Below, piece after piece: positions 1 through 64,000 of a DNA stretch of 64,000 bases (the stretch's first letter is position 1; every line of letters starts with the position of its first letter). The notes beneath the pieces were generated by a model. The model ran no database searches. It was not told the origin of the DNA and was given only the letters and a program-made list of their open reading frames with translations. Source of the DNA: Janthinobacterium sp. SUN073 (GTDB taxonomy: Bacteria > Pseudomonadota > Gammaproteobacteria > Burkholderiales > Burkholderiaceae_D); contig NZ_JAPUBT010000004.1 in NCBI RefSeq assembly GCF_030397665.1, positions 248,001 through 312,000 of the forward strand, in the 5' to 3' direction. The translations under genes and the position numbers were made by a program.

Positions 1-906
1 GATGCTGGCCGCAAACCAGTGGTTGTAAGCGATGTTGAGCGCGCCCGTGGCCGCCATGGCCAGCAAGCCCCAGCGCACCAGCACGGTGCTTTTCACCGCA
101 TGCGCCAGCTTGCCCGACAGCGCCGAGCCCAGCACCAGACCGGCCACCATGGGGATGAACATCCAGCCAAACGCCGTTTCCGGCAGGCGCAGCAATTCCA
201 GGATGAAATGCGGGGCCGAGGCGATGTACAGGGCGAAGCCGCCAAAGGCGAAGGCCACGGCCAGCGAACGCAAGAGGAATGCCCGGTGGCGCAAGGCCAG
301 CCAGTAATTGCGCGCGATGTTGCCTGGGTGAAAAGGCTGGCGTTGCTCGACGGCTAAACTTTCCGGCAAGCCTTTCAGGCAGGCCAGCGCCAGCAGCACC
401 GTGACGGCAAAGGTGAAGACGAACGTCGATTGCCAGCCATACGCCACGTGCAGCCAGCCGCCGATGATGGGCGCGATGGCGGGCGCGATGCCGAACACCA
501 TCATGATATTGGCCAGCATCTTTTGCGCGGCCGCGCCCGACAGGGTATCGCGCACGATGGCTTGCCCGATGACCCTGCCCGCTCCCGCCGAAGCGCCCTG
601 CATGCCGCGGAAGAACAGCAGCCAGCCAAAACTGGGCGCGAAGGCGGCGCCAATGGAACCCACGGCAAAGATCAGCAGGGATGCCAGGATCACGGGACGG
701 CGGCCGAACGAGTCGGACAAGGTGCCGTAGAACAGGGTCATGAAGGCGTAGGCGGCCAGGTAGACGCTCAGGGTCTGCTGCACCAGCACGCTGCTGACGT
801 CGAAATGCGTACCGATCGCGGGAAACGATGGCAAGAAGGTATCGGTGGCGAACGGGCCCAGCATGGCCAGGCCGGCCAGCACCAGGGTCAGCTTGCGCGC
901 CTTCAC
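1..906 (-). CDS. Bcr/CflA-family MFS multidrug exporter, 3' end outside window
   Basis: This is an inner-membrane drug/proton antiporter of the 12-TM DHA1 (Bcr/CflA) type. The visible 302 residues start with a GTG at 906 and read KARKLTLVLAGLAMLGPFAT, followed by the loop 2-3 signature region GTLSDSFGRRPVILA around residues 60-75. Helices continue up to the left edge, so roughly the last quarter of the usual ~400 residues is missing. The GTG overlaps the TGA of the upstream TetR gene by four bases (GTGA), so the two are probably translationally coupled and the TetR protein likely controls this exporter. The substrate cannot be told from sequence. Confidence 0.88.
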   Translation of the reverse strand, partial: MKARKLTLVLAGLAMLGPFATDTFLPSFPAIGTHFDVSSVLVQQTLSVYLAAYAFMTLFYGTLSDSFGRRPVILASLLIFAVGSIGAAFAPSFGWLLFFRGMQGASAGAGRVIGQAIVRDTLSGAAAQKMLANIMMVFGIAPAIAPIIGGWLHVAYGWQSTFVFTFAVTVLLALACLKGLPESLAVEQRQPFHPGNIARNYWLALRHRAFLLRSLAVAFAFGGFALYIASAPHFILELLRLPETAFGWMFIPMVAGLVLGSALSGKLAHAVKSTVLVRWGLLAMAATGALNIAYNHWFAASI

Positions 907-1565
907 GCGCCCGCCTGCGCAGCATGCTGGCGACGCAAACCATCGAGGGCCGCCAGCGAGAATTGCGACACATGGCGTGCGATGCTGGCGATGCCCGCCT
1001 CGTCATACGTCATTTCCGGCACCACCAGTTCATGCACGATGCGCGAACGGGCATAGAACACGGCCTGGCCGATCACGCTGAACACGCATTTCTGCACCAC
1101 GTCGTCCGGCATGGCCGGCCCCACCACACCACGGATCAAGCCCGTGAACAAGGCGTGCTGCGGACGCACATTGCGTTCGGCCAGCTTGTGGATGGCGGCC
1201 GTGGGCTCGATCAGTTCGCGCGCCACCAGACGGCTGAACAGCGATGCGTGCCCCGAGCGCAGCATGTCGGACACGAGCGCCTCGATGGCCAGGCGCAACT
1301 GTTCCACAGGCGGCAGCTGCGCCCGCGCACTGGCGGCGGCCACGTCGGCGGCCGAGGCACGCGCCAGCGCGCGCGCATGGTCGAAGGCGGCCAGGTACAG
1401 CTCTTCCTTGCCATGAAAATAATAATTGACCATCGCCACGTTGACGTGGGCCGCCTCGCAGATCCGGCGCACGGACGCGAGCTTGTAGCCCTCGTCGGCA
1501 AACAGCTGGACCGCCGCTTGCAAGATGCGCGTGCGCGCCGGTTCGTTTTCTTTTTGTTCCGTCAT
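903..1565 (-). CDS. TetR/AcrR-family repressor (CecR/DUF1956-like)
   Basis: A one-component repressor of 220 residues. The N-terminal HTH lies at about residues 28-52 (ASVRRICEAAHVNVAMVNYY), followed by FHGKEELY, the classic TetR entry to helix 4. The ligand-binding half resembles the DUF1956 C-terminal domain of CecR/YbiH-type regulators. I start at the ATG at 1565 (MTEQKENEPARTRILQAA). A longer TTG-started frame from 1616 would run into the operator-like palindrome and adds nothing TetR-like. The stop codon overlaps the start of the downstream exporter gene. Two palindromes lie just upstream, consistent with autoregulation of a tetR-exporter operon. Confidence 0.9.
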   Translation of the reverse strand: MTEQKENEPARTRILQAAVQLFADEGYKLASVRRICEAAHVNVAMVNYYFHGKEELYLAAFDHARALARASAADVAAASARAQLPPVEQLRLAIEALVSDMLRSGHASLFSRLVARELIEPTAAIHKLAERNVRPQHALFTGLIRGVVGPAMPDDVVQKCVFSVIGQAVFYARSRIVHELVVPEMTYDEAGIASIARHVSQFSLAALDGLRRQHAAQAGA

Positions 1566-1579
1566 GCCAATCCCATAAT

Positions 1580-1628
1580 TTAAACAACCGTTTAATATTC
1601 TTCGGCATTGTATCAAACGGCTGTTTAA
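1580..1628. promoter_or_regulatory. Two operator-like palindromes upstream of the TetR gene
   Basis: TTAAACAACCGTTTAA at 1580-1595 has 6-bp arms around a 4-bp centre. A second copy with AAAC/GTTT arms and the same 4-bp centre spacing lies at 1615-1626 (extended 1613-1628). The two centres are about 33 bp apart, roughly three helical turns. Position and symmetry suggest binding sites for the TetR protein encoded immediately downstream; this is inference. Confidence 0.65.
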
Positions 1629-1644
1629 TTTTCAAATGAGCGCA

Positions 1645-1669
1645 AAAAAGCCCGGCGAACCGGGCTTTT
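1645..1669 (-). terminator. Rho-independent terminator of the copper cluster
   Basis: Stem AAAGCCCGG/CCGGGCTTT with a four-base loop (1656-1659). On the minus strand it is followed by a run of six T. It lies 20 bp past the stop of the PCu(A)C gene and ends that transcript. It may also act on anything entering from the other side. Confidence 0.85.
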
Positions 1670-1688
1670 CACGGATGTAGCAGCAGGC

Positions 1689-2159
1689 TTAGTGCTTCAT
1701 CGCCGGCATCGGGGCAGAGGTGGCGCCCAGCGGACGGGCCACGGCGGTCACTTCGATGGTTTCGCGGCGCTTGTCCTCGCCTTCGACGACCAGGGTCAGC
1801 GGGATTTTGTCGCCCGCCTTCACTTGCCCTTTGAGTTCCAGCAGCATGACGTGGTAGCCGCCCGGCTTCAGTTCGACGGCCTTGCCGGCTGGCAAGGCGA
1901 TTTCCTTGACCTGGCGCATGCGCATCATGTTATCTGTCATGCTCATTTCATGGATTTCCGCCACGCCCGCCACGGGCGAGCGCACTTCCAGCAAGCGCAT
2001 GGCTTTCGGCGCCGTGATCTGCATGAAGGCGCCCGTGGCCTTTTGCTGCGGCACGGTGGCGCGCACCCACGGGTCGGTGATCTGCACGGAAGTCTGGGCA
2101 GCGGCGGAGAAGGACAGCACGGTCAGGGCCGTGGCCAGCAGGGTTTTCAAATGGGTCAT
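1689..2159 (-). CDS. Periplasmic copper chaperone PCu(A)C
   Basis: A small secreted Cu(I) carrier of 156 residues (PF04314, formerly DUF461) that hands copper to cytochrome oxidase assembly, usually together with a SCO protein. A signal peptide covers about residues 1-21 (ends SFSAAAQ). The Cu(I) site residues are visible in HEMSMTDNMMRMR and the later HVMLL. The C-terminus is Met/His rich (APMPAMKH). I start at the ATG at 2159 (MTHLKTLL), eight bases after GAGG; a nearer ATG at 2165 is too close to it. The gene follows the SCO1 gene by 17 bp and is followed by a terminator. Confidence 0.93.
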   Translation of the reverse strand: MTHLKTLLATALTVLSFSAAAQTSVQITDPWVRATVPQQKATGAFMQITAPKAMRLLEVRSPVAGVAEIHEMSMTDNMMRMRQVKEIALPAGKAVELKPGGYHVMLLELKGQVKAGDKIPLTLVVEGEDKRRETIEVTAVARPLGATSAPMPAMKH

Positions 2160-2176
2160 GATCATTTCCTCGGTAG

Positions 2177-2773
2177 TTATAAGGTGTATTTCGATTTCAT
2201 CAGGGTCTTGATGTCTTGCACGCACTCGTCGCCCGTCAACTGGTGCTTCAAGCCCAGGCGCATGCGTCCCTCGGTATCGAGCACATAGCTGATGGCCGTG
2301 TGATCCATCGTGTACGAACTGCCGCTCGGCACGCGGCGGTAGAAGACCTTGTAATTGAAGGCCGTCTGCGCCGTCGCCTGCGGGTCCGTGCGCAAGCCCA
2401 GGAAACTGGGGTCGAAGGCGCGCATGTACTCGCCCAGCAAGGCGGGCGTGTCGCGTTCGGGATCGATGCTGATGAAGATCACTTGCAGTTTATCCCCATC
2501 GGCGCCCAGTTTCTGGCGGATTTCCAGCGCGCGCGACAGGGCTGTCGGACACACGTCCGGGCATTGCGTAAAGCCAAAGAAGACCATCACATACTTGCCC
2601 TTGAAGTCGGCCAGGGTATACACCTTGCCGTCGGGGCCGCTCAATTTGAAGTCGGGCTTGTAATCGCCTCCCGTCAAATCGAGGCTGTTGTAATGGGGTT
2701 TCGGTGCTTGTTCGCAAGCGGCAAGCGTAAGCAATCCCGCCGTGCCGGCGAGAAGGAAAAGACGACGTTTCAT
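2177..2773 (-). CDS. SCO1/SenC-family copper-binding lipoprotein
   Basis: A thioredoxin-fold protein of 198 residues that binds Cu and/or acts as a thiol oxidoreductase in assembly of the CuA site of haem-copper oxidases. The lipobox LAAC lies near residue 19, so it should be a membrane-anchored periplasmic lipoprotein. The metal ligands are present: CPDVCP (CxxxC) near residue 75 and the later His in MDHTAISY. The length is normal for the family. It sits between a DUF2946 gene and the PCu(A)C gene on the same strand, the common copper-delivery arrangement. Confidence 0.95.
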   Translation of the reverse strand: MKRRLFLLAGTAGLLTLAACEQAPKPHYNSLDLTGGDYKPDFKLSGPDGKVYTLADFKGKYVMVFFGFTQCPDVCPTALSRALEIRQKLGADGDKLQVIFISIDPERDTPALLGEYMRAFDPSFLGLRTDPQATAQTAFNYKVFYRRVPSGSSYTMDHTAISYVLDTEGRMRLGLKHQLTGDECVQDIKTLMKSKYTL

Positions 2774-2837
2774 GGTAATTCCAGCCCGATGGGCGTAGTT
2801 GAGACAAGTTAGGACATAGAAGGCGTGACTGATGCGT

Positions 2838-3236
2838 TCAGGCAGTCAAAGGCGGGCCGCGCGGGCTGGCGCCCAGCCACGCGAACTGGGGCCGCGGCGC
2901 CTGGTAAAACAATGGTGGATAGTGGTCGTGGCCCGTGATGACGGCCAGCGGCGAGGACGACGACGGTGGCAAGCCCACGCTGCCCGCATGGCTCATGCAG
3001 AACGGGCAATGCTCGATGTGGTGCAGTACGGAATCGGTGGTGGATCTGGCGGCCGGCGCCAGGTCCGCTTGCGTGTAGACGGCGCCGCTGGCCGAGCAGA
3101 TCTCGACGGCAGCGCTGTTCGCGTTCGCGTGCAGCGAGGCAAACGCATACGACAGGGACGGCGACAGCGCATTGAGCAGTATCGCCAGGCAGGCGAACCA
3201 CATATGCCACTGTTTGCGTTTCAATAAAGATCCCAT
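2838..3236 (-). CDS. DUF2946 family protein
   Basis: A 132-residue protein with an N-terminal hydrophobic segment or signal (about residues 10-32) and the family mark HIEHCPFCMSH near residue 75, a His/Cys-rich motif that could bind metal. DUF2946 proteins are repeatedly found beside SCO1, PCu(A)C and TonB copper genes, and this one lies 64 bp upstream of the SCO1 gene. The exact function is unknown. The gene starts eight bases after the stop of the AraC-like regulator, so the two are probably cotranscribed. Confidence 0.8.
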   Translation of the reverse strand: MGSLLKRKQWHMWFACLAILLNALSPSLSYAFASLHANANSAAVEICSASGAVYTQADLAPAARSTTDSVLHHIEHCPFCMSHAGSVGLPPSSSSPLAVITGHDHYPPLFYQAPRPQFAWLGASPRGPPLTA

Positions 3237-3244
3237 GCCGCCGA

Positions 3245-3868
3245 TTATAGCGGAGTATGGCTTTCGCGTTGCGCAAGCGCACCCGCCTGGCCCCGCAGGA
3301 ACAGGCTGGGGCGCACGCCAGCCACGTCCACGCAGGCGTCACAAAACGCGGGGATCGAGGCAAAACCGGAGCCGGCCGCCACTTGCGCCAGGTCGCGCTC
3401 GCCGCCTTCGCCATCGGCGCCCGCTTGCGCCGCCGTGTGCAGCGCGTGCGCCAAACGCTGTTCGCGCACCAGGCTGAGCAATGCCTCGCCCTCGGCAAAC
3501 AGGCGGGCGCGCGCCTTGTGCGGCGTGACTTGCCACAGGGCCGCCAGGCGCGCCGCCGTCCATTTGCCTTGCGGCGTATCAAAGATGTGCTGCGCCAGCG
3601 CCTGGCTCCAGCGCTTGCCGCCGCCGTGGCCGCCATCGGGCGCGTCGCCTTCCAGCGCCAGGGTGAACACGGCCGGCTTGCCCCGCCCCGGCATCACGTC
3701 GCAGGCGAAGCGCAAAAAAGCGGGTACGACAAAACTGTCGCCGCTACCCAGTTTTTTGGTGGTGATTTCATTGTGCAAGGTGACAAAACCCTGGCGCACG
3801 GTGACGCGCAGCCGGAGCGGAAAGCGCAAGCCCAGCAAGTGCAAGGGATGATCGGAAACGAGGGCCAT
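3245..3868 (-). CDS. AraC-like transcriptional regulator
   Basis: 207 residues. The N-terminal half resembles a small cupin-like sensor. The C-terminal half carries a degenerate AraC double helix-turn-helix: RLAHALHTA, then DLAQVAAGSGFASIPAFCDA, then the closing GVRPSLFLRG, matching the family pattern ...GF.S...F...F....G..P..F. It heads the copper cluster on the same strand, with 8 bp to the next start, so it may regulate that cluster. The DNA-binding domain is divergent enough that AraC membership is likely but not certain. Confidence 0.65.
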   Translation of the reverse strand: MALVSDHPLHLLGLRFPLRLRVTVRQGFVTLHNEITTKKLGSGDSFVVPAFLRFACDVMPGRGKPAVFTLALEGDAPDGGHGGGKRWSQALAQHIFDTPQGKWTAARLAALWQVTPHKARARLFAEGEALLSLVREQRLAHALHTAAQAGADGEGGERDLAQVAAGSGFASIPAFCDACVDVAGVRPSLFLRGQAGALAQRESHTPL

Positions 3869-3930
3869 GCGTCAGGTCAATGTGGTGAACGAGCCATCAG
3901 CATGCCACACATCGCGCAAGCAGTCTGTCA

Positions 3931-4632
3931 TCACAGCGACGCCACGCCATAGCGGCGCAAGCCATCGAGGTCGACGACGCGGATGGATTGGTAGGCGATG
4001 CTGATCAGTTTCAGCTCGGCCAGGCGGCCCAGCGCCAGGTTCACGCGTTGGCGCGAAATGCCGGTCAGCAAGCCAATTTCTTCCTGCGACAGCTCAAGCA
4101 CGCTGGAGGTGCGCGGGTATAACATGGGGTGGAACAGCTGCGCGATCGCTTGCGCCACTTGCGCGTCGACGGCCAGCAGGCGCTGGTTCTGGATGGTGGC
4201 GATGAATTGCCCCATGCGTTCGTTCAGCTGGCGGATGACGAAGGCGTTAAAGGAAAGGCTCTCGTCCAGCAGCAGGTGAAACAGGTCCACCGGCACCAGG
4301 ATGATGTTCGCGGCGCGCACGGCCACCACGTCGTAGCGGCGCAGTTCGCGCTTGAGCACGCTGCCCTCGCCGCACCAGCCACCCGCCGGCACGCCGGAAA
4401 ACGTGGCGCCGCGCCCATCGGCGTTGTAGACGGCCAGCTTGATCAAGCCCGTGTGCACGCCGATCCAGTGCGCCGACGGTTCGCCGCGCCGCGTAACGAA
4501 GGCGCCGGCCTCGTAATGGCGGAGCACGCTGCCGGCGCGCAACAGGGCCTGATGCCGCGCATCGAGGGCCGTGAACCAGTCATGGCTATCGAGTTCGGGC
4601 ACCGCACGCTCTACACTATCGTTGCTATCCAT
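3931..4632 (-). CDS. Crp/Fnr-family transcriptional regulator
   Basis: 233 residues. An N-terminal cyclic-nucleotide-type beta barrel covers about residues 20-140 and contains GEGSVLKRELRRYDVVAV, which resembles the phosphate-binding cassette. The C-terminal winged HTH lies around residues 165-215 (ELSQEEIGLLTGISRQRVNLAL). No N-terminal Fe-S cysteine cluster is seen, so it is not a canonical oxygen-sensing FNR. It is divergent from the acyl-CoA synthetase gene at 4746, with a TGTCA-N6-TGACA palindrome in the shared promoter. It may therefore regulate itself and that gene. Confidence 0.9.
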   Translation of the reverse strand: MDSNDSVERAVPELDSHDWFTALDARHQALLRAGSVLRHYEAGAFVTRRGEPSAHWIGVHTGLIKLAVYNADGRGATFSGVPAGGWCGEGSVLKRELRRYDVVAVRAANIILVPVDLFHLLLDESLSFNAFVIRQLNERMGQFIATIQNQRLLAVDAQVAQAIAQLFHPMLYPRTSSVLELSQEEIGLLTGISRQRVNLALGRLAELKLISIAYQSIRVVDLDGLRRYGVASL

Positions 4633-4645
4633 TCCATCCTTCAGT

Positions 4646-4661
4646 TGTCACTAAGATGACA
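4646..4661. promoter_or_regulatory. Crp/Fnr-like palindrome between divergent genes
   Basis: TGTCA-N6-TGACA (4646-4650 and 4657-4661) has the half-site spacing of CRP/FNR-family operators. It begins 14 bp from the start of the Crp/Fnr-type regulator and lies about 85 bp before the acyl-CoA synthetase start. Two ACCGGT hexamers also lie in this interval at 4675 and 4690. Regulator assignment is inference. Confidence 0.55.
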
Positions 4662-4745
4662 GTGATTTTCCAGCACCGGTGCTATGCTAACCGGTATCAA
4701 TCCCGAAACAGGGAGCTACAGAATTTTATTTACCAGGAGACAAGC

Positions 4746-6380
4746 ATGACTGCTGATTTCAATACCGGCCTCGACAAAAACAGCGCCAACTACGCCGCCC
4801 TCACCCCGCTCGACTATATCTCCAGGGCAGCGGCAGTATATGGCAATCGCCTGGCAATTGCACATGGCGCCGTGCGGCAGACCTGGCGCGAAACCTATGC
4901 GCGCACGCGCCGCCTGGCCTCCGGCCTCATCAAGCTGGGCGTGGGCACGGGCGACACGGTGGCCGTGATGCTGCCGAACACACCCGCCATGGTGGAAGCG
5001 AGTTTTGGCGTGCCCATGGCCGGCGCCGTCCTCAATGCCCTCAATATCCGCCTCGACCTGGCGGCGCTGACCTTCATGCTGCGCCATGGCCACGCGAAAG
5101 TCTTGCTGGCCGATACGGAATTTGCCGAGCTGGCGCGCCAGATGGCGGCGCAGATTCCCGGTCTGCGCGTGATCCAGGTCAACGACGTGCTGGGACCGGA
5201 AGTGGAGGCCTTTTCCGACCTCGACTACGAAAGCTTGCTGGCCAGCGGCGACCCCGACTACGAGTGGCAGGGGCCTGCGGACGAATGGGACGCCATCGCC
5301 CTCAACTACACGTCCGGCACCACGGGCGACCCGAAAGGCGTGGTCTACCACCACCGGGGCGCGGCCCTGAATGCGCTGTCGAACATATTAGAGTGGGACA
5401 TGCCCAAGCATGCCGTGTATTTATGGACATTGCCGATGTTCCACTGCAATGGCTGGTGCTTCCCGTGGACCATCGCCGCGCGCGCCGGCGTCAACGTGTG
5501 CCTGCGCAAGTTCGAGCCGAAACTGGTGTTCGACCTGATGCGCGAATTGCGCATCACCCACTATTGCGCGGCCCCCATCGTGCATGCGGCCCTGGCCAAC
5601 GCGCCCGCCAACTGGCGCGAGGGAATCGACTGGACCGTGCGCGGCATGGTAGCCGGCGCGCCGCCGCCGGCCGCCATGGTGGCGAAGATCGAAGCCATGG
5701 GCTTTGACTTGATCCACTCGTATGGCTTGACGGAAGTGTACGGCCCCGCCGCCATCTGCGCCGAGCAGGACGAGTGGGCGGCCTTGAGCCAGGAAGAACG
5801 CGCCGTGCTCAAATCGCGCCAGGGCGTGCGCTACCACTTGCAAAGCGCCGTCGCCGTGATCGACCCGGAAACCATGCAGCACGTGGCGGCCGATGGCGAA
5901 CAGATCGGCGAGATCATGTTTCGCGGCAACATCTGCATGAAGGGTTATTTAAAAAATGAAAGGGCGACGCAGGAAGCCTTCGCCGGTGGCTGGTTCCACA
6001 CGGGCGACCTCGGTGTCATGTATCCGGACGGCTATATCAAGCTGAAGGACCGCAGCAAGGACATCATCATTTCCGGCGGCGAGAATATTTCCAGCGTGGA
6101 AGTGGAAGATGCGCTGTACCACCACCCGCAAGTGCTGGCCGCCGCCGTCATCGCCCAGCCGGACGAAAAATGGGGCGAGACGCCGTGCGCCTTCGTCGAA
6201 TTGCGCGAAGGGGCCAGCGTGACGGAAGCGGAATTGATCGCCTTCTGCAAGAACAATCTGGCCGGATTCAAGGTGCCGAAAGCCATTTATTTCGGCCCCC
6301 TGCCCCGCACGTCGACGGGCAAGATCCAGAAGTTCGAATTGCGCAAGCGCATGCAGTCGGACAAGGCCATCGACGTTTAA
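4746..6380 (+). CDS. Acyl-CoA synthetase (AMP-forming, ANL superfamily)
   Basis: 544 residues. The protein activates a carboxylic acid with ATP through an acyl-adenylate to the CoA thioester. The P-loop TSGTTGDPKG is at about residues 189-198. The A5-type motif HSYGLTEVYGP, the hinge region GYIKLKDRSKDIIISGG and the C-terminal lysine motif RTSTGKIQKFELRKR are all present. It resembles the AlkK/medium-chain and related fatty-acid ligases; the substrate is not determinable here. The start is the ATG at 4746 after CAGGAGACAAGC; a frame opening at 4656 lacks an RBS. The stop lies 10 bp from a convergent MFS gene. Confidence 0.93.
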   Translation: MTADFNTGLDKNSANYAALTPLDYISRAAAVYGNRLAIAHGAVRQTWRETYARTRRLASGLIKLGVGTGDTVAVMLPNTPAMVEASFGVPMAGAVLNALNIRLDLAALTFMLRHGHAKVLLADTEFAELARQMAAQIPGLRVIQVNDVLGPEVEAFSDLDYESLLASGDPDYEWQGPADEWDAIALNYTSGTTGDPKGVVYHHRGAALNALSNILEWDMPKHAVYLWTLPMFHCNGWCFPWTIAARAGVNVCLRKFEPKLVFDLMRELRITHYCAAPIVHAALANAPANWREGIDWTVRGMVAGAPPPAAMVAKIEAMGFDLIHSYGLTEVYGPAAICAEQDEWAALSQEERAVLKSRQGVRYHLQSAVAVIDPETMQHVAADGEQIGEIMFRGNICMKGYLKNERATQEAFAGGWFHTGDLGVMYPDGYIKLKDRSKDIIISGGENISSVEVEDALYHHPQVLAAAVIAQPDEKWGETPCAFVELREGASVTEAELIAFCKNNLAGFKVPKAIYFGPLPRTSTGKIQKFELRKRMQSDKAIDV

Positions 6381-6390
6381 GCGATACCCG

Positions 6391-7806
6391 TCAGTCGCGC
6401 TTGCCGGCCTGCCACGCCGGCTGCGCCACCACCAGGCGCGAAAAGCTGGCGATGCTGGCCACGGCGGCGAACCCTGCCGCCAGGCACAGCGCATACGTCG
6501 TGCCCCGGCTGGCGGAAACGGTAAAGCAGTAGGCCACCAGCGCCGCGCCCGTGGCCTGGCCGATCAGGCGCGAGGTGGCCACCACGCCGCTGGCGCCGCC
6601 TGCCCGCTCGGGCGGCGCGCTGCCCATGATGGCTTTCAGATTGGGCGCCTGGAAAAAGCCGAAACCGATGCCGCACAAGGCCATGCGCCAGCCGATGTCA
6701 AACGCGCTCGGGTGGGCCGGTATCCAGATCAAGGTCAGCAAGCCGCCGGCCAGCGCCGCCAGGCCGATGCCGCCCAGCACGCCCGGCGAGTAACGGTCGC
6801 TCAAACGCCCGGCCACGGGCGCCATCACGGCCACCAGCACGGCCCACGGCGTCATCAAAAAACCCGTCTCGACGGGCGAACGGCCCAGGGTCACTTCAAA
6901 ATAGAATGGTAGCGACACGAACGCCAGGCCTTGCGCGGCAAACGTGCAGATGGCCGTCAGCGACGACAGCAGGAACAATGGACGGCGGAACAGGTCGATC
7001 GGCAGCATCGGTGCCGCATGTCCCGCCTGGCGGCGCAGCAGCAAGACAAAGAACACGGCCACGGCCACCAGTTCTGGCAGCAGGACGGCGCTGGATGCGT
7101 GATGGGCCGCGTCGCCGAACAGCAAGATGAGCAAGCCGAAGGCGCCCACGTTGTACAGCGCCGTGCGCGCGTCGAGCGTGTGGCCAGACAACCTGGTCGC
7201 CGGCAGCATGCGGCTGGCCAGGAAAAAGCCAGCCACGCCCAGCGGCACATTGATGGCGAACAGCCACGGCCACGAGGCCGTCGCCAGGATCAGCGAAGCG
7301 GCCGTGGGGCCGATGGCGAACGCGACGGCCACCACCAGCGCATTGTTGCCGAAGGCGCGTCCCAGCAAGTGTTTCGGATACAGGGCGCGCAGCAGCGCCG
7401 TATTGACGCTCATCATGGCGCTGGCGCCGACGCCCTGGAACAGCCTTGCCACCACCAGCGACGGCAGGGACCAAGCCAGCGCACAGGCGAGCGACGCCAG
7501 GGTAAATAACAGCATGCCGGAGATAAATACGCGCCGGTAGCCGGCGATTTCACCGAGGGCGGAAAACGGCAGCAGGGTCGCCACCATGGCCAACTGGTAC
7601 ACGTTGACGATCCAGACGGAAGCGGCCGGCGTCGTGTGCAGCTCGCTGGCGATGGCCGGCAAGGCCGTGTTGGCGATCGCCGTATCGAGCGAAGCCATGC
7701 CCACGCCGATGGCCAGCGCCAGCATGGCCCATAAACGGGCGCCGGGCGGCAAGCCGTCCTCGCCCACCATGACGGCTTGCGTTTGCCGCTGCATAGACTG
7801 CTGCAT
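6391..7806 (-). CDS. DHA2-family MFS exporter (EmrB/QacA-like)
   Basis: 471 residues, the length of 14-TM drug/proton antiporters. Typical motifs are visible: LDTAIANTALPAIA in TM1, WIVNVYQLAMVATLLPF in TM2, and RLFQGVGASAMMSVN in the TM4 region. No adaptor (EmrA-like) gene or regulator is adjacent, so the substrate is open. It converges on the acyl-CoA synthetase gene with 10 bp between stops. Confidence 0.92.
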   Translation of the reverse strand: MQQSMQRQTQAVMVGEDGLPPGARLWAMLALAIGVGMASLDTAIANTALPAIASELHTTPAASVWIVNVYQLAMVATLLPFSALGEIAGYRRVFISGMLLFTLASLACALAWSLPSLVVARLFQGVGASAMMSVNTALLRALYPKHLLGRAFGNNALVVAVAFAIGPTAASLILATASWPWLFAINVPLGVAGFFLASRMLPATRLSGHTLDARTALYNVGAFGLLILLFGDAAHHASSAVLLPELVAVAVFFVLLLRRQAGHAAPMLPIDLFRRPLFLLSSLTAICTFAAQGLAFVSLPFYFEVTLGRSPVETGFLMTPWAVLVAVMAPVAGRLSDRYSPGVLGGIGLAALAGGLLTLIWIPAHPSAFDIGWRMALCGIGFGFFQAPNLKAIMGSAPPERAGGASGVVATSRLIGQATGAALVAYCFTVSASRGTTYALCLAAGFAAVASIASFSRLVVAQPAWQAGKRD

Positions 7807-7859
7807 AAATACACTACCTGTTCATCTTGCTGATCCGGGCAATACACTAGCATGTATGC

Positions 7860-7878
7860 AAAAAACCTGCAGAGCAGG
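7860..7878 (-). terminator. Rho-independent terminator after RNase T2 gene
   Basis: On the minus strand CCTGC-TCT-GCAGG is followed by six T, directly past the RNase T2 stop codon. The stem is short (5 bp) but the U-run is good. Confidence 0.65.
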
Positions 7879-7883
7879 CCAGC

Positions 7884-8600
7884 TTACTTCTGGCAGTCGA
7901 TCACTTTAAAATCTTTCGAATAACAGATGCGCAGCTCGCCCGAGTGCTTTTCATAGCCGAGCCAGCGGCCCTTCAGTTGCGGGTTGTGCTGCTTCATCCA
8001 CTGGAACAACTCGTTTTTCGGCATGCTGGTGTCCGGCAACGTCAAGGCCTGGAACAGTTCGCGTTCTTTCTCGAAATACTGCTTGGCCGTACCGAAATCG
8101 CAAGCGCCATGCTTTTCCCATTCTCCCTGCAGCAAGGCTTCGCCGGGCTGCATGCACATGTAAGGCAGGATCTCCGACGGCGCCAGCTTCGGCAAATTGC
8201 CCTTGCAATAGCGCGGATGCATGTCCGTCTTGCGCGGCGGCGTCACGGAAATGTCTTCGCACGTGGCCGGATTGGCCGACTGCGCCCACAAGCCATGCAC
8301 GATCCAGCCGAAGTGGTTGCTCTCGGCACACTGGAAGGCGGCCTTTTTCGAGACTTCCCCACGGCGGCGCTGGCTGTCGCAAAAGCCTGGCGACCACGAC
8401 AGCGCCAGCATGAAGTAATCGGTGGGCACGTTGGTGCTTTGCTTGTAGCACGTGTTTTTCTCGTCCGACGGCTTGACGTCATAGTCGTAATAGCTGACGT
8501 TGCGCGGAATGGCGCAGGTGGCGTCGGACGCGTGGACGGCGCCAGCGGACAGGCTGAGGAAAACGGCGGCCAGGGCGGGCAAGACAGTTCTCAATTGCAT
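7884..8600 (-). CDS. Secreted ribonuclease T2 family protein
   Basis: 238 residues with a Sec signal peptide (cleavage after AGAVHA, about residue 24). Both catalytic segments are intact: CAS I as WIVHGLWAQ and CAS II as EWEKHGAC, which supply the His and Glu residues used for acid-base cleavage of RNA through a 2',3'-cyclic phosphate. Several cysteines are consistent with disulfides. The protein should act in the periplasm or outside the cell, scavenging nucleotides. It lies downstream of ilvE on the same strand, but a terminator separates them. Confidence 0.95.
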   Translation of the reverse strand: MQLRTVLPALAAVFLSLSAGAVHASDATCAIPRNVSYYDYDVKPSDEKNTCYKQSTNVPTDYFMLALSWSPGFCDSQRRRGEVSKKAAFQCAESNHFGWIVHGLWAQSANPATCEDISVTPPRKTDMHPRYCKGNLPKLAPSEILPYMCMQPGEALLQGEWEKHGACDFGTAKQYFEKERELFQALTLPDTSMPKNELFQWMKQHNPQLKGRWLGYEKHSGELRICYSKDFKVIDCQK

Positions 8601-8621
8601 CGTGTTTCCTTTTCAAGATAT

Positions 8622-8648
8622 AAAAACGCCGGCAACAGAGTGCCGGCG
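8622..8648 (-). terminator. Rho-independent terminator of ilvE
   Basis: On the minus strand CGCCGGCA-N6-TGCCGGCG (8627-8648) is followed by five T (8622-8626). It lies about 25 bp past the ilvE stop and just before the start of the RNase T2 gene. Confidence 0.9.
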
Positions 8649-8672
8649 CGGTAGTGAAATTACACCATCAAC

Positions 8673-9773
8673 TTAGCAAACCGTATGCATCCAGCCGTGC
8701 GTATCAGGAGCCGTGCCATGCTGCAAGCCCAGCAGCGCTTCACGCAGGGCCAGCGTGACGGCGCCGTTTTCATTGTTGTTGATGGTCATTTCAAAGCCGT
8801 TGGCCTTGGCCACGCCCACCGGCGTGATGACGGCGGCCGTGCCGCAGGCGAACACTTCGGTCATGCGGCCCGAAGCGATGTCGTCGCGCCATTGCTGGAC
8901 GGACAATTTACGCTCTTGCGTCGCATAGCCGAGGTCTTTCGCCATTTCCAGCAAGCTGCGGCGGGTGATGCCTGGCAGCAAGGTGCCCGTCAGTTCCGGC
9001 GTCACGACCGTGACTTTCTCGCCATCTTTATAGACGAAGAACAAATTCATGCCACCCATTTCTTCGATGAATTCACGGTGCACGGCATCGAGCCAGACGA
9101 CCTGGTCGCAGCCTTTTTCCTGTGCTTGCGACTGGGCCATCAGGCTGGCCGCGTAGTTGCCCGCGCACTTGGCTTCACCGGTGCCGCCGGGTGCGGCGCG
9201 CACGAAGTCTTCGCTGATCCACACGGTGACGGGTTTCACGCCTTTCGGGAAATAGGCGCCGGCCGGCGAGGCAAACAGCACGAACAGGTATTCTTCCGAA
9301 GGGCGCACGCCCAGGTAAGGATCGGTGGCGATCATCAGCGGACGCATGTACAAACTTTCGCCCGTGTTCTTCGGCACCCAGTTGCGGTCTTGCGCAATCA
9401 GCGCATCGCCCGCTTCCAGGAACAGCTCGACAGGAATGGCCGGCATGGCCAGGCGCGCGGCGCTGCGGTTGAAGCGTTCGGCATTTTGTTCTGGACGGAA
9501 AGTCTTGATGCTGCCATCAGGCTGGGCAAACGCCTTGTAGCCTTCGAAGATGGCCTGGCCGTAGTGCAGCGAAGAAGCGGACGGGTCCAGCGTCAAAGGG
9601 CCGTAAGCCTTCAGTTCACCTTGCTGCCACTTGCCGTCACGGTAAGGAATCACCACCATATGGTCGGTGAAGATGCGGCCGAAGGCGGGATTGACCATGC
9701 GCGCGGCGCGCTCGGCGTCGGACAGGGGGTGGGCGGACGGGGTGACGACGAGATTCGGTGTGGAAGTGGTCAT
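8673..9773 (-). CDS. ilvE: Branched-chain amino acid aminotransferase
   Basis: 366 residues. A PLP-dependent fold-type IV transaminase for the last step of Val, Leu and Ile synthesis and the first step of their breakdown. The length and the segment EAKCAGNYAASLMAQ, with the Schiff-base lysine, place it in the longer BCAT2-like group rather than the ~310-residue E. coli form. It is cytosolic and monocistronic, with its own terminator. leuA in the same window serves the same pathway but is 40 kb away. Confidence 0.95.
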   Translation of the reverse strand: MTTSTPNLVVTPSAHPLSDAERAARMVNPAFGRIFTDHMVVIPYRDGKWQQGELKAYGPLTLDPSASSLHYGQAIFEGYKAFAQPDGSIKTFRPEQNAERFNRSAARLAMPAIPVELFLEAGDALIAQDRNWVPKNTGESLYMRPLMIATDPYLGVRPSEEYLFVLFASPAGAYFPKGVKPVTVWISEDFVRAAPGGTGEAKCAGNYAASLMAQSQAQEKGCDQVVWLDAVHREFIEEMGGMNLFFVYKDGEKVTVVTPELTGTLLPGITRRSLLEMAKDLGYATQERKLSVQQWRDDIASGRMTEVFACGTAAVITPVGVAKANGFEMTINNNENGAVTLALREALLGLQHGTAPDTHGWMHTVC

Positions 9774-9879
9774 GGCGGCAATGGGAACTAGTGAACAGTA
9801 TCCCTATTGTAGCGCCTATAGCGGCCAATCAGGCAAACGAGGATGGCCCCCGCCCCGCGAAAACAGAGCGCCATCATTT

Positions 9880-9898
9880 GCGAATGATTCTCGTTTGC
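9880..9898. promoter_or_regulatory. Fur-box-like site and promoter of the PepSY-reductase gene
   Basis: GCGAATGATTCTCGTTTGC matches 12 of 19 positions of the GATAATGATAATCATTATC consensus. It sits between a possible -35 (TTGCGA, 9878-9883) and -10 (TAAAAA, 9901-9906) spaced 17 bp, where Fur would block polymerase. This implies iron-repressed expression of the gene starting at 9969. Confidence 0.6.
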
Positions 9899-9968
9899 GT
9901 TAAAAATGTCAGTCTTCTCTTCCCCGCCATGCCTGACGCCCTGCATGGCGGCGCCATCGAAAGCCGCC

Positions 9969-12506
9969 ATGACGACCTCCTCCCTGCCACAACCCCAGCT
10001 GCGCGCCAACGCCGACGAGGCACTGGACACCCGCAAGCAGCAGCGCCAGCCTGACGCCATGTCGCGACAACGGCGCTGGCACTGGAGCTGGAAGCAGCTG
10101 TGGTTTCAATTGCACTGGTTCATCGGCATCACGGCCGGCACGGTGCTGGTGATCATCGGTTTGAGCGGCGCCACCCTGGCCTTCAAGGATGAACTACTCG
10201 ATGGCATGAACCCCGGCGTACGCCATGTGCCCGTGGAAACACGCGCGCCCCTGACACCGTCCCAGCTGGCCAACATCGCTGCAACGGAACACGGCCAGCG
10301 CGTCGCTTCCATCACCATGTATGCAGAAACGGGCGCGGCGCCCCGTTTATTCTTCGCGCCGAAAAACGGCCAACGGCGCGGCGAGTCCATTTATATGCAT
10401 CCGTACACGGGCGCGACCCAGCCGGCGCTAACGGGCGCGGAATTTTTCGAGTGGACGGAGTCGCTGCACCGCTGGCTGCTGCTGCCACGCGATCCGGGCC
10501 GGCAAGTGGCGGGCGCGCTGGCCTTGTGCCTGCTGGGCCTGGCACTCTCCGGCCTGTACCTGCGCTGGCCCCGCCGTCCGCTGGACTGGCGCACCTGGCT
10601 GACCTTCGACCCGGCCCTGAAAGGCCGCTCCTTCCTGTGGAATCTGCACGCCGTGGCCGGCACCTGGTGCCTGGTGGTCTACGTGGCGCTGACCCTGACG
10701 GGCATTTACTGGAGCTATGACGTGGTGCGCGACAACATCGACGCCTGGGCCGGCAAGCCCCCACGGGTGGCGCAAGCACCGGGCAAGAAAGGCACGTCGA
10801 AGGAGTCATCGCCGGCCGTCGACATCGGCACCGCCTGGAGCAGCTTCCAGCAACACGCCCCCGACTGGACCCTGGCCAGCGTGCGCCTGCCCGTGCGCGC
10901 CGGCGAAGCCGTGCAATTCACCTGGCTGGCCAGCGATGCGCCGCACGAGCGGGCGCGCAGCCGCATGAGCATTGCCCCGGCCGACGGCACGCTCACGGAA
11001 AACGAGCCGTACAGCCAGCAAGCGCTGGGAGCACGCCTCGTCAACATCATTTATCCGCTACACATGGGCACGTATTTCGGCTTGCCGGGCCGCATCATCG
11101 TCACCCTGGCCAGCCTGGGCCTGCCCCTGTTCGCCGTCACGGGATGGATGTTGTATCTGGGCCGCCGCAAGGCCAAGCGCGCCGTGCAGGCGCAGCGGGC
11201 TCTGCTGACTGGCATTCCGGGCAAGACGGACACGGGCTTGCCCACCCTGGTGGCCTACGCCAGCCAGTCGGGTCAGGCCGAGCGCCTGGCGCTGGAAAGC
11301 GCGCGCGCCCTGCAGCAGGCGGGGGTAGCCGTCGATGTGCAGTCGCTGGACCGCTTTGATCCCGCGCAATTGCGCCAGTACGAGCGGGCCCTGGTCGTCG
11401 CCAGCACCTTTGGCGAAGGCGAGGCGCCGGACGGCACGCGCCGCTTCGCGCGCCTGCTGCAGCAAACATCGGGCACGCCGCTGGCCGGCCTGGCAGTGGG
11501 CATGCTGGCCCTGGGCGACCGCCATTACAGCGACTTCTGCGGCTTCGGCCATGCGCTGGAGCGGCAATTGCGCACGCTGGGCGCCACGCCATTGTTCCCC
11601 CTGATCGAAGTCGACAAGCACGACCCCGCCGCCCTGGCTGACTGGTCGCAAGCGCTGGCCCGTTGCAGCGGCAGCGCCATCGACGCCATCGGCGTACAGG
11701 AACAGGCATCGTACGAAGACTGGCGTTTGCTGCGCCGCGTGCTGCTCAACCCTGGCAGCCTGGGCGGCGAACTGCATGAAATCACCTTGACGGGTCCGGC
11801 CGGTGCCACCTGGGAAGCGGGCGCGCTGGCGGAAATCATCGGATGCAACGCGGACGGCAGCGAGCGTGACGCGCAGGGTGAGCATAAAGCCCAGCATGCG
11901 CCGCGCAGCTACTCGCTCGCTTCGCTGCCATCGGATGGCGAACTGCAGTTGCTGGTGCGCCAGGAACGCCATGCGGGCAGCGCAAACGAGGGGTACGGCA
12001 TCTGTTCCGGCTGGCTCACGCGCTTCGCGCCACTGGGTAGCCCCATCCGTTTGCGCCTGCAAGCCAATCCCGCCTTCGCCCCCGCCCTCGTCGACGTGCC
12101 CTGCATTTTTATCGGCAACGGTTCCGGCCTCGCGGGCCTGCGTGCGCATCTGCGCGCGCGCCAGCGGGCGGGGCTGGCACGCAACTGGCTGCTGTTTGGC
12201 GAACGGCAGCAAGCTTTTGACAGCGTCTGCGGCGCAGAGTTGCAAGGCTGGCTGAACGCTGGCCACCTGGCGCGCCTGGACCGTGTCTTCTCGCGCGATG
12301 GTGAAACACGACAATACGTGCAAGACCGCCTGCGTGACCATGCCGACGAACTGCGCGACTGGCTGGCGCAAGGCGCCATCGTCTACGTGTGCGGCAGCCT
12401 GCAAGGCATGGCGGCAGGAATCGATGCTGTGCTGCAAGAAGTGCTGGGCCAGGAAGGCCTCGACGCCCTGCTGGCGGCGGGACGCTACCGCCGCGACGTG
12501 TATTGA
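9969..12506 (+). CDS. PepSY-domain membrane protein fused to flavodoxin and FAD/NAD reductase
   Basis: About 845 residues. The N-terminal half is a PepSY_TM module with four TM helices and membrane histidines (LHWFIG, LHRWLL, NLHAVAG, LHMGTYFG) that could bind haem. A flavodoxin domain follows (YASQSGQAERLALE to STFGEGEAPDG). The end is a sulfite-reductase/CPR-like FAD-NAD(P)H half (RSYSLASLPSDG, FIGNGSGLAGLRAHL). Such proteins pass electrons from NADPH across the membrane, and many reduce ferric siderophores in the periplasm. The Fur-like promoter agrees with that. I prefer the ATG at 9969 because the ATG at 9906 overlaps the predicted -10. Confidence 0.88.
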   Translation: MTTSSLPQPQLRANADEALDTRKQQRQPDAMSRQRRWHWSWKQLWFQLHWFIGITAGTVLVIIGLSGATLAFKDELLDGMNPGVRHVPVETRAPLTPSQLANIAATEHGQRVASITMYAETGAAPRLFFAPKNGQRRGESIYMHPYTGATQPALTGAEFFEWTESLHRWLLLPRDPGRQVAGALALCLLGLALSGLYLRWPRRPLDWRTWLTFDPALKGRSFLWNLHAVAGTWCLVVYVALTLTGIYWSYDVVRDNIDAWAGKPPRVAQAPGKKGTSKESSPAVDIGTAWSSFQQHAPDWTLASVRLPVRAGEAVQFTWLASDAPHERARSRMSIAPADGTLTENEPYSQQALGARLVNIIYPLHMGTYFGLPGRIIVTLASLGLPLFAVTGWMLYLGRRKAKRAVQAQRALLTGIPGKTDTGLPTLVAYASQSGQAERLALESARALQQAGVAVDVQSLDRFDPAQLRQYERALVVASTFGEGEAPDGTRRFARLLQQTSGTPLAGLAVGMLALGDRHYSDFCGFGHALERQLRTLGATPLFPLIEVDKHDPAALADWSQALARCSGSAIDAIGVQEQASYEDWRLLRRVLLNPGSLGGELHEITLTGPAGATWEAGALAEIIGCNADGSERDAQGEHKAQHAPRSYSLASLPSDGELQLLVRQERHAGSANEGYGICSGWLTRFAPLGSPIRLRLQANPAFAPALVDVPCIFIGNGSGLAGLRAHLRARQRAGLARNWLLFGERQQAFDSVCGAELQGWLNAGHLARLDRVFSRDGETRQYVQDRLRDHADELRDWLAQGAIVYVCGSLQGMAAGIDAVLQEVLGQEGLDALLAAGRYRRDVY

Positions 12507-12643
12507 TCTGCCTCAGCACATTGCCAGCACCGCCCGGCTATGTGGGCGGGCGCACAGTCGGCGCCAGCCATCGGATTAAAGTGGGGATATCGCGGCATGG
12601 GGACAAACCCGCGCCGCGCCACTCACTATCTGCGAGGCACCCC

Positions 12644-12829
12644 ATGAAAAACCCCTGGATGAGCATGTACCTGAGCGCGGCCAACCGCATCGCCAACACG
12701 GCGCGCGGTCACGCCACGGCCGCCGTCAAGCGCGAAGCGGCGAAGAGTACGCGGCAGTTGACGCAAGTGTGGTTCGACTCCTTCCTGCCGCCAACTGGCA
12801 AGGCACGGCGCAGCCGCAAGGCCAAATAA
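12644..12829 (+). CDS. Small basic hypothetical protein
   Basis: 61 residues starting MKNPWMSMYLSAANRIAN and ending in a very basic tail (KARRSRKAK), preceded by GCGAGG at a workable distance. No signal peptide or TM helix is seen. The amphipathic Ala/Arg/Lys-rich centre resembles the small phasin-like or nucleoid-like proteins often left as hypothetical in this group, but I cannot name a family. It lies in the 473-bp stretch between the PepSY-reductase gene and the next small gene. Confidence 0.5.
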   Translation: MKNPWMSMYLSAANRIANTARGHATAAVKREAAKSTRQLTQVWFDSFLPPTGKARRSRKAK

Positions 12830-12979
12830 GCCCCTGGCAACAGGCGAACTGGTGCGGTGCATCACAGCAATTAGTTGAAGTTTCAATCAGATGAACTAAA
12901 CTGCAAGCATGGTAGTACATAGGAAGTGACCGGCAGGCGCCGCATCCCCGCGCCGCCACCGGGACACCGGGAGACGACC

Positions 12980-13135
12980 ATGTTGACGCTCAAAGTGCTG
13001 GCCTGCCTTGCCCTGTCGGCCTTGCTGCTCGTGCCCCTCGTGTTGAGGGATACGATGCAGACGTCGTCCGGGCAGCAGCTGCAAGTACCGAATGTAGACG
13101 CACAAGCTCTCTGGGCCCGCTGGCCCAAGCACTAA
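12980..13135 (+). CDS. Small single-pass membrane or secreted peptide
   Basis: 51 residues: MLTLKVLACLALSALLLVPL is one long hydrophobic helix or signal, followed by a short polar tail ending QALWARWPKH. The RBS-like GGGAGACGACC precedes the ATG. It is followed at once by a large hairpin (13152-13232) ending in T5, which would terminate its transcript. Function unknown. Confidence 0.5.
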   Translation: MLTLKVLACLALSALLLVPLVLRDTMQTSSGQQLQVPNVDAQALWARWPKH

Positions 13136-13151
13136 AATACGCGCGGCTGAG

Positions 13152-13232
13152 AAAACGCCGCTGGCGGCGTTGCTTTGACTTGCCGTACTAGCGTACTGTC
13201 TGCGTCAAAGGCGCCTTGCCAGCGGCGTTTTT
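13152..13232 (+). terminator. Large imperfect hairpin with T-run (terminator/repeat-like)
   Basis: The arms 13152-13179 and 13204-13231 are inverted repeats. The outer 14 bp (AAAACGCCGCTGGC with GCCAGCGGCGTTTT) and inner 6 bp are perfect, with a mismatched middle. The loop holds CGTACT-AG-CGTACT. The plus strand ends in TTTTT. The rest of the ~300-bp gap to the hemerythrin gene shows only a short promoter-like AT-rich stretch before 13438. Confidence 0.7.
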
Positions 13233-13438
13233 CAGCGGCGCTCGGTAACACGGCGCATTGATGAAAACCGCTTTGTTACGGTTGGGGAATTGTTCCCTTC
13301 TTGCATTTGTTTTTGTCTCGTTTTCCTCATCCCCCTCTTCACCATACTTTTGATCCAGATCATGGATTTCCCCCTTCGCTGCGGCCACACTGGAACAGTC
13401 CGCTTCACATCGCGACGGACTTAACCGGGAGCATCGGC

Positions 13439-13837
13439 ATGGGTATATCGGCTTGGAAAGATGAGATGGCGCTGGGCGTTCCCGCCATCGACGAGGCGCA
13501 TGAGGCGCTGTTTCAGGAGCTGGCGCGGCTGGGCCAGTTGAGCGACCAGCATTTCAGCGTGGCGTTTCGCGAGCTGATTGCGGCCGTCGAGCGCGATTTC
13601 CGCGAGGAAGAGGATTTGATGGAACAAATCGCCTTCCCCTCGCTGGCGAATCACCGGGAACAGCATGCGCGCGTGCTCAGCGGCTTGCACCATGCGTGGG
13701 CCGCCGTCGATGAAGGCGACCTGGAACAGGGCCGCCATGCGCTCTCGCTGCTGCCGCAATGGCTGATCTTCCACCAGGCCACCATGGACCTGGCCCTGGC
13801 GGCGGCCCTGGAACTGGTGCAGCGCCAGCCCAGCTAG
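13439..13837 (+). CDS. Hemerythrin-family O2-binding protein
   Basis: 132 residues, the size of a stand-alone bacteriohemerythrin. The diiron ligands are visible in order: H in DEAHEALF, E/H in EEEDLMEQ and ANHREQHARVL, and H/D in IFHQATMDLAL. It therefore likely binds O2 reversibly in the cytoplasm as a store, sensor or carrier. I start at the ATG at 13439 with GGGAG eight bases upstream; the longer frame from 13301 is a poor N-terminus. A possible functional partner is the bd oxidase at 22-28 kb, but nothing links them directly. Confidence 0.88.
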   Translation: MGISAWKDEMALGVPAIDEAHEALFQELARLGQLSDQHFSVAFRELIAAVERDFREEEDLMEQIAFPSLANHREQHARVLSGLHHAWAAVDEGDLEQGRHALSLLPQWLIFHQATMDLALAAALELVQRQPS

Positions 13838-13840
13838 CCG

Positions 13841-14677
13841 CTACAGCAGCAGCACCGTGGCTTGCTCGGGCAGGACGACGCGGTAGTGTCCTGGGTATTT
13901 GTCTTCGCCGTCGAAAATCTTGCAAAACACGGGCTGATTGATGTCGTTGACGGCCGGTTCATTCATGGGCAAGGTGGCGATCATTTGCTCGCCATCCATC
14001 AGCTGCAAGGCGCTGCCCCGCTCGGTCGCGCAAAAGGCCAGCGATTGCACATCGCTGGCGAACGGCCGTTTGTACCACGGCGTGATGGCTCGCACGGCGC
14101 GCCGCGCATCGTGCAAGACTTGCCCCACGCGCGTCACATTCCACGCATCGCGCGCCACTGACGGCTGGAGCACGATATTTGCCGTCAGCTCGCCCCTGCC
14201 CTTGTTCACCAGGAAAGTGCCATCCTGCGCGGCGATGTCGTCGTTAAGTGGCACGACAAACACGCCGCCGGCGGACACCTTGATCGGCACGGCAGCGCCA
14301 TTGCCTTGCAGGGCCACGCGCACATCGTCGATGGTGGCACTGAGCTTGGCGGGAATCAGGCGCAGGGCCATGACCACGCTGCCGCTCGACACTTGCCACA
14401 CTTTCCTGGCCGTCAGATAACTCTCGCGGTAAGCCGTGAAACGGATGCGCGGCGCCTTGGCGTCGCTATTGGCCGTGATCGTCACCGTCTGCGATGGCAA
14501 GGCGTCCTCTGCGGGCACCGGTGCCGCCGACGCAGCAGATGTGGCGGATGCGGCATCCATGGCGGGCGGCACGCTGGCACTGTGCAGCGGCGCGGGAACA
14601 GCCGGCGGCGCGTGTTCCTGGGCTTGCCCCAGCGACACGACACACAACCATCCGGCACAAGCGATCCATGTACGCAT
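13841..14677 (-). CDS. Exported hypothetical protein
   Basis: 278 residues. A signal peptide (about 1-20, ending SLGQAQE) is followed by a Pro/Ala/Ser-rich low-complexity linker to about residue 60 and then a predicted beta-rich domain. Two cysteines (AFCATERG and VFCKIFDG) could form a disulfide. I do not recognise a family. It converges with the hemerythrin gene (3 bp between stops) and is divergent from the TonB receptor region, where its promoter may share the Fur-box interval. Confidence 0.7.
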   Translation of the reverse strand: MRTWIACAGWLCVVSLGQAQEHAPPAVPAPLHSASVPPAMDAASATSAASAAPVPAEDALPSQTVTITANSDAKAPRIRFTAYRESYLTARKVWQVSSGSVVMALRLIPAKLSATIDDVRVALQGNGAAVPIKVSAGGVFVVPLNDDIAAQDGTFLVNKGRGELTANIVLQPSVARDAWNVTRVGQVLHDARRAVRAITPWYKRPFASDVQSLAFCATERGSALQLMDGEQMIATLPMNEPAVNDINQPVFCKIFDGEDKYPGHYRVVLPEQATVLLL

Positions 14678-14809
14678 GCATTTCTTTCAATGAGGAAAAT
14701 ATTTTATCAGCCCCCGCATTATCGCAGAAGGCCGGACGATGCGCCTCCATTGGCCTGCCGCACTATGTTGGTGCGCACGCTTGATTATTTGACAAATACC
14801 GCCTATATT

Positions 14810-14828
14810 GATAATGATTCTTATTCAC
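14810..14828. promoter_or_regulatory. Fur box upstream of TonB receptor
   Basis: GATAATGATTCTTATTCAC matches 14 of 19 positions of the Fur consensus, with the first nine identical. It lies 170 bp before the receptor start and about 130 bp from the divergent exported-protein gene, so it could control both. Confidence 0.75.
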
Positions 14829-14998
14829 GAAAGTAATGGGAATCGCGCGCCCTTCTTTTCCACTGCCCGACCGCGCCGGGCCTTGCGGTGGAACTGCTAT
14901 CCAAGCCAGACCACGGGCCAGCCTCATGCCATCCCCCCAGCTACTGCGCACCTCGCCAGACGAGATAGGAAAACACACGACTAAAATATTCCAGGAAA

Positions 14999-17236
14999 AT
15001 GATGCCATCAACGACAGTCTTCCCTTCTTCGCGCCAGCCCGCCTTGCGCCCCCTCCCCCGTTTATTACACATCAGCCTGCTCAGCCTTGCCGCTGGCGTG
15101 GCCCTGCCGGCCCAGGCCGCCGAAGCCGCTGCGGCCGACGTCACCATGCCGGCCGTCACCGTGACCGGCCAGTCGAGAGCGACGACGGAAGGCACGCAAT
15201 CGTACACGGCAGGCGAAACGCGCAGTGCCACGCGCATGGACCTGTCCTTGCGCGAGACGCCGCAATCGGTCAGCGTCATCACGCGCCAGCTGCTCGACGA
15301 CCTGGGCGCCGTGCGCCTGGACCAGGCGCTGGCGCAGACGACGGGCATCCAGGTGGGCCAGAACGACACGGAGCGCACGCGGTTTTATGCGCGCGGCTTC
15401 GGCATCAACAATCTCCAGATCGACGGCATGGCGCGCGGCGGCAATGCGCCGCTGCAAGACACCATCCTGTACGACCGCATCGAGGTCGTGCGTGGCGCCA
15501 CGGGCCTGATGGGAGGCACGGGCGACCCGTCGGCCACCATCAACATGATACGCAAGCGGCCGACGAAAGAGTTCCAGGCCAGCGCCGGCCTCATCATGGG
15601 CCGCTGGGATGACCAGCGCTTCGAAGCCGACCTCTCCACGCCGCTGAACGCGGAGGGCAGCGTGCGCGCACGCACGGCCCTGGCCTGGCAAAGACGCGAT
15701 TCCTATCTGGACATGTATCACGAGCGCAAGACAGTCGGCATGGTCATCCTTGAGGCGGACTTGCGCCCCGGCACCCTGCTGACGGCCGGCGTCGACTTCC
15801 AGGACAACAAGCCCACGGGCGCCACCTGGGGCGCCGTGCCCTACTGGAACGCGGACGGTAGCCTGGCCAACTTGCCGCGCAACACCAGCTGGACGACGCC
15901 ATGGAGCACCTGGGCCGAAAAGCAGCACACGGTATTCACGTCGCTGGACCAGCACCTGCCCGGCAACTGGAACATGCACCTGGGCTATGCGCGCACGGAA
16001 AGCACGAACCGCACCACTGCTCTCTATGCGGGCAAAGGTTATCCCGATCCCGCAACGGGCACAGGCATGGAACTGTGGACGGGCGCCTGGGGCGCAGGCA
16101 AGAACACGGGCGACAATTTCGACGTGTACGCCAGCGGTCCCTTCACCTTGCTGGGGCGCAAGCATACGGCCATCGTCGGCTGGAACGGCGGCAACCAGCG
16201 CTCGCGCTCACTGGGCGGCAAAGCGGAAATCAATTACTCGAAATTCCTCCCCGATTACCGCAGCTGGACAGGCAACATCCCCCGCCCCGTGTTCCACCCG
16301 GACGGCTCGCACACGGAAACCGTGACGCGCCTGGCAGGTGGCTATGTGGCCACGCGATTGAGCCTGGCCGACCCGCTGCACGTGATTATCGGCGCGCGCA
16401 GCAGTACTTACCGCACGGACACGCGCAGCTACAACACGCAAGGCGCGTACACGGGCAGCGGCGACTTCGTGGAAACGCGCAATGAAGTCACGCCGTATGT
16501 GGGCGCCGTGTACGACATCAACAAGCAATATTCGGCCTACGCCAGCTTTACGCAGCTGTTCAACCCGCAATCGAGCAAGGACCGCAACAACCAGTTCCTG
16601 GCGCCGGAAACGGGCGACAATGCAGAGTTGGGCATCAAGGGCGAATTTTATGAAGGCAAGCTGAACGCGTCGGCCGCCCTGTACCATACGAAGAAAAAGA
16701 ACATGGCCGAGCTGGACCGCACGGTACCACCCGGCTTCCTGCTGCCCGACGGCGGCCAGGCCATGGTGGCCAATGGCGCCGGCGTGACGGCCAAGGGCGT
16801 CGAGTTCGACGTCTCCGGCCAGATCACGCCCGCCTGGGAAGCGAGCGGCGGCTATACCTATCTGCACGCGGCCGAGGCCGATGGCCGCCGCGCCGCCACC
16901 ACGCAGCCGCGCCACTTGCTGCGCCTGGCCACCAGCTACCGCTTCGACGGCCACCTGGCCGGCCTGAAAGCGGGCGCCAGCATGACGGCGCAAAGCGCCA
17001 CCTACAGCGAATCGTGGTACGGCCGCCCGCCAACGGGCGAGATGACGAATATCCCGCAGGCCGGCTATGCACTGGTCAACGCCATGGCCAGCTATGCCAT
17101 CAACCGCCACGCCAGCGTGCAGCTGAACGTGAATAACTTGCTAGATAAAAAGTATTACCGCAACGTGGGCTTCTTCGATGGCGTGTTCTGGGGTGAGCCG
17201 CGCAACATCAGCCTGGCCGTGCGCACGGCGTTTTAA
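14999..17236 (+). CDS. TonB-dependent siderophore receptor
   Basis: 745 residues. An outer-membrane ferric-siderophore transporter of the FhuE/FpvA type. The signal peptide ends near VALPAQA (about residue 40). A TonB-box-like segment VTMPAVTVTG follows, then the plug (RETPQSVSVITRQLLDDLG, FYARGFGINNLQIDG, RIEVVRGATGLMGGTGDPSA) and a 22-strand barrel ending in a C-terminal aromatic residue (RTAF). The start ATG is preceded by AGGA, and a second ATG follows at once. The Fur box lies upstream and a Fur-box-linked PepSY reductase 2.5 kb away. No siderophore synthesis genes are in the window, so it may take up xenosiderophores. Confidence 0.95.
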   Translation: MMPSTTVFPSSRQPALRPLPRLLHISLLSLAAGVALPAQAAEAAAADVTMPAVTVTGQSRATTEGTQSYTAGETRSATRMDLSLRETPQSVSVITRQLLDDLGAVRLDQALAQTTGIQVGQNDTERTRFYARGFGINNLQIDGMARGGNAPLQDTILYDRIEVVRGATGLMGGTGDPSATINMIRKRPTKEFQASAGLIMGRWDDQRFEADLSTPLNAEGSVRARTALAWQRRDSYLDMYHERKTVGMVILEADLRPGTLLTAGVDFQDNKPTGATWGAVPYWNADGSLANLPRNTSWTTPWSTWAEKQHTVFTSLDQHLPGNWNMHLGYARTESTNRTTALYAGKGYPDPATGTGMELWTGAWGAGKNTGDNFDVYASGPFTLLGRKHTAIVGWNGGNQRSRSLGGKAEINYSKFLPDYRSWTGNIPRPVFHPDGSHTETVTRLAGGYVATRLSLADPLHVIIGARSSTYRTDTRSYNTQGAYTGSGDFVETRNEVTPYVGAVYDINKQYSAYASFTQLFNPQSSKDRNNQFLAPETGDNAELGIKGEFYEGKLNASAALYHTKKKNMAELDRTVPPGFLLPDGGQAMVANGAGVTAKGVEFDVSGQITPAWEASGGYTYLHAAEADGRRAATTQPRHLLRLATSYRFDGHLAGLKAGASMTAQSATYSESWYGRPPTGEMTNIPQAGYALVNAMASYAINRHASVQLNVNNLLDKKYYRNVGFFDGVFWGEPRNISLAVRTAF

Positions 17237-17982
17237 GCGCGCCAGTGTGCGGGCGCGGGCAGGCAGAAGCCATGCAGCAAGGGCCCGCCCACGGGCGCCA
17301 GCACGGCGGCGCTGACGTGTTCGAACGCGCGCTGACCTTGCGCCAGGTCGCTGGCGACCAGGCGCAAGGCCCCGTCCAGCTGTCCGGCGATGGTCGCGTC
17401 AAATGCCTGCAGGCAGCGGAACAGGTGCTTGCCGCCGCCGCTCCATTTGCCGGCCGCGCGCAGGTGCAGGTCGGCCAGCGCGGGATACAGCTGGCAGGCC
17501 ACGGCCAGCGCCTCGCCCGGGTGCCGGCTGTCAACCAGGTCTTCCAGCGCGGTGGTGATGGCGTAGCGCCGGCGTTGCAAGTTCTCCGCGTCGAGCACGG
17601 GCGGCCCGGCTGCATCGATGGCGTGCGCCAGCGCGTGCAGCCGGGCATAGGCGTCGCCGGCGGTGAGGATGTTTTCCCCTTCCAGCACCATGTGCGCCAG
17701 CGGAACCGTGCCGCCCGGTGCATCCATTTCCTTGCAAAAATACGTGAATGTGGCCAGGTCGTGCGCGAACAGTTCCACCGTGCGTCCTTCGGCCGCGATG
17801 GTCGAGCGCCAGGCGCAATCGACGTGGTCGAACAGCAGCAGCAAATCGATATCGGAAGTGGGCGTCTGCCGGCCCGTGGCAAACGAGCCGCCGATGATGG
17901 CCGCCACGGCCGTGGGATAGTGTTCCTGCACCAGCCGCTGGGCAATCGCGCGGATGGCGTCATAAGTGGGGATCGTCGTCAA
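17233..17982 (-). CDS. Nucleotidyltransferase-fold (MNT-like) protein
   Basis: 249 residues. The N-terminal polymerase-beta-like nucleotidyltransferase core is clear: GGSFATGRQTPTSDIDLLLL (about residues 31-50) gives the GS motif and the DxD metal ligands. The rest is helical and resembles the partner/substrate domains of kanamycin-type transferases. The target is unknown. No HEPN antitoxin-type partner is adjacent, so an MNT-HEPN toxin-antitoxin role is not supported. The stop overlaps the TonB receptor stop by three bases on the opposite strand. Confidence 0.75.
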   Translation of the reverse strand: MTTIPTYDAIRAIAQRLVQEHYPTAVAAIIGGSFATGRQTPTSDIDLLLLFDHVDCAWRSTIAAEGRTVELFAHDLATFTYFCKEMDAPGGTVPLAHMVLEGENILTAGDAYARLHALAHAIDAAGPPVLDAENLQRRRYAITTALEDLVDSRHPGEALAVACQLYPALADLHLRAAGKWSGGGKHLFRCLQAFDATIAGQLDGALRLVASDLAQGQRAFEHVSAAVLAPVGGPLLHGFCLPAPAHWRA

Positions 17983-18076
17983 AGCCAGTGCTCCATGCCG
18001 AAAAACGCTATCCTACCTGCAATATGCATGCGGCCGCCAGCCTGCTACACTGGCGCTCTCCGATCAAGGAACCAAC

Positions 18077-18643
18077 ATGGAATACGACTGCATCGTGGTG
18101 CCCTCGCCCGTGGGCGAGCTGACCCTGGTGGCGCGCGGCGCGGCCCTGGCCGCGATTTTATGGGAAAACGACAAGCCGAACCGCGTGCGCCTGGGCGACA
18201 TGCGCGTCGATGACGGTTGCGCCGTGCTGCTGGAAACGGCGCGCCAACTGGGCGAGTATTTTGCCGGCACCCGCCAGCAATTCGACGTGCCGCTCGATTT
18301 TTCCGGCACGCCATTCCAGCAGGAAGTCTGGCGCGCGCTGCTGACGATACCGTACGGCCAGACGCGCAGCTATGGAGAGATCGCGCGCCAGATCGGCCGT
18401 CCCGCCGCCGTGCGCGCCGTGGGCGCCGCCAACGGCAAGAATCCCATTTCCATCATCGCCCCCTGCCACCGCGTCATCGGCGCCACGGGCGAGTTGACGG
18501 GCTTTGCGGGCGGCCTGCATGCCAAGGAAACCTTGTTGGCCCTGGAAGGCATCGCCTTGTCCAGCGACCGCGAAGCGCTGAAGATGGGCCACGCCCGCCG
18601 CCGTGCCGTGCACATCGATATGGCGCAAGGCTGTTTATTTTAG
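18077..18643 (+). CDS. ogt: Methylated-DNA--protein-cysteine methyltransferase
   Basis: 188 residues. A suicide repair enzyme that moves the alkyl group from O6-methylguanine to its own cysteine. The active site PCHRVIG is intact. The DNA-binding HTH region (FQQEVWRALLTIPYGQTRSY) and GAANGKNPISIIAPCHR follow the Ogt/MGMT plan. There is no Ada N-terminal zinc domain. I start at the ATG at 18077 (MEYDCIVV), since the in-frame extension upstream is not conserved-looking. Confidence 0.95.
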   Translation: MEYDCIVVPSPVGELTLVARGAALAAILWENDKPNRVRLGDMRVDDGCAVLLETARQLGEYFAGTRQQFDVPLDFSGTPFQQEVWRALLTIPYGQTRSYGEIARQIGRPAAVRAVGAANGKNPISIIAPCHRVIGATGELTGFAGGLHAKETLLALEGIALSSDREALKMGHARRRAVHIDMAQGCLF

Positions 18644-18701
18644 ACAGCGGCATCGTTCCCCGTGTGGGATACTCACGCCCCCGTTCAAGCCACCACATCC
18701 T

Positions 18702-19076
18702 ATGCCCTACCTTGTCATCCTGCTCTTTGTCGTTCTGTATTTACTGGCCACGTTCTTTTTCCACATCCCCGCCCTGGTCGCCCTCGTGTATGGCGTGCTG
18801 AGCCTGAGCTGCTTCGTCGCCTATGCGATCGACAAGTCGGCCGCCAAACAGGGGCGCTGGCGCACCTCGGAACGCACCCTGCTGCTGCTGGGACTGCTGT
18901 GCGGCTGGCCGGGCGCCGTGCTGGCCCAGCAATGGCTGCGCCACAAGTCCAGCAAGCGTTCGTTCCGCGTGCTGTTCTGGATCACGGTCGTCCTCAATAT
19001 CGGCGCTTTCGTGTACTTCAGCATGCATTACGCGGCGCCCGATATCGGCACCGAGGTGGCGCCCATCGAGTTGTAG
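18702..19076 (+). CDS. DUF1294 inner-membrane protein
   Basis: 124 residues with TM helices at about 3-25, 28-45, 62-80 and 92-112. The family mark is the cytosolic loop AYAIDKSAAKQGRWRTSERTLL followed by GWPGAVLAQQWLRHKSSKRSF. DUF1294 proteins are sometimes fused to a cold-shock domain; here only the membrane part exists. It follows ogt by 58 bp on the same strand. Function unknown. Confidence 0.88.
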   Translation: MPYLVILLFVVLYLLATFFFHIPALVALVYGVLSLSCFVAYAIDKSAAKQGRWRTSERTLLLLGLLCGWPGAVLAQQWLRHKSSKRSFRVLFWITVVLNIGAFVYFSMHYAAPDIGTEVAPIEL

Positions 19077-19091
19077 AACTGTCCCTGCCCT

Positions 19092-19820
19092 TTACTCGCC
19101 CAGCAAACGCAGCGATTCCAGCCAGTCCGCCTTCCATTCGCGCAGCAAGGGCTGCGTGGCGAACGCCTTTTTCAAGTGCGCCATCGGCACGCGGTGCACA
19201 TCGTGCAAGCCGAACGCCAGCGTCACCGGATGCCACAGGTGGCTGTTCTTGCCACCGCGCGAATTCTTGCGCACGCGCGCGCCATCGTCGCCAAAGATGC
19301 CCACGCCACTGGCCATGCCTTTGTCCAGGTCGACCTTGCCCACGCCGGCAAAGGCAATCAAAATCTGTTCGCGCCCCAGGCCCTTCAGGGCGCTGGGCAA
19401 GACAAACGGCGCTGCATTGTCAGCTCCGGCTTCCGACTCGGCCGGCTGCGGGTGCTGCAACTCCTTGAGCAAACGCAACAGATCGCGCTCCTGGAAGTGC
19501 AAGCCGTCCACGGGCACGCGCAAACCCGGCGCCTTCAGTTCGATGGCGATATTGCCGGAGTCGCGCGTCAAGCGCAGCCACACGTCGTCCGCACCCGAAG
19601 CCAGGTGCTGCTTGTCCTCGATAAACACGACGGGCGCCGCATAGCGCGTCACGCCGTCATGGAACAGCTCGGCCCAGGCGTCGCTGTAATCGAGCCAGAC
19701 ATACGGCAAGCCACCCTGCTCCAGCAGGCGCGCCAGGGTCCACGGCGTGCCCGTTTGTTGCGCCAGCCAGGCACAGGCTTGGGTGGCGGTGGCGCGGTAC
19801 GGCAAAGAAAGGGAAGTCAT
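19092..19820 (-). CDS. Conserved hypothetical protein (242 aa)
   Basis: Starts MTSLSLPYRATATQACAWLA at the ATG at 19820; an in-frame extension to 20066 is Arg/Gly-rich and unlikely. It is soluble with no signal peptide. The N-terminal ~60 residues (TPWTLARLLEQGGLPYVWLD) look like a helical, possibly DNA-binding, segment. The C-terminus (LKKAFATQPLLREWKADWLE) resembles endings of small phage/plasmid-type cytosolic proteins, but I cannot assign a family. It converges on the DUF1294 gene with 15 bp between stops. Confidence 0.6.
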   Translation of the reverse strand: MTSLSLPYRATATQACAWLAQQTGTPWTLARLLEQGGLPYVWLDYSDAWAELFHDGVTRYAAPVVFIEDKQHLASGADDVWLRLTRDSGNIAIELKAPGLRVPVDGLHFQERDLLRLLKELQHPQPAESEAGADNAAPFVLPSALKGLGREQILIAFAGVGKVDLDKGMASGVGIFGDDGARVRKNSRGGKNSHLWHPVTLAFGLHDVHRVPMAHLKKAFATQPLLREWKADWLESLRLLGE

Positions 19821-19936
19821 GGCAGTTCCGTCGATAAAAGTGGAGCGCAGTGTAGCAGACGCCGCCATCCTCCCCTTGGGCAGGCGCAGCGGGCGCGCTT
19901 TTTTTACGCGATGTGCTAGGCTGGAAACATCAGCAC

Positions 19937-19965
19937 GTGCCACGGCCATTCCGGCCGCGTGGCAC
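19937..19965 (+). other. Hairpin in the leader of a 59-residue ORF
   Basis: GTGCCACG pairs with CGTGGCAC, with an inner GCC/GGC extension and a two-base bulge. It ends about 8 bp before the AAGGGG Shine-Dalgarno of the next gene. It could stabilise the transcript, or be a terminator-like stem without a U-run. Role not known. Confidence 0.5.
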
Positions 19966-19985
19966 ACCACCGCAAGGGGATGACC

Positions 19986-20165
19986 ATGCATTCGAGCACC
20001 AACGCCGCCACCACGCCCGCCCCGCCACCGGAACGCGATTCGCCCACGCCGGCCAACGAAAGCCATGCCGAAGAAGCGCTGGATGAAGCGCTGAAGGAAA
20101 GCTTTCCTGCCAGCGATCCGATTGCCATTGCCATCCCCAAACCGGTCAGCAAGACGCCGGCCTGA
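19986..20165 (+). CDS. Small acidic protein with ESFPASDP motif
   Basis: 59 residues, Pro/Ala/Glu-rich. The core EEALDEALKESFPASDPIA is the recurring mark of a family of short uncharacterised proteins common in proteobacteria, often seen near stress genes. There are no TM helices and it is likely disordered. The ATG at 19986 is six bases after AAGGGG; the ATG at 19980 is too close to it. A hairpin lies in its leader. Confidence 0.75.
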   Translation: MHSSTNAATTPAPPPERDSPTPANESHAEEALDEALKESFPASDPIAIAIPKPVSKTPA

Positions 20166-20216
20166 GTCCCATGCGTTTCCTGACCGGTCAAGCGCTGTTC
20201 TGGAGCATCAGGCCGG

Positions 20217-21785
20217 TCAATCAGCACACGCCAGCAATTTAAACACGCGCACGTCCTGCATCATATTGTTCGCCTGCTCCTGCATGCTGGCCGCTGCCGC
20301 CGCTGCCTGTTCGACCAGGGCGGCATTCTGCTGGGTCACTGCATCCATCTGACTGATGGCCTGATTCACCTGTTTGATGCCGTCGCTTTGTTCGTGGCTG
20401 GCGACGGCGATTTCCCCCATGATGCCCGCCACCTGCTGCACAGAGGAGACGATTTTCTGCATCGTGCCGCCCGCTTCATCGGCCAGATTGCTGCCCAGCT
20501 CGACTTTTTCGACCGACTCGGCAATCAACTGCTTGATCTCTTTGGCGGCACTGGCGGAGCGTTGCGCCAGGGTGCGCACTTCCGCTGCGACTACCGCAAA
20601 ACCGCGCCCCAGTTCACCGGCGCGCGCGGCTTCGACAGCCGCGTTCAGGGCCAGAATATTGGTCTGAAACGCTATGCCATCAATCACGGAAATGATCTCG
20701 ACGATACGCTTCGAGCTGTCCTTGATGGACACCATGGTCGCGACGACACGGTCGACCACTTGCCCGCCCTGCAGCGCTACCGCTGAAGCCGACAAGACCA
20801 GTTGATTGGCTTGTTGGGCGTTTTCGGCAGTCTGCTGCACAGTGCTGGTTAACTCCCCCATCGCCGACGACGTTTGTTCCAGTGCACCGGCCTGTGCCTC
20901 CGTTCTGGCCGAGAGGTCCATATTTCCAGCAGCGATTTCCTGCGAGGCAGTCGAAATGGTTTCAGTACCGCTGCGCACGCGGCCCACCGTGTGACGCAGA
21001 CTCTCATTCATGCTTTTCAGAGCACTCATCAATTCGCCCGGCTCATCGCGATAATCGGTCGCGATATGGCTACGCAGATCACCGGAAGCGACAATGCGGG
21101 CCACCTTCACGGCATCCTGCAGCGGTCTGGTAATACTCTTGCTGATGAGCACAGCCACCGCAATCCCCGTGCCCAGCGAGAGCAGCAGTGTCAGCAACAG
21201 CAAGCTGCTCGCTACCGTGATGCGCGCTGCCGAATCCGCTTCTATCGCCGACGCGCGTTGGGTGGTCATATCGACCAGTTGATTGATTGCCTGCAGATGC
21301 AGGGCGTAACTCATCGTCATTTTTTTCATCGCAACAGTAGCGCCAGCCTTATCCTGCGCTTCAATTGCGGGAACGAACTGTTGCAGTGCAACCGTATAGA
21401 AGGCCAGCGCCGGCGTATGTGACTTGTTCAGCAACAGTTCGGCGATATCGGCATCCAGTTTCGCGGCGTGCCAGAATGCATGGCGCTCATCGTAATCATG
21501 TTTGAGCGTTTTAAATCGTGCGATTAACTGCCCCTGTTCGGCACGATCCTCGGTCGCCATCAGCTGAAAACTGATCAGATAGGATTCCAGTATGTATTCT
21601 GGCGGTGGCAACACATCCGCAATCAGGTCCTTGCTTTGCACTATTTTCTGATACACCGGGCCGTTCACTTTCCATTCTTGCAGAGTCTTGAACGACCATA
21701 GGCCATAGAGGATGAAGCCGGCTGAAAAGATCACAATCAGCACAGCCAAACGGTGCGATAGTTTGAGTACGCGTAACATATGCAT
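20217..21785 (-). CDS. Methyl-accepting chemotaxis protein
   Basis: 522 residues: TM1 at about 12-32, a periplasmic helical sensor to about 190, TM2 at about 193-215, HAMP to about 270, then the signalling coiled coil. The hairpin tip contains the highly conserved [19 protein letters not shown], followed by [18 protein letters not shown]. The C-terminus ([11 protein letters not shown]) has no CheR/CheB docking pentapeptide. The ligand is unknown. It is alone on its strand, with no che genes nearby; a second receptor lies at 51.5 kb. Confidence 0.95.
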
Positions 21786-22137
21786 GATGTTTCCTTATAT
21801 TAGCTGTGCTTGCCTCTGGTTCAGCTACGGAGTAACACTACCCTCGCATGTATGGCAGGCGATCATTCGAAGTCAGATTTCCTATTAAAACGTTATTCAA
21901 TTTTTATAACAGGCAACTTATTTTACATCGAATTTATGCCAATTTAACGCGATTTTAATTAAAAATAACAAAAACAACAAAATACATAAATTTAGCCACG
22001 AATGATGGGAGATGTGCATCTCAGTGCGGCCCTACCGGCACGGCGACGCGTTCTGCCTTGGTCGCACAACAAAGCGATCCCTTCTTCAGCGCATACTTGT
22101 TCCTGTGGCTGCTTTCCGCACATCCGTGAACAAGCAT
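21786..22137. other. Intergenic stretch: AT-rich chemoreceptor promoter region
   Basis: About 350 bp without a credible gene. 21860-21990 is strikingly AT-rich for this genome (runs such as TTTAACGCGATTTTAATTAA and AAATAACAAAAACAAC). It probably holds the promoter of the chemoreceptor gene read to the left. The part near 22010-22130 shows nothing I can name. Confidence 0.5.
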
Positions 22138-22185
22138 AAAAAAAACCCGCCGGGCAGCGATGGTAAAACCATCGCGCCGGGCGGG
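22138..22185 (-). terminator. Terminator of the cydDCABX operon
   Basis: On the minus strand CCCGCCCGGC and GCCCGGCGGG enclose an inner CGATGGT/ACCATCG stem and are followed by eight T (22138-22145). It begins 21 bp past the cydX stop. Confidence 0.92.
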
Positions 22186-22206
22186 GCCAGTCAAGCCGAC
22201 ACGCGC

Positions 22207-22332
22207 CTACTTCGGCGTGTCACGGTATTGCTCCGGCGTCGTGTCGCCATCGGCAATTTCATACCACATCGCATTGAGCACGGCGAACGTCGCCGCCAGC
22301 GGAAGACCCAGTATCCAGGCGAAATACCACAT
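22207..22332 (-). CDS. cydX: Cytochrome bd oxidase small subunit CydX
   Basis: 41 residues: MWYFAWILGLPLAATFAVLN is the single TM helix and WYFAWILG is the CydX signature, followed by a short charged tail ending YRDTPK. CydX packs beside CydA and stabilises the haem b/d sites. A strong RBS (AAGGAAAGGAACTAATT) precedes the ATG. The gene lies 22 bp after cydB and before the operon terminator. It is easily missed because of its length. Confidence 0.93.
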   Translation of the reverse strand: MWYFAWILGLPLAATFAVLNAMWYEIADGDTTPEQYRDTPK

Positions 22333-22354
22333 AATTAGTTCCTTTCCTTAATTC

Positions 22355-23509
22355 TTAGTAAGCGTGACCGCTGTCGTCCTGGATGGCTTTTGCATCAACC
22401 TTGCCCCACAGTACTTTATATACCCAGGTCGTGTACGCCACGATGAGGGGAATGAAGACGGCCGTGACGACCAGCATGATGAACAGGGTCATGTGGCTGG
22501 ACGAGGAATCCCACACCGTCAGGCTGGCGCGCGGATCGATCGACGATGGCAGGATGAACGGAAACATGGCCGCGCCCACGCCGAGGATGATGCCGGCGAT
22601 GGCAGCCGCGCTGGCCAGCAAGGCAGGTACTTCGCGGCGCGCGCGCAGGAAGGCGAACGCCAGCAGGGGACCCAGCAAGCCGAAGGCCGGAGCGATCCAG
22701 GTCCACGGATGGGCGGCAAAGTTAAGGAACCAGGCGCCCACGTGCACTTCCGCCGTTTTCAGCATGGGGTTCGACGGACCGTCGACCACCACCGTGCTGC
22801 TGATGCGGTAGCCATCGACCCACAGCCACAGGGCCACGCCGGCCAGCGCATACAGCAGCACGGTGGCAATCGCCGCCACGCTGCCGTAGCGGCGCGCACG
22901 CTCAGCCACGGCACCGTCCGTTTTCAGCTGCAGCCAGGTGGCGCCGTGCATCACCAGCATGGCCACCGAGACGAGGCCGCACAGTAAGGCGAACGGGTTG
23001 AGCAGCGCAAAGAACGTGCCATCATAGAAGATGTGCATGTCTGGCGAGAAACGGAACGGCACGCCCTGCAGCACGTTGCCGATCGCCACGCCGCAGATCA
23101 GGGCCGGCACGAAGCCGCCCACGAACAGGGCCGCATCCCAGCGGGCGCGCCAGCGCGGGTCTTCGCGCTTGCTGCGGAATTTGAAGGCCACGGGACGCAC
23201 GATCAGCGCCACCAGGATGACGAACATGGCCAGGTAAAAGCCCGAGAACGAGACGGCGTACAGCTGCGGCCAGGCGGCAAAGATGGCGCCGCCGCCGAGG
23301 ATCAGCCACACCTGGTTGCCTTCCCACACGGGACCGATACTGTTGATGATGACGCGGCGTTCCAGGTCCGTCTTGCCGGCGAACGGCAGCAAGATACCCG
23401 TGCCCAGGTCGAAGCCGTCGGTGATGGCAAAGCCGACCAGCAAGATGCCGATCAGCAGCCACCAGATCAGGCGCAGAGTTTCGTAAGAAATCATTTCATG
23501 CAAAATCAT
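22355..23509 (-). CDS. cydB: Cytochrome bd ubiquinol oxidase subunit II
   Basis: 384 residues. The non-haem-ligating membrane partner of CydA in the high-affinity quinol oxidase. Family features are FAITDGFDLGTGILLPF near the N-terminus, SIGPVWEGNQVWLILGGGAI, and the late segment WDSSSSHMTL, on about nine TM helices. The start ATG at 23509 is eight bases past GGAGG; a second in-frame ATG five codons later is less well placed. It follows cydA by 13 bp. Confidence 0.97.
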   Translation of the reverse strand: MILHEMISYETLRLIWWLLIGILLVGFAITDGFDLGTGILLPFAGKTDLERRVIINSIGPVWEGNQVWLILGGGAIFAAWPQLYAVSFSGFYLAMFVILVALIVRPVAFKFRSKREDPRWRARWDAALFVGGFVPALICGVAIGNVLQGVPFRFSPDMHIFYDGTFFALLNPFALLCGLVSVAMLVMHGATWLQLKTDGAVAERARRYGSVAAIATVLLYALAGVALWLWVDGYRISSTVVVDGPSNPMLKTAEVHVGAWFLNFAAHPWTWIAPAFGLLGPLLAFAFLRARREVPALLASAAAIAGIILGVGAAMFPFILPSSIDPRASLTVWDSSSSHMTLFIMLVVTAVFIPLIVAYTTWVYKVLWGKVDAKAIQDDSGHAY

Positions 23510-23522
23510 GGTCTGGCCCTCC

Positions 23523-25100
23523 TTAGGCGCGTTGAGTATGAATGGCTGCGGCCGCTGGCACGGGGCCCGGCACCGTCTCTTCCGGCCCCTTGCGGATGGC
23601 CTTGAGCATGAGCTTCATTTCGATAATCAACAGCACGGTGTAGATGGCGGCAAAGCCGGCAATCGTGATGAGCAAGGTGGTCGCGCCCAGGTTCGAGACC
23701 GCCACGGCCGTCGGCAGCACGCCTTCGATGACCCACGGCTGGCGGCCCACTTCGGCCACGATCCAGCCCGCTTCAATCGCCACCCACGGCAGCGGGATGG
23801 CGAACACGGCCAGCTTCAGCAGCCAGCGGTGCTTGTCCAGGGTGCGGCGCGTCGACAGGATGAAGAATGTGCCGGTGAGCAAGATAAAGAACATGCCCAG
23901 GCCCACCATCACGCGGAACGACCAGAACAAGGGCCCGACGGGCGGCACGGTGTCGAGCGCCGCCTTGCGGATCTGCTCGGGCGTGGCCTGGCGCGGATCG
24001 TCGACATAGCGTTTCAGCAACAAGGCATAGCCCATGGACTGGCCTTTCGACTCGAACACGTCCTTCGCCTCTTGCGGCACGGGCGCGCCCGGCGCCACGC
24101 CGCGGATGGTTTGCAGCGCGTCATACGCCTTGATGCCATCCTTGATCAGCAGCTCGCCACGGTCGACCAGTTGCTCGATGCCGGGAATTTCCGTCGTCAG
24201 CGAACGCGTGCCGATCAGGCCCATCACCATCGGGATATGCACGGCGTAATGCGTTTCGCGCGCTTTCGCGTCGGGGAAGCCGAAGGCCGTGAAGGCGGCG
24301 GGCGCCGGCTCCGTGGTCCACATGGCCTCAATCGCGGCCAGTTTCATCTTCTGGTGTTCGGACGACAGGTAGCCGCTTTCGTCGCCCAGCACCACCACCG
24401 ACAGCGAGGCGGCCAGGCCGAACGAGGCGGCCACCGTCATCGAGCGCTTGGCCAGCTGCACGTGGCGGCCCTTCAGCAGATACCAGGCGGAAATACCCAG
24501 CACAAAAATCGACGCGGCCGTATAGCCGGCCGACACGGTGTGCACGAATTTCGCCTGTGCTACCGGGTTCGTCAGCACGGCGCCGAAATCCGTGATTTCC
24601 ATGCGCATGGTCTGCGGATTGAAGGCCGCGCCGACGGGATTTTGCATCCAGCCGTTGGCGATCAGGATCCACAGGGCCGAGAAGTTCGAGCCGATGGCCA
24701 CCAGCCAGGTGGTGACCAGGTGGCCCCGCTTCGACAGCTTGTCCCAGCCGAAGAAGAACAGGCCGACGAAGGTCGCTTCCAGGAAGAAGGCCATCAGTCC
24801 CTCGATGGCCAGCGGCGCACCGAAAATGTCGCCCACATAATGGCTGTAATAGCTCCAGTTCATGCCGAACTGGAATTCCATGACGATGCCCGTCGCCACA
24901 CCCATGGCGAAGTTGATGCCGAACAAGACACCCCAAAATTTGGTCATGTCGCGCCAGATGGGGCGGTTCGTCATCACGTAAACCGTTTCCATGATGGCGA
25001 GGATCACTGACAGGCCTATCGTCAGCGGAACGAATATAAAGTGGTACAGAGCTGTCAGCGCGAACTGCAGTCTGGATAAAGCGACAATATCGAAGTCCAT
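23523..25100 (-). CDS. cydA: Cytochrome bd ubiquinol oxidase subunit I
   Basis: 525 residues. Carries haems b558, b595 and d and oxidises ubiquinol with reduction of O2 to water. The haem ligand His20 is in LTALYHFIFVPLTIGL, the second in FVHTVSAGYTAAS, and the quinol-site GRQPW is in AEVGRQPWVIEG. The periplasmic Q-loop contains the CydA-typical LKRYVDDPRQAT stretch. An RBS (AAGGAAATCAT) precedes the ATG. It is followed by cydB and cydX and preceded by the cydDC exporter. Confidence 0.97.
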   Translation of the reverse strand: MDFDIVALSRLQFALTALYHFIFVPLTIGLSVILAIMETVYVMTNRPIWRDMTKFWGVLFGINFAMGVATGIVMEFQFGMNWSYYSHYVGDIFGAPLAIEGLMAFFLEATFVGLFFFGWDKLSKRGHLVTTWLVAIGSNFSALWILIANGWMQNPVGAAFNPQTMRMEITDFGAVLTNPVAQAKFVHTVSAGYTAASIFVLGISAWYLLKGRHVQLAKRSMTVAASFGLAASLSVVVLGDESGYLSSEHQKMKLAAIEAMWTTEPAPAAFTAFGFPDAKARETHYAVHIPMVMGLIGTRSLTTEIPGIEQLVDRGELLIKDGIKAYDALQTIRGVAPGAPVPQEAKDVFESKGQSMGYALLLKRYVDDPRQATPEQIRKAALDTVPPVGPLFWSFRVMVGLGMFFILLTGTFFILSTRRTLDKHRWLLKLAVFAIPLPWVAIEAGWIVAEVGRQPWVIEGVLPTAVAVSNLGATTLLITIAGFAAIYTVLLIIEMKLMLKAIRKGPEETVPGPVPAAAAIHTQRA

Positions 25101-25159
25101 ATGATTTCCTTGGTGTTTCCCTGCTGTAAGTGTAAACCTGGTATCTACATGCGGCTGTT

Positions 25160-25187
25160 CGATAGCTTCTGCTGCTGTAAGCTATCG
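25160..25187. other. Perfect hairpin between cydC and cydA
   Basis: CGATAGCTT (25160-25168) and AAGCTATCG (25179-25187) form a 9-bp perfect stem with a 10-base loop, in the 105-bp gap between cydC and cydA. There is no U-run on the minus strand, so it is not a classic terminator. It could be an RNA-processing or stability element that sets different levels of exporter and oxidase. Confidence 0.55.
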
Positions 25188-25205
25188 GGCTGTGCCGCCC
25201 GCCCA

Positions 25206-26888
25206 TCAATCTCCGCGCAAGCCGGCCAGCGCCGCCTCGAAGGCGGGTGTGCCCCGGCGCGCGTCACCGACGATGCGACCATCGCGCAGGCTGACCAGCC
25301 GGTCCGCCAGCGCCGCTTCGCGCCGCAAGTGGGTAGCGATCAGCAAGCTGCGTCCGTCGCTGCGCGCGCGCAGGCGCTGCAGGACGTCGATGGCCACCTG
25401 CGCATTGAGCGCTTCCGTCGCTTCGTCCAGCAGCCACAAGGTCGATTCGTGCAGGAACAGCCGCGCCAGCGCCAGGCGCCGCGCCTGGCCGCCCGACAAG
25501 CCCAGCCCCCCCTCGCCCAGCTGCGTGTCCAGGCCGCCCGCCAAGGCCCGCACTTCCTCGTCCAGGCCGGCCGATTGCAGCGCCGCCCACAGCTGCGCAT
25601 CGCTGGCGGACGGGTCGGCCAGGCGCAGGTTGTCGCGCAGGCTGTCCTGGAACAATTCCGTCTTCTGGGTAAACAAACAGGCGCGCGGTGCGGCCACCGT
25701 TCCCGACAGCGGCGCCAGCTCGCGCGCGGCAAGGGCCAGCAGGGTGGACTTGCCCGCGCCGCTGGGGCCGATCAAGGCCACCCGCTCGCCATCGGCGATG
25801 TGCAGCGATACGTCATGCAAAATGGCGACCTGGCTGCCCGCATGCGCGGCGCTGACGTGTTCCAGGCGCAAGCCCGGTGCGGCATCAAAGGGCGGCAGCG
25901 CCACCTCATTGCCGTCAAGGCGCGGCGCCAGGCGGCGCATGGCCAGCAGCATGCGACCCGCTTCCAGCGCGCCACGGCGCAGCCCCGCAAACGGTTCCAC
26001 GGCCGTCAGGGCGATCAGCAGGGCCAGCGCCGCCAGCGGCACGTTCAGCGCCTGCTGCTGCACCAGCGCGGCCACGGCCAGCAGCACCGCTGCCAGGGTC
26101 GCGCTGCCAGCCACGCCATACGCGGCGCCGGCCGCCGTCTCCAGGCGCAGCAGGGCGAAATCGGCTTGCGCCAGCGAGCGATCAATCTGTCCCAGCGCGG
26201 CACACTGGGCGTCGATGCGGCCCGCCATCACCAGATCCGTCTGACCGGCCACCAGGTCGATGGTGCCGGAACGCAATTTTTCGATGGCGCGCGAGCGCAC
26301 GATGGCGGGACGGCGGGCACGCTGCGCCACGACCCAGCTGATACCGCCGCCGGCGACCAGCAGCCACGCGGCCAGGCCCAGGCCCAGCTGCCACTGCATC
26401 ACGCCCAGCGCCACGCCGGCCAGCAAGGCCGCGCACAGTGCCGTAAAGGCAGGCACCAGCAAGCGCAAATACAGCGCTTCGAGCGCGTCGATATCGGCCG
26501 TCAGGCGAAACAGCAGCTTGGCGGGCTGGCGCAGCAAGCGGCTGGCCGCTTCCGGGCGCGACCAGCCGCGGAACAGCCGCACGCGGATGCTGGCCAGCGC
26601 GGCGAACGTGGCGTCGTGCGTGACGAGGCGTTCCGCATAGCGCGAACCCGTGCGGCCGATGGCCAGCAGGCGGATGCCGGCCGAGGGGCCGAACACGTCG
26701 AACAGCACAGCCGTGGAGGCATGCAGGCCGGCGATCGAGGTGGCGGTAATAAACCAGCCGGACAAGCCCAGCAAGGCCATGCCGGCCACCGCCGTCAGGG
26801 CCGCCAGCAAGGCGCCCCCGATCAGCTTGCCCGGCTGGGCCAGCAGCAATTGCCGCAGGACGGGGTTCGATATGAGGGAAGTTTTCAT
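25206..26888 (-). CDS. cydC: Thiol reductant ABC exporter subunit CydC
   Basis: 560 residues. Half of the heterodimeric CydDC transporter that exports cysteine/glutathione and is needed for bd oxidase assembly. The N-terminal six-TM ABC domain (about 1-310) is followed by an ATPase with Walker A GPSGAGKSTLLAL, signature LSGGQARRLALARL and Walker B LWLLDEATEAL. The ATG overlaps the cydD stop (ATGA). Confidence 0.93.
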   Translation of the reverse strand: MKTSLISNPVLRQLLLAQPGKLIGGALLAALTAVAGMALLGLSGWFITATSIAGLHASTAVLFDVFGPSAGIRLLAIGRTGSRYAERLVTHDATFAALASIRVRLFRGWSRPEAASRLLRQPAKLLFRLTADIDALEALYLRLLVPAFTALCAALLAGVALGVMQWQLGLGLAAWLLVAGGGISWVVAQRARRPAIVRSRAIEKLRSGTIDLVAGQTDLVMAGRIDAQCAALGQIDRSLAQADFALLRLETAAGAAYGVAGSATLAAVLLAVAALVQQQALNVPLAALALLIALTAVEPFAGLRRGALEAGRMLLAMRRLAPRLDGNEVALPPFDAAPGLRLEHVSAAHAGSQVAILHDVSLHIADGERVALIGPSGAGKSTLLALAARELAPLSGTVAAPRACLFTQKTELFQDSLRDNLRLADPSASDAQLWAALQSAGLDEEVRALAGGLDTQLGEGGLGLSGGQARRLALARLFLHESTLWLLDEATEALNAQVAIDVLQRLRARSDGRSLLIATHLRREAALADRLVSLRDGRIVGDARRGTPAFEAALAGLRGD

Positions 26889-28585
26889 GCCGGCTGTTCC
26901 TGTTCCTGCTCCTGTGCCAGGGCTCGGGCATCGACCTGCACCGTGCGCTGCAGCCGGCCAGCCAGCACGGGGTCGTGCGTGGCGACGAGCATCGTCTTGC
27001 CCTTGGCCAATGCCAGCAAGGCGTCCGTCACGCGCGCCGCCGTTTCGCTGTCCAGGTGGGCCGTCGGCTCATCGACCAGCAGTAAGTCCGCATGCGGATG
27101 CAGGGCCACGCGGGCCAGGGCCAGGCGCACGGCTTCGCCGCCGGACAAGCCCTGGCCGCCATCGCTGAGCATGATGGCCGGCTGCGCCTGCGCCACGCAA
27201 GCCAGGTCGGCCAGGTGCAGCGCCTGCGTCACCTGCGCGGCGTTCGCGCCCGGCCGTCCCAGGGTCACGTTCTGGCTGACGGAGGCGGCAAACACGTGCG
27301 GACGCTGGCCCATCCAGGCCATGCGCTGGCGCAAGGTATTGACGGTGCTGTCGGTCAGGCGCACGCCGCCGATGCGGATCTCGCCATTGCTGGCGGGCAG
27401 CAAGCCGGCCAGCAGGGACAGCAAGGTGCTCTTGCCGGCGCCGCTGGCGCCCAGCAAGGCCACGTGCTCACCGGCGCGCACGGCCAGGTCGAAGCGCTCG
27501 AATACGGGCGCTTCGCCGGGATGGGCAAAGCGCAGTTGATGGATGTCGACGGCCGGTGGCGGCGCCACCGCCATGGCGGCGGCGGACACGGCAGCCGCTG
27601 CCACCCCGGCGCCAGGCAGGGGCACGCCCTCGCCCGCCAGGTCGTGCAGGCCGGCCAGGCCCGCTTCGCCGGCCGCCTTGTCGTGCCAGACGGCGGCCAG
27701 TTCGCGCAGGGGCTCGAAGAATGCGGGCGCCAGCAGCAGGATGAACAAGCCCTGCCCCAGGCTCAGTTCGCGGCCCCAGGTGCCGAAATTGATGCTGCCC
27801 AGCAAGGAGAAACCGATAAACGCCGCCACCATGGCCACGCCCAGCGCGGAAAACAGTTCCAGCACGGCGGACGACAAAAAGGCGATGCGCAGCACCACCA
27901 TGGTGCGCCGGCGCACGGATTGCGACGCGGCGTCCAGCCGTTCCGCCGTGGCGTCGACGGCGTCGAGCGCGCGCAGGGTGGCCAGGCCGCGCAGGCGGTC
28001 CAGCAGGAAGGCGTTCATGCTGCCCATTTCCACCATCTGCCCGCGGCTGGCCGCTTGCGCGCCCATGCCCACCAGGGCCATGAAGACGGGAATCAGGGGG
28101 GCGGCGATAAGCAGGATCAAGGCGGCAATCCACGACAGCGGCGTCACGACGGCGAGGATCACGAGCGGCACGGTGAGCACTTTCCAGCGCGCCGGTTTGT
28201 AGCGCACCAGATACGGCACGATGGCTTCGGCCTGCTCGGCGATGACGCTGGCCGCCTGGCCCGACTGGGCGCGCTGGCGGTCCAGCGGCGAACGGTGAGC
28301 CAGCGCTTGCGCCACCTGGGCGCGCAAGGTGCTCAGATGGGCGCGCGCCGCCGCGTACATGCGCCGCGCACCCCACGCTTCGCCGCCGGCGCGCAGCACA
28401 CCCAGCAGCAGCACGCCGGCGGCCGGCAGCAGGGCCGCGCGCCAGGGTGCACCGTCCAGCATGGCTTGCACGGCCCAGGCCAGCAAGGCCGCTTGTGGCA
28501 GCCACAACAAGGCGGCGCCACCTTGCGCCAGGCTGGCGGCGCGGGGAAGGATAAAGCGGGGCAAAGACAGTGGCGTGGTCGGCAT
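26885..28585 (-). CDS. cydD: Thiol reductant ABC exporter subunit CydD
   Basis: 566 residues from the ATG at 28585 (MPTTPLSLPRFILPRAASLA). The open frame continues upstream to 28864, but that part runs through the promoter and under the divergent regulator and is rejected. TM domain to about 330, then the ATPase with Walker A GASGAGKSTLLSL, signature LSGGEAVRLALARV and Walker B LLLVDEPTAHLD. First gene of the cydDCABX operon; the RBS is weak. Partner of CydC. Confidence 0.92.
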   Translation of the reverse strand: MPTTPLSLPRFILPRAASLAQGGAALLWLPQAALLAWAVQAMLDGAPWRAALLPAAGVLLLGVLRAGGEAWGARRMYAAARAHLSTLRAQVAQALAHRSPLDRQRAQSGQAASVIAEQAEAIVPYLVRYKPARWKVLTVPLVILAVVTPLSWIAALILLIAAPLIPVFMALVGMGAQAASRGQMVEMGSMNAFLLDRLRGLATLRALDAVDATAERLDAASQSVRRRTMVVLRIAFLSSAVLELFSALGVAMVAAFIGFSLLGSINFGTWGRELSLGQGLFILLLAPAFFEPLRELAAVWHDKAAGEAGLAGLHDLAGEGVPLPGAGVAAAAVSAAAMAVAPPPAVDIHQLRFAHPGEAPVFERFDLAVRAGEHVALLGASGAGKSTLLSLLAGLLPASNGEIRIGGVRLTDSTVNTLRQRMAWMGQRPHVFAASVSQNVTLGRPGANAAQVTQALHLADLACVAQAQPAIMLSDGGQGLSGGEAVRLALARVALHPHADLLLVDEPTAHLDSETAARVTDALLALAKGKTMLVATHDPVLAGRLQRTVQVDARALAQEQEQEQPA

Positions 28586-28605
28586 CTCTATACTTTTTGA
28601 GTTTT

Positions 28606-28663
28606 CAGAATTTTCTGTAAATTCGATTTTTTGTATAATACTGCGAAACATGACATATATCAA
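28606..28663 (-). promoter_or_regulatory. cydDCABX promoter with downstream palindrome
   Basis: On the minus strand TTGATA (28658-28663) and TATTAT (28635-28640) are separated by exactly 17 bp, a near-consensus sigma70 promoter. A palindrome CAGAA-TT-TTCTG (28606-28617) lies about +11 to +22 from the predicted start, the usual place for a repressor. The divergent GbsR/MarR-type regulator is the obvious candidate. A partial FNR-like TTGAT half-site overlaps the -35. Confidence 0.7.
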
Positions 28664-28702
28664 TTGACCCTGCGGGTGTGGCGTGAAAAAATTCAGATAA
28701 TT

Positions 28703-29275
28703 ATGAAAACTCAAAATATCCACATGACGCCGCTGATCCTGACCTTTGTCAGCCATTTCGGCGAGATGGGCAGCCGCTGGGGCTTTAACCGTACGGTGGG
28801 ACAAGTGTACGCCTTGTTGTTTGTCGCGGAGCATCCTTTGCACGCGGACGAAATCGCGGAACACCTGAGTTTTTCACGCTCGAACGTGAGCATCGGCTTG
28901 AAGGAATTGCAGGGCTGGGGCTTGATCCGCCAGTCGCGCATCCCCGGCGACCGGCGCGAGTATTTTTCCTCGCTGGGCGATGTGTGGCAAATCTTCCGCG
29001 TGGTGGCCGCCGAACGCCGGCGCCGCGAAGTGGCGCCCACCCTGACGGTGCTGCGCGAATCGCTGCTGGCGCCGGCCACGGAACCCGTGGACCAGTATGC
29101 GCAGGAGCGCATGCGCGAAATGTATGAATTGGTCGACCTGGCCAACACCTGGTTCGACGACTTGCAGCGCCTGTCGCCCGAATCGATGGCGCAACTGATG
29201 AAAATGGGCGCCAAGGTGCAAAAATTGCTCAACGCCAAGGACCGTCTGTTTGGCGTCAGCAACAACAACGACTGA
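28703..29275 (+). CDS. GbsR/MarR-type transcriptional regulator
   Basis: 190 residues. The winged HTH reads AEHPLHADEIAEHLSFSRSNVSIGLKELQ, then a wing IRQSRIPGDRREYFSSL and a long C-terminal dimerisation helix. This is the layout of GbsR-like regulators rather than short MarR proteins. It is divergent from cydD across a 117-bp promoter region containing a perfect palindrome, so it probably represses or tunes the bd oxidase operon. A start at 28703 or at the ATG at 28724 is possible. The sensed signal is unknown. Confidence 0.82.
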   Translation: MKTQNIHMTPLILTFVSHFGEMGSRWGFNRTVGQVYALLFVAEHPLHADEIAEHLSFSRSNVSIGLKELQGWGLIRQSRIPGDRREYFSSLGDVWQIFRVVAAERRRREVAPTLTVLRESLLAPATEPVDQYAQERMREMYELVDLANTWFDDLQRLSPESMAQLMKMGAKVQKLLNAKDRLFGVSNNND

Positions 29276-29300
29276 CGCACCCGCCTCCCCTCCCAAAGCC

Positions 29301-29331
29301 AAGGCGCCGCCAGCACAAACTGGGGCGCCTT
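29301..29331 (+). terminator. Stem-loop after the GbsR-type regulator
   Basis: AAGGCGCC and GGCGCCTT form an 8-bp perfect stem with a 15-base loop, 25 bp past the stop. The following T-run is poor (TTGTC). The rest of the ~310-bp gap to the PEP-CTERM gene is AT-rich from 29340 on and probably carries that gene's promoter. Confidence 0.6.
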
Positions 29332-29585
29332 GTCACGCCATTTCCCAACGTCATGTTGGCTATCGCTAGCACAGTCAAACATAGCCATATATGATGTTGT
29401 CAAGCGAACCAATAGAATTATTAAAATTGTATTAGTTTACATCAAGAGTAAGCTTTCATTTGCGTATTCGCTACGCGCAGGAAATAGTTAAAAGCAGCTA
29501 AAAATGATCAATGGGATGACTTCCCCGGCATGCAGGGACGCGCCCCGACACGATGAAGCGACTGTCTCAAGCACAAGGGGGTTTC

Positions 29586-30152
29586 ATGAAAAGCGTAAAG
29601 ATCATTGCCAGCAAGGCATCCATGCTGGCCGCAATAACTGTAATGGCAAGTGCGGCGCAAGCGGCCACCTGGGTGGATGTGGGTCCGGCCAGCGGTTTCG
29701 TCATCGCCGGCAGCACCGTCACGTATTCTCCATCGCCGGCAATGCAGGTGAAATATTATGACGATAATCTGGTGCCGCAGAGTCCTGCGGCCATCCAGGG
29801 CTATATCAATGGCGTGTTCGGCACCAGCCTGGGCGCCGCCGTCTCGTATTGCGACAACGCCACCTCGGGCTGCACCGCCGGCACCACGGCAGGCTTGAGC
29901 GGCGGCGTCAATTCCTTTACGAGCGCGGCCGCCTATGACTTCCTGGCCATCCACTTCGGCAAGGGCGAACTGGTGTTCCACTGGGCCGCACCCGTGGCCG
30001 CCGGCAGCACTTTCACGGTGGAGGGCCTGCCCAAGGATCTGAGCAACTACAGGGCCTTCATTTCCGCCGTGCCGGAACCTGAAACCTATGCCATGCTGCT
30101 CGCCGGCCTGGGCATGCTGGGCTTCCTGGCACGCCGCCGCCAGGGAGAGTAA
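29586..30152 (+). CDS. PEP-CTERM sorting-domain protein
   Basis: 188 residues. Signal peptide to about residue 30 (ends ASAAQA), a small beta-rich exported domain, then the C-terminal sorting signal: AVPEPETYAMLLAGLGMLG followed by FLARRR. This marks export and processing by exosortase (EpsH) and delivery to the outer envelope or exopolysaccharide. No exosortase or polysaccharide genes are in the window, so the machinery must lie elsewhere. A strong GGGGG RBS precedes the ATG at 29586; an upstream ATG at 29553 is less likely. The passenger domain is not one I recognise. Confidence 0.93.
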   Translation: MKSVKIIASKASMLAAITVMASAAQAATWVDVGPASGFVIAGSTVTYSPSPAMQVKYYDDNLVPQSPAAIQGYINGVFGTSLGAAVSYCDNATSGCTAGTTAGLSGGVNSFTSAAAYDFLAIHFGKGELVFHWAAPVAAGSTFTVEGLPKDLSNYRAFISAVPEPETYAMLLAGLGMLGFLARRRQGE

Positions 30153-30173
30153 GTCTCATCATCCGCCTCATCA

Positions 30174-30202
30174 CGGCAGCGGCGCAGCAGCGCCCGCTGC
30201 CG
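30174..30202 (+). terminator. GC-rich stem-loop after the PEP-CTERM gene
   Basis: CGGCAGCGG and CCGCTGCCG form a 9-bp perfect stem with an 11-base loop, 22 bp past the stop codon. There is no U-run, so termination would be weak or Rho-assisted. Confidence 0.5.
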
Positions 30203-30323
30203 CCCTCAATGCCAGCCGCATCTTTACGCCGCGCTTGCGGCGCCAGGCCCACTGTTTACACCATTTTTAGATCCCCCTCGCTATGCTCGACAGCATCAAC
30301 TGCTGATCGACAAGGGAGAACTC

Positions 30324-30503
30324 ATGCACGAACAACCGTTTCAGCCACGCGCGCGCAGCGTGATCCGCCAGCACTTGCCCGTGCGGGAACGGCTGCGTCT
30401 GGCCCGACTGGCCAACAGAAAAATCGTTTCGGTATGCTCGGCGCTGCTGTGTGCGGTGCCGCTGCTGTATTTGCTGAGCGTGGTGCTGTTTGCGCAGCCT
30501 TAG
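30324..30503 (+). CDS. Small single-pass membrane protein
   Basis: 59 residues: a basic N-terminal half (PRARSVIRQHLPVRERLRLA) and one hydrophobic helix near the C-terminus (SALLCAVPLLYLLSVVLFA). AGGGAGAACTC is a good RBS for the ATG at 30324. The topology suggests a positively charged cytosolic head and a C-terminal anchor. No family recognised. Confidence 0.6.
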   Translation: MHEQPFQPRARSVIRQHLPVRERLRLARLANRKIVSVCSALLCAVPLLYLLSVVLFAQP

Positions 30504-30573
30504 GGCCGCGTGCTGACAGACAGGAAGAGAGAAGATGGCGGCCGCATGGCGCAAGCCGTGGCCAGTATGAAAC

Positions 30574-30648
30574 TGGTCCGCCCAGAGGGAATCGAACCCC
30601 CATTCACGGTTTAGAAGACCGTTGTCCTATCCGTTGAACGATGGGCGG
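30574..30648 (-). tRNA. tRNA-Arg (anticodon TCT)
   Basis: A full cloverleaf on the minus strand: acceptor CCGCCCA pairs with TGGGCGG, the anticodon loop is CTTCTAA with TCT, the T-arm contains GGTTCGATTCC, and CCA is genome-encoded (revcomp of 30574-30576). It reads AGA codons. Confidence 0.95.
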
Positions 30649-30742
30649 AAAGGTGCAGTATTTTAATCCATGCGCGCCAGCAATGAAATGCCAGCGCGGA
30701 ATAGAAAACGGGCTGTCATTTCTGACAGCCCGCTTATGACTT

Positions 30743-30819
30743 TGGTCGGAGTACAAGGATTCGAACCTTGGACCCCCTGGTCCCAAACCAGGTGCGCTAC
30801 CGGGCTGCGCCACACTCCG
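30743..30819 (-). tRNA. tRNA-Pro (anticodon TGG)
   Basis: Cloverleaf on the minus strand with acceptor CGGAGTG/TACTCCG, D-arm GCGCAGCCCGGTAGCGC, anticodon loop TTTGGGA with TGG, T-arm GGTTCGAATCC and encoded CCA. It lies 94 bp upstream of the tRNA-Arg gene on the same strand and may be cotranscribed with it. Confidence 0.96.
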
Positions 30820-30900
30820 AAGACAAGATAATAACGCCCCCAGCCAATTTCGTCAATTGCCATAGACGAATTAGATGGAAAAAACTATCGGCGCTTGCCT

Positions 30901-32238
30901 CTACACACCTACTTTATCGGCGATGCGGCGCGCCATGCTCTCGGCCAGCTCTTTATCTTTCGCCTCGACCATCACGCGGATCAACGGTTCGGTGCCCGAT
31001 GCGCGGATCAGCACGCGGCCCGTGTCGCCCAGTTCGGCCTCGACCAATTCTTTCTCGGCCACCATGGCGGCATTTTTTTGCCAGTCGAAACCGGGCGCCA
31101 CGCGCAGGTTGATCAGGGTTTGCGGGAACAGCACCAGTTCGGCCAGGCATTGCTGCAGGCTCTGGCCGCTGCGCTTGAGCGCGGACAATACCTGCAGCGC
31201 GGAAACGATGCCGTCGCCCGTCGTGTGGCGGTCCAGGCACAGCAGATGGCCGGAGCCCTCGCCACCCAGTATCCAGCCCTTTTCCTTCATGACTTCCAGC
31301 ACGTAGCGGTCGCCCACCTTGGCGCGCGCAAAGCCGATGCCCTGCTGCTTGAACAGCACTTCCAGCGCCATGTTGGTCATCAGGGTGCCGACGGCGCCCG
31401 CCACGGGGCCCGTTGCCAGGCGGTCCTTGACCATGACGTACAACAACTCGTCGCCGTTATACAGTCGGCCCGTGGCATCGCACATGATCAGGCGGTCGGC
31501 GTCGCCATCGAGGGCGATGCCCAGGTCGGCGCCGTGCTCCACGACGGCTTCAGCCATGGCCTTGGGCGCGGTGGCGCCAAAGCCCGCATTGATATTGAAG
31601 CCATCGGGCTTGTTGCCGATGGCGATGACTTCCGCCCCCAGCTCATGGAACACGTGCGGCGCGATATGGTAGGCGGCGCCATGCGCGCAGTCGACGACGA
31701 TCTTCAGGCCGCGCAAGTCCAGCTCGTTCGGAAAGGTGCTCTTGCAAAATTCGATGTAGCGGCCCTGGGCATCGTCCAGGCGCTTGGCGCGGCCCAGCTT
31801 GTCCGACGGTACGCAGGCCATGGGCTCGTCGAGCGCCGCTTCGATTTCCAGTTCCACGCTGTCGGGCAGCTTGGTGCCCTGGCTGGAAAAGAACTTGATG
31901 CCATTATCGTGATACGGATTGTGCGAGGCGGAAATGACAACACCGGCCGACAGGCGCAGCGCCCGCGTCAGGTAGGCGATCGCCGGCGTCGGCATGGGGC
32001 CGGCCAGCATCACATCCACGCCGGCGGCCGACAGGCCCGCTTCCAGCGCCGCTTCCAGCATGTAGCCGGAAATGCGCGTGTCCTTGCCGATCAGCACCGT
32101 CGGGCGTGCCTTGCCGCCTTGCGACTTGGCCAGCACCTTGCCGGCCGCATAGCCGAGGCGCATGACGAAATCGGGGGTGATCGGGGCCGTGCCCACCAGG
32201 CCGCGGATGCCATCGGTGCCAAAATATTTACGCGTCAT
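30901..32238 (-). CDS. glmM: Phosphoglucosamine mutase
   Basis: 445 residues, full length. Interconverts glucosamine-6-P and glucosamine-1-P for UDP-GlcNAc synthesis, hence peptidoglycan and LPS. The phosphoserine loop [18 protein letters not shown] (Ser near residue 103), the metal loop [11 protein letters not shown] and the C-terminal phosphate loop [15 protein letters not shown] are all intact. It ends the folP-glmM run downstream of ftsH, a classical order in proteobacteria. Confidence 0.97.
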
Positions 32239-32278
32239 CGTATTTCTCTTCTTGTTGTTTATGATAAATCTTACAGGC

Positions 32279-33112
32279 TCAGTGTGCCATGCGCCAGACC
32301 TTCAGCGCATCGACGGTTTCAGCTACATCATGCACACGGATAATTTCTGCACCTTGCGCTACCGCAGCAAGCGCACCGGCAACACTGCCGGCCAGGCGCT
32401 GCTCGACGGGACGCCCCGTGACGGCGCCGATCATCGACTTGCGCGACAGCCCGGCCAGCACGGGCAGGTCCAGCTCGCTGCGCAACTGGCGCGTGGCGCG
32501 CAGCAAGGCATAGTTTTGCTCCACCGTCTTGCCGAAACCAAAGCCAGGATCGACGCACAGGCGCTCGCGGGCGATGCCGGCCGCCGTCATGGTGTCGATG
32601 CGTTCGCGCAGGAAATCGATGACTTCGCGCACCACATCCTCGTACTGGGGCTGGGCTTGCATGGTTTCTGGCACGTTTTGCATGTGCATGATGCACAGCG
32701 CGCAGTCGCTGTCCTGTACAGCCTCGATGGCGCCCGGCGCGCGGAAACCGTTGATGTCGTTGATCATGTCGGCGCCCGCCAGGATGGCTTCGCGCATCAC
32801 TTCGGGTTTATAGGTGTCGACGGAGAGGGGCTTGCCGCAGTCGCGCAAGCCATACAGCACGGGCATGACGCGCGCCAGCTCGTCCTGCAGCGGTAATGGC
32901 GGCGCGCCGGGGCGGCTCGATTCGCCGCCGATATCGATGATGTCGACGCCGTCGACTATCATCTGCTCGGCGCGCGAGAGGGCAAACTCCAGATGTTGAT
33001 ACTGGCCCGCATCGGAAAAGGAGTCGGGCGTGATGTTCAGGATGCCCATCACCAGCGCCTGCGTGCCGGACAGGTTGAAGCCGAAACGGCCGAATTGCAA
33101 ATAGTGTCGCAT
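32279..33112 (-). CDS. folP: Dihydropteroate synthase
   Basis: 277 residues. Condenses p-aminobenzoate with dihydropterin diphosphate in folate synthesis; the sulfonamide target. Motifs in order: [34 protein letters not shown], and the late [19 protein letters not shown]. It lies 40 bp before glmM and 104 bp after ftsH on the same strand, with a terminator between it and ftsH. Confidence 0.97.
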
Positions 33113-33157
33113 GTGAATCTTTGTAGTCGTCAGGGAAAAACTGCTGCGGCAACGAAA

Positions 33158-33183
33158 AAGGGCAAGGATCGCTCCTTACCCTT
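33158..33183 (-). terminator. Terminator between ftsH and folP
   Basis: On the minus strand AAGGGTAAGGA pairs with TCCTTGCCCTT (one G-U pair, loop GCGA) and is followed by TTT. It partly separates ftsH from folP-glmM. Confidence 0.8.
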
Positions 33184-33216
33184 CTCTGCATGCCACCTAT
33201 CAAGCAGTGATCGCTA

Positions 33217-35100
<1,884 letters not shown>

Positions 35101-35303
35101 GAAGACTCCTTGGATGCAGTGCGCATCTCTTTACCAATAGCTAGAAACACGATTTTACTCGCAATAAGCGGGCCGTGCCAAAGCCCGCCGATCCGTGCGC
35201 GCGAAAAAACCGCGTTCACGCAAAAAAAATGCAGTATAAACAATTTAGGCTTTTATGCCATCAGACGCTACTGCACTTCTCGTTCCCATGTGCGGATTCC
35301 CGC

Positions 35304-35987
35304 TTAAATATCAAGGGCGGAATCATCTTCTTGCACGGCATTTTTCAGCGGATTCTTGAGACCACGCCCCATCAGGAAGATTTCTGACGATTTATCGCGG
35401 CTGGCCTTGGGCTTTTTCTGCACCACGACCTTGAATTCAGCGCGGAATTTCTCCACGATCTGGCTGAAACCCATGTCTTTGAAGCATTTCACCAGCAAGA
35501 CGCCCGATGGCTTCAAATGCAATTGCGAAAATTCGATGGCCAGGTCGATCAGATGTTCCATGCGCGCGGCGTCCGCCGTGGCGATGCCCGACAGATTCGG
35601 CGCCATGTCCGACAGGACCACATCAACCTTGCGTCCTTGCAACACCACTTCCAGCTGGCGCAGCACGCGCGCTTCGCGGAAGTCGCCCTGGATGAAGTGG
35701 AAATCGGCGATCGGCTCCATTTCCAGCATGTCCAGGCCAATCAGGGTACCATTGACCCCGCCGCCGTCCTTGCCGGCCAGCTTGCGCCGCAGATACTGGG
35801 CCCAGCTGCCAGGAGTGCAACCAAGGTCGACAATTACCTGTCCATGCTTGATCAGTTTTTCGTCTTCATCGATTTCTTTGAGCTTGTATGCTGCCCGGGC
35901 GCGGTAGCCCTCTTTTTGCGCCAACTTCACATAAGGATCATTTATGTGGTCGTGCAACCAGTTTTTGTTTAATTTCTTCTTTGCCAT
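35304..35987 (-). CDS. rlmE: 23S rRNA (uridine-2552-2'-O)-methyltransferase
   Basis: 227 residues (FtsJ/RrmJ). SAM-dependent methylation of U2552 in the A loop at a late step of 50S assembly. The K-D-K-E catalytic set is visible: Lys in [12 protein letters not shown], Asp in [11 protein letters not shown], Lys in [11 protein letters not shown] and Glu in the last [10 protein letters not shown] segment. The SAM site is [14 protein letters not shown]. It is divergent from yhbY across 42 bp. The 203-bp gap to ftsH contains a GCGGGC/GCCCGC stem at about 35168-35190. Confidence 0.97.
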
Positions 35988-36029
35988 TCGCGTAGAATAC
36001 TGCTTTTAAGGGAATTACTAAATATTATT

Positions 36030-36500
36030 ATGCTAAAACTTACACCCGTAGAGCGCAGCGCACTGCGCGCCGAAGCACACGCGCTGAAGCCTATCGTCAT
36101 CATTGGCGAAGCGGGCTTGACACCTGCTGTACTCAAAGAGATCGACCTTGGCCTGGATTCGCACGGTCTGATTAAAGTCCGCGTGTTCGGCGACGACCGC
36201 GAAGCCCGCGTCGGAATGTACGATACGATTTGCGGCAATCTCGGCGCCGCCCCGGTACAACATATTGGCAAACTGCTGGTAATCTACCGTCCGAAAAAAG
36301 AAGTGGTTAAGGAGAAGGTCAGCGCCGGCAAAGGCATGCGCGAAGTGACCATCGTCAAGGCCAGCGCCAGCGGCACCAAGCGCCCTAGCGTGACGAAAGT
36401 CATGATCAAGGGCAATGAGCGCGTTACCGAAGGCGGTTCCATCAAGCGTGCCAAGCCACGTCAGAAAAGCGCCAAGAAAAGCGCACTGGGCAGCAAGTAA
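36030..36500 (+). CDS. yhbY: YhbY/CRM-domain RNA-binding protein
   Basis: 156 residues. The N-terminal ~95 residues are the CRM fold of YhbY, associated with pre-50S ribosomes, with the GxxG-type loop GEAGLTPAVLKEID. The remaining ~60 residues are a Lys/Arg-rich tail (KRAKPRQKSAKKSALGSK) longer than the 97-residue E. coli protein. It is divergent from rlmE, which also acts on the 50S particle, a common pairing. A terminator follows. Confidence 0.93.
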   Translation: MLKLTPVERSALRAEAHALKPIVIIGEAGLTPAVLKEIDLGLDSHGLIKVRVFGDDREARVGMYDTICGNLGAAPVQHIGKLLVIYRPKKEVVKEKVSAGKGMREVTIVKASASGTKRPSVTKVMIKGNERVTEGGSIKRAKPRQKSAKKSALGSK

Positions 36501-36544
36501 GCCTGTTCACCCGGCAACCGCAAGGCTGCCGGGCTTGAAACAAG

Positions 36545-36580
36545 AAGCGGAGCACGGGATATCCCTTGCTCCGCTTTTTT
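36545..36580 (+). terminator. Rho-independent terminator after yhbY
   Basis: AAGCGGAGC and GCTCCGCTT enclose a 14-base loop and are followed by TTTT. A second, smaller stem (CCCGGCA/TGCCGGG) lies just upstream at about 36511-36534. Confidence 0.9.
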
Positions 36581-36646
36581 ATTGCAATTGCGCTTGTCGG
36601 ATTACGCGGCGCCAGGGCGCCGCTAATCCGACAAGCACGGCAGCGA

Positions 36647-37096
36647 TTACTGCTGTTTCCAGATCAACACACCCGCCAGCAAGCTCTGCACGGCAAAGAT
36701 CAGGGTCGACACGCCATGCAGCATGCCGAAGCGACTGCGCATGGCTTCGTCCATGATGCCGGATGAACCCTGCGCCTGCGCCTTGAGTTCGGCCATCAGC
36801 GGCGAAATACCGAAGTGACTGAGCAGCGCACACACCAGCATCGACAACACCAGCGCCCCCAGGAGACGGCGGCGCTTGAGTTCCAGGGCGCCAGCGCCCC
36901 ATTGCAGCAAGGCCAGCAGTATCAAAGCACAGGCGATCGACAGCCAGGCCTCGGCACGGAACATGCTGCCGGCGATGTTGCCTGCCAGCACGCGGTCGCT
37001 GAGGGTACCGAACAAGGTGGGCGCCACGATGAAGCCGATGGTCCACAGGCTGCCGGCCCACAGGGTGGCAACCAGGAAGCGCACGCGGGCGAGCAT
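36647..37096 (-). CDS. DUF4149 membrane protein
   Basis: 149 residues, four TM helices (about 5-25, 45-68, 75-95, 122-145). The N-terminus VATLWAGSLWTIGFIVAPTLF is typical of DUF4149, a family often found directly after greA in betaproteobacteria. Its first base is shared with the greA stop (TGATG), so it is translationally coupled to greA. Function unknown. Confidence 0.88.
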   Translation of the reverse strand: MLARVRFLVATLWAGSLWTIGFIVAPTLFGTLSDRVLAGNIAGSMFRAEAWLSIACALILLALLQWGAGALELKRRRLLGALVLSMLVCALLSHFGISPLMAELKAQAQGSSGIMDEAMRSRFGMLHGVSTLIFAVQSLLAGVLIWKQQ

Positions 37097-37572
37097 CAGA
37101 TGTACAGTACTTCCAGGATTTCGTATTCGCGCGGGCCGGACGGCGCCTGCACTTCCACCACGTCACCGGCGTACTTGCCGATCAGCGCGCGGGCGATCGG
37201 GGACGTCACGGAGACTTTGTTCTTTTTCAAGTCGGCTTCATCGAGGCCGACGATCTGGTAGGTGACTTTCTGGCCCGATTCCAGGTCTTCCAGGTTCACG
37301 GTCGAGGCAAATACCACGCGGCCTTCCGCGTCGAGCGCGGTCGGGTCGATGATTTGCGCTGCGCCCAGCTTGCCTTCGAGCTCGGCAATGCGGCCTTCGA
37401 CGAAGGCCTGGCGTTCCTTGGCGGCATCGTACTCGGCGTTTTCCGACAAATCTCCGTGCGAACGCGCTTCGGCGATCGCATCGATGACGATGCGGCGTTC
37501 CTTGGTCTTCAAGTGATGCAGCTCTTCCTTCAGAAGTTCTGCGCCGTATTTGGTCAATGGGACTGAGGTCAT
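37096..37572 (-). CDS. greA: Transcription elongation factor GreA
   Basis: 158 residues, full length. Rescues backtracked RNA polymerase by stimulating transcript cleavage. The N-terminal coiled coil (about 10-75) carries the acidic tip [13 protein letters not shown], where the D/E residues reach the active site. The C-terminal FKBP-like domain has [18 protein letters not shown]. It lies downstream of carB on the same strand and is coupled to the DUF4149 gene. Confidence 0.97.
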
Positions 37573-37646
37573 GTTATCTCTACTATCTGCTAGTTATCGG
37601 TGCCGTTGTCCGTGTTTTGTCACGGTTAACGGACTTACCAAGTGAA

Positions 37647-37689
37647 AACCACAGAGGCCGCGCGCTGCTCTGCACGGAACTCTGTGGTT
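37647..37689 (-). terminator. Stem-loop between carB and greA
   Basis: A perfect inverted repeat AACCACAGA/TCTGTGGTT (9 bp, 25-base GC-rich loop) ends in TTTT on the minus strand. A second stem, GCAGTG..CCGCC/GGCGG..CACTGC, lies at 37699-37727, nearer carB. Together they could end or thin out carAB transcription before greA. Confidence 0.6.
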
Positions 37690-37735
37690 GATAAGCATGC
37701 AGTGTACCGCCTAACGGCGGCCACTGCAAACGCAC

Positions 37736-40700
37736 TTAGTTCAAGGTCTTGTGCAGACCTTGCAAATCGTACACACGCAACTCATCGAGGTGACGGATGC
37801 CTTCGACGGCCGCTTCCGCGCCCGCGATGGTGGTGTAGGTCGTCACGCGCGACGCCAGGGCCGACGTGCGGATGGCCCGCGAATCGACGATGGCGCTGCG
37901 TTTTTCTTCCACGGTGTTGATCACCAACACGATTTCATGGTTCTTGATCATGTCGACGATGTGCGGACGGCCTTCGATCACCTTGTTCACTGGCGTGACG
38001 GCGATGCCGGCAGCAGCGATCACGGCGGCGGTACCCTTGGTGGCGACCACGGTAAAACCGGACTCGACCAGGTCACGCGCCACTTGCACGGCGCGCGGCT
38101 TGTCCGACGCTTTCACGCTGATGAAGACCTTGCCCGATTTTGGCAGGTTCACGCCGGCGCCCAGTTGCGATTTCACAAACGCTTCGCCGAAGGTCAGGCC
38201 CACGCCCATGACTTCACCCGTCGATTTCATTTCAGGGCCCAGGATGGTGTCCACGCCCGGGAACTTGACGAACGGGAACACGGCTTCCTTGACGCTGAAG
38301 TATGGCGGCACGACTTCCTGCGTGATGCCTTGCGAGGCCAGCGACTGGCCGACCATGCAGCGCGCGGCGATCTTCGCCAGTTGCAGACCGGTGGCTTTCG
38401 AGACGAAAGGCACGGTGCGCGAAGCACGCGGATTGACTTCCAGCACGAAGACGACGTCTTTCATTTCGCCATCGATCTCTTGCTTCTGGATGGCGAACTG
38501 CACGTTCATCAGGCCGACCACGTTCAAGCCCTTGGCCATCAGCGCCGTCTGGCGCTTCAGTTCATCGATGGTTTCTTGCGACAGCGAGTATGGTGGCAAG
38601 GAGCAAGCCGAGTCGCCCGAGTGGACGCCAGCCTGTTCGATGTGTTCCATCACGCCGCCGATGAACGTCGTTTCGCCGTCGGAGATGCAATCGACGTCGC
38701 ACTCGATGGCGTCGTTCAGGAAGCGGTCCAGCAGCACCGGCGAATCGTGCGAAACCTTGACGGCTTCGCGCATGTAGCGCTCGAGGTCGCGTTGCTCATG
38801 GACGATTTCCATGGCGCGACCGCCCAGCACGTACGATGGACGCACGACCAGCGGGTAGCCGATTTCCTGCGCCAGCGCCAGAGCGTCGGCTTCGGTGCGC
38901 GCGGTGCGGTTAGGCGGCTGGCGCAGTTCCAGCTTGTGCAGCAGTTGCTGGAAACGCTCGCGGTCTTCGGCCGCATCGATCATGTCGGGCGAGGTGCCGA
39001 TGATGGGCACGCCATTCGCTTCCAGGTCCAGCGCCAGTTTTAATGGTGTCTGGCCGCCGTACTGCACGATCACGCCCACCGGTTTTTCGATGGCGACGAT
39101 TTCCAGCACGTCTTCCAAGGTCAGGGACTCGAAGTACAGACGGTCCGAGGTATCGTAGTCGGTCGAAACCGTTTCTGGATTGCAATTGACCATGATGGTT
39201 TCGTAGCCATCTTCGCGCATGGCGAGGGCCGCGTGGACACAGCAATAGTCAAACTCGATACCCTGGCCGATGCGGTTCGGGCCACCGCCCAGCACCATGA
39301 TCTTTTTCTTGTCGGTCGGATTCGATTCGCACTCTTCGTCGTACGTGGAATACATGTACGCCGTGTCGGTCGAAAATTCCGCCGCGCAGGTATCGACGCG
39401 CTTGTAGACGGGACGGATGTTCAGCGCATGGCGCTGCAGGCGCACGGCCGTGTCGGTCGTCTGCAACAAAAAGCCCAGGCGGCGGTCCGAGAAGCCCTTC
39501 TGTTTCAACTTGTACAGGGTGTTCTTGTCCAGGTTGTCCAGCTTCTGCGTATCGAGCCACAGTTCCAGGTCGACGATTTCCTTGATCTGGATCAGGAACC
39601 ATGGGTCGATCTTGGTCAGGTTGTGCACTTCTTCCAAAGTAAAACCTTGGGCAAACGCATCGCCCACGTACCAGATGCGCTCAGGACCAGGCTCGCCCAG
39701 TTCTTCTTCGATCTTTTCGCGGTCCTTGGTTTTCTCGTTCATGCCGTCCACGCCCACTTCCAGGCCGCGCAAGGCTTTCTGGAACGATTCCTGGAAGGTA
39801 CGGCCGATGGCCATCACTTCGCCGACGGATTTCATCTGCGTCGTCAAGTGGTGGTCGGCGGTCGGGAACTTCTCGAACGTGAAACGGGGGATCTTCGTGA
39901 CGACGTAATCGATCGACGGTTCGAACGAGGCCGGCGTGGCGCCGCCCGTGATTTCATTGCGCAGCTCGTCCAGGGTGTAACCGACGGCCAGCTTGGCGGC
40001 GATTTTTGCAATCGGGAAACCCGTGGCTTTCGATGCCAGCGCCGACGAACGCGATACGCGCGGGTTCATCTCGATGACGATCATGCGGCCATCGACGGGG
40101 TTGATCGAGAATTGCACGTTCGAGCCACCGGTGTCGACGCCGATCTCGCGCAGCACTGCCAGGCTGGCATTGCGCATGATCTGGTATTCCTTGTCCGTCA
40201 GGGTTTGCGCCGGCGCAACGGTAATCGAGTCACCCGTGTGCACGCCCATCGGGTCGAGGTTTTCGATCGAGCAGATGATGATGCAGTTGTCCGCCTTGTC
40301 GCGTACCACTTCCATCTCGTACTCTTTCCAGCCCAGCAACGATTCTTCGATCAGCAACTCTTTCGTCGGCGAGGCTTCCAGGCCGCGCTTGCAGATGGTT
40401 TCGAATTCTTCTTCGTTGTAGGCGATACCGCCGCCGGAGCCGCCCATGGTGAACGATGGACGGATGATGGTCGGGAAACCCAGGGTGCGCTGCACGGCCC
40501 ACGATTCTTCCATCGAGTGCGCCACGCCGGAACGGGCCGAACCGAGGCCGATCTTGGTCATCGCGTCCTTGAACTTGGAACGGTCTTCCGCCTTGTCGAT
40601 GGCTTCCGGCGAGGCGCCGATCAGCTCGACGTTGTATTTCGCCAGCACGCCATTGTTGAACAGGTCCAGCGCGCAGTTCAGCGCCGTCTGGCCACCCATC

Positions 40701-40966
40701 GTCGGCAGGATGGCGTCAGGACGCTCCTTGGCGATGATGCGTTCAACGACCGACCAGGTGATCGGTTCGATGTACGTCACGTCGGCCATTTCCGGGTCCG
40801 TCATGATGGTCGCTGGATTGCTGTTGACCAGGATGACTTTGTAGCCCTCTTCGCGCAGGGCCTTGCACGCTTGCGCGCCGGAATAATCGAATTCGCAGGC
40901 CTGGCCGATCACGATCGGGCCAGCGCCAATAATCAGAATACTTTTGATATCTAAACGTTTAGGCAT
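37736..40966 (-). CDS. carB: Carbamoyl-phosphate synthase large subunit
   Basis: 1076 residues, full length. Makes carbamoyl phosphate from bicarbonate, ATP and ammonia supplied by CarA, for arginine and pyrimidine synthesis. Two homologous ATP-grasp halves are visible ([14 protein letters not shown] and [13 protein letters not shown] regions), with an oligomerisation domain between them and a C-terminal allosteric MGS-like domain (about 940-1076). The start overlaps the end of carA by eight bases, so the subunits are translationally coupled. Confidence 0.98.
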
Positions 40967-42143
40967 TTTTCTTTTTCTCCTCCGCAGCCATCAAGTTGAT
41001 GAAGCGGTCAAACAGGTAAGCAACATCCATCGGGCCCGGCGACGCTTCAGGGTGGCCCTGGAAGCAGAAGGCCGGCTTGTCCGTGCGGGCAAAGCCCTGC
41101 AGGGAGCCGTCGAACAGCGATTCATGGGTCACGCGGCAATTCGCGGGCAGAGTTGCCGCGTCGACTGCGAAACCGTGGTTTTGCGAGGTAATCAAGACCT
41201 GTTTCGTTTCCAGGTCTTGCACCGGGTGGTTCGCGCCGTGGTGGCCGAACTTCATCTTCAGCGTTTTCGCGCCGGAAGCGAGCGCCATGATCTGGTGACC
41301 GAGGCAGATGCCGAAGGTCGGGATGCCCTTTTCGATCAGTTCCTTGGTCGCGGCAATCGCGTAGTCGCACGGTTCCGGGTCGCCGGGGCCGTTCGACAGG
41401 AAGATGCCGTCCGGATTCAGTGCCAGGGCGTCGGCTGCGGTGGCTTGCGCCGGCAGCACGGTGACTTTGCAGCCGCGCGACGTCAGCATGCGCAGGATGT
41501 TGCGCTTGACGCCGTAGTCGAAGGCGACCACGTGGTATTTCGCGTCCGCGTCAGCCAGTTGGCCGTAGCCTTCGCCCAGGGTCCATTCCGTTTCGCGGTA
41601 CTCGTAGGCGGCCTTGCTTGATACCACCTTGGCCAGGTCCATGCCGGACAGGCCGGGGAAGGAGCGGGCCAGTTCCAGCGCCTGCGCGGCGGATGGCTCA
41701 TTGCCTTGCGTGCCGACCAGGATGGCGCCGCCCTGCGCACCTTTTTCACGCAGGATGCGCGTGAGCTTGCGTGTATCGATGCCGGCGATGGCGACGATAT
41801 TTTCAGCTTTCAGGTAATCGGACAGGGAGAGCGTGGAACGGAAATTGGATGCCAGCAATGGCAGATCGCGGATGATGAGGCCAGCGGCGTGAACCTTGGA
41901 AGATTCGACGTCTTCCGGGTTGACGCCCGTATTGCCGATATGCGGATAGGTCAGGGTGACCATCTGGCGGCAATAGCTTGGGTCGGTAAGGATTTCCTGA
42001 TACCCGGTCATCGAGGTGTTGAAAACAACCTCGCCCGTGGTATGACCGGCGGCACCGATCGAAAAACCTTTAAAGATCGTTCCATCAGCAAGCGCTAATA
42101 TGGCTGGAACGGCAGGGCCAGAAAAAAATGGCGGCAAGGGCAA
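40959..42143 (-). CDS. carA: Carbamoyl-phosphate synthase small subunit (glutaminase)
   Basis: 394 residues as drawn. Class I glutamine amidotransferase with the nucleophile in [13 protein letters not shown] and the His/Glu pair in [13 protein letters not shown]. The start is a TTG: the one at 42143 abuts CAGGAG directly, and the in-frame TTG at 42137 has a better six-base spacing and may be the true start (392 residues). It heads the carAB operon behind a ~140-nt leader. Confidence 0.96.
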
Positions 42144-42317
42144 CTCCTGATAAAGTTACCGTAGCTGCGCCACGTCAGACCGACCGCCTAGATACCCGAG
42201 CCAGATGCACTCAGGGTGTTTCAACGGTCATTTTGAATGAGGGGATGGGTAGTCGCTACGGTATATGTGTGATTGGCTAAACCTTTGAATTATAACCAAA
42301 AGGAAGCTTTTCCACAA
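42144..42317 (-). promoter_or_regulatory. carAB promoter and leader
   Basis: On the minus strand a -10 TATAAT (42289-42294) and -35 TTGTGG (42312-42317) are spaced 17 bp, predicting a start near 42282 and a leader of about 140 nt. The leader contains a long-range perfect inverted repeat, ACCGTAGC near its 5' end and GCTACGGT (plus-strand 42255-42262 and 42158-42165), which could fold the whole leader and bring its ends together just before the RBS. Regulation by pyrimidine or arginine is expected for carAB, but the mechanism here is not known. The rest of the gap to 42587 holds a hairpin element (separate entry) and no gene. Confidence 0.65.
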
Positions 42318-42498
42318 GGAAGAAAATACAGAAGGCCCGGCATTTTTTTGCGCAGCAGCATAAATCCTGCGCCCCATGAAAAAGCCGCCCGGCTTGCGCG
42401 GGGCGGCTGGTTCATTCTTCTGAAGATGCAATTGCGGTTATTACTTAAATCACAGTTGACGTCGCAACACCTGGCAAAACCGTAGCGAGCGGATGTGA

Positions 42499-42554
42499 TT
42501 TGTGGCCGAGAAGCGCAACCGTACTAAAGTACGGTGAGCATCGCCGGCCGCAAA
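42499..42554. repeat. Long imperfect hairpin element
   Basis: The arms TTTGTGGCCG...CCGTACT and AGTACGG...CGGCCGCAAA form a 27-bp imperfect stem with a two-base loop (AA). The inner 7 and outer 10 bp are nearly perfect. It lies 3' of the GlcG-like gene and has no U-run. It resembles a dispersed palindromic intergenic element, and the inner CCGTACTA is shared with the hairpin at 13184-13191. Confidence 0.6.
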
Positions 42555-42587
42555 GCGCGCCGCGCAGTAGGTTTGGCCAAGTGTCCA

Positions 42588-42992
42588 TCACACCAAAGCG
42601 GCGATACCCGCTTTGGCGATTTGCGCATCTTCCGCGGACTTCACGCCCGAGACGCCGACGGCGCCCACGTAGTGACCATCAAACACGATGGGCACGCCGC
42701 CTTCGAGCAAGCCGTCGATTTCCGGCGCGCTCAGGAACGATACGCGGCCGCCATTGATCATCTCTTCATAGATGCGCGATTCGCGGCGACCCAGTGCGGC
42801 CGTCTTGGCTTTCGATGGGGCGATGTGCGACGAGATCGGCGCCACGCCATCCATGCGCTGCAGCCACAGCAGGTGGCCGCCGTCATCGACGATGGCGATC
42901 GCGACCGCCCAGTTATTCTTGACCGCTTCCGCTTCGGCGGCGGCAGCGATTTTCTTTACGTCGTCCAGGGTCAAAATCGGTTTCGATTGCAT
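42588..42992 (-). CDS. GlcG/HbpS family protein
   Basis: 134 residues of the PF03928 (haem-degrading/GlcG) fold. Family features are AIAIVDDGGHLLWLQRMDGV in the first half and GGVPIVFDGHYVGAVGVSGV near the end. Members include haem-binding HbpS and GlcG of the glycolate cluster, and many are octameric binders without proven catalysis. No glycolate or haem genes adjoin it here. No signal peptide, so cytosolic. Confidence 0.9.
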   Translation of the reverse strand: MQSKPILTLDDVKKIAAAAEAEAVKNNWAVAIAIVDDGGHLLWLQRMDGVAPISSHIAPSKAKTAALGRRESRIYEEMINGGRVSFLSAPEIDGLLEGGVPIVFDGHYVGAVGVSGVKSAEDAQIAKAGIAALV

Positions 42993-43062
42993 GGTGCATC
43001 CTTGTTATGTTGAATCAAAATTGTATACGAAATGCGCAGCAGCGCGATCGATTACTGATCGC

Positions 43063-43974
43063 TTACTGCTCGCGTTTGGCTTTCAGCTTTTGCTTGAGCT
43101 GCGCCATGACGGCAAACGTCGCCTGCTCGCCCGCCAGGATGGCCTGGTTGCGGCTGTTGAAATCGTTGCCCTTCATGGTGCCCAGGCTGGGCTGGATCAC
43201 CACGTCCGCATCCTTCAGTTCGAACTGGTTGATGCGCTGGCCCATGATGGCAAACGTCTGCATCAGCACTTCCATCGAGCTGATGGCCTTTTGCGTATCC
43301 GTTTGCGACGAGATATTCACGGCGATGATGAAATCGGCGCCCATGTCGCGCGCAAAGCGCACGGGCACGGGAGCGACGAGGCCGCCATCGACATAGGTGT
43401 GGCCGGCAATGGTTACAGGCTGGAACACGCCCGGCACGGCCGACGAGGCGCGCACGGCCATGCCGGTGTTGCCACGCTGGAACAGGATCGGCTGGCCATT
43501 TTTCAAATCGGTCGCCACCACGCCAAACGGAATCTTCAGCTTTTCCAGCGGCACGCCGCCGATAGCCTTGTTGACATAGCTTTGCAGCGCTTCGCCTTTC
43601 AGCACGCCGGACGACTTGCCGAACAGGGGCAAGGCCCAGTCGGAAATGGCCGCCTCGTCCATGTCGAAGGCCATCTTTTGCAGGGCAAAGCCGGAGTTGC
43701 CCGCCGCATACAGGGCGCCCACCACGCTGCCGGCGCTGGTGCCGGTGACGATGTCGGCGTGAATGCCCTGCGATTCGAGCGCCTTGATCACGCCGATATG
43801 CGCGAAGCCGCGCGCCGCGCCACCACCCAGCGCCAGGCCGATCTTGATCTTGCGCGGCGTGACGACGATGGGTTCCGGTGGCGTCAATACTTGTATGGGT
43901 TTCGGGGCGGTGGTATCGCAGCCGGCCAGCGCAAAGGCGGCCAGGGCAAGCAGGGTCAGGCGTTTAGGGAACAT
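43063..43974 (-). CDS. Patatin-like phospholipase lipoprotein (RssA-like)
   Basis: 303 residues from the ATG at 43974. A lipobox (LAGC, about residue 19) makes it a probable lipoprotein. The patatin Ser-Asp dyad is present: oxyanion loop GLALGGGAARGFAHIG, nucleophile elbow GTSAGS and DGG in TYVDGGLVAPVP. It resembles the NTE/RssA group. The longer frame back to 44133 is rejected because it lacks a start context and would hide the signal peptide. Its substrate is a phospholipid or lysophospholipid by family. Confidence 0.92.
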   Translation of the reverse strand: MFPKRLTLLALAAFALAGCDTTAPKPIQVLTPPEPIVVTPRKIKIGLALGGGAARGFAHIGVIKALESQGIHADIVTGTSAGSVVGALYAAGNSGFALQKMAFDMDEAAISDWALPLFGKSSGVLKGEALQSYVNKAIGGVPLEKLKIPFGVVATDLKNGQPILFQRGNTGMAVRASSAVPGVFQPVTIAGHTYVDGGLVAPVPVRFARDMGADFIIAVNISSQTDTQKAISSMEVLMQTFAIMGQRINQFELKDADVVIQPSLGTMKGNDFNSRNQAILAGEQATFAVMAQLKQKLKAKREQ

Positions 43975-44139
43975 GGTGGAGAGTGAGAACCGCGCGCGGC
44001 AGTGGTAACAAAGGAGAGCCGATTGTAGCGCAAGCGGGGCCGCTGGCACTGAAGGCAGTCTTAAATGTTTATGGTGACAAGGTTCGTGCGCCCCTGCCCT
44101 GCTGCTAGACTGGCACCTGCTCTTTACTCTCAATCAAAC

Positions 44140-44802
44140 ATGTCCGACGATTTGCAATTTGCCGACAGCCGCGCCTTGAGCGCCCCTTTTTCACAGCAGC
44201 TGGCCAGCCACCCCGGCGACGGCGCCCTCGCCTGGCTGACCGCCATCCTTGCCACACAGGCGCCCGCGCTGCGCTCGTCGAACGCCATCCTGCTGGCCTA
44301 CACGGGCAATCCGGCCGCCATCGACTGGATCGACGCGAATATCGGCTCGCCTGTGGCAGGAGCATGGGGTGTGGCGGCGGCCCTGCTGGGCACGCCCTGG
44401 CCGCGCATCTTTGACTGGCTGCAGCGCGGCGGCCCGCACCGGCTGATGGCACTCGATACCCTGTGCGCGTATCGCAAGCCGGCCGTCAACATGTCGCCGC
44501 TGGAACAGATCGCCGCGCCTGTACTGCCGCAAGCGCCCGCGCGCGCCGACCTCGACGCCGCGCTGGCCGCCTGCCTGGCAGCGTCAGCCACGCCACGCAT
44601 CCAGGCAGCCGCCAACTCGATTAACATGCATGTGGACGACATCCTGCGCGGCGGCCCACGCGGCGTGGCCGTGGCCGACTTGCCGTGCCTGTACCTCGAT
44701 CCGACACCGTTCAAGGATGCGCCCGCCATCATGGAACAGCACGAGTCGGTAGTGGGCGGCATGCGGCAAAACCTGCAGAACCTGCTCAAGGGCATCTTGT
44801 GA
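44140..44802 (+). CDS. Unknown 220-residue protein coupled to barstar-like gene
   Basis: A soluble, Ala/Leu-rich, probably all-helical protein with HEAT-like repeats of hydrophobic helices (GALAWLTAILATQAPALRSS, GVAAALLGTPWPRIFDWLQ). No signal peptide, TM helix or known catalytic motif is seen. Its stop codon overlaps the GTG of the barstar-like gene (GTGA), so the two are translationally coupled and probably work together. It is not barnase-like; it could be an accessory or second immunity protein. Function unassigned. Confidence 0.65.
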   Translation: MSDDLQFADSRALSAPFSQQLASHPGDGALAWLTAILATQAPALRSSNAILLAYTGNPAAIDWIDANIGSPVAGAWGVAAALLGTPWPRIFDWLQRGGPHRLMALDTLCAYRKPAVNMSPLEQIAAPVLPQAPARADLDAALAACLAASATPRIQAAANSINMHVDDILRGGPRGVAVADLPCLYLDPTPFKDAPAIMEQHESVVGGMRQNLQNLLKGIL

Positions 44803-45086
44803 ACAGACCAGCCCTGGTGGCCATCGACTTGAGCGATATCAACTCGCCGCGCCAGTTGCATGCGGCGCTGGCCTCCGCGCTGGGTTTCCCTTCCTTCTAC
44901 GGCATGAACTGGGATGCCTTCTGGGATGCCATCACGGGCTTGGTGCACATGCCGCAACAGCTGGAACTGCGCGGCTGGCAAGCCTTCGCCGCACGCCTGC
45001 CCGCCGAGGCGGCCATCCTGCAACGCATCCTGGCGCGCATGGCGCAGGAAATGCCGGCCCAGGCGGCGCACGTGCGCCATACCTGA
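44799..45086 (+). CDS. Barstar-family (RNase inhibitor-like) protein
   Basis: 95 residues. The N-terminal beta strand (PALVAIDLSDINSPRQLHAA) and the hallmark LGFPSFYGMNWDAFWDAITG match the barstar fold, whose second helix plugs the active site of barnase-type RNases. It starts at a GTG that overlaps the stop of the upstream gene. No barnase-like RNase is next to it. The only secreted RNase in the window is a T2 enzyme 36 kb away, a different fold. It may be an orphan immunity gene against a toxin from neighbours. Confidence 0.82.
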   Translation: MNRPALVAIDLSDINSPRQLHAALASALGFPSFYGMNWDAFWDAITGLVHMPQQLELRGWQAFAARLPAEAAILQRILARMAQEMPAQAAHVRHT

Positions 45087-45100
45087 GCCTGCGACATTGT

Positions 45101-46447
45101 CTATTTCGAATATCCCTGCTCATTGAACTGCCCCGCGTCCAAGGTTGCCCAGGCATGCCGGATGCCCCACCACATCAGATAGGCATTGCCGCCGCCGCGC
45201 GCGCGGAACCACGGTTTCACGGGGTCAATCGGACGCACCTTGGCCGGCGGCAATATCAGCACGCCGGTCGTCTGGCCGACGTCGCTGGTGCCCGCCACCA
45301 GCACGTTCTGGCCAAAGTGATTCGCCTGCGCGATGCCCAGCGCCACATTCGTCAAGGCGGTGGCGGCGCCCATCTCGCCCAGCAAGGCAGGCGTATTGAA
45401 GGTCTGCTGGAGAAAATCGAAGGCTGGCAGCTCCGTCGTCAAGGTTTGCGCCAGGTGGCCGATGCGGTCCGATGAAGCCGGATGCGCATTGTGCGCGTCA
45501 TGGATCACATAGCCGATATCTACCTCGCTCTTGCGCCCATTGCCTGCAGCCTGCGCCAGCGTCGCCTGCCACGCCTGCACCGTCGGCGGCGGCAAGCCCT
45601 TCTGCGCCGCAAAGGCGCTGACCTGCTGCGTGGCCGGATAAGCTATCCACGCCAGCGCATCACGCTCCGTCTTGTAATGGGGTCCTGCCAGTACCAGCAA
45701 GACCATGTTTTCATTGATCTGTTCATCTTTCGGAAAACTGGGCGCATCCCAGCTCATCACCCACACCGTTTCACTCGGATGCGCCTGCAGATAATCAAGG
45801 GCGGCCGCCAGGGAAATAAACCCGGCATTCGCGCCGCCGGCTGTGACGCGCACGTCAGGCGGGGTGGACTTGCTCCAGGAGTTGGGGAAACTTGGATTCC
45901 CGATGGAAAAAGTACTTGTAATTTGCTTGCGCAAGTCTTCCCCAGCAAGAAGAGGATCAAACCGCTCTGCAGGCAAAGCGTACTCAACATGGATACCCGC
46001 CAGTTCATTCCAGCCTTTTTTGTGTTTGAAGTCGTGGGCGTTATAAAAATAGGTGGGATTGGAAAAATACATGCCATGAAACTTGGTAATTATCTGCTGG
46101 ACATATTTTCCGTGAAAGTTCACAAAAGTACCTTTTCCATCATTTGACGAAGCTATGCCAGACACAGATCTGACCTCAGAGAAAATAGCTGGGTATTGTT
46201 CTACCATGTCGTCTTTCTTATTTGGCCTTACTTTCCCAAGGGTCCATAGCAGTTGCCATTCGGTTGGATAATCCTGACGCTGATGCGGATTTAGCCATTG
46301 CACGCCCACCACTTGCGCCATGAAGGGCTGGACAATCATTTTTTCATTCTCACGGCCATCTCTGCTCACCGGATGCGTCACGCATGCCGACAAAGCCAAG
46401 CTTGCCAGCAGTGCCGCCAAGTTGCGAAAGGAAAAGAGAAGGTTCAT
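45101..46447 (-). CDS. Tla3-like (DUF2875) T6SS lipase-adaptor lipoprotein, copy 1
   Basis: 448 residues with a lipoprotein signal (lipobox LSAC, about residue 22). WLNPHQRQDYPTEWQLLWTL followed by KVRPNKKDD is the mark of DUF2875, the family of Tla3, which loads the Tle3 lipase effector onto VgrG for type VI secretion. A second copy lies directly upstream (46502-47854). From about residue 130 onward the two proteins are almost identical, while the N-terminal third is clearly diverged. The copy seems intact, yet the Tle3-like partner gene is broken. Confidence 0.8.
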   Translation of the reverse strand: MNLLFSFRNLAALLASLALSACVTHPVSRDGRENEKMIVQPFMAQVVGVQWLNPHQRQDYPTEWQLLWTLGKVRPNKKDDMVEQYPAIFSEVRSVSGIASSNDGKGTFVNFHGKYVQQIITKFHGMYFSNPTYFYNAHDFKHKKGWNELAGIHVEYALPAERFDPLLAGEDLRKQITSTFSIGNPSFPNSWSKSTPPDVRVTAGGANAGFISLAAALDYLQAHPSETVWVMSWDAPSFPKDEQINENMVLLVLAGPHYKTERDALAWIAYPATQQVSAFAAQKGLPPPTVQAWQATLAQAAGNGRKSEVDIGYVIHDAHNAHPASSDRIGHLAQTLTTELPAFDFLQQTFNTPALLGEMGAATALTNVALGIAQANHFGQNVLVAGTSDVGQTTGVLILPPAKVRPIDPVKPWFRARGGGNAYLMWWGIRHAWATLDAGQFNEQGYSK

Positions 46448-46501
46448 TTTTCACCCTGGTCAGTTCATCGAAAACGCCATCTGGCGCGCCATTCCCATCG
46501 T

Positions 46502-47854
46502 CTACTTTGAATATCCCTGCTCATTGAACTGTCCCGCATCCAGCGTGGCCCAGGCATGCCGGATGCCCCACCACATCAGATAGGCATTGCCGCCGCCGCG
46601 CGCGCGGAACCACGGTTTCACGGGGTCGATGGGGCGCACCTTGGCCGGCGGCAAGATCAACACGCCGGTCGTCTGGCCGGCGTCGCTGGTGCCCGCCACC
46701 AGCACATTCTGGCCAAAGTGATTCGCCTGCGCGATGCCCAGCGCCACGTTGGTCAAGGCGGTGGCGGCGCCCATTTCGCCCAGCAGCGCCGGGGTGTTGA
46801 AGGTTTGCTGGAGAAAATCGAAGGCCGGCAGCTCCGTCGTCAAGGTTTGCGCCAGGTAGCCGATGCGATCCGACGAGACCGGATGCGCATTGTTTGCGTC
46901 ATGGATCACATAGCCGATCTCGGCATCGGTCTTGCGCCCATTCGCGGCCGCCTGCGCCAGCGTCGCCTGCCACGCCTGCACCGTCGGCGGCGGCAAGCCC
47001 TTCTGCGCCGTAAAGGCACTCACCTGCTGCGTCACCGGATAGCCTATCCACGCCAGCGCATCGCGCTCCGTCTTGTAATGGGGGCCAGCCAGCACCAGCA
47101 AGACCATGTTTTCATTGATCTGCTCGTCTTTTGGAAAACTGGGCGCATCCCAGCTCATCACCCACACCGTTTCCTTAGGATGCGCCTGCAGATAATCGAG
47201 CGCGGCCGCCAGGGAAATGAAACCGGCCTGCGCGCCACCGGCCGTCACGCGCACGTCGGGCGGGGTGGACTTGGTCCAGGAGTTGGGGAAACTTGGATTG
47301 CCGATGGAAAAAGTATCGATGATTTCCTCGCGCAGGACATCACCAGCCTGGATGGGATCAAGCCGTTCTGCAGGCACCGCATATTCGACATGGATACCCG
47401 CCAGTTCATTCCAGCCTTTTTTGTGTTTAAAATCGTGGGCGTTATAAAAATAGGTGGGGTTGGAAAAATACATGCCATGAAATCTTGCGATCATTTGGAT
47501 TACATATTTACGATGATAGCCTTTGAAAGTACCTGTCAATTTATTTGATGATGCTATATCAGACACATATTTTAGTTCAGAAAATTTCTCTGGATATAGC
47601 TCCAACATATCATCTCTCTTATTCGGCCGCACCTTCCCCATAGCCCATAATAATTGCCACTCTGTTGAATAATCCTGACGCTGAAGCGGATTCAACCATT
47701 GCAGCCCTACAACTTGTGCAATGAACGGCTTGCCGACATCAGTCGTGTCAACTTTATTTTTATCTGCATTCAATTCCGGATTGACGGCACACGAAGATAG
47801 CCCTATCGACGCCATGATTGCAGCCAAAGAAGTCACTACAGAATTTTTAGCCAT
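46502..47854 (-). CDS. Tla3-like (DUF2875) T6SS lipase-adaptor lipoprotein, copy 2
   Basis: 450 residues, lipobox LSSC near residue 22, with the same DUF2875 signature (WLNPLQRQDYSTEWQLLWAM). The N-terminal ~130 residues differ from copy 1 at many positions (for example FSELKYVSDIASSNKLTGT against FSEVRSVSGIASSNDGKGT). The remaining ~320 residues, including HGMYFSNPTYFYNAHDFKHK and the last 100 residues, are nearly the same. It lies 36 bp downstream of the broken Tle3-like gene, the expected operon position for an adaptor. Confidence 0.8.
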   Translation of the reverse strand: MAKNSVVTSLAAIMASIGLSSCAVNPELNADKNKVDTTDVGKPFIAQVVGLQWLNPLQRQDYSTEWQLLWAMGKVRPNKRDDMLELYPEKFSELKYVSDIASSNKLTGTFKGYHRKYVIQMIARFHGMYFSNPTYFYNAHDFKHKKGWNELAGIHVEYAVPAERLDPIQAGDVLREEIIDTFSIGNPSFPNSWTKSTPPDVRVTAGGAQAGFISLAAALDYLQAHPKETVWVMSWDAPSFPKDEQINENMVLLVLAGPHYKTERDALAWIGYPVTQQVSAFTAQKGLPPPTVQAWQATLAQAAANGRKTDAEIGYVIHDANNAHPVSSDRIGYLAQTLTTELPAFDFLQQTFNTPALLGEMGAATALTNVALGIAQANHFGQNVLVAGTSDAGQTTGVLILPPAKVRPIDPVKPWFRARGGGNAYLMWWGIRHAWATLDAGQFNEQGYSK

Positions 47855-47890
47855 AGCATCAGCCTTTAATTTTGTTTGTAAAATTTCAAA

Positions 47891-49023
47891 TCACCTATTT
47901 TCGCGCAGACTCTTAATTTTTTCTGGCATTGAGCCCTCTGCCGACTTACTCCACTCCAAAACAGCAACCTCTTTGTATTTCCCTTTTTTAATGTATCTAT
48001 CCAACAATATAAGTTCCTCATCAATCTCGAAATACTCAAGAAACCGCCAATCCGCCATGGTCCTCAACTCCCGCAAATCCGTTTCCAACAGATGGCAGCA
48101 GCCCACGGCCACGTCATACGCCAGCGCCTTTCTGGAATGCTCGCTATTGGTCAGGATGGTGGAGTGATCGGTGGCATAGGTGCCCACGTTGCCAGCCAGG
48201 CCGGCCTGGATTTTCCGCTGGCGCCATGCCGTGTATTGCGCGCTCGCCGTCTCGGGATGGTCTTCTTCCGTGACGTGTTTGCCTTTCTCGACCTTGCCTT
48301 CGCGCTTGGCCATCATGCGCAGGGAGGCGTGGTACTCGTATTGCAGTGCCGCTTCGCTCTCTTCGTTGCCGCGCGCCGCATCGGTTCGCTGTTTTTCGCC
48401 ATGCAGGCCGCCACGCGGTATCTCCAGCTCGCGCTCGCCATGGAACGGGTCGCCCTGCGGATGGGCCGCATCCTTGTTGCGATCCCAGCCATGCGGATGC
48501 AGTCCCATATCGAAACTGGGGCAGATAGCGCCAAACAACTTCGCCTGCGGGAAGAAGGTCTCCGGCAGGTCGGGCGCTTCCAGCGGGATTTTCCAGTACT
48601 TGTCGGGCGAGGCATTGATACGCTTGCGCATCAATGCGGTGGCCACGATGGCGATGGGCGCAAACGCCACGGTGAGTATCTGGAACAGCCAGTTCTCTTG
48701 CGCTTCCAGGCCCTTGGCCACGCTATACGTGGAAATCATGGAAGGCGGATTCCAGAAATGGTCGCTGCCAAAATCAATGGCAGGACGATGATCGCCCCAG
48801 TAGTCGTACGCGCCTTTTACGCCGACGGGAAAACCTTCGGCAAACACGCGCTGGGTAAATATTCCCTCGCCGCCTGCCCTGGCGATTTCACCCGGGTCGA
48901 GCTTGCCCTGGCGGTCTTTCTTTGGCAGGCCATTCTTGTTCAGCACAGGGCACGGCTACGCGCCGCACCCGTCTGGCGACCCGTGCTGCCATCGGCCGTC
49001 TTCAGGTTCGACGACGTCCAGTT
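47891..49023 (-). pseudogene. Truncated, frameshifted Tle3-like (DUF3274) T6SS phospholipase effector
   Basis: The open frame 47891-48946 encodes ~350 residues resembling the C-terminal half of Tle3-type effectors (DUF3274): GIFTQRVFAEGFPVGVKG, YDYWGDHRPAIDFGSD, ISTYSVAKGLEAQENWLF and a late HSTILTNSEHSRKALAYDVA. Just upstream another frame reads NWTSSNLKTADGSTGRQTGA, which continues naturally into LNKNGLPKKDRQGKLDP after a frameshift near 48950. The N-terminal hydrolase half with the catalytic Ser elbow is absent. It is probably non-functional as a lipase. The GTG at 48946 is unlikely to be a real start. Confidence 0.72.
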
Positions 49024-49165
49024 CTCCGCCAATGTGGGGATTGTGGCAGTCGCTGCTGACGATACCCAGTGCACCGGCGACGCCGGGATAGCGCGCAGCG
49101 AACTCCTGCTGATGCGTACGCAGCATGCCCAGTTCGAGTTCATAGTACTTCAGCAACGATTCCAT
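49024..49165 (-). pseudogene. N-terminal fragment of T6SS baseplate gene tssF
   Basis: From the ATG at 49165 the frame reads MESLLKYYELELGMLRTHQQ, then EFAARYPGVAGALGI and DCHNPHI. This is the N-terminus of TssF/VasA/ImpG (pattern LLxYYxxELxxLRxxxxEFAxxxPxxAxxLG). After about residue 46 homology stops and Tle3-like sequence in another frame takes over near 49024; the tssF frame itself meets TAG at 48956. It thus marks a deletion junction between a tssF gene and a tle3 gene. No other tss gene is seen. Confidence 0.7.
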
Positions 49166-49307
49166 GCTGGCAGCTCCAAAGCAGGGCGGGCGACACAGGT
49201 CGCCAGACGGAATCCGCATTATTCAATATCGCCGGAAAAGTAAGTTGCGCAGGAACAATAAGTCGAGCTGCGGCATGGCAGCTGCATCGTTCCCTGCCGA
49301 AATATGC

Positions 49308-49337
49308 TTGACAGCCCGGCCCCACTTCCCTTACATT
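49308..49337 (+). promoter_or_regulatory. Promoter of the leuA leader
   Basis: A consensus -35 TTGACA (49308-49313) and -10 TACATT (49332-49337) with an 18-bp spacer. Transcription should start at about 49344, which is the A of the first leader ATG, so the leader ORF may be translated without a 5' untranslated region. Confidence 0.7.
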
Positions 49338-49343
49338 AAGTGC

Positions 49344-49412
49344 ATGTCCTCCTTCAAACATTCCTCCCCTTCCCTGCTGTCGCTATCGCGACTACTGCTA
49401 GCACGCGCATAA
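49344..49412 (+). CDS. Putative leucine-rich leader peptide upstream of leuA
   Basis: A 22-codon ORF beginning MSSFKHSSPS with six Leu in nine codons just after (LLSLSRLLL), then ARA and TAA. Three of the six Leu codons are CTA, a rare codon in a genome this GC-rich. It has no Shine-Dalgarno, but the predicted transcription start coincides with its ATG. Position, size and Leu clustering are those of an attenuation leader (LeuL type). It is 243 bp before leuA. Confidence 0.65.
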   Translation: MSSFKHSSPSLLSLSRLLLARA

Positions 49413-49473
49413 GTTTGCCGCATTGCTTCGCCTGGCCACACGCCGGCGTGTTTCAAAAACCCTGGAAGGTTTG

Positions 49474-49584
49474 ATGATGTTTGCACCATCCCCCGCTACA
49501 CCCGTAACTTCTGACGCGACCGCCACCGCTGGCGCCGTTGCCCTGTTTTGCCTGCTAAAACTACCGACCGCTTGCCTGGCCTAG
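49474..49584 (+). CDS. Second putative leader ORF upstream of leuA
   Basis: A 36-residue ORF with a good RBS (GGAAGG, then ATGATG). The N-terminal half is Pro/Thr/Ala-rich ([18 protein letters not shown]) and the end holds five Leu in about a dozen codons ([14 protein letters not shown]), two of them CTA. Its last codons and stop lie inside a hairpin (49570-49607). It may be the regulatory ORF itself, or a second tier after the first leader. Not proven to be translated. Confidence 0.5.
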
Positions 49585-49607
49585 TGTTGCGTGGCCGCCC
49601 GGCAAGC
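49570..49607 (+). promoter_or_regulatory. Hairpin overlapping the second leader ORF
   Basis: GCTTGCC (49570-49576) pairs with GGCAAGC (49601-49607), with an inner GGCC/GGCC pairing. There is no U-run, so it is not a textbook attenuator terminator. A ribosome stalled on the Leu codons of the second ORF would stop this stem from forming, which suggests a translation-dependent switch. The leuA Shine-Dalgarno lies ~35 nt further on. Confidence 0.5.
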
Positions 49608-49654
49608 TTGCGCCACAACCATTGATTTCCCCCTATCTTCAGGAGTACCCGATC

Positions 49655-51361
49655 ATGATGTTGCAAAACCCAGCTTCCAAATACCGCGCTTTTCCTCCCG
49701 TCAAATTGACCGACCGTCAATGGCCGAACCAGATCATCAGCAAACCGCCGATCTGGATGAGCACCGACTTGCGCGACGGCAACCAGTCCTTGATCGAGCC
49801 GATGAGCGCGGAAAAGAAGCTGCGCTTCTTCGAGATGCTGATCGCCATCGGTCTGAAGGAAATCGAAGTGGGTTTCCCATCGGCATCGCAGACGGATTTC
49901 GACTTCGTGCGCAAACTCGTCGATGAAGGCCGCATCCCGGACGACGTCACCATCATCGTGCTGACCCAGTCGCGTGAAGAATTGATACGCCGCACGGTCG
50001 AATCGGTGGTCGGCGCCAAGCGCGCCATCGTGCACCTGTACAACTCTGTGGCGCCTGTGTTCCGCAAGGTCGTGTTCGGCATGTCGCGCGAAGAAATCAC
50101 GCAGATCGCCACCACCGGCACCACCCTGGTCAAACAGCTGGTGGCGCAGCATCCGCAAACGGAATGGGGCTTTGAATACACGCCGGAATCGTTTTCCACC
50201 ACGGAACTCGATTTCTCCAAGCATATCTGCGACGCCGTCAGCGCCATCTGGAAGCCGACGCCGGCCAACAAGATGATCATCAACTTGCCATCGACCGTGG
50301 AATGCAGCACGCCCAACGTGTATGCGGACCAGATCGAATGGATGTCGCGCAAACTGGCGCGCCGCGATTCCATCATCATCAGCGTGCACCCGCATAACGA
50401 CCGCGGCACGGCCGTCGCCTCGGCCGAGCTGGCCGTGATGGCGGGCGCCGACCGCGTGGAAGGCTGCTTGTTCGGCAATGGCGAGCGCACCGGCAACGTC
50501 GACTTGGTGACGTTGGCGATGAATTTGTACACGCAAGGCGTGCACCCGGGCCTGGATTTCTCCGACATCGATACCGTGCGCAAGTGCGTGGAAGAGTGCA
50601 ACCAGTTGCCCGTCCACCCGCGCCACCCGTATGCGGGCGACCTGGTCTTCACGGCCTTCTCCGGCTCGCACCAGGATGCGATCAAGAAAGGTTTTGCCAA
50701 GCAACAACCGGACAGCATCTGGGAAGTGCCGTACTTGCCGATCGACCCGGCCGACCTGGGCCGCAGCTACGATGCCGTGATCCGCGTCAACAGCCAGTCC
50801 GGCAAGGGCGGCATGGCGTACTTGCTGGAACAGGAATACGGCCTGGTCTTGCCGCGCCGCCTGCAGATCGAATTCTCGCGCGCCGTGCAAGCCGTGGCCG
50901 ACGCCACGGGCCGCGAAATCGCCGCGCAGGATATCCATGAAATCTTCCAGAAGGAATACCTGGAGCAGACGGCGCCGTACGCCTACGCTGCGCACCGCAT
51001 GGTGGAAGACACCAGCAGCGACGAATCCGTGCAGATCGACATCAGCCTGTCGCACCGCCAGACGCCATTGGCCCTGCAAGGTGGCGGCAACGGCCCCATC
51101 GATGCCTTCGTCAATGCGCTCGGTCTCGATATCAAGCTGATGGATTACCATGAGCACTCGATCGGCTCGGGCGCCAATGCGCAAGCGGCGTGCTACGTGG
51201 AATTGCGCCTCGATAATGGCCCGACCCTGTTCGGCGCCGCCATCGACAGCAATATCGTCACCGCCTCGTTCAAGGCCGTGCTGTCGGCAGTGAACCGCCG
51301 CATCGGGCAGACGGAAGCCGAAAAAACAACAGCGGCCGATGTGGCGGCCAGCGCCGCCTGA
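49655..51361 (+). CDS. leuA: 2-isopropylmalate synthase (long form)
   Basis: 568 residues. Condenses acetyl-CoA with 2-ketoisovalerate, the committed step to leucine. Catalytic [13 protein letters not shown] is near residue 49, the metal HxH is in [14 protein letters not shown], and the [11 protein letters not shown] motif is intact. A C-terminal Leu-binding regulatory domain (about 430-560, [18 protein letters not shown]) provides feedback inhibition. This is the actinobacterial/pseudomonad-like class rather than the ~515-residue enterobacterial one. The start is the ATG at 49655, nine bases after AGGAG; leaders lie upstream and a terminator follows. Confidence 0.97.
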
Positions 51362-51394
51362 GCGCGACTCCGGCCTCCCTCATAGGGAAAAAAA

Positions 51395-51425
51395 GCGGTA
51401 CGGCTTGATCGCCGTGCCGCTTTTT
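51395..51425 (+). terminator. Rho-independent terminator of leuA
   Basis: GCGGTACGGC and GCCGTGCCGC form a 10-bp stem (one G-T pair) with a six-base loop, preceded by A7 and followed by T5. It probably works in both directions. Confidence 0.93.
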
Positions 51426-51530
51426 CATTTCTCCAAGGCAATTGTTGCTGCAAAAGAAGTATCACGCGCCGTATAATCGTTTCATAATAAGACCAGCGGA
51501 GACAGATCATTAGCTACCGAAGGAATCAGT

Positions 51531-53135
51531 ATGAAATTGACGGATATGAAGATAGGCGTGCGCCTGGGCGCCGGTTTTGGCGTGGTGCTGCTGCTGATGG
51601 CAGTGCTGGTAGGCACGGGATTGTTGCGCCTGGACAAAATCGGTGGGCTCAGCGAGTCCATCATCGAGAAAGACTGGGCCAAGGCCGACGCCATCGCCAC
51701 CATCCGCAGCACCACGCGTTCGAACGCGGCGCTCGTTCTGGAACTGTTCATCCATGAAGACCCGGCCCGCGCCAACGCCATCCATGGCGAAATCGACGCC
51801 AACAAAGCCACCATCAGCGATGCGCTGGCTATCCTCGACCGCCTGATCGTGCTGCCTGAAGGCAAGGAGCTGCTGGCTACCCTGAAGCAGCAGCGCAAAG
51901 CCTATGTCGTTTCGTTCAGCCAGGCCGACAAGCTGCTGGTGGCGGGACAACGCGCGGAAGCGGCCGTGTATGTGCGCGACGATACCCTGCCCGCCCTGAA
52001 CCGCTTGCAAAAGACGGTGAACCAACTGAACGAAATCCAGCGCGCGGTGGTCGTGCATGGCGGCCAGCAAATCCAGCACAATATTACAGCAGCCAATATG
52101 CTGATGGCCAGCCTGGGCACGGCCGCCCTGCTGCTGGGCGTGCTCTTTGCCTGGTGGGTCACGCGCTCGATCACCACGCCCATCGCGTATGCCCTGCGCG
52201 TGGCGCAAGCCGTGGCCGCAGGCGACCTGAGCAGTAAAATCGTGGCCGACGGCAAGGATGAAACGGGCCAGCTGCTGCAGGCGCTGCGCGACATGAATAC
52301 CAGCCTGGCCACCATCGTGGGGCAAGTGCGGGGCGGCACGGGCACCATCGCCGTGGCGTCGAGCCAGATTGCCAGCGGCAATGCCGACCTGTCGGCCCGC
52401 ACGGAAGCGCAGGCCAGCGCGCTGGAAGAAACGGCCTCGTCGATGATCGAACTGACGAGCACCGTGCGCAGCAACAGCGACAATGCGCGCCAGGCGGACA
52501 GCCTGGCCCGCTCGGCATCCACCATCGCCCAGCGCGGCGGCACGGCCATGGCGGAAGTGATCGGCACCATGGATGCCATCAATGCATCGTCGCGCAAGAT
52601 CGTCGACATCATCGCCGTCATCGACGGCATCGCCTTCCAGACGAATATCCTGGCCCTGAACGCGGCCGTGGAAGCGGCGCGTGCCGGCGAACAGGGACGC
52701 GGCTTTGCCGTGGTGGCCACCGAAGTGCGCAACCTGGCGCAGCGCTCGGCAGCGGCTGCCAAGGAAATCAAGGAACTCATTGCCGACTCCGTCAACCGCG
52801 TGGGACAGGGCGCGCAGCTGGTCAGCCAGGCGGGCGCCACGATGGACGAAGTGGTGGCCAGCGTGGGCCGGGTCAGCGCCATCGTCGGTGAAATCAGCGT
52901 CGCCAACCACGAGCAAAGCGAAGGCATCGAGCAGATCAATGCCGCCATCATGCAGATGGACCAGACGACGCAGCAGAACGCGGCCCTGGTCGAAGAAGCG
53001 GCTGCGGCCGCGGCAGCCATGCATGAACAGGCGGGCGAACTGGAAACCCTCGTCAGCCAGTTCAAGCTGGAACAGAACGCCGGCGGCAAGGCGCCAGCCC
53101 GCCCTGCGCCAACCGCCACCCCGCGCTTGAACTAG
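51531..53135 (+). CDS. Methyl-accepting chemotaxis protein
   Basis: 534 residues: TM1 at about 11-32, a periplasmic four-helix-bundle sensor, TM2 at about 188-210, HAMP, and the cytoplasmic coiled coil with [19 protein letters not shown] and [18 protein letters not shown]. The C-terminus ([15 protein letters not shown]) has no CheR/CheB tether. It shares architecture with the receptor at 20-22 kb, but the sensor domains differ, so the ligands likely differ. No linked che genes. Confidence 0.95.
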
Positions 53136-53140
53136 CTCAG

Positions 53141-54397
53141 CTATTCCACCTGGCGAGCCAGGCGGATGCCGGAAAATTGCCAGCGCGCACCAGCAGGAAA
53201 GAAATTGCGGTAGCTGGCGCGCGCATGGCCGGCCGGCGTGGCGCACGACGAGCCGCGCAGCACATACTGGTTCAGCATGAACTTGCCGTTGTATTCACCC
53301 AGCGCCCCGGGCGCCGTGCGGTAGCCGGGATACGGCGCATAGCTGCTGCTGGTCCACTGCCAGCAGTGCCCGAACATTTGCCGCAGTCCCGCTCCCGGCG
53401 CACCGGCGGCAGGATTCAACTGCCCCACTTCCACGGCGACGCCTTGCGCCGCTACTTCCCATTCGGCTTCCGTCGGCAGGCGCGCGCCAGCCCAATGCGC
53501 ATACGCGTCCGCCTCGAACAGCGACAAGTGCGTGGCTGGCGCCTGCGGGTCCAGCGCGCGCAAGCCGAATAAAGTGAATTCCTGCCAGTGGCCCGCCTCG
53601 TCGCACTGCCAATACAGCGGGCATGCCAGCTGTTGCGTGCGGACCCAGTCCCAGCCTTCGGCTAGCCACAGGTGGGCCGTGCGGTAACCGCCCGCCTCGA
53701 TGAAGGCGAGAAATTCGCCATTCGTCACCAGTGCAGTGGCCAGCTCGAACGGCGCCACGTACTGCGGATGGCGCGGCAATTCATTGTCGAAGCAAAAACC
53801 ATCGCCCGCATGGCCGATCTGCGCCAGGCCGCCGTCGAAGGCGAGCCACGCCGTGGGCTGCGCGTGTTCTTGCGCTGGCGCCACCGCGCTGGCCAGCGCA
53901 TTGTTCAGCGCATTGTCCATGTAAGCGGGAAACAGGGCGCTCTGCGCCAGCAAGTGTTTCACGTCCGTCAACAGCAACTCCTGGTGCTGCTGCTCGTGTT
54001 CGAGCCCCAGCGCCAGCAGCATGGTCAGCCGTTCGCGCTCGGGACGCGCCAGCTCACTGGCCAGCAGCCGGCCGATGCGCGCATCGACATCGATCCGGTA
54101 GGCGCGCACTTGCGCCATGCCGGGGCGCGTCAGCAAGCCCCGCTGGGCGCGCGGATGCTTCTCGCCCACCCCGTTGTAGTAGGAATTGAACAGCACGCGG
54201 AAGGCGGGGTGGAACGGCATGAACGCCGCTTCCATGCTTTCCAGAATAAACGTTTCGAAAAACCAGGTGGTATGCGCCAGATGCCATTTCACGGGACTGG
54301 CGTCCGGCATCGACTGGGCCCCGCAATCCTCGTCGGACAGGGGCTCGGCCAGCAGCAGAGAATACTGGCGCACTTGATGGTAATGATCGATCAGCAT
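53141..54397 (-). CDS. egtB: Ergothioneine biosynthesis sulfoxide synthase EgtB
   Basis: 418 residues. A non-haem iron enzyme joining hercynine with a thiol (gamma-Glu-Cys or Cys) and O2 to the sulfoxide intermediate of ergothioneine. The N-terminal DinB-like domain supplies the iron histidines (KWHLAHTTWFFE, LEHEQQHQELL). The C-terminal FGE-sulfatase-like domain has RLPTEAEWEVAAQG, FGHCWQWTSSSYAPYPGY and VLRGSSCATP. It follows egtD by nine bases on the same strand. No egtC or egtE homologue adjoins, so the C-S lyase step is encoded elsewhere. Confidence 0.95.
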   Translation of the reverse strand: MLIDHYHQVRQYSLLLAEPLSDEDCGAQSMPDASPVKWHLAHTTWFFETFILESMEAAFMPFHPAFRVLFNSYYNGVGEKHPRAQRGLLTRPGMAQVRAYRIDVDARIGRLLASELARPERERLTMLLALGLEHEQQHQELLLTDVKHLLAQSALFPAYMDNALNNALASAVAPAQEHAQPTAWLAFDGGLAQIGHAGDGFCFDNELPRHPQYVAPFELATALVTNGEFLAFIEAGGYRTAHLWLAEGWDWVRTQQLACPLYWQCDEAGHWQEFTLFGLRALDPQAPATHLSLFEADAYAHWAGARLPTEAEWEVAAQGVAVEVGQLNPAAGAPGAGLRQMFGHCWQWTSSSYAPYPGYRTAPGALGEYNGKFMLNQYVLRGSSCATPAGHARASYRNFFPAGARWQFSGIRLARQVE

Positions 54398-54406
54398 CGT
54401 CGCCTT

Positions 54407-55399
54407 TTAGTCTCGAATAACGCGTGCGTAAATGACGGCAAACCACTGCTGCGGGTCCGTCCAGACTTGCACGGTGGAAAACCCCGCCTGCTCCAGCAAG
54501 CCGACGAAACTTGCACGGGTGTATTTGTAGCTGTCTTCTGTATGGATGCGTTCGCCTTTCGCGAAACGCCGCTGGCCACCTTTCCAACGGACAACTTGTT
54601 CGCTGCGCGCTTCCAGGTGCATTTCGACGCGGCGCTCTTCGGCGTTGAAAAAGCCGTGGTGCCGCCACGCACGCACGTCGAAGTCCGCGCCGATCAGGCC
54701 GTTCACATGGCGCAGCATGTTCAGGTTGAAGGCGGCCGTGACGCCCAGCGCATCGTCATAGGCGGCGTCGAGGATGGCATCGTCCTTGATCAGGTCGACG
54801 CCGATCAGCAAGCCGCCATCGCCGTCCGCATTCGCGCGCAGGCGGCGCAAAAAGGCGGTTGCTTGTTCAGGCGCAAAATTGCCGATCGACGAGCCGGGAT
54901 AGAAGAACAGGCGCCGCGCCTCGCGCACGCTGTCGGGCAAGTCCAGGCGGCTGGAGAAATCCAGGCCCAGGCCCGTCATCTCGATGTGCGGAAAGCGCTG
55001 CTGCAGCCGGCTCAGCGATTCACTGAGGAAATCATAGGAAATATCCACGGCCACATACTGGGCCGGATGCAGCAGGGGGAACAGGCTGGCGGCCTTGGCG
55101 CAATTGCCCGCACCGAGGTCGATCAGGGTGCTGCCCGGCCCCACGGCGTGCGCGATCTCGGCGCCGTGACGGGCGAAGATGGCCGACTCGGTGCGCGTCG
55201 GATAGTACTCGGGCAAGGCGCAAATGGCTTCGAACAGTTTCGAGCCCAGCGCGTCATACAGGTACTTGGGCGAGGTCCAGGCCTCGCGCGCCAGCAGGCC
55301 GCTGCTGATCTCGACTATCGTGGCAGGAGTGGCGCTGGCCACTCGGACGTTGCTGGCGGGAGACAAATCTGACTGCTGTTGCGCGAGTGGCATGGTCAT
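54407..55399 (-). CDS. egtD: L-histidine N-alpha-methyltransferase EgtD
   Basis: 330 residues from the ATG at 55399; a GTG at 55426 would add nine residues and neither has a clear RBS. SAM-dependent trimethylation of histidine to hercynine, the first ergothioneine step. Family features: YFPTRTE-like LPEYYPTRTESAIFARHG, the SAM site LIDLGAGNCAKAASL, and FFYPGSSIGNFAPEQA. It forms a two-gene operon with egtB. Confidence 0.95.
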   Translation of the reverse strand: MTMPLAQQQSDLSPASNVRVASATPATIVEISSGLLAREAWTSPKYLYDALGSKLFEAICALPEYYPTRTESAIFARHGAEIAHAVGPGSTLIDLGAGNCAKAASLFPLLHPAQYVAVDISYDFLSESLSRLQQRFPHIEMTGLGLDFSSRLDLPDSVREARRLFFYPGSSIGNFAPEQATAFLRRLRANADGDGGLLIGVDLIKDDAILDAAYDDALGVTAAFNLNMLRHVNGLIGADFDVRAWRHHGFFNAEERRVEMHLEARSEQVVRWKGGQRRFAKGERIHTEDSYKYTRASFVGLLEQAGFSTVQVWTDPQQWFAVIYARVIRD

Positions 55400-55597
55400 G
55401 GGCTGGCGTCGTCTATCAAGGTTCACGAAGGGCTTGCACGGTCAGCCACCGGGCGCCGCCCCTGCCATAGCGGTGTGCGGGCGCCTTTTCCGATGACTTT
55501 TTTCCATCATAGCGGAATCCGCACAAGCCAGCCGTGCGACAGGTAACTTAAGCTCAAACGAGCAGTACGTACACAAAATGGGTATTGCCCAGCAAAA

Positions 55598-55618
55598 ATG
55601 ATAATCCTGTCGTATACT
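55598..55618 (+). promoter_or_regulatory. Fur-core-like ATGATAATC with -10 element upstream of the orphan ATPase
   Basis: ATGATAATC (55598-55606) equals the nine central bases of the Fur consensus, with only ~12 of 19 matches overall. A -10-like TATACT follows at 55613-55618. A clear -35 is missing. Control of the downstream ATPase gene or of egtD on the other strand is possible but weakly supported. Confidence 0.35.
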
Positions 55619-55709
55619 ACACATTGCCGGCCAATCAATCCGCGCCCCTTTGCAGTTCCCAGGCCCCCCTCTCCCCCGCGTGCCTCCCTTTACGATAGCC
55701 GTTAACATC

Positions 55710-56402
55710 ATGCTCGAATTGCGCCATCTGTCGAAGTCCTATGCCCATGCCCGTCCCGTGCTGGCCAACATTTCCTGCCGCTTCAAGGCAGGGGAATTCA
55801 TCGCCATCATGGGTGACTCGGGCGTCGGCAAGTCGACCTTGCTGAACCTGATCGCCGGCCTCGATACGCCCGATGCGGGTGCCGAAGCGCACCCTATCCT
55901 GGTGGACGGCATCGCCATGTCCAGCCTCGATGACGCCGCCGCCACCCGGCTGCGTCGCGCCCGCATGGGCTTTATCTTCCAGGCCTTCCACGTCTTGCCG
56001 CACCTGACCCTGCTGCAAAACGTGGCCCTGCCGCTGCTGCTCAACGGACTGCCCCAGGAGCGTGCCGCCAGCATGCTCGAAGCGGTCGGCCTGGGCGGAC
56101 GCGGCGGCGACTTTCCGCAGCAATTGTCCGGCGGCGAAATGCAGCGCGTGGCCATTGCCCGCGCGCTCGTGCACAAGCCGGCGCTGGTGCTGGCCGATGA
56201 GCCGACCGGCAACCTCGATCCCGATACAGCACACAGCATCCTGCAATTGCTGCGCGCCGAAATCAAGGCCAACGGCAGTTGCGCGATCATGGTCACACAT
56301 TCGCTGGCCGCCGCCGAAATGGCGGACAGAACCATGATCCTGACCAAAAACGGCTTACAAAATACAACAACCGTCGACCAAATTGGTCAAACAATCAGTT
56401 AA
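55710..56402 (+). CDS. Orphan LolD/MacB-type ABC transporter ATPase
   Basis: 230 residues with a complete nucleotide-binding domain: Walker A GDSGVGKSTLLNLIAG, signature LSGGEMQRVAIARAL, Walker B LVLADEPTGNLD and the H-loop VTHS. It is closest in style to the MacB/LolD/FtsE family that drives FtsX-like permeases. No permease gene adjoins on either side: egtD is divergent and the next gene is a small HTH protein. The ATG at 55710 is chosen because the upstream frame is unlike any ABC N-terminus. Confidence 0.88.
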   Translation: MLELRHLSKSYAHARPVLANISCRFKAGEFIAIMGDSGVGKSTLLNLIAGLDTPDAGAEAHPILVDGIAMSSLDDAAATRLRRARMGFIFQAFHVLPHLTLLQNVALPLLLNGLPQERAASMLEAVGLGGRGGDFPQQLSGGEMQRVAIARALVHKPALVLADEPTGNLDPDTAHSILQLLRAEIKANGSCAIMVTHSLAAAEMADRTMILTKNGLQNTTTVDQIGQTIS

Positions 56403-56581
56403 TTTAACTGACCATCTTTCACAAGTTTTGTTATCGTAGTATTATTGAAAACACTTGCCTGGTTATCAATGTTGTAACGCGAATGGTATCACGTCACCCG
56501 GACAGCCGTACTGCGATGACGAACTATAGCTGGGACCACATACAGTGGTCTCGTCCCTTGCATAACCTGAAGGAGGAGTAA

Positions 56582-56869
56582 ATGAACGTTCGGCAAAAGA
56601 AGCTGGAAATGATTGAAGCGATGAACCGGGCGCGTGCGCTCGAACCATCGAGTTTTGTGCCCAACAAGCTGCTCGATACCCTGATCGAGAAGATGAACCT
56701 GAAAAATGATGCGGAACTGTGCCGTGTTCTGGAAGTCCAGCCTCCCATCATCAGCAAGATTCGTCACGGCAAACTGTCGGTCGGTGCAACGATTTTATTG
56801 CGCATGCATGAAAAATCGGACATCACCATCCGCGAACTGAAGGAACTGTCCGCCACGCCAGTCCACTGA
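56582..56869 (+). CDS. Small helix-turn-helix (Cro/XRE-like) protein
   Basis: 95 residues. The core NDAELCRVLEVQPPIISKIR followed by HGKLSVGATILLRMHEKSD fits an XRE/Cro-type helix-turn-helix. It has a consensus RBS (AAGGAGGAGTAA) and, just upstream, a GACCAC/GTGGTC hairpin with a five-base loop (56534-56550). It lies 180 bp after the orphan ATPase and 280 bp before the CHAT gene, all on one strand. Linkage to either is not shown. Confidence 0.75.
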   Translation: MNVRQKKLEMIEAMNRARALEPSSFVPNKLLDTLIEKMNLKNDAELCRVLEVQPPIISKIRHGKLSVGATILLRMHEKSDITIRELKELSATPVH

Positions 56870-57151
56870 GATACACGCTGTTGCAATGCCATGCCAGGCA
56901 CCCAGGTCCCCGGCGCCATGAACTTTTGCCATGCAATTCGCGCAGTTCGCTCACCGCACCACATCCGCGCACGATAGCGAAGAGACCCAGCCCAAACCAT
57001 GCTGACCGTTTCTCTGCCCATCCGCTCCAGCGCCCCTCCCCGCTGTCACGCCCCCCCTGCCAGCCAGCATTTCCACTCAAACTTGATCTGACGCAACACG
57101 CATAGTCTCCGCAGGCATCAAGGTCAGCTTTTAACCAGTGATCCCAACCGC

Positions 57152-60100
57152 ATGTCCAGCGACCCTCTTGCGCCGCCCGTGCTGCGTCTGACGCTCACGC
57201 GCGATCCCCTCGCCGACGCCGGGGACTGCCCCGCCGCGCCCGGCTGGCACAGCGAGACCCACGTGCTGTCGGGCGCGCGCGGCATCGGCAGTTGCCGCAC
57301 GGCACTCGATATCGGTCCGGCCGACGTGGTGCAGCTGCTGTTGTGCGACGGCAGTTCACTGCTGGCGAGCAGCCTGGACCTGCCACGCTACCTGGGGCCG
57401 GTCATGGCGGCACGCGACGACGCGCCCGCCAGCATCGAAGTGGGGCTGGCCTTGCGCCCGCAGGCGGCGCGCCCGCCGCCCGGCGCCAGCCGCGACGGCC
57501 TGGGCGCCTGGATGCTGCGGGCCGTGCGCGTGTACCGCTGCGGCGCCGCCGCCATGACTGCGCTGGCGGCGGCGGGCGCCTTCCAGGACCGCCAGCTGGA
57601 ACAGCGCCTGGGCCTGTACCGCTGCGGCATCGAAGCGGGCAGCATGACGTCCGTCGCCAGCGTGCCCGCCGGGCCGGAACCGGTGCTGCTGCTGTTGCAC
57701 GGCACGGCGTCGTCGACCCAGCGCAGCTTTGGCGGCCTGTGGCGCAATGGCCTGGCGCCGCAGCTGGTGGCGCAATACGGCAACCGCATCTACGGCTACG
57801 AGCACCGCAGCCTCAGCGAAAGCCCCATCGAGAACGCGCTGGCGCTCGTGCGCCAGCTGCCGCACGGCGCCGTGCTGCACCTGCTGGCCCATTCGCGCGG
57901 CGGCCTGGTGGGCGAATTGCTGGCGCGCGCGCAGCGCATCGACAGCCGCGGCGCCGTCGACCTGGCTGGCGACGGCCTGGAACGGCTGAGCGAAAACACG
58001 GTAGGCGGCGAAGCGTTCAACAGCCACGATATCGGGCACTTCACGGCGCAGGCACGGCTGGGCGCACGCGCCGGCCACGACGCGGATGCGGCGCGCCTGC
58101 GCGAACTGGGCGAGGAGTTGAAGACGCGCGCCATCCGCATCGCCCGCTTCGTGCGCGTGGCCTGCCCGGCGCGCGGCACCACCTTGATGTCGGGCCGGCT
58201 CGACCGCTGGGCCAGCGTGATGTGCAACCTGCTGCCGCAGGACGATGTGCCCGATGGCGGCATGGCCTTCCTGCTGGCCGTGGTGCGGCAGCGCTGCGAC
58301 GCGCGCATCCTGCCGGGCCTGGAAGCGATGATGCCCGACTCGCCCCTGGTGGCGCTGCTCAACGCGCCCGACGTGCGCGTGGCCAGCCCGCTGCACGTGC
58401 TGGCCGGCGCGTGCAGCGGCGATGGCTTGCTGGGCTGGCTGGGCGACTGCCTCGGCGACCAGCTGTACGGCGGCCAGAACGACCTGGTGGTCAACTGCGC
58501 CTCGATGGCGGGCGGCGCCACGCGCAGCACGCCGGTACGGCAACTGCTGCTGCGCGGGCCGCAGACGCACCACCTGAACTACTTCGAGCGCGCACCGTCC
58601 GGCCTGGCGGCAGTGCAGGCGCTCACGGGCGACGACAGCGCCTACCAGCCGCTGGCCGGCATCGAGCACGGCGCGCTGGGACGCGGCGGCGAAGTGCCGA
58701 AGCGGCGCGCGCACGCTCCCATCGTGCTGCTGCTGCCCGACATCATGGGCAGCCATCTGCAAGTGGGCAGCAACCGCATCTGGTTCGACCCCGTCAACCT
58801 GGTCGAAGGGCGCATCGAGCGCCTGGCCGTGGGCCAGCCACACATCGTCAGCGCCGGCTGGGTCGAATCCTGCTATGAACCGTTTGCCCGCTTTCTCGCG
58901 CAAAGCCAGGAAGTGCGGCCCTTTACGTATGACTGGCGTTTGTCGCTGCAGCACTCCGGCAACGCCTTCCTGCCCGTGCTGGACGAGGCCATGCGCGACG
59001 CCGAACAGCGCGGACAACCTTTGCGCATCCTTGCCCACGGCACGGGCGGGCTGGTGGCGCGCCTGGCATTGAAGGACCGCTGGCAGCGCTTCGGCGCCCT
59101 GCCCGGCAGTCGCCTGCTGCAGGTAGGCACGGCCAACCGGGGCACGCAAGCGATGGTGCAAGTGCTGCTGGGACGCGATCCGCTGGTGCGGATGCTGGCC
59201 TGCTGGATAGGCTGGAAGCACACGCGGCGCCAGTTTCTCGGCTTCGTGCGCGCCTTTCCCGGCGTGCTGGACATGCTGCCGTGGCCGCAGCCGCAGCCGC
59301 AGGTGGCCGGCAGCATCGATTATTTCGACAGCGACGCCTGGGCGCAACTGGCCGCCGGCGATGCGCAAGCGGGCCTGCCCGACGGCTGGCAGGCGCCCGA
59401 GGCACCAGCGCTGGCGGCGGCGCGCGCCACCGTGGCCTTGCTGGAGGCCGCCCCGCTCGATGCCCGCCATTGCTGCTACCTGGCCGGGTGCGCCGACACG
59501 CCGGTGGCGCTGCGCCTGCGCGACGGCGGCATCGAGACGGCCTGGTCGCCGGACGGCGATGGCCGCACGGCCTGGCAAGGCGCGGTGCCGGACGGCGTGC
59601 AAGCGTGCTACCTGCCGGTGGCGCATGGCGACCTGCTGCTGCAAAAAGAAACCTACCCGGCCATCGCGCAACTGCTCGAGAACGGCCAGGGCGCAGGCCT
59701 GTCCCGGCGCCCGCCGCACGCGCCGGGCGGCGCCCCGCCGCGCTTCCGTCCATACGCCCCCGATGCGCGGCCGCTGTACCCGCAGCCGCCGGAACTGCTC
59801 GACGCCGCCCTCGGCGCCGCCGGCCCCGCCAGCACGCCGGAGGTCTGCGCGCCGCAGCTGAGCCTATCCGTCATCCACGGCAGCATGGCCTCGGCCGACG
59901 CGCCCGTCATGAGCGGCTGCTACGCGTATGAATCGCTGCGCGGCAGCATGAGTTTTCTCGACCGCCTGCTGGCGGGCAAGCTGCAGGAAATCCACGCGCT
60001 GGGGCGCTTCCCGCAGCGTCCCGACTCTGCCCTGGTGGTGCTGCAACCCGATGCCGCGCGCCGGCCCGGCGGCGCCATCGTCATCGGCCTGGGCGCGCTG

Positions 60101-62635
60101 GGCGAACTGACGCCGGGCGAACTGGCGCGCGCCTTTGCCGGCGGCCTGCTCGAATACGCCTGCGTCTGTCTGCAGGTGCGCGCCGCCGGCCATGCGGCTG
60201 CGCCGCCGATGGGCGCACACGGCTTGCGCGTGGCCAGCCTGTTGTCCGGTTCCGGCTATGGCGGCTTGAGCATCGCCCTGTGCGCGCGGGCCCTGATCGA
60301 TGGCGTGCGCAGCGCCAACCGGCGCCTGGAAGACGCGGGCATGGCCTGCCGCATCGGCCACATCGCCATCTATGAACAATCCGAGGCGCGCGCCATCGCC
60401 GCCGCCGTGGCCATCGAGCAGATCATGGCCGAGGCGCGCTACCAGGGCAGCTTCACGTTCGAGCGGCGCATCCGCCACAGCCCGGGCGGCTACCGGCGCA
60501 TCTTGCCCAGCCTGAGCGGCGACAATGGCTGGCGCCGCGTGCAGATCGTCGCCGCGGACCTCTCCGGCGCCCTGCGCTTCACCGTGCTGACGGACCGCGC
60601 CCACAACAGCGTCGACGAGGAGCCGAACCAGCGCCAGGCCGTCGATGGCCTGATCATGGACGCCACCGACAACACCACCGACCAGCCGGGCCTGTCGCGC
60701 GCGCTGTACGAACTGATGCTGCCCAATGGCCTCAAGGCGGCCATCCCCGAGATGCGCGGCCTGATCCTGGCCGTCGACCAGAGTGCCGCCATCTATCCGT
60801 GGGAGCTGATGCGCGACGAGGCGGGCAGCGAGGAAAGCCCGCTGTCGACGCGCATCGGCATGGTGCGCCAGCTGGCCAGCCTGCGCGAGCAGCCGCCCGC
60901 CACCAGCCCGCCCAGCAACAGCGTGCTGGTGATCGGCGACACCGATTCCGGCCTGCCCGAGCTGCCCGCCGCGCAGGCCGAGGCGCAGGACGTGGCGCGC
61001 ATGTTCCGCGCCTACGGCTACCAGGTGCGCGAGCTGCTGCGCCCGCACGCGCAGCGCGTGCTGGTGCACCTGTTCGACGAGCGCTATTTCGCCATCCACC
61101 TGGCCGGCCACGGCGAAGTGGCCGGCCCCGGCATCGCGCATACGGGCCTGGTGCTGGGACCGAAGACGCGGCTGACGGCGGCGCAGGTGGGCAAGCTGAA
61201 ACGCGTGCCGCAATTCGTCTTCATCAATTGCTGCCACCTGGGCGACATGCGCCCGGACGCCATCGCGCCGTGGTCGAAACTGGCCGCCAGCCTGGCCACG
61301 GCCTTCATTGAAATGGGCTCGCAGGCGGTCATCGCGGCCGGCTGGCGCATCGACGATCAGGCGGCCAGCATCTTCGCGCACAGCTTTTATCACGCCATGC
61401 TGAGCGGCGAATACTTCGGCGACGCCGTGCGCCTGGCGCGCGAGGCGGCGTACCTGCAGTTCCCGGCGTCGAATACCTGGGGCGCCTACCAGGCGTATGG
61501 CGACGACCGCTACCGTTTCCCGAATACCCAGAGCCGGCCCTGGCAGGCGCCCGACTATCACTACCACGGCCACCTGCTGGCCGACCTGGAAACCCTGCAT
61601 GCGCGCCTGGCGGGCGCCGATCCTGCGCGCCGCGCCGCCATCGAGGAAAAGCTGGCCAGCATCGAGCAAGCCGTGCGCGCGCGCTTCTTCGGCTGCGCCG
61701 ACATCCGCGAAAACATGGCCGCCACGCGCGCCGGCCTGGGGGGACTGGAGAACACCCTGCGCGCCATCGAACACTACCGGGCGGCGCACAGCGCGGCCGA
61801 CGGCAAGGTGGGTTTGCGCGCGCTGGCGCATTGGGCGGAATTGGAGATACGCCAGGGCGCGGCCCTGTGCGGCATCGATGCGGGCGCCGGCATCGAGGTG
61901 CCCGTCGTGCCGGATATGGCGCAGGGACGGCAATTGCTGCAGGATGGAAAACAGCATATCGACCTGCTGGTGGCGCTGGCGCCCACGGCGCAGCGCCTGG
62001 CCCTGCTGGGACGCTACTGGGCCTTGCAGGCACGCCTGGCCTGCGCCGAAGGCCATTCCGGCACGCCGGCGCTGCGCGCCATGACCGATGCCTGCCTGGG
62101 GGCGCTGGACGAAGCGCGGCGGCGCAGCGGCGTGGCCGACTGCGACCTGATTTTCCAGGTGCTGGCGGGCGCCCTGCTGTTGAAAGCCCATGGCGACGGC
62201 GACGCCTGGCGCGCACTCGATGCGCAACTGGGCGACTTGCTGCACGACGCCATCACCTATGCGCGCCAGCGCCACGCGGACGAACACCGCGCCATCGACG
62301 CCGGCGCCCCCGTGCGCGCCGCCCTGCTGGCGGCCCTGTGGCAAGTGCCGGACGGCCAGCCCTTCGACGCGCCCGCGCGCGCCGCCTTCCTGGCCTTGTA
62401 CCACGACGCCGTGCGGCGCCATGGCAGCATCGGCGAACCCGAAGCGATCACCGTGCCGCTGCGCTTCCTGCTCGAACTGCTGCCGCCCGACAGCGCGCAG
62501 ACCGGCTTGCGCAGCGCCGTGCAGGCGCTGGCCAGCCAGTTGCAGGCCTCACTCCCCGGCATTAACCTTAGCCAGGCACCACGCCGTAGTGGCGCGCATA
62601 GCGCTCGTCCAGATTCGCCAGCGGCATCATCATGA
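57152..62635 (+). CDS. Giant hydrolase-CHAT protease fusion protein
   Basis: 1827 residues, no signal peptide. Region 1 (~175-500) is an alpha/beta-hydrolase with oxyanion HGTASS (His183) and elbow AHSRGG (Ser248). Region 2 (~525-740) is LCAT-like (LPDIMGSHLQVGSNRIWFDP), but its elbow reads AHGTGG with Thr631 in place of Ser. Residues ~904-1015 (HGSM, PVMSGCYAYESL, GGAIVIGLGALGELTPGEL) are a block I have seen in other large CHAT proteins. A CHAT caspase-like protease (~1200-1460) has His1320 (LAGHGE) and Cys1361 (FINCCHLGD). The last ~360 residues are helical. It is probably a regulated protease or defence/cell-death protein; targets unknown. Its 3' end overlaps the convergent olsB-like gene by 68 bp. 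Confidence 0.85.
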   Translation: MSSDPLAPPVLRLTLTRDPLADAGDCPAAPGWHSETHVLSGARGIGSCRTALDIGPADVVQLLLCDGSSLLASSLDLPRYLGPVMAARDDAPASIEVGLALRPQAARPPPGASRDGLGAWMLRAVRVYRCGAAAMTALAAAGAFQDRQLEQRLGLYRCGIEAGSMTSVASVPAGPEPVLLLLHGTASSTQRSFGGLWRNGLAPQLVAQYGNRIYGYEHRSLSESPIENALALVRQLPHGAVLHLLAHSRGGLVGELLARAQRIDSRGAVDLAGDGLERLSENTVGGEAFNSHDIGHFTAQARLGARAGHDADAARLRELGEELKTRAIRIARFVRVACPARGTTLMSGRLDRWASVMCNLLPQDDVPDGGMAFLLAVVRQRCDARILPGLEAMMPDSPLVALLNAPDVRVASPLHVLAGACSGDGLLGWLGDCLGDQLYGGQNDLVVNCASMAGGATRSTPVRQLLLRGPQTHHLNYFERAPSGLAAVQALTGDDSAYQPLAGIEHGALGRGGEVPKRRAHAPIVLLLPDIMGSHLQVGSNRIWFDPVNLVEGRIERLAVGQPHIVSAGWVESCYEPFARFLAQSQEVRPFTYDWRLSLQHSGNAFLPVLDEAMRDAEQRGQPLRILAHGTGGLVARLALKDRWQRFGALPGSRLLQVGTANRGTQAMVQVLLGRDPLVRMLACWIGWKHTRRQFLGFVRAFPGVLDMLPWPQPQPQVAGSIDYFDSDAWAQLAAGDAQAGLPDGWQAPEAPALAAARATVALLEAAPLDARHCCYLAGCADTPVALRLRDGGIETAWSPDGDGRTAWQGAVPDGVQACYLPVAHGDLLLQKETYPAIAQLLENGQGAGLSRRPPHAPGGAPPRFRPYAPDARPLYPQPPELLDAALGAAGPASTPEVCAPQLSLSVIHGSMASADAPVMSGCYAYESLRGSMSFLDRLLAGKLQEIHALGRFPQRPDSALVVLQPDAARRPGGAIVIGLGALGELTPGELARAFAGGLLEYACVCLQVRAAGHAAAPPMGAHGLRVASLLSGSGYGGLSIALCARALIDGVRSANRRLEDAGMACRIGHIAIYEQSEARAIAAAVAIEQIMAEARYQGSFTFERRIRHSPGGYRRILPSLSGDNGWRRVQIVAADLSGALRFTVLTDRAHNSVDEEPNQRQAVDGLIMDATDNTTDQPGLSRALYELMLPNGLKAAIPEMRGLILAVDQSAAIYPWELMRDEAGSEESPLSTRIGMVRQLASLREQPPATSPPSNSVLVIGDTDSGLPELPAAQAEAQDVARMFRAYGYQVRELLRPHAQRVLVHLFDERYFAIHLAGHGEVAGPGIAHTGLVLGPKTRLTAAQVGKLKRVPQFVFINCCHLGDMRPDAIAPWSKLAASLATAFIEMGSQAVIAAGWRIDDQAASIFAHSFYHAMLSGEYFGDAVRLAREAAYLQFPASNTWGAYQAYGDDRYRFPNTQSRPWQAPDYHYHGHLLADLETLHARLAGADPARRAAIEEKLASIEQAVRARFFGCADIRENMAATRAGLGGLENTLRAIEHYRAAHSAADGKVGLRALAHWAELEIRQGAALCGIDAGAGIEVPVVPDMAQGRQLLQDGKQHIDLLVALAPTAQRLALLGRYWALQARLACAEGHSGTPALRAMTDACLGALDEARRRSGVADCDLIFQVLAGALLLKAHGDGDAWRALDAQLGDLLHDAITYARQRHADEHRAIDAGAPVRAALLAALWQVPDGQPFDAPARAAFLALYHDAVRRHGSIGEPEAITVPLRFLLELLPPDSAQTGLRSAVQALASQLQASLPGINLSQAPRRSGAHSARPDSPAASS

Positions 62636-63329
62636 ACATGTCGGCGCTTTCGAAATCAGGGTCCCACGCCGGTTCGCCGCAAATCCAGGCCCCCGAACGC
62701 AGATAGCCCTTGATCAGCGGCGGCACTTGCGGCTTGTGCGCCGCTTCCACCTGGTGGATGGGGAAAGGCAGGTGCGGCGTGACGCGGTATTCGCTTGGGG
62801 CCATGTGCTTTTCGGCCAGCGCCTGGTACACGGCAACGGCGTTATGCCCGCCATCGGCCAGGCTGATGCTGGCGCAGCCGACCAGGTAGTCGCAGCGCTC
62901 GCGGCGCATGTACTCGGCCAGGCCCGACCACAGCAGCATGATCACGCTGCCGCCCCGGTACTTGGGATGGATGCAGGCACGGCCCGCTTCGACCATGCGT
63001 CCGCGCAGGTTCTTCAGGCGGCTCAGGTCGAACTCGTTTTCCGCATACAGCCGGCCGATCTTGGCCGCCTTGGCCGCGCTCAGCACGCGGTAAGTGCCCA
63101 CCACTTTCAGGGTATCGGCATCGCGCACGATCAGATGATCGCAATGCGCGTCGAACTCATCGCTGTCGAGGCCATCGGCATTCGCCAGCGAGCTCAATCC
63201 CATGGCCTCGATAAACACCTTGTAACGCAAACGCTGGACTTCGCGCAATTCCGCCGCGGTAGTGGCCTGGCTCAGCACCAGTTGGACCGGCCGGGCCTTG
63301 GCTTCGTTTGATGCGACTATGTTCTGCAT
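62568..63329 (-). CDS. olsB: OlsB-type ornithine N-acyltransferase (GNAT/hemolysin-like)
   Basis: 253 residues from the ATG at 63329, after GGGGATGAAACC. PF13444-type acyltransferase features: EVQRLRYKVFIEAMG, FDAHCDHLIVRDAD, VVGTYRVLSAAKA, EAGRACIHPKYRGGSVIMLL, CDYLVGCASISLADGG. OlsB transfers a 3-hydroxyacyl chain from ACP to ornithine to form lyso-ornithine lipid; OlsA would finish the lipid but is not in the window. The alternative is another GNAT making N-acyl amino acids. The upstream in-frame extension to 63452 is rejected. Confidence 0.82.
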   Translation of the reverse strand: MQNIVASNEAKARPVQLVLSQATTAAELREVQRLRYKVFIEAMGLSSLANADGLDSDEFDAHCDHLIVRDADTLKVVGTYRVLSAAKAAKIGRLYAENEFDLSRLKNLRGRMVEAGRACIHPKYRGGSVIMLLWSGLAEYMRRERCDYLVGCASISLADGGHNAVAVYQALAEKHMAPSEYRVTPHLPFPIHQVEAAHKPQVPPLIKGYLRSGAWICGEPAWDPDFESADMFMMMPLANLDERYARHYGVVPG

Positions 63330-63482
63330 GGTTTCATCCCCTGTGATCAAGACGACTCCAGCGTACTTGTCTAATATGTCAGGAAAATGACAGCCGAATG
63401 TCATTTCCATGACGCAAGTCAATGTCAGGGGAAGAGCGTGCGCATTTACCACACTCGCCGGCGCCGTCAGTGAAAACGCCGC

Positions 63483-64000
63483 TTACAGCGTGATACCAGG
63501 CGTGTAGTCGACGAAGGCATCCTGGCGGCAAAAGCCCACCAGTTTCATGCGCGCCTGCGTGGCGATGGAAATGGCCAGCGAACTGGGGGCGGAAATCGTC
63601 GCCAGCAGGGGAATCTGCATGCGCGCCGCCTTGCGCGCCAGCTCGTAGCTGCCGCGGCTGGACAGGAACACGAAGCCGCGCCGCATGTCGACATCGTGCA
63701 GCGCGAGGTGGCCAATCAGCTTGTCGAGACCATTGTGCCGGCCGACATCCTCGAACACATGCACGATGTCGCCATCGGGCGTGCACCAGGCGGCCGCATG
63801 CACGCCGCCCGTTGCCTGCATCAGCGCCTGGTGTTCGCGCAAGCCGCTCGACGCGCGCGCCAGCGCGGCCGGCAGGTCGACCTGGATCAGGGATGGCGGC
63901 AGCGCCGCGGGCCGCAAGTCGAGCATGTCGATGCTGTCGATGCCGCACACGCCGCAGCCCGTACGGCCCGTCAGCTGGCGCCGCCGGTCCTTCAGGCGCA
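63483..64000 (-). CDS. fdhD: Formate dehydrogenase accessory sulfurtransferase FdhD, 5' end outside window
   Basis: The last ~172 residues are present. FdhD passes sulfur from IscS to the Mo-cofactor of formate dehydrogenase. The catalytic CGVCG motif lies at about 63941-63955, followed by the conserved FEDVGRHNGLDKLIG and FLSSRGSYELARKAA. The C-terminus YTPGITL is near the usual length end. The frame is open to the right edge, so the start lies outside. No formate dehydrogenase gene is visible on this side. Confidence 0.95.
   Translation of the reverse strand, partial: RLKDRRRQLTGRTGCGVCGIDSIDMLDLRPAALPPSLIQVDLPAALARASSGLREHQALMQATGGVHAAAWCTPDGDIVHVFEDVGRHNGLDKLIGHLALHDVDMRRGFVFLSSRGSYELARKAARMQIPLLATISAPSSLAISIATQARMKLVGFCRQDAFVDYTPGITL

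Follow-up and report, generated by a model that had tools for sequence, protein, structure and literature searches.

A candidate conflict protein of Janthinobacterium that joins two lipase-type hydrolases to a CHAT protease in one chain

In Csx29, the TPR-CHAT protease of type III-E CRISPR (Craspase), the TPRs are located before the CHAT domain. In the passages compared, one review gives Borvo and type III-E CRISPR as CHAT-bearing defence systems (PMC10952713), and a fungal CHAT protease with TPRs activates a gasdermin (PMC12881547). The compared passages on VMAP ternary systems state that a caspase-superfamily domain is always accompanied by a neighbouring α/β-hydrolase gene (Kaur 2020, PMC7159879), and that this caspase/hydrolase pairing and a pairing with trypsin are mutually exclusive (PMC7159879). 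Macro-domain effectors of Thoeris are described as binding ADPR-type nucleotides, which the TIR partner can make (PMC11204291), and bacterial caspase homologues as cutting after positively charged residues (PMC6426788).

The gene described here lies in a 64,000-nucleotide stretch of Janthinobacterium DNA, the whole of which we call the window. It is an open reading frame on the + strand (57152..62635), complete from ATG to stop and encoding 1827 amino acids, and its integrity is supported by full-length homologues and by dN/dS values; the nearest named relative is a full-length J. lividum protein (L033) with 94 % identity. Pfam recognizes two regions of the window protein, DUF7379 (best stretch 179–261) and CHAT (1182–1451). 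The remaining domains emerge from alignments of the family together with two AlphaFold models (46 and 45 rows; mean pLDDT 83.9 and 84.3), which give the order N-terminal strands, hydrolase 1, hydrolase 2, linker, macro-fold domain, CHAT domain and helical tail. No membrane segment is predicted (the highest 19-residue Kyte-Doolittle mean is 1.61), and a single-sequence phmmer search of the PDB gave no match.

Compared with Csx29, this family adds a macro-fold domain and two hydrolases, and its TPR-S-like helices follow the CHAT domain. It shares with VMAP ternary systems the combination of a caspase-superfamily protease and an α/β-hydrolase, and one relative in which trypsin replaces CHAT (L118) mirrors their trypsin alternative; in VMAP systems, however, as the compared passages present them, the hydrolase is a separate gene with vWA and MoxR partners, whereas here protease and hydrolases form one chain. 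By this analogy, the family looks like a fused version of the VMAP caspase-hydrolase logic. A CHAT protease is also the element shared with BovA of the defence system Borvo (PMC10952713), although the PADLOC BovA model matches only through positions 507–664 (158/711), within CHAT, at an E-value of 2.5e-4. Like ThsA of Thoeris, an effector with a macro fold that is tied to TIR proteins (PMC11204291), the family has a macro-fold domain, but ThsA as described there has transmembrane helices, while the window protein carries a protease and lipases, has a macro-fold domain that is nearest by sequence to the M17-N type and has a putative ligand pocket, and has no TIR (ThsB) gene beside it. In the passages compared, none of these systems has this chain. 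Full-text literature searches returned, among the matches listed, no publication on this domain combination, which is not proof of absence; nor was a mention of DUF7379 found in the full-text literature searched.

The chain opens with a small domain consisting mostly of strands in the model (residues 1–149, 57152..57598; all protein features are on the + strand), for which Pfam scans gave no match and no named relative. It is followed by hydrolase 1 (residues 150–500, 57599..58651), in which DUF7379 is matched in all 46 rows of the family alignment. In the model, predicted strands precede Ser248, Asp444 and His474, and the order is the usual one. The predicted nucleophile, Ser248 (codon 57893..57895), is kept in 90 of 95 rows, the others being one Gly and four gaps (90/91 ungapped), and Asp444 in 92 of 92 ungapped rows; among the 95 rows, g_L027 and L062 are identical and L114 and L120 nearly so. 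Hydrolase 1 is absent among the fold-search matches listed, the list being filled by hydrolase 2, and the evidence for its predicted fold is the order of the strands, the DUF7379 match and homology to hydrolase 2 (hhalign probability 94 %).

Hydrolase 2 (approximately residues 515–848, 58694..59695) has the lysosomal PLA2/LCAT fold in the model, and its closest folds among the matches listed are lysosomal PLA2, then LCAT, Tle4 and PlaB. The window protein differs from these enzymes in being a multidomain chain and in having Gly630 (codon 59039..59041) at the nucleophile position, which is occupied by Ser in most relatives. Its Ser-Asp-His triad is thus incomplete, with Asp803 and His825 retained. 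The original prediction had named Thr631 as the replaced nucleophile; its register was off by one. The hydrolase 2 nucleophile is lost in most Janthinobacterium rows, and in one copy (L021) both hydrolase nucleophiles are gone while the CHAT dyad is kept, which shows that the lipases can be dispensable.

Beyond a proline-rich linker (residues 849–899, 59696..59848), residues 900–1100 have a macro fold by model (domain at approximately 900–1097, 59849..60442) with a conserved G[ST]GxGG loop at 1033–1038. By sequence, the nearest family is the N-terminal domain of M17 aminopeptidases and not Pfam Macro: Peptidase_M17_N matches the window protein with an E-value of 0.007 and 16.7 bits, below the cut-off of 23.4, and matches 29 of 48 rows at E ≤ 1, the best at 8e-9. 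Ligand binding by this domain is therefore only putative. Two Janthinobacterium genomes that have no CHAT gene (G013 and G011) carry a stand-alone frame of ~211–223 amino acids whose sequence is similar to that of the macro-fold domain (34 and 31 % identity; L146:4765-5400).

The CHAT domain (residues 1181–1452, 60692..61507) scores 96.5 bits in the window protein against a curated cut-off of 24 (PF12770) and is matched in 45 of 45 rows at E ≤ 0.01; the fold search places it closest to separase and Csx29/TPR-CHAT. Its predicted catalytic residues, His1320 (codon 61109..61111) and Cys1361 (61232..61234), are each conserved in 94 of 95 rows, only the trypsin-fused L118 differing; Cys1360, just before the catalytic Cys, is replaced by Ala in L110 and L119. 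The helical tail (approximately residues 1471–1805, 61562..62566) is modelled with a fold like the ASK1 central regulatory region and matches Pfam TPR-S in 40 of 45 rows; the window protein's own tail gave no TPR-S match in Pfam. The original prediction of lipase arms and an intact CHAT protease in one chain is supported by these domains, and the loss of the His/Cys pair or of Ser248 in most homologues, which it had named as evidence against an active protease-lipase switch, is the opposite of the conservation found.

Gene neighbourhoods were surveyed in 88 loci, a biased sample made up of the best 80 of at least 561 relatives and 8 plasmid records. A caspase profile built from 12 caspases adjoining relatives, which it finds by construction, gave 20 matches in 1.78 Mb of locus DNA. 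Eighteen of them lie directly upstream on the same strand, at most 177 nt away or overlapping a long start (L089, L101), and the other two are 670 nt downstream (L044) and 7.8 kb away (L045), so that 19/20 fall within 700 nt of the gene, compared to about 7 % expected under uniform placement. Expressed per locus, an upstream caspase is present in 18 of 69 scorable non-Janthinobacterium loci (those with at least 700 nt upstream) and absent in 51. All 18 adjoining caspases match the partner-family profile at E ≤ 6e-97, and the 12 that were aligned all have the catalytic His and Cys. Pfam itself finds a caspase domain in 12 of 81 operon neighbours, with single examples in L076 and L108. Three caspase-domain places elsewhere in the window's genome (contigs C32, C12 and C1) reach only 22–35 bits against the partner-family profile and were rejected as the partner.

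TIR domains form the second association. Pfam TIR_2 occurs in 10 of 81 operon neighbours, seven of them seen singly, and with a TIR profile built from those seven (again found by construction), 16 of 88 loci have a TIR frame on the same strand no more than 1.7 kb away. Three loci are more telling: in L058, L061 and L067 the CHAT-hydrolase protein itself carries the TIR domain at its C-terminus (2053–2153 amino acids; own profile, E ~1e-29). In L055 it occupies another frame just past the gene. In the window's genome, TIR_2 is found on contigs C3 and C1 only, and none is on C29. The original prediction that no partner gene adjoins, and that this may be a single-gene system, thus describes Janthinobacterium but fails for the family, given the upstream caspases and the neighbouring and fused TIR domains.

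Other neighbours are more varied. M15-type peptidases account for 6 of 81 operon neighbours in Pfam and are also seen in L076; in several caspase-partnered loci (L076:15190-17410, L079, L102 and L108), an M15-type peptidase gene and a ~517-residue protein come after the CHAT gene, the latter having no Pfam match in L076. nSTAND1 proteins adjoin in L071 and L116, while TPR-S (L044), FtsZ-TPR (L045) and patatin (L067) are single cases, and several loci have ordinary neighbours (a gyrase subunit, a glycosyltransferase, arginyl-tRNA synthetase, an ABC binding protein). On Paracoccus plasmids, a ~1090-residue protein is encoded just upstream of the CHAT gene (L114:4343-7627, L115:4342-7617), annotated as two genes in L120 and giving no Pfam match in L115. 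Within the window itself, positions 53141-55426 hold an FGE-sulfatase/DinB protein and a histidine-specific methyltransferase, a pair that probably represents the ergothioneine genes egtB/egtD.

Shorter relatives were also seen. Hydrolase-free macro-CHAT-tail proteins occur beside TIR genes (L117), and a 739-residue hydrolase-free macro-CHAT protein is followed by an overlapping SIR2-NB-ARC frame (L140:5716-10942); a similar short form of 696 residues has a 303-residue neighbour with no Pfam match (L141). On the Ruegeria pomeroyi megaplasmid, an AAA ATPase bearing a SIR2-like domain comes right after a DUF7379-CHAT protein (L119:7461-13358), and in L118 (7839-10361) an LCAT/PGAP1-like hydrolase is fused to a trypsin-like protease in place of CHAT. 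A second CHAT protein of the window's genome, a TPR-CHAT frame of 1437 residues on contig C1 (L142:5618-10494), overlaps a separate 559-residue caspase-domain frame that starts upstream; this second CHAT protein gave no match to the window protein (tblastn, E ≤ 1e-3).

The best 80 relatives carry record labels of eight phyla (Pseudomonadota, Thermodesulfobacteriota, Myxococcota, Nitrospirota, Acidobacteriota, Bacteroidota, Verrucomicrobiota and Chloroflexota), individual labels being open to error as many of these records are metagenome bins. Genome contigs yielded at least 561 confirmed relatives. Presence is patchy: of 299 genomes sampled across the phylum, 4 match at E ≤ 1e-50, the window's own included. 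Eighteen plasmid records have a match, four at ≥80 % coverage. A phage origin was rejected, with no match in 50,697 phage records and none in IMG/VR viral contigs by the search used, an absence that is neutral with regard to a conflict role. In a quick tree with long branches, from which g_L027, g_L028, L118 and L119 were left out, one clade contains Janthinobacterium rows only (support 100). A copy labelled Syntrophobacteraceae (L046) nests among Sulfurimicrobium-type copies, which suggests inter-phylum transfer or a misbinned contig.

Considering the neighbours, the TIR fusions, the distribution and the TPR-S/CHAT combination, the CHAT-hydrolase protein is likely to be a conflict protein. 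More specifically, and with somewhat less confidence, we favour an intracellular protein, most likely of the abortive-infection or cell-death type, whose gated CHAT protease controls the lipase arms or works alongside them. In its favour we count the conserved catalytic residues, the folds, the caspase and TIR neighbours, the TIR fusions, the single nSTAND1, patatin and TPR-S neighbours, the TIR or SIR2-NB-ARC genes next to shorter relatives, TPR-S in the tails, a conserved linker arginine, patchiness, relics at the empty site, the plasmid copies and the absence of a predicted membrane segment, and the fused TIR domains add weight both to this reading and to its nucleotide-gated form discussed below. 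Against it stand the housekeeping flanks without a partner in Janthinobacterium, the 51 of 69 loci without an upstream caspase, several ordinary neighbours, a weak PADLOC match confined to CHAT, the sequence resemblance of the macro-fold domain to M17-N rather than Pfam Macro, L021, the window protein's tail without TPR-S, the biased sample of loci and the chance that the arginine is structural.

The mechanism that we propose would run as follows. The C-terminal half (macro-fold domain, CHAT and TPR-S-like tail) would constitute a gated caspase-like protease, in which the macro-fold pocket, the tail or both would receive an infection signal or a partner, upon which the CHAT dyad would cut. The two N-terminal lipase-type hydrolases would most probably act on membrane lipids. 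Where both triads are intact, as in most of the family, a cut at the linker arginine, made by CHAT or by the co-encoded caspase, could free the hydrolases. In Janthinobacterium, the likely outputs would be hydrolase 1 and the CHAT protease itself, because the hydrolase 2 nucleophile is lost, the arginine is mostly lost and no partner adjoins. We infer the defence role, the gating signal, the protease and lipase activities and the linker cleavage from domain order, models, conservation, neighbours and distribution.

The linker step deserves separate weighing. About ten residues past the end of the hydrolase 2 fold, in otherwise variable, proline-rich surroundings, position 858 is Arg in 76 of 81 non-Janthinobacterium rows (the exceptions being g_L031, L088, L090, L093 and L096), and the next residue is Gly, Ala, Ser or Thr in 77 of 81. 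This alignment excluded L117, L118, L119 and L039, counted g_L031, a divergent copy of the same genus, as non-Janthinobacterium, and used a low gap cost that favours lining up arginines; an independent alignment (A3) has the arginine in 46 of 50 rows. The residue could be a cut site or a structural one. That a caspase or CHAT cuts here and frees an active twin phospholipase, a sub-case of the favoured reading, agrees with the retention of the arginine in all 18 caspase-partnered loci, the partner caspases having an intact dyad in the 12 aligned. The arginine is, however, also present in most loci without an adjoining caspase, the segment is modelled at middling confidence, and the window protein has lost the site (Pro858), as have 28 of 30 Janthinobacterium rows (26 Pro, 2 Gly, 2 Arg), a count that includes duplicates, some named and unnamed records being the same genome and both Arg rows coming from genome G016. 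Overall, we regard linker cleavage as a tentative proposal with clearly less than an even chance of being right, and a poorer one for the Janthinobacterium protein. An arginine between hydrolases 1 and 2, present at the aligned place in 27 of 50 rows, was too weak a candidate for a second cut site.

Alternatively, CHAT may be the sole executioner and, once triggered, cut a protein of the host or a partner, for instance the caspase, with the hydrolase half serving as a sensor, scaffold or lipid-binding anchor. The pattern of selection speaks for this: overall dN/dS against five close orthologues is 0.17–0.27, and by part it is 0.05–0.13 for CHAT, 0.04–0.17 for the macro-fold domain and 0.18–0.31 for the hydrolases, CHAT being lowest of the domains in three of the five comparisons and second after the macro-fold domain in the other two. 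The near-invariant His and Cys, the losses of one hydrolase nucleophile in most Janthinobacterium copies and of both in L021, the mostly lost linker arginine in that genus and the hydrolase-free macro-CHAT-tail relatives point the same way. The hydrolase triads are nevertheless strongly conserved otherwise, as the ungapped Ser248 and Asp444 counts show, which is more than binding alone would require, and we judge this alternative to have perhaps one chance in four.

The most elaborate form of the favoured reading is a nucleotide-gated, lipase-releasing caspase system. A TIR domain, in cis or in a neighbour, or a SIR2 protein would make an ADP-ribose-type signal from NAD+, the macro-fold pocket, with its conserved G[ST]GxGG loop, would bind it, CHAT, the caspase or both would cut at the linker arginine, and the twin phospholipases would destroy the membrane of the infected cell; the Janthinobacterium protein would be a simplified, partnerless derivative. 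Taken as a whole, this chain of steps is speculative, and we consider it unlikely to hold in full.

A further alternative is a role in lipid metabolism or stress regulation, with CHAT acting in signalling and without immune function. In Janthinobacterium, the gene occupies a fixed site between a gene for a 95-residue protein, weakly HigA-like below the cut-off (56582..56869, + strand), and a GNAT acyltransferase-type gene (62568..63452, − strand) that shares 68 bp with the 3′ end of the CHAT gene, with several kb of other DNA upstream in L036; no partner adjoins, and the flanks consist of housekeeping genes. The acyltransferase-type frame is interrupted in many relatives, a frame change or stop separating its first ~37 residues from the rest, so its start may be called too early here, or the copies may differ. 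The CHAT gene is present in 24 of 40 Janthinobacterium genomes, split by contig ends in three; 21 copies match over nearly the full length, two of these with a stop near the C-terminus, and a further genome (G014) has a divergent copy (32 %). For the 16 non-carriers, 13 sites were retrieved and 12 were readable, all 12 with both flanks, and relics persist past the overlapping 3′ end in L132, L135, L136, L138 and perhaps L137. The gene is thus repeatedly lost in the genus, and although the housekeeping context that the original prediction had named as contrary evidence is found, presence in 24 of 40 genomes together with relics argues against a housekeeping role. The 95-residue protein was rejected as antitoxin or partner, because each of the 12 sites read that lack an intact CHAT gene still carries the gene for it. 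With patchy presence, fixed-site relics, plasmid copies, TIR, caspase and STAND neighbours and TIR fusions against it, a purely regulatory role is improbable.

Least probable of all is that the Janthinobacterium gene is a decaying relic with no present function, for despite the lost hydrolase 2 nucleophile and linker arginine, the relics in four genomes (L132, L135, L136 and L138) and the higher overall dN/dS against two more distant copies (0.41 for L021 and 0.49 for L022), the near-full-length copies number 21 and the dN/dS against close orthologues is low, above all in CHAT.

If the favoured reading is right, these at least 561 bacterial proteins would be a family in which a protease, a putative ligand sensor and membrane-attacking enzymes are combined in one polypeptide, with caspases and TIR domains linked to it through gene order or fusion. 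Two questions would become testable: which substrates bacterial caspases have in operons of this kind, and whether a CHAT protease can work by way of a lipase instead of a gasdermin. The linker arginine and the three predicted catalytic sites offer direct mutational targets.
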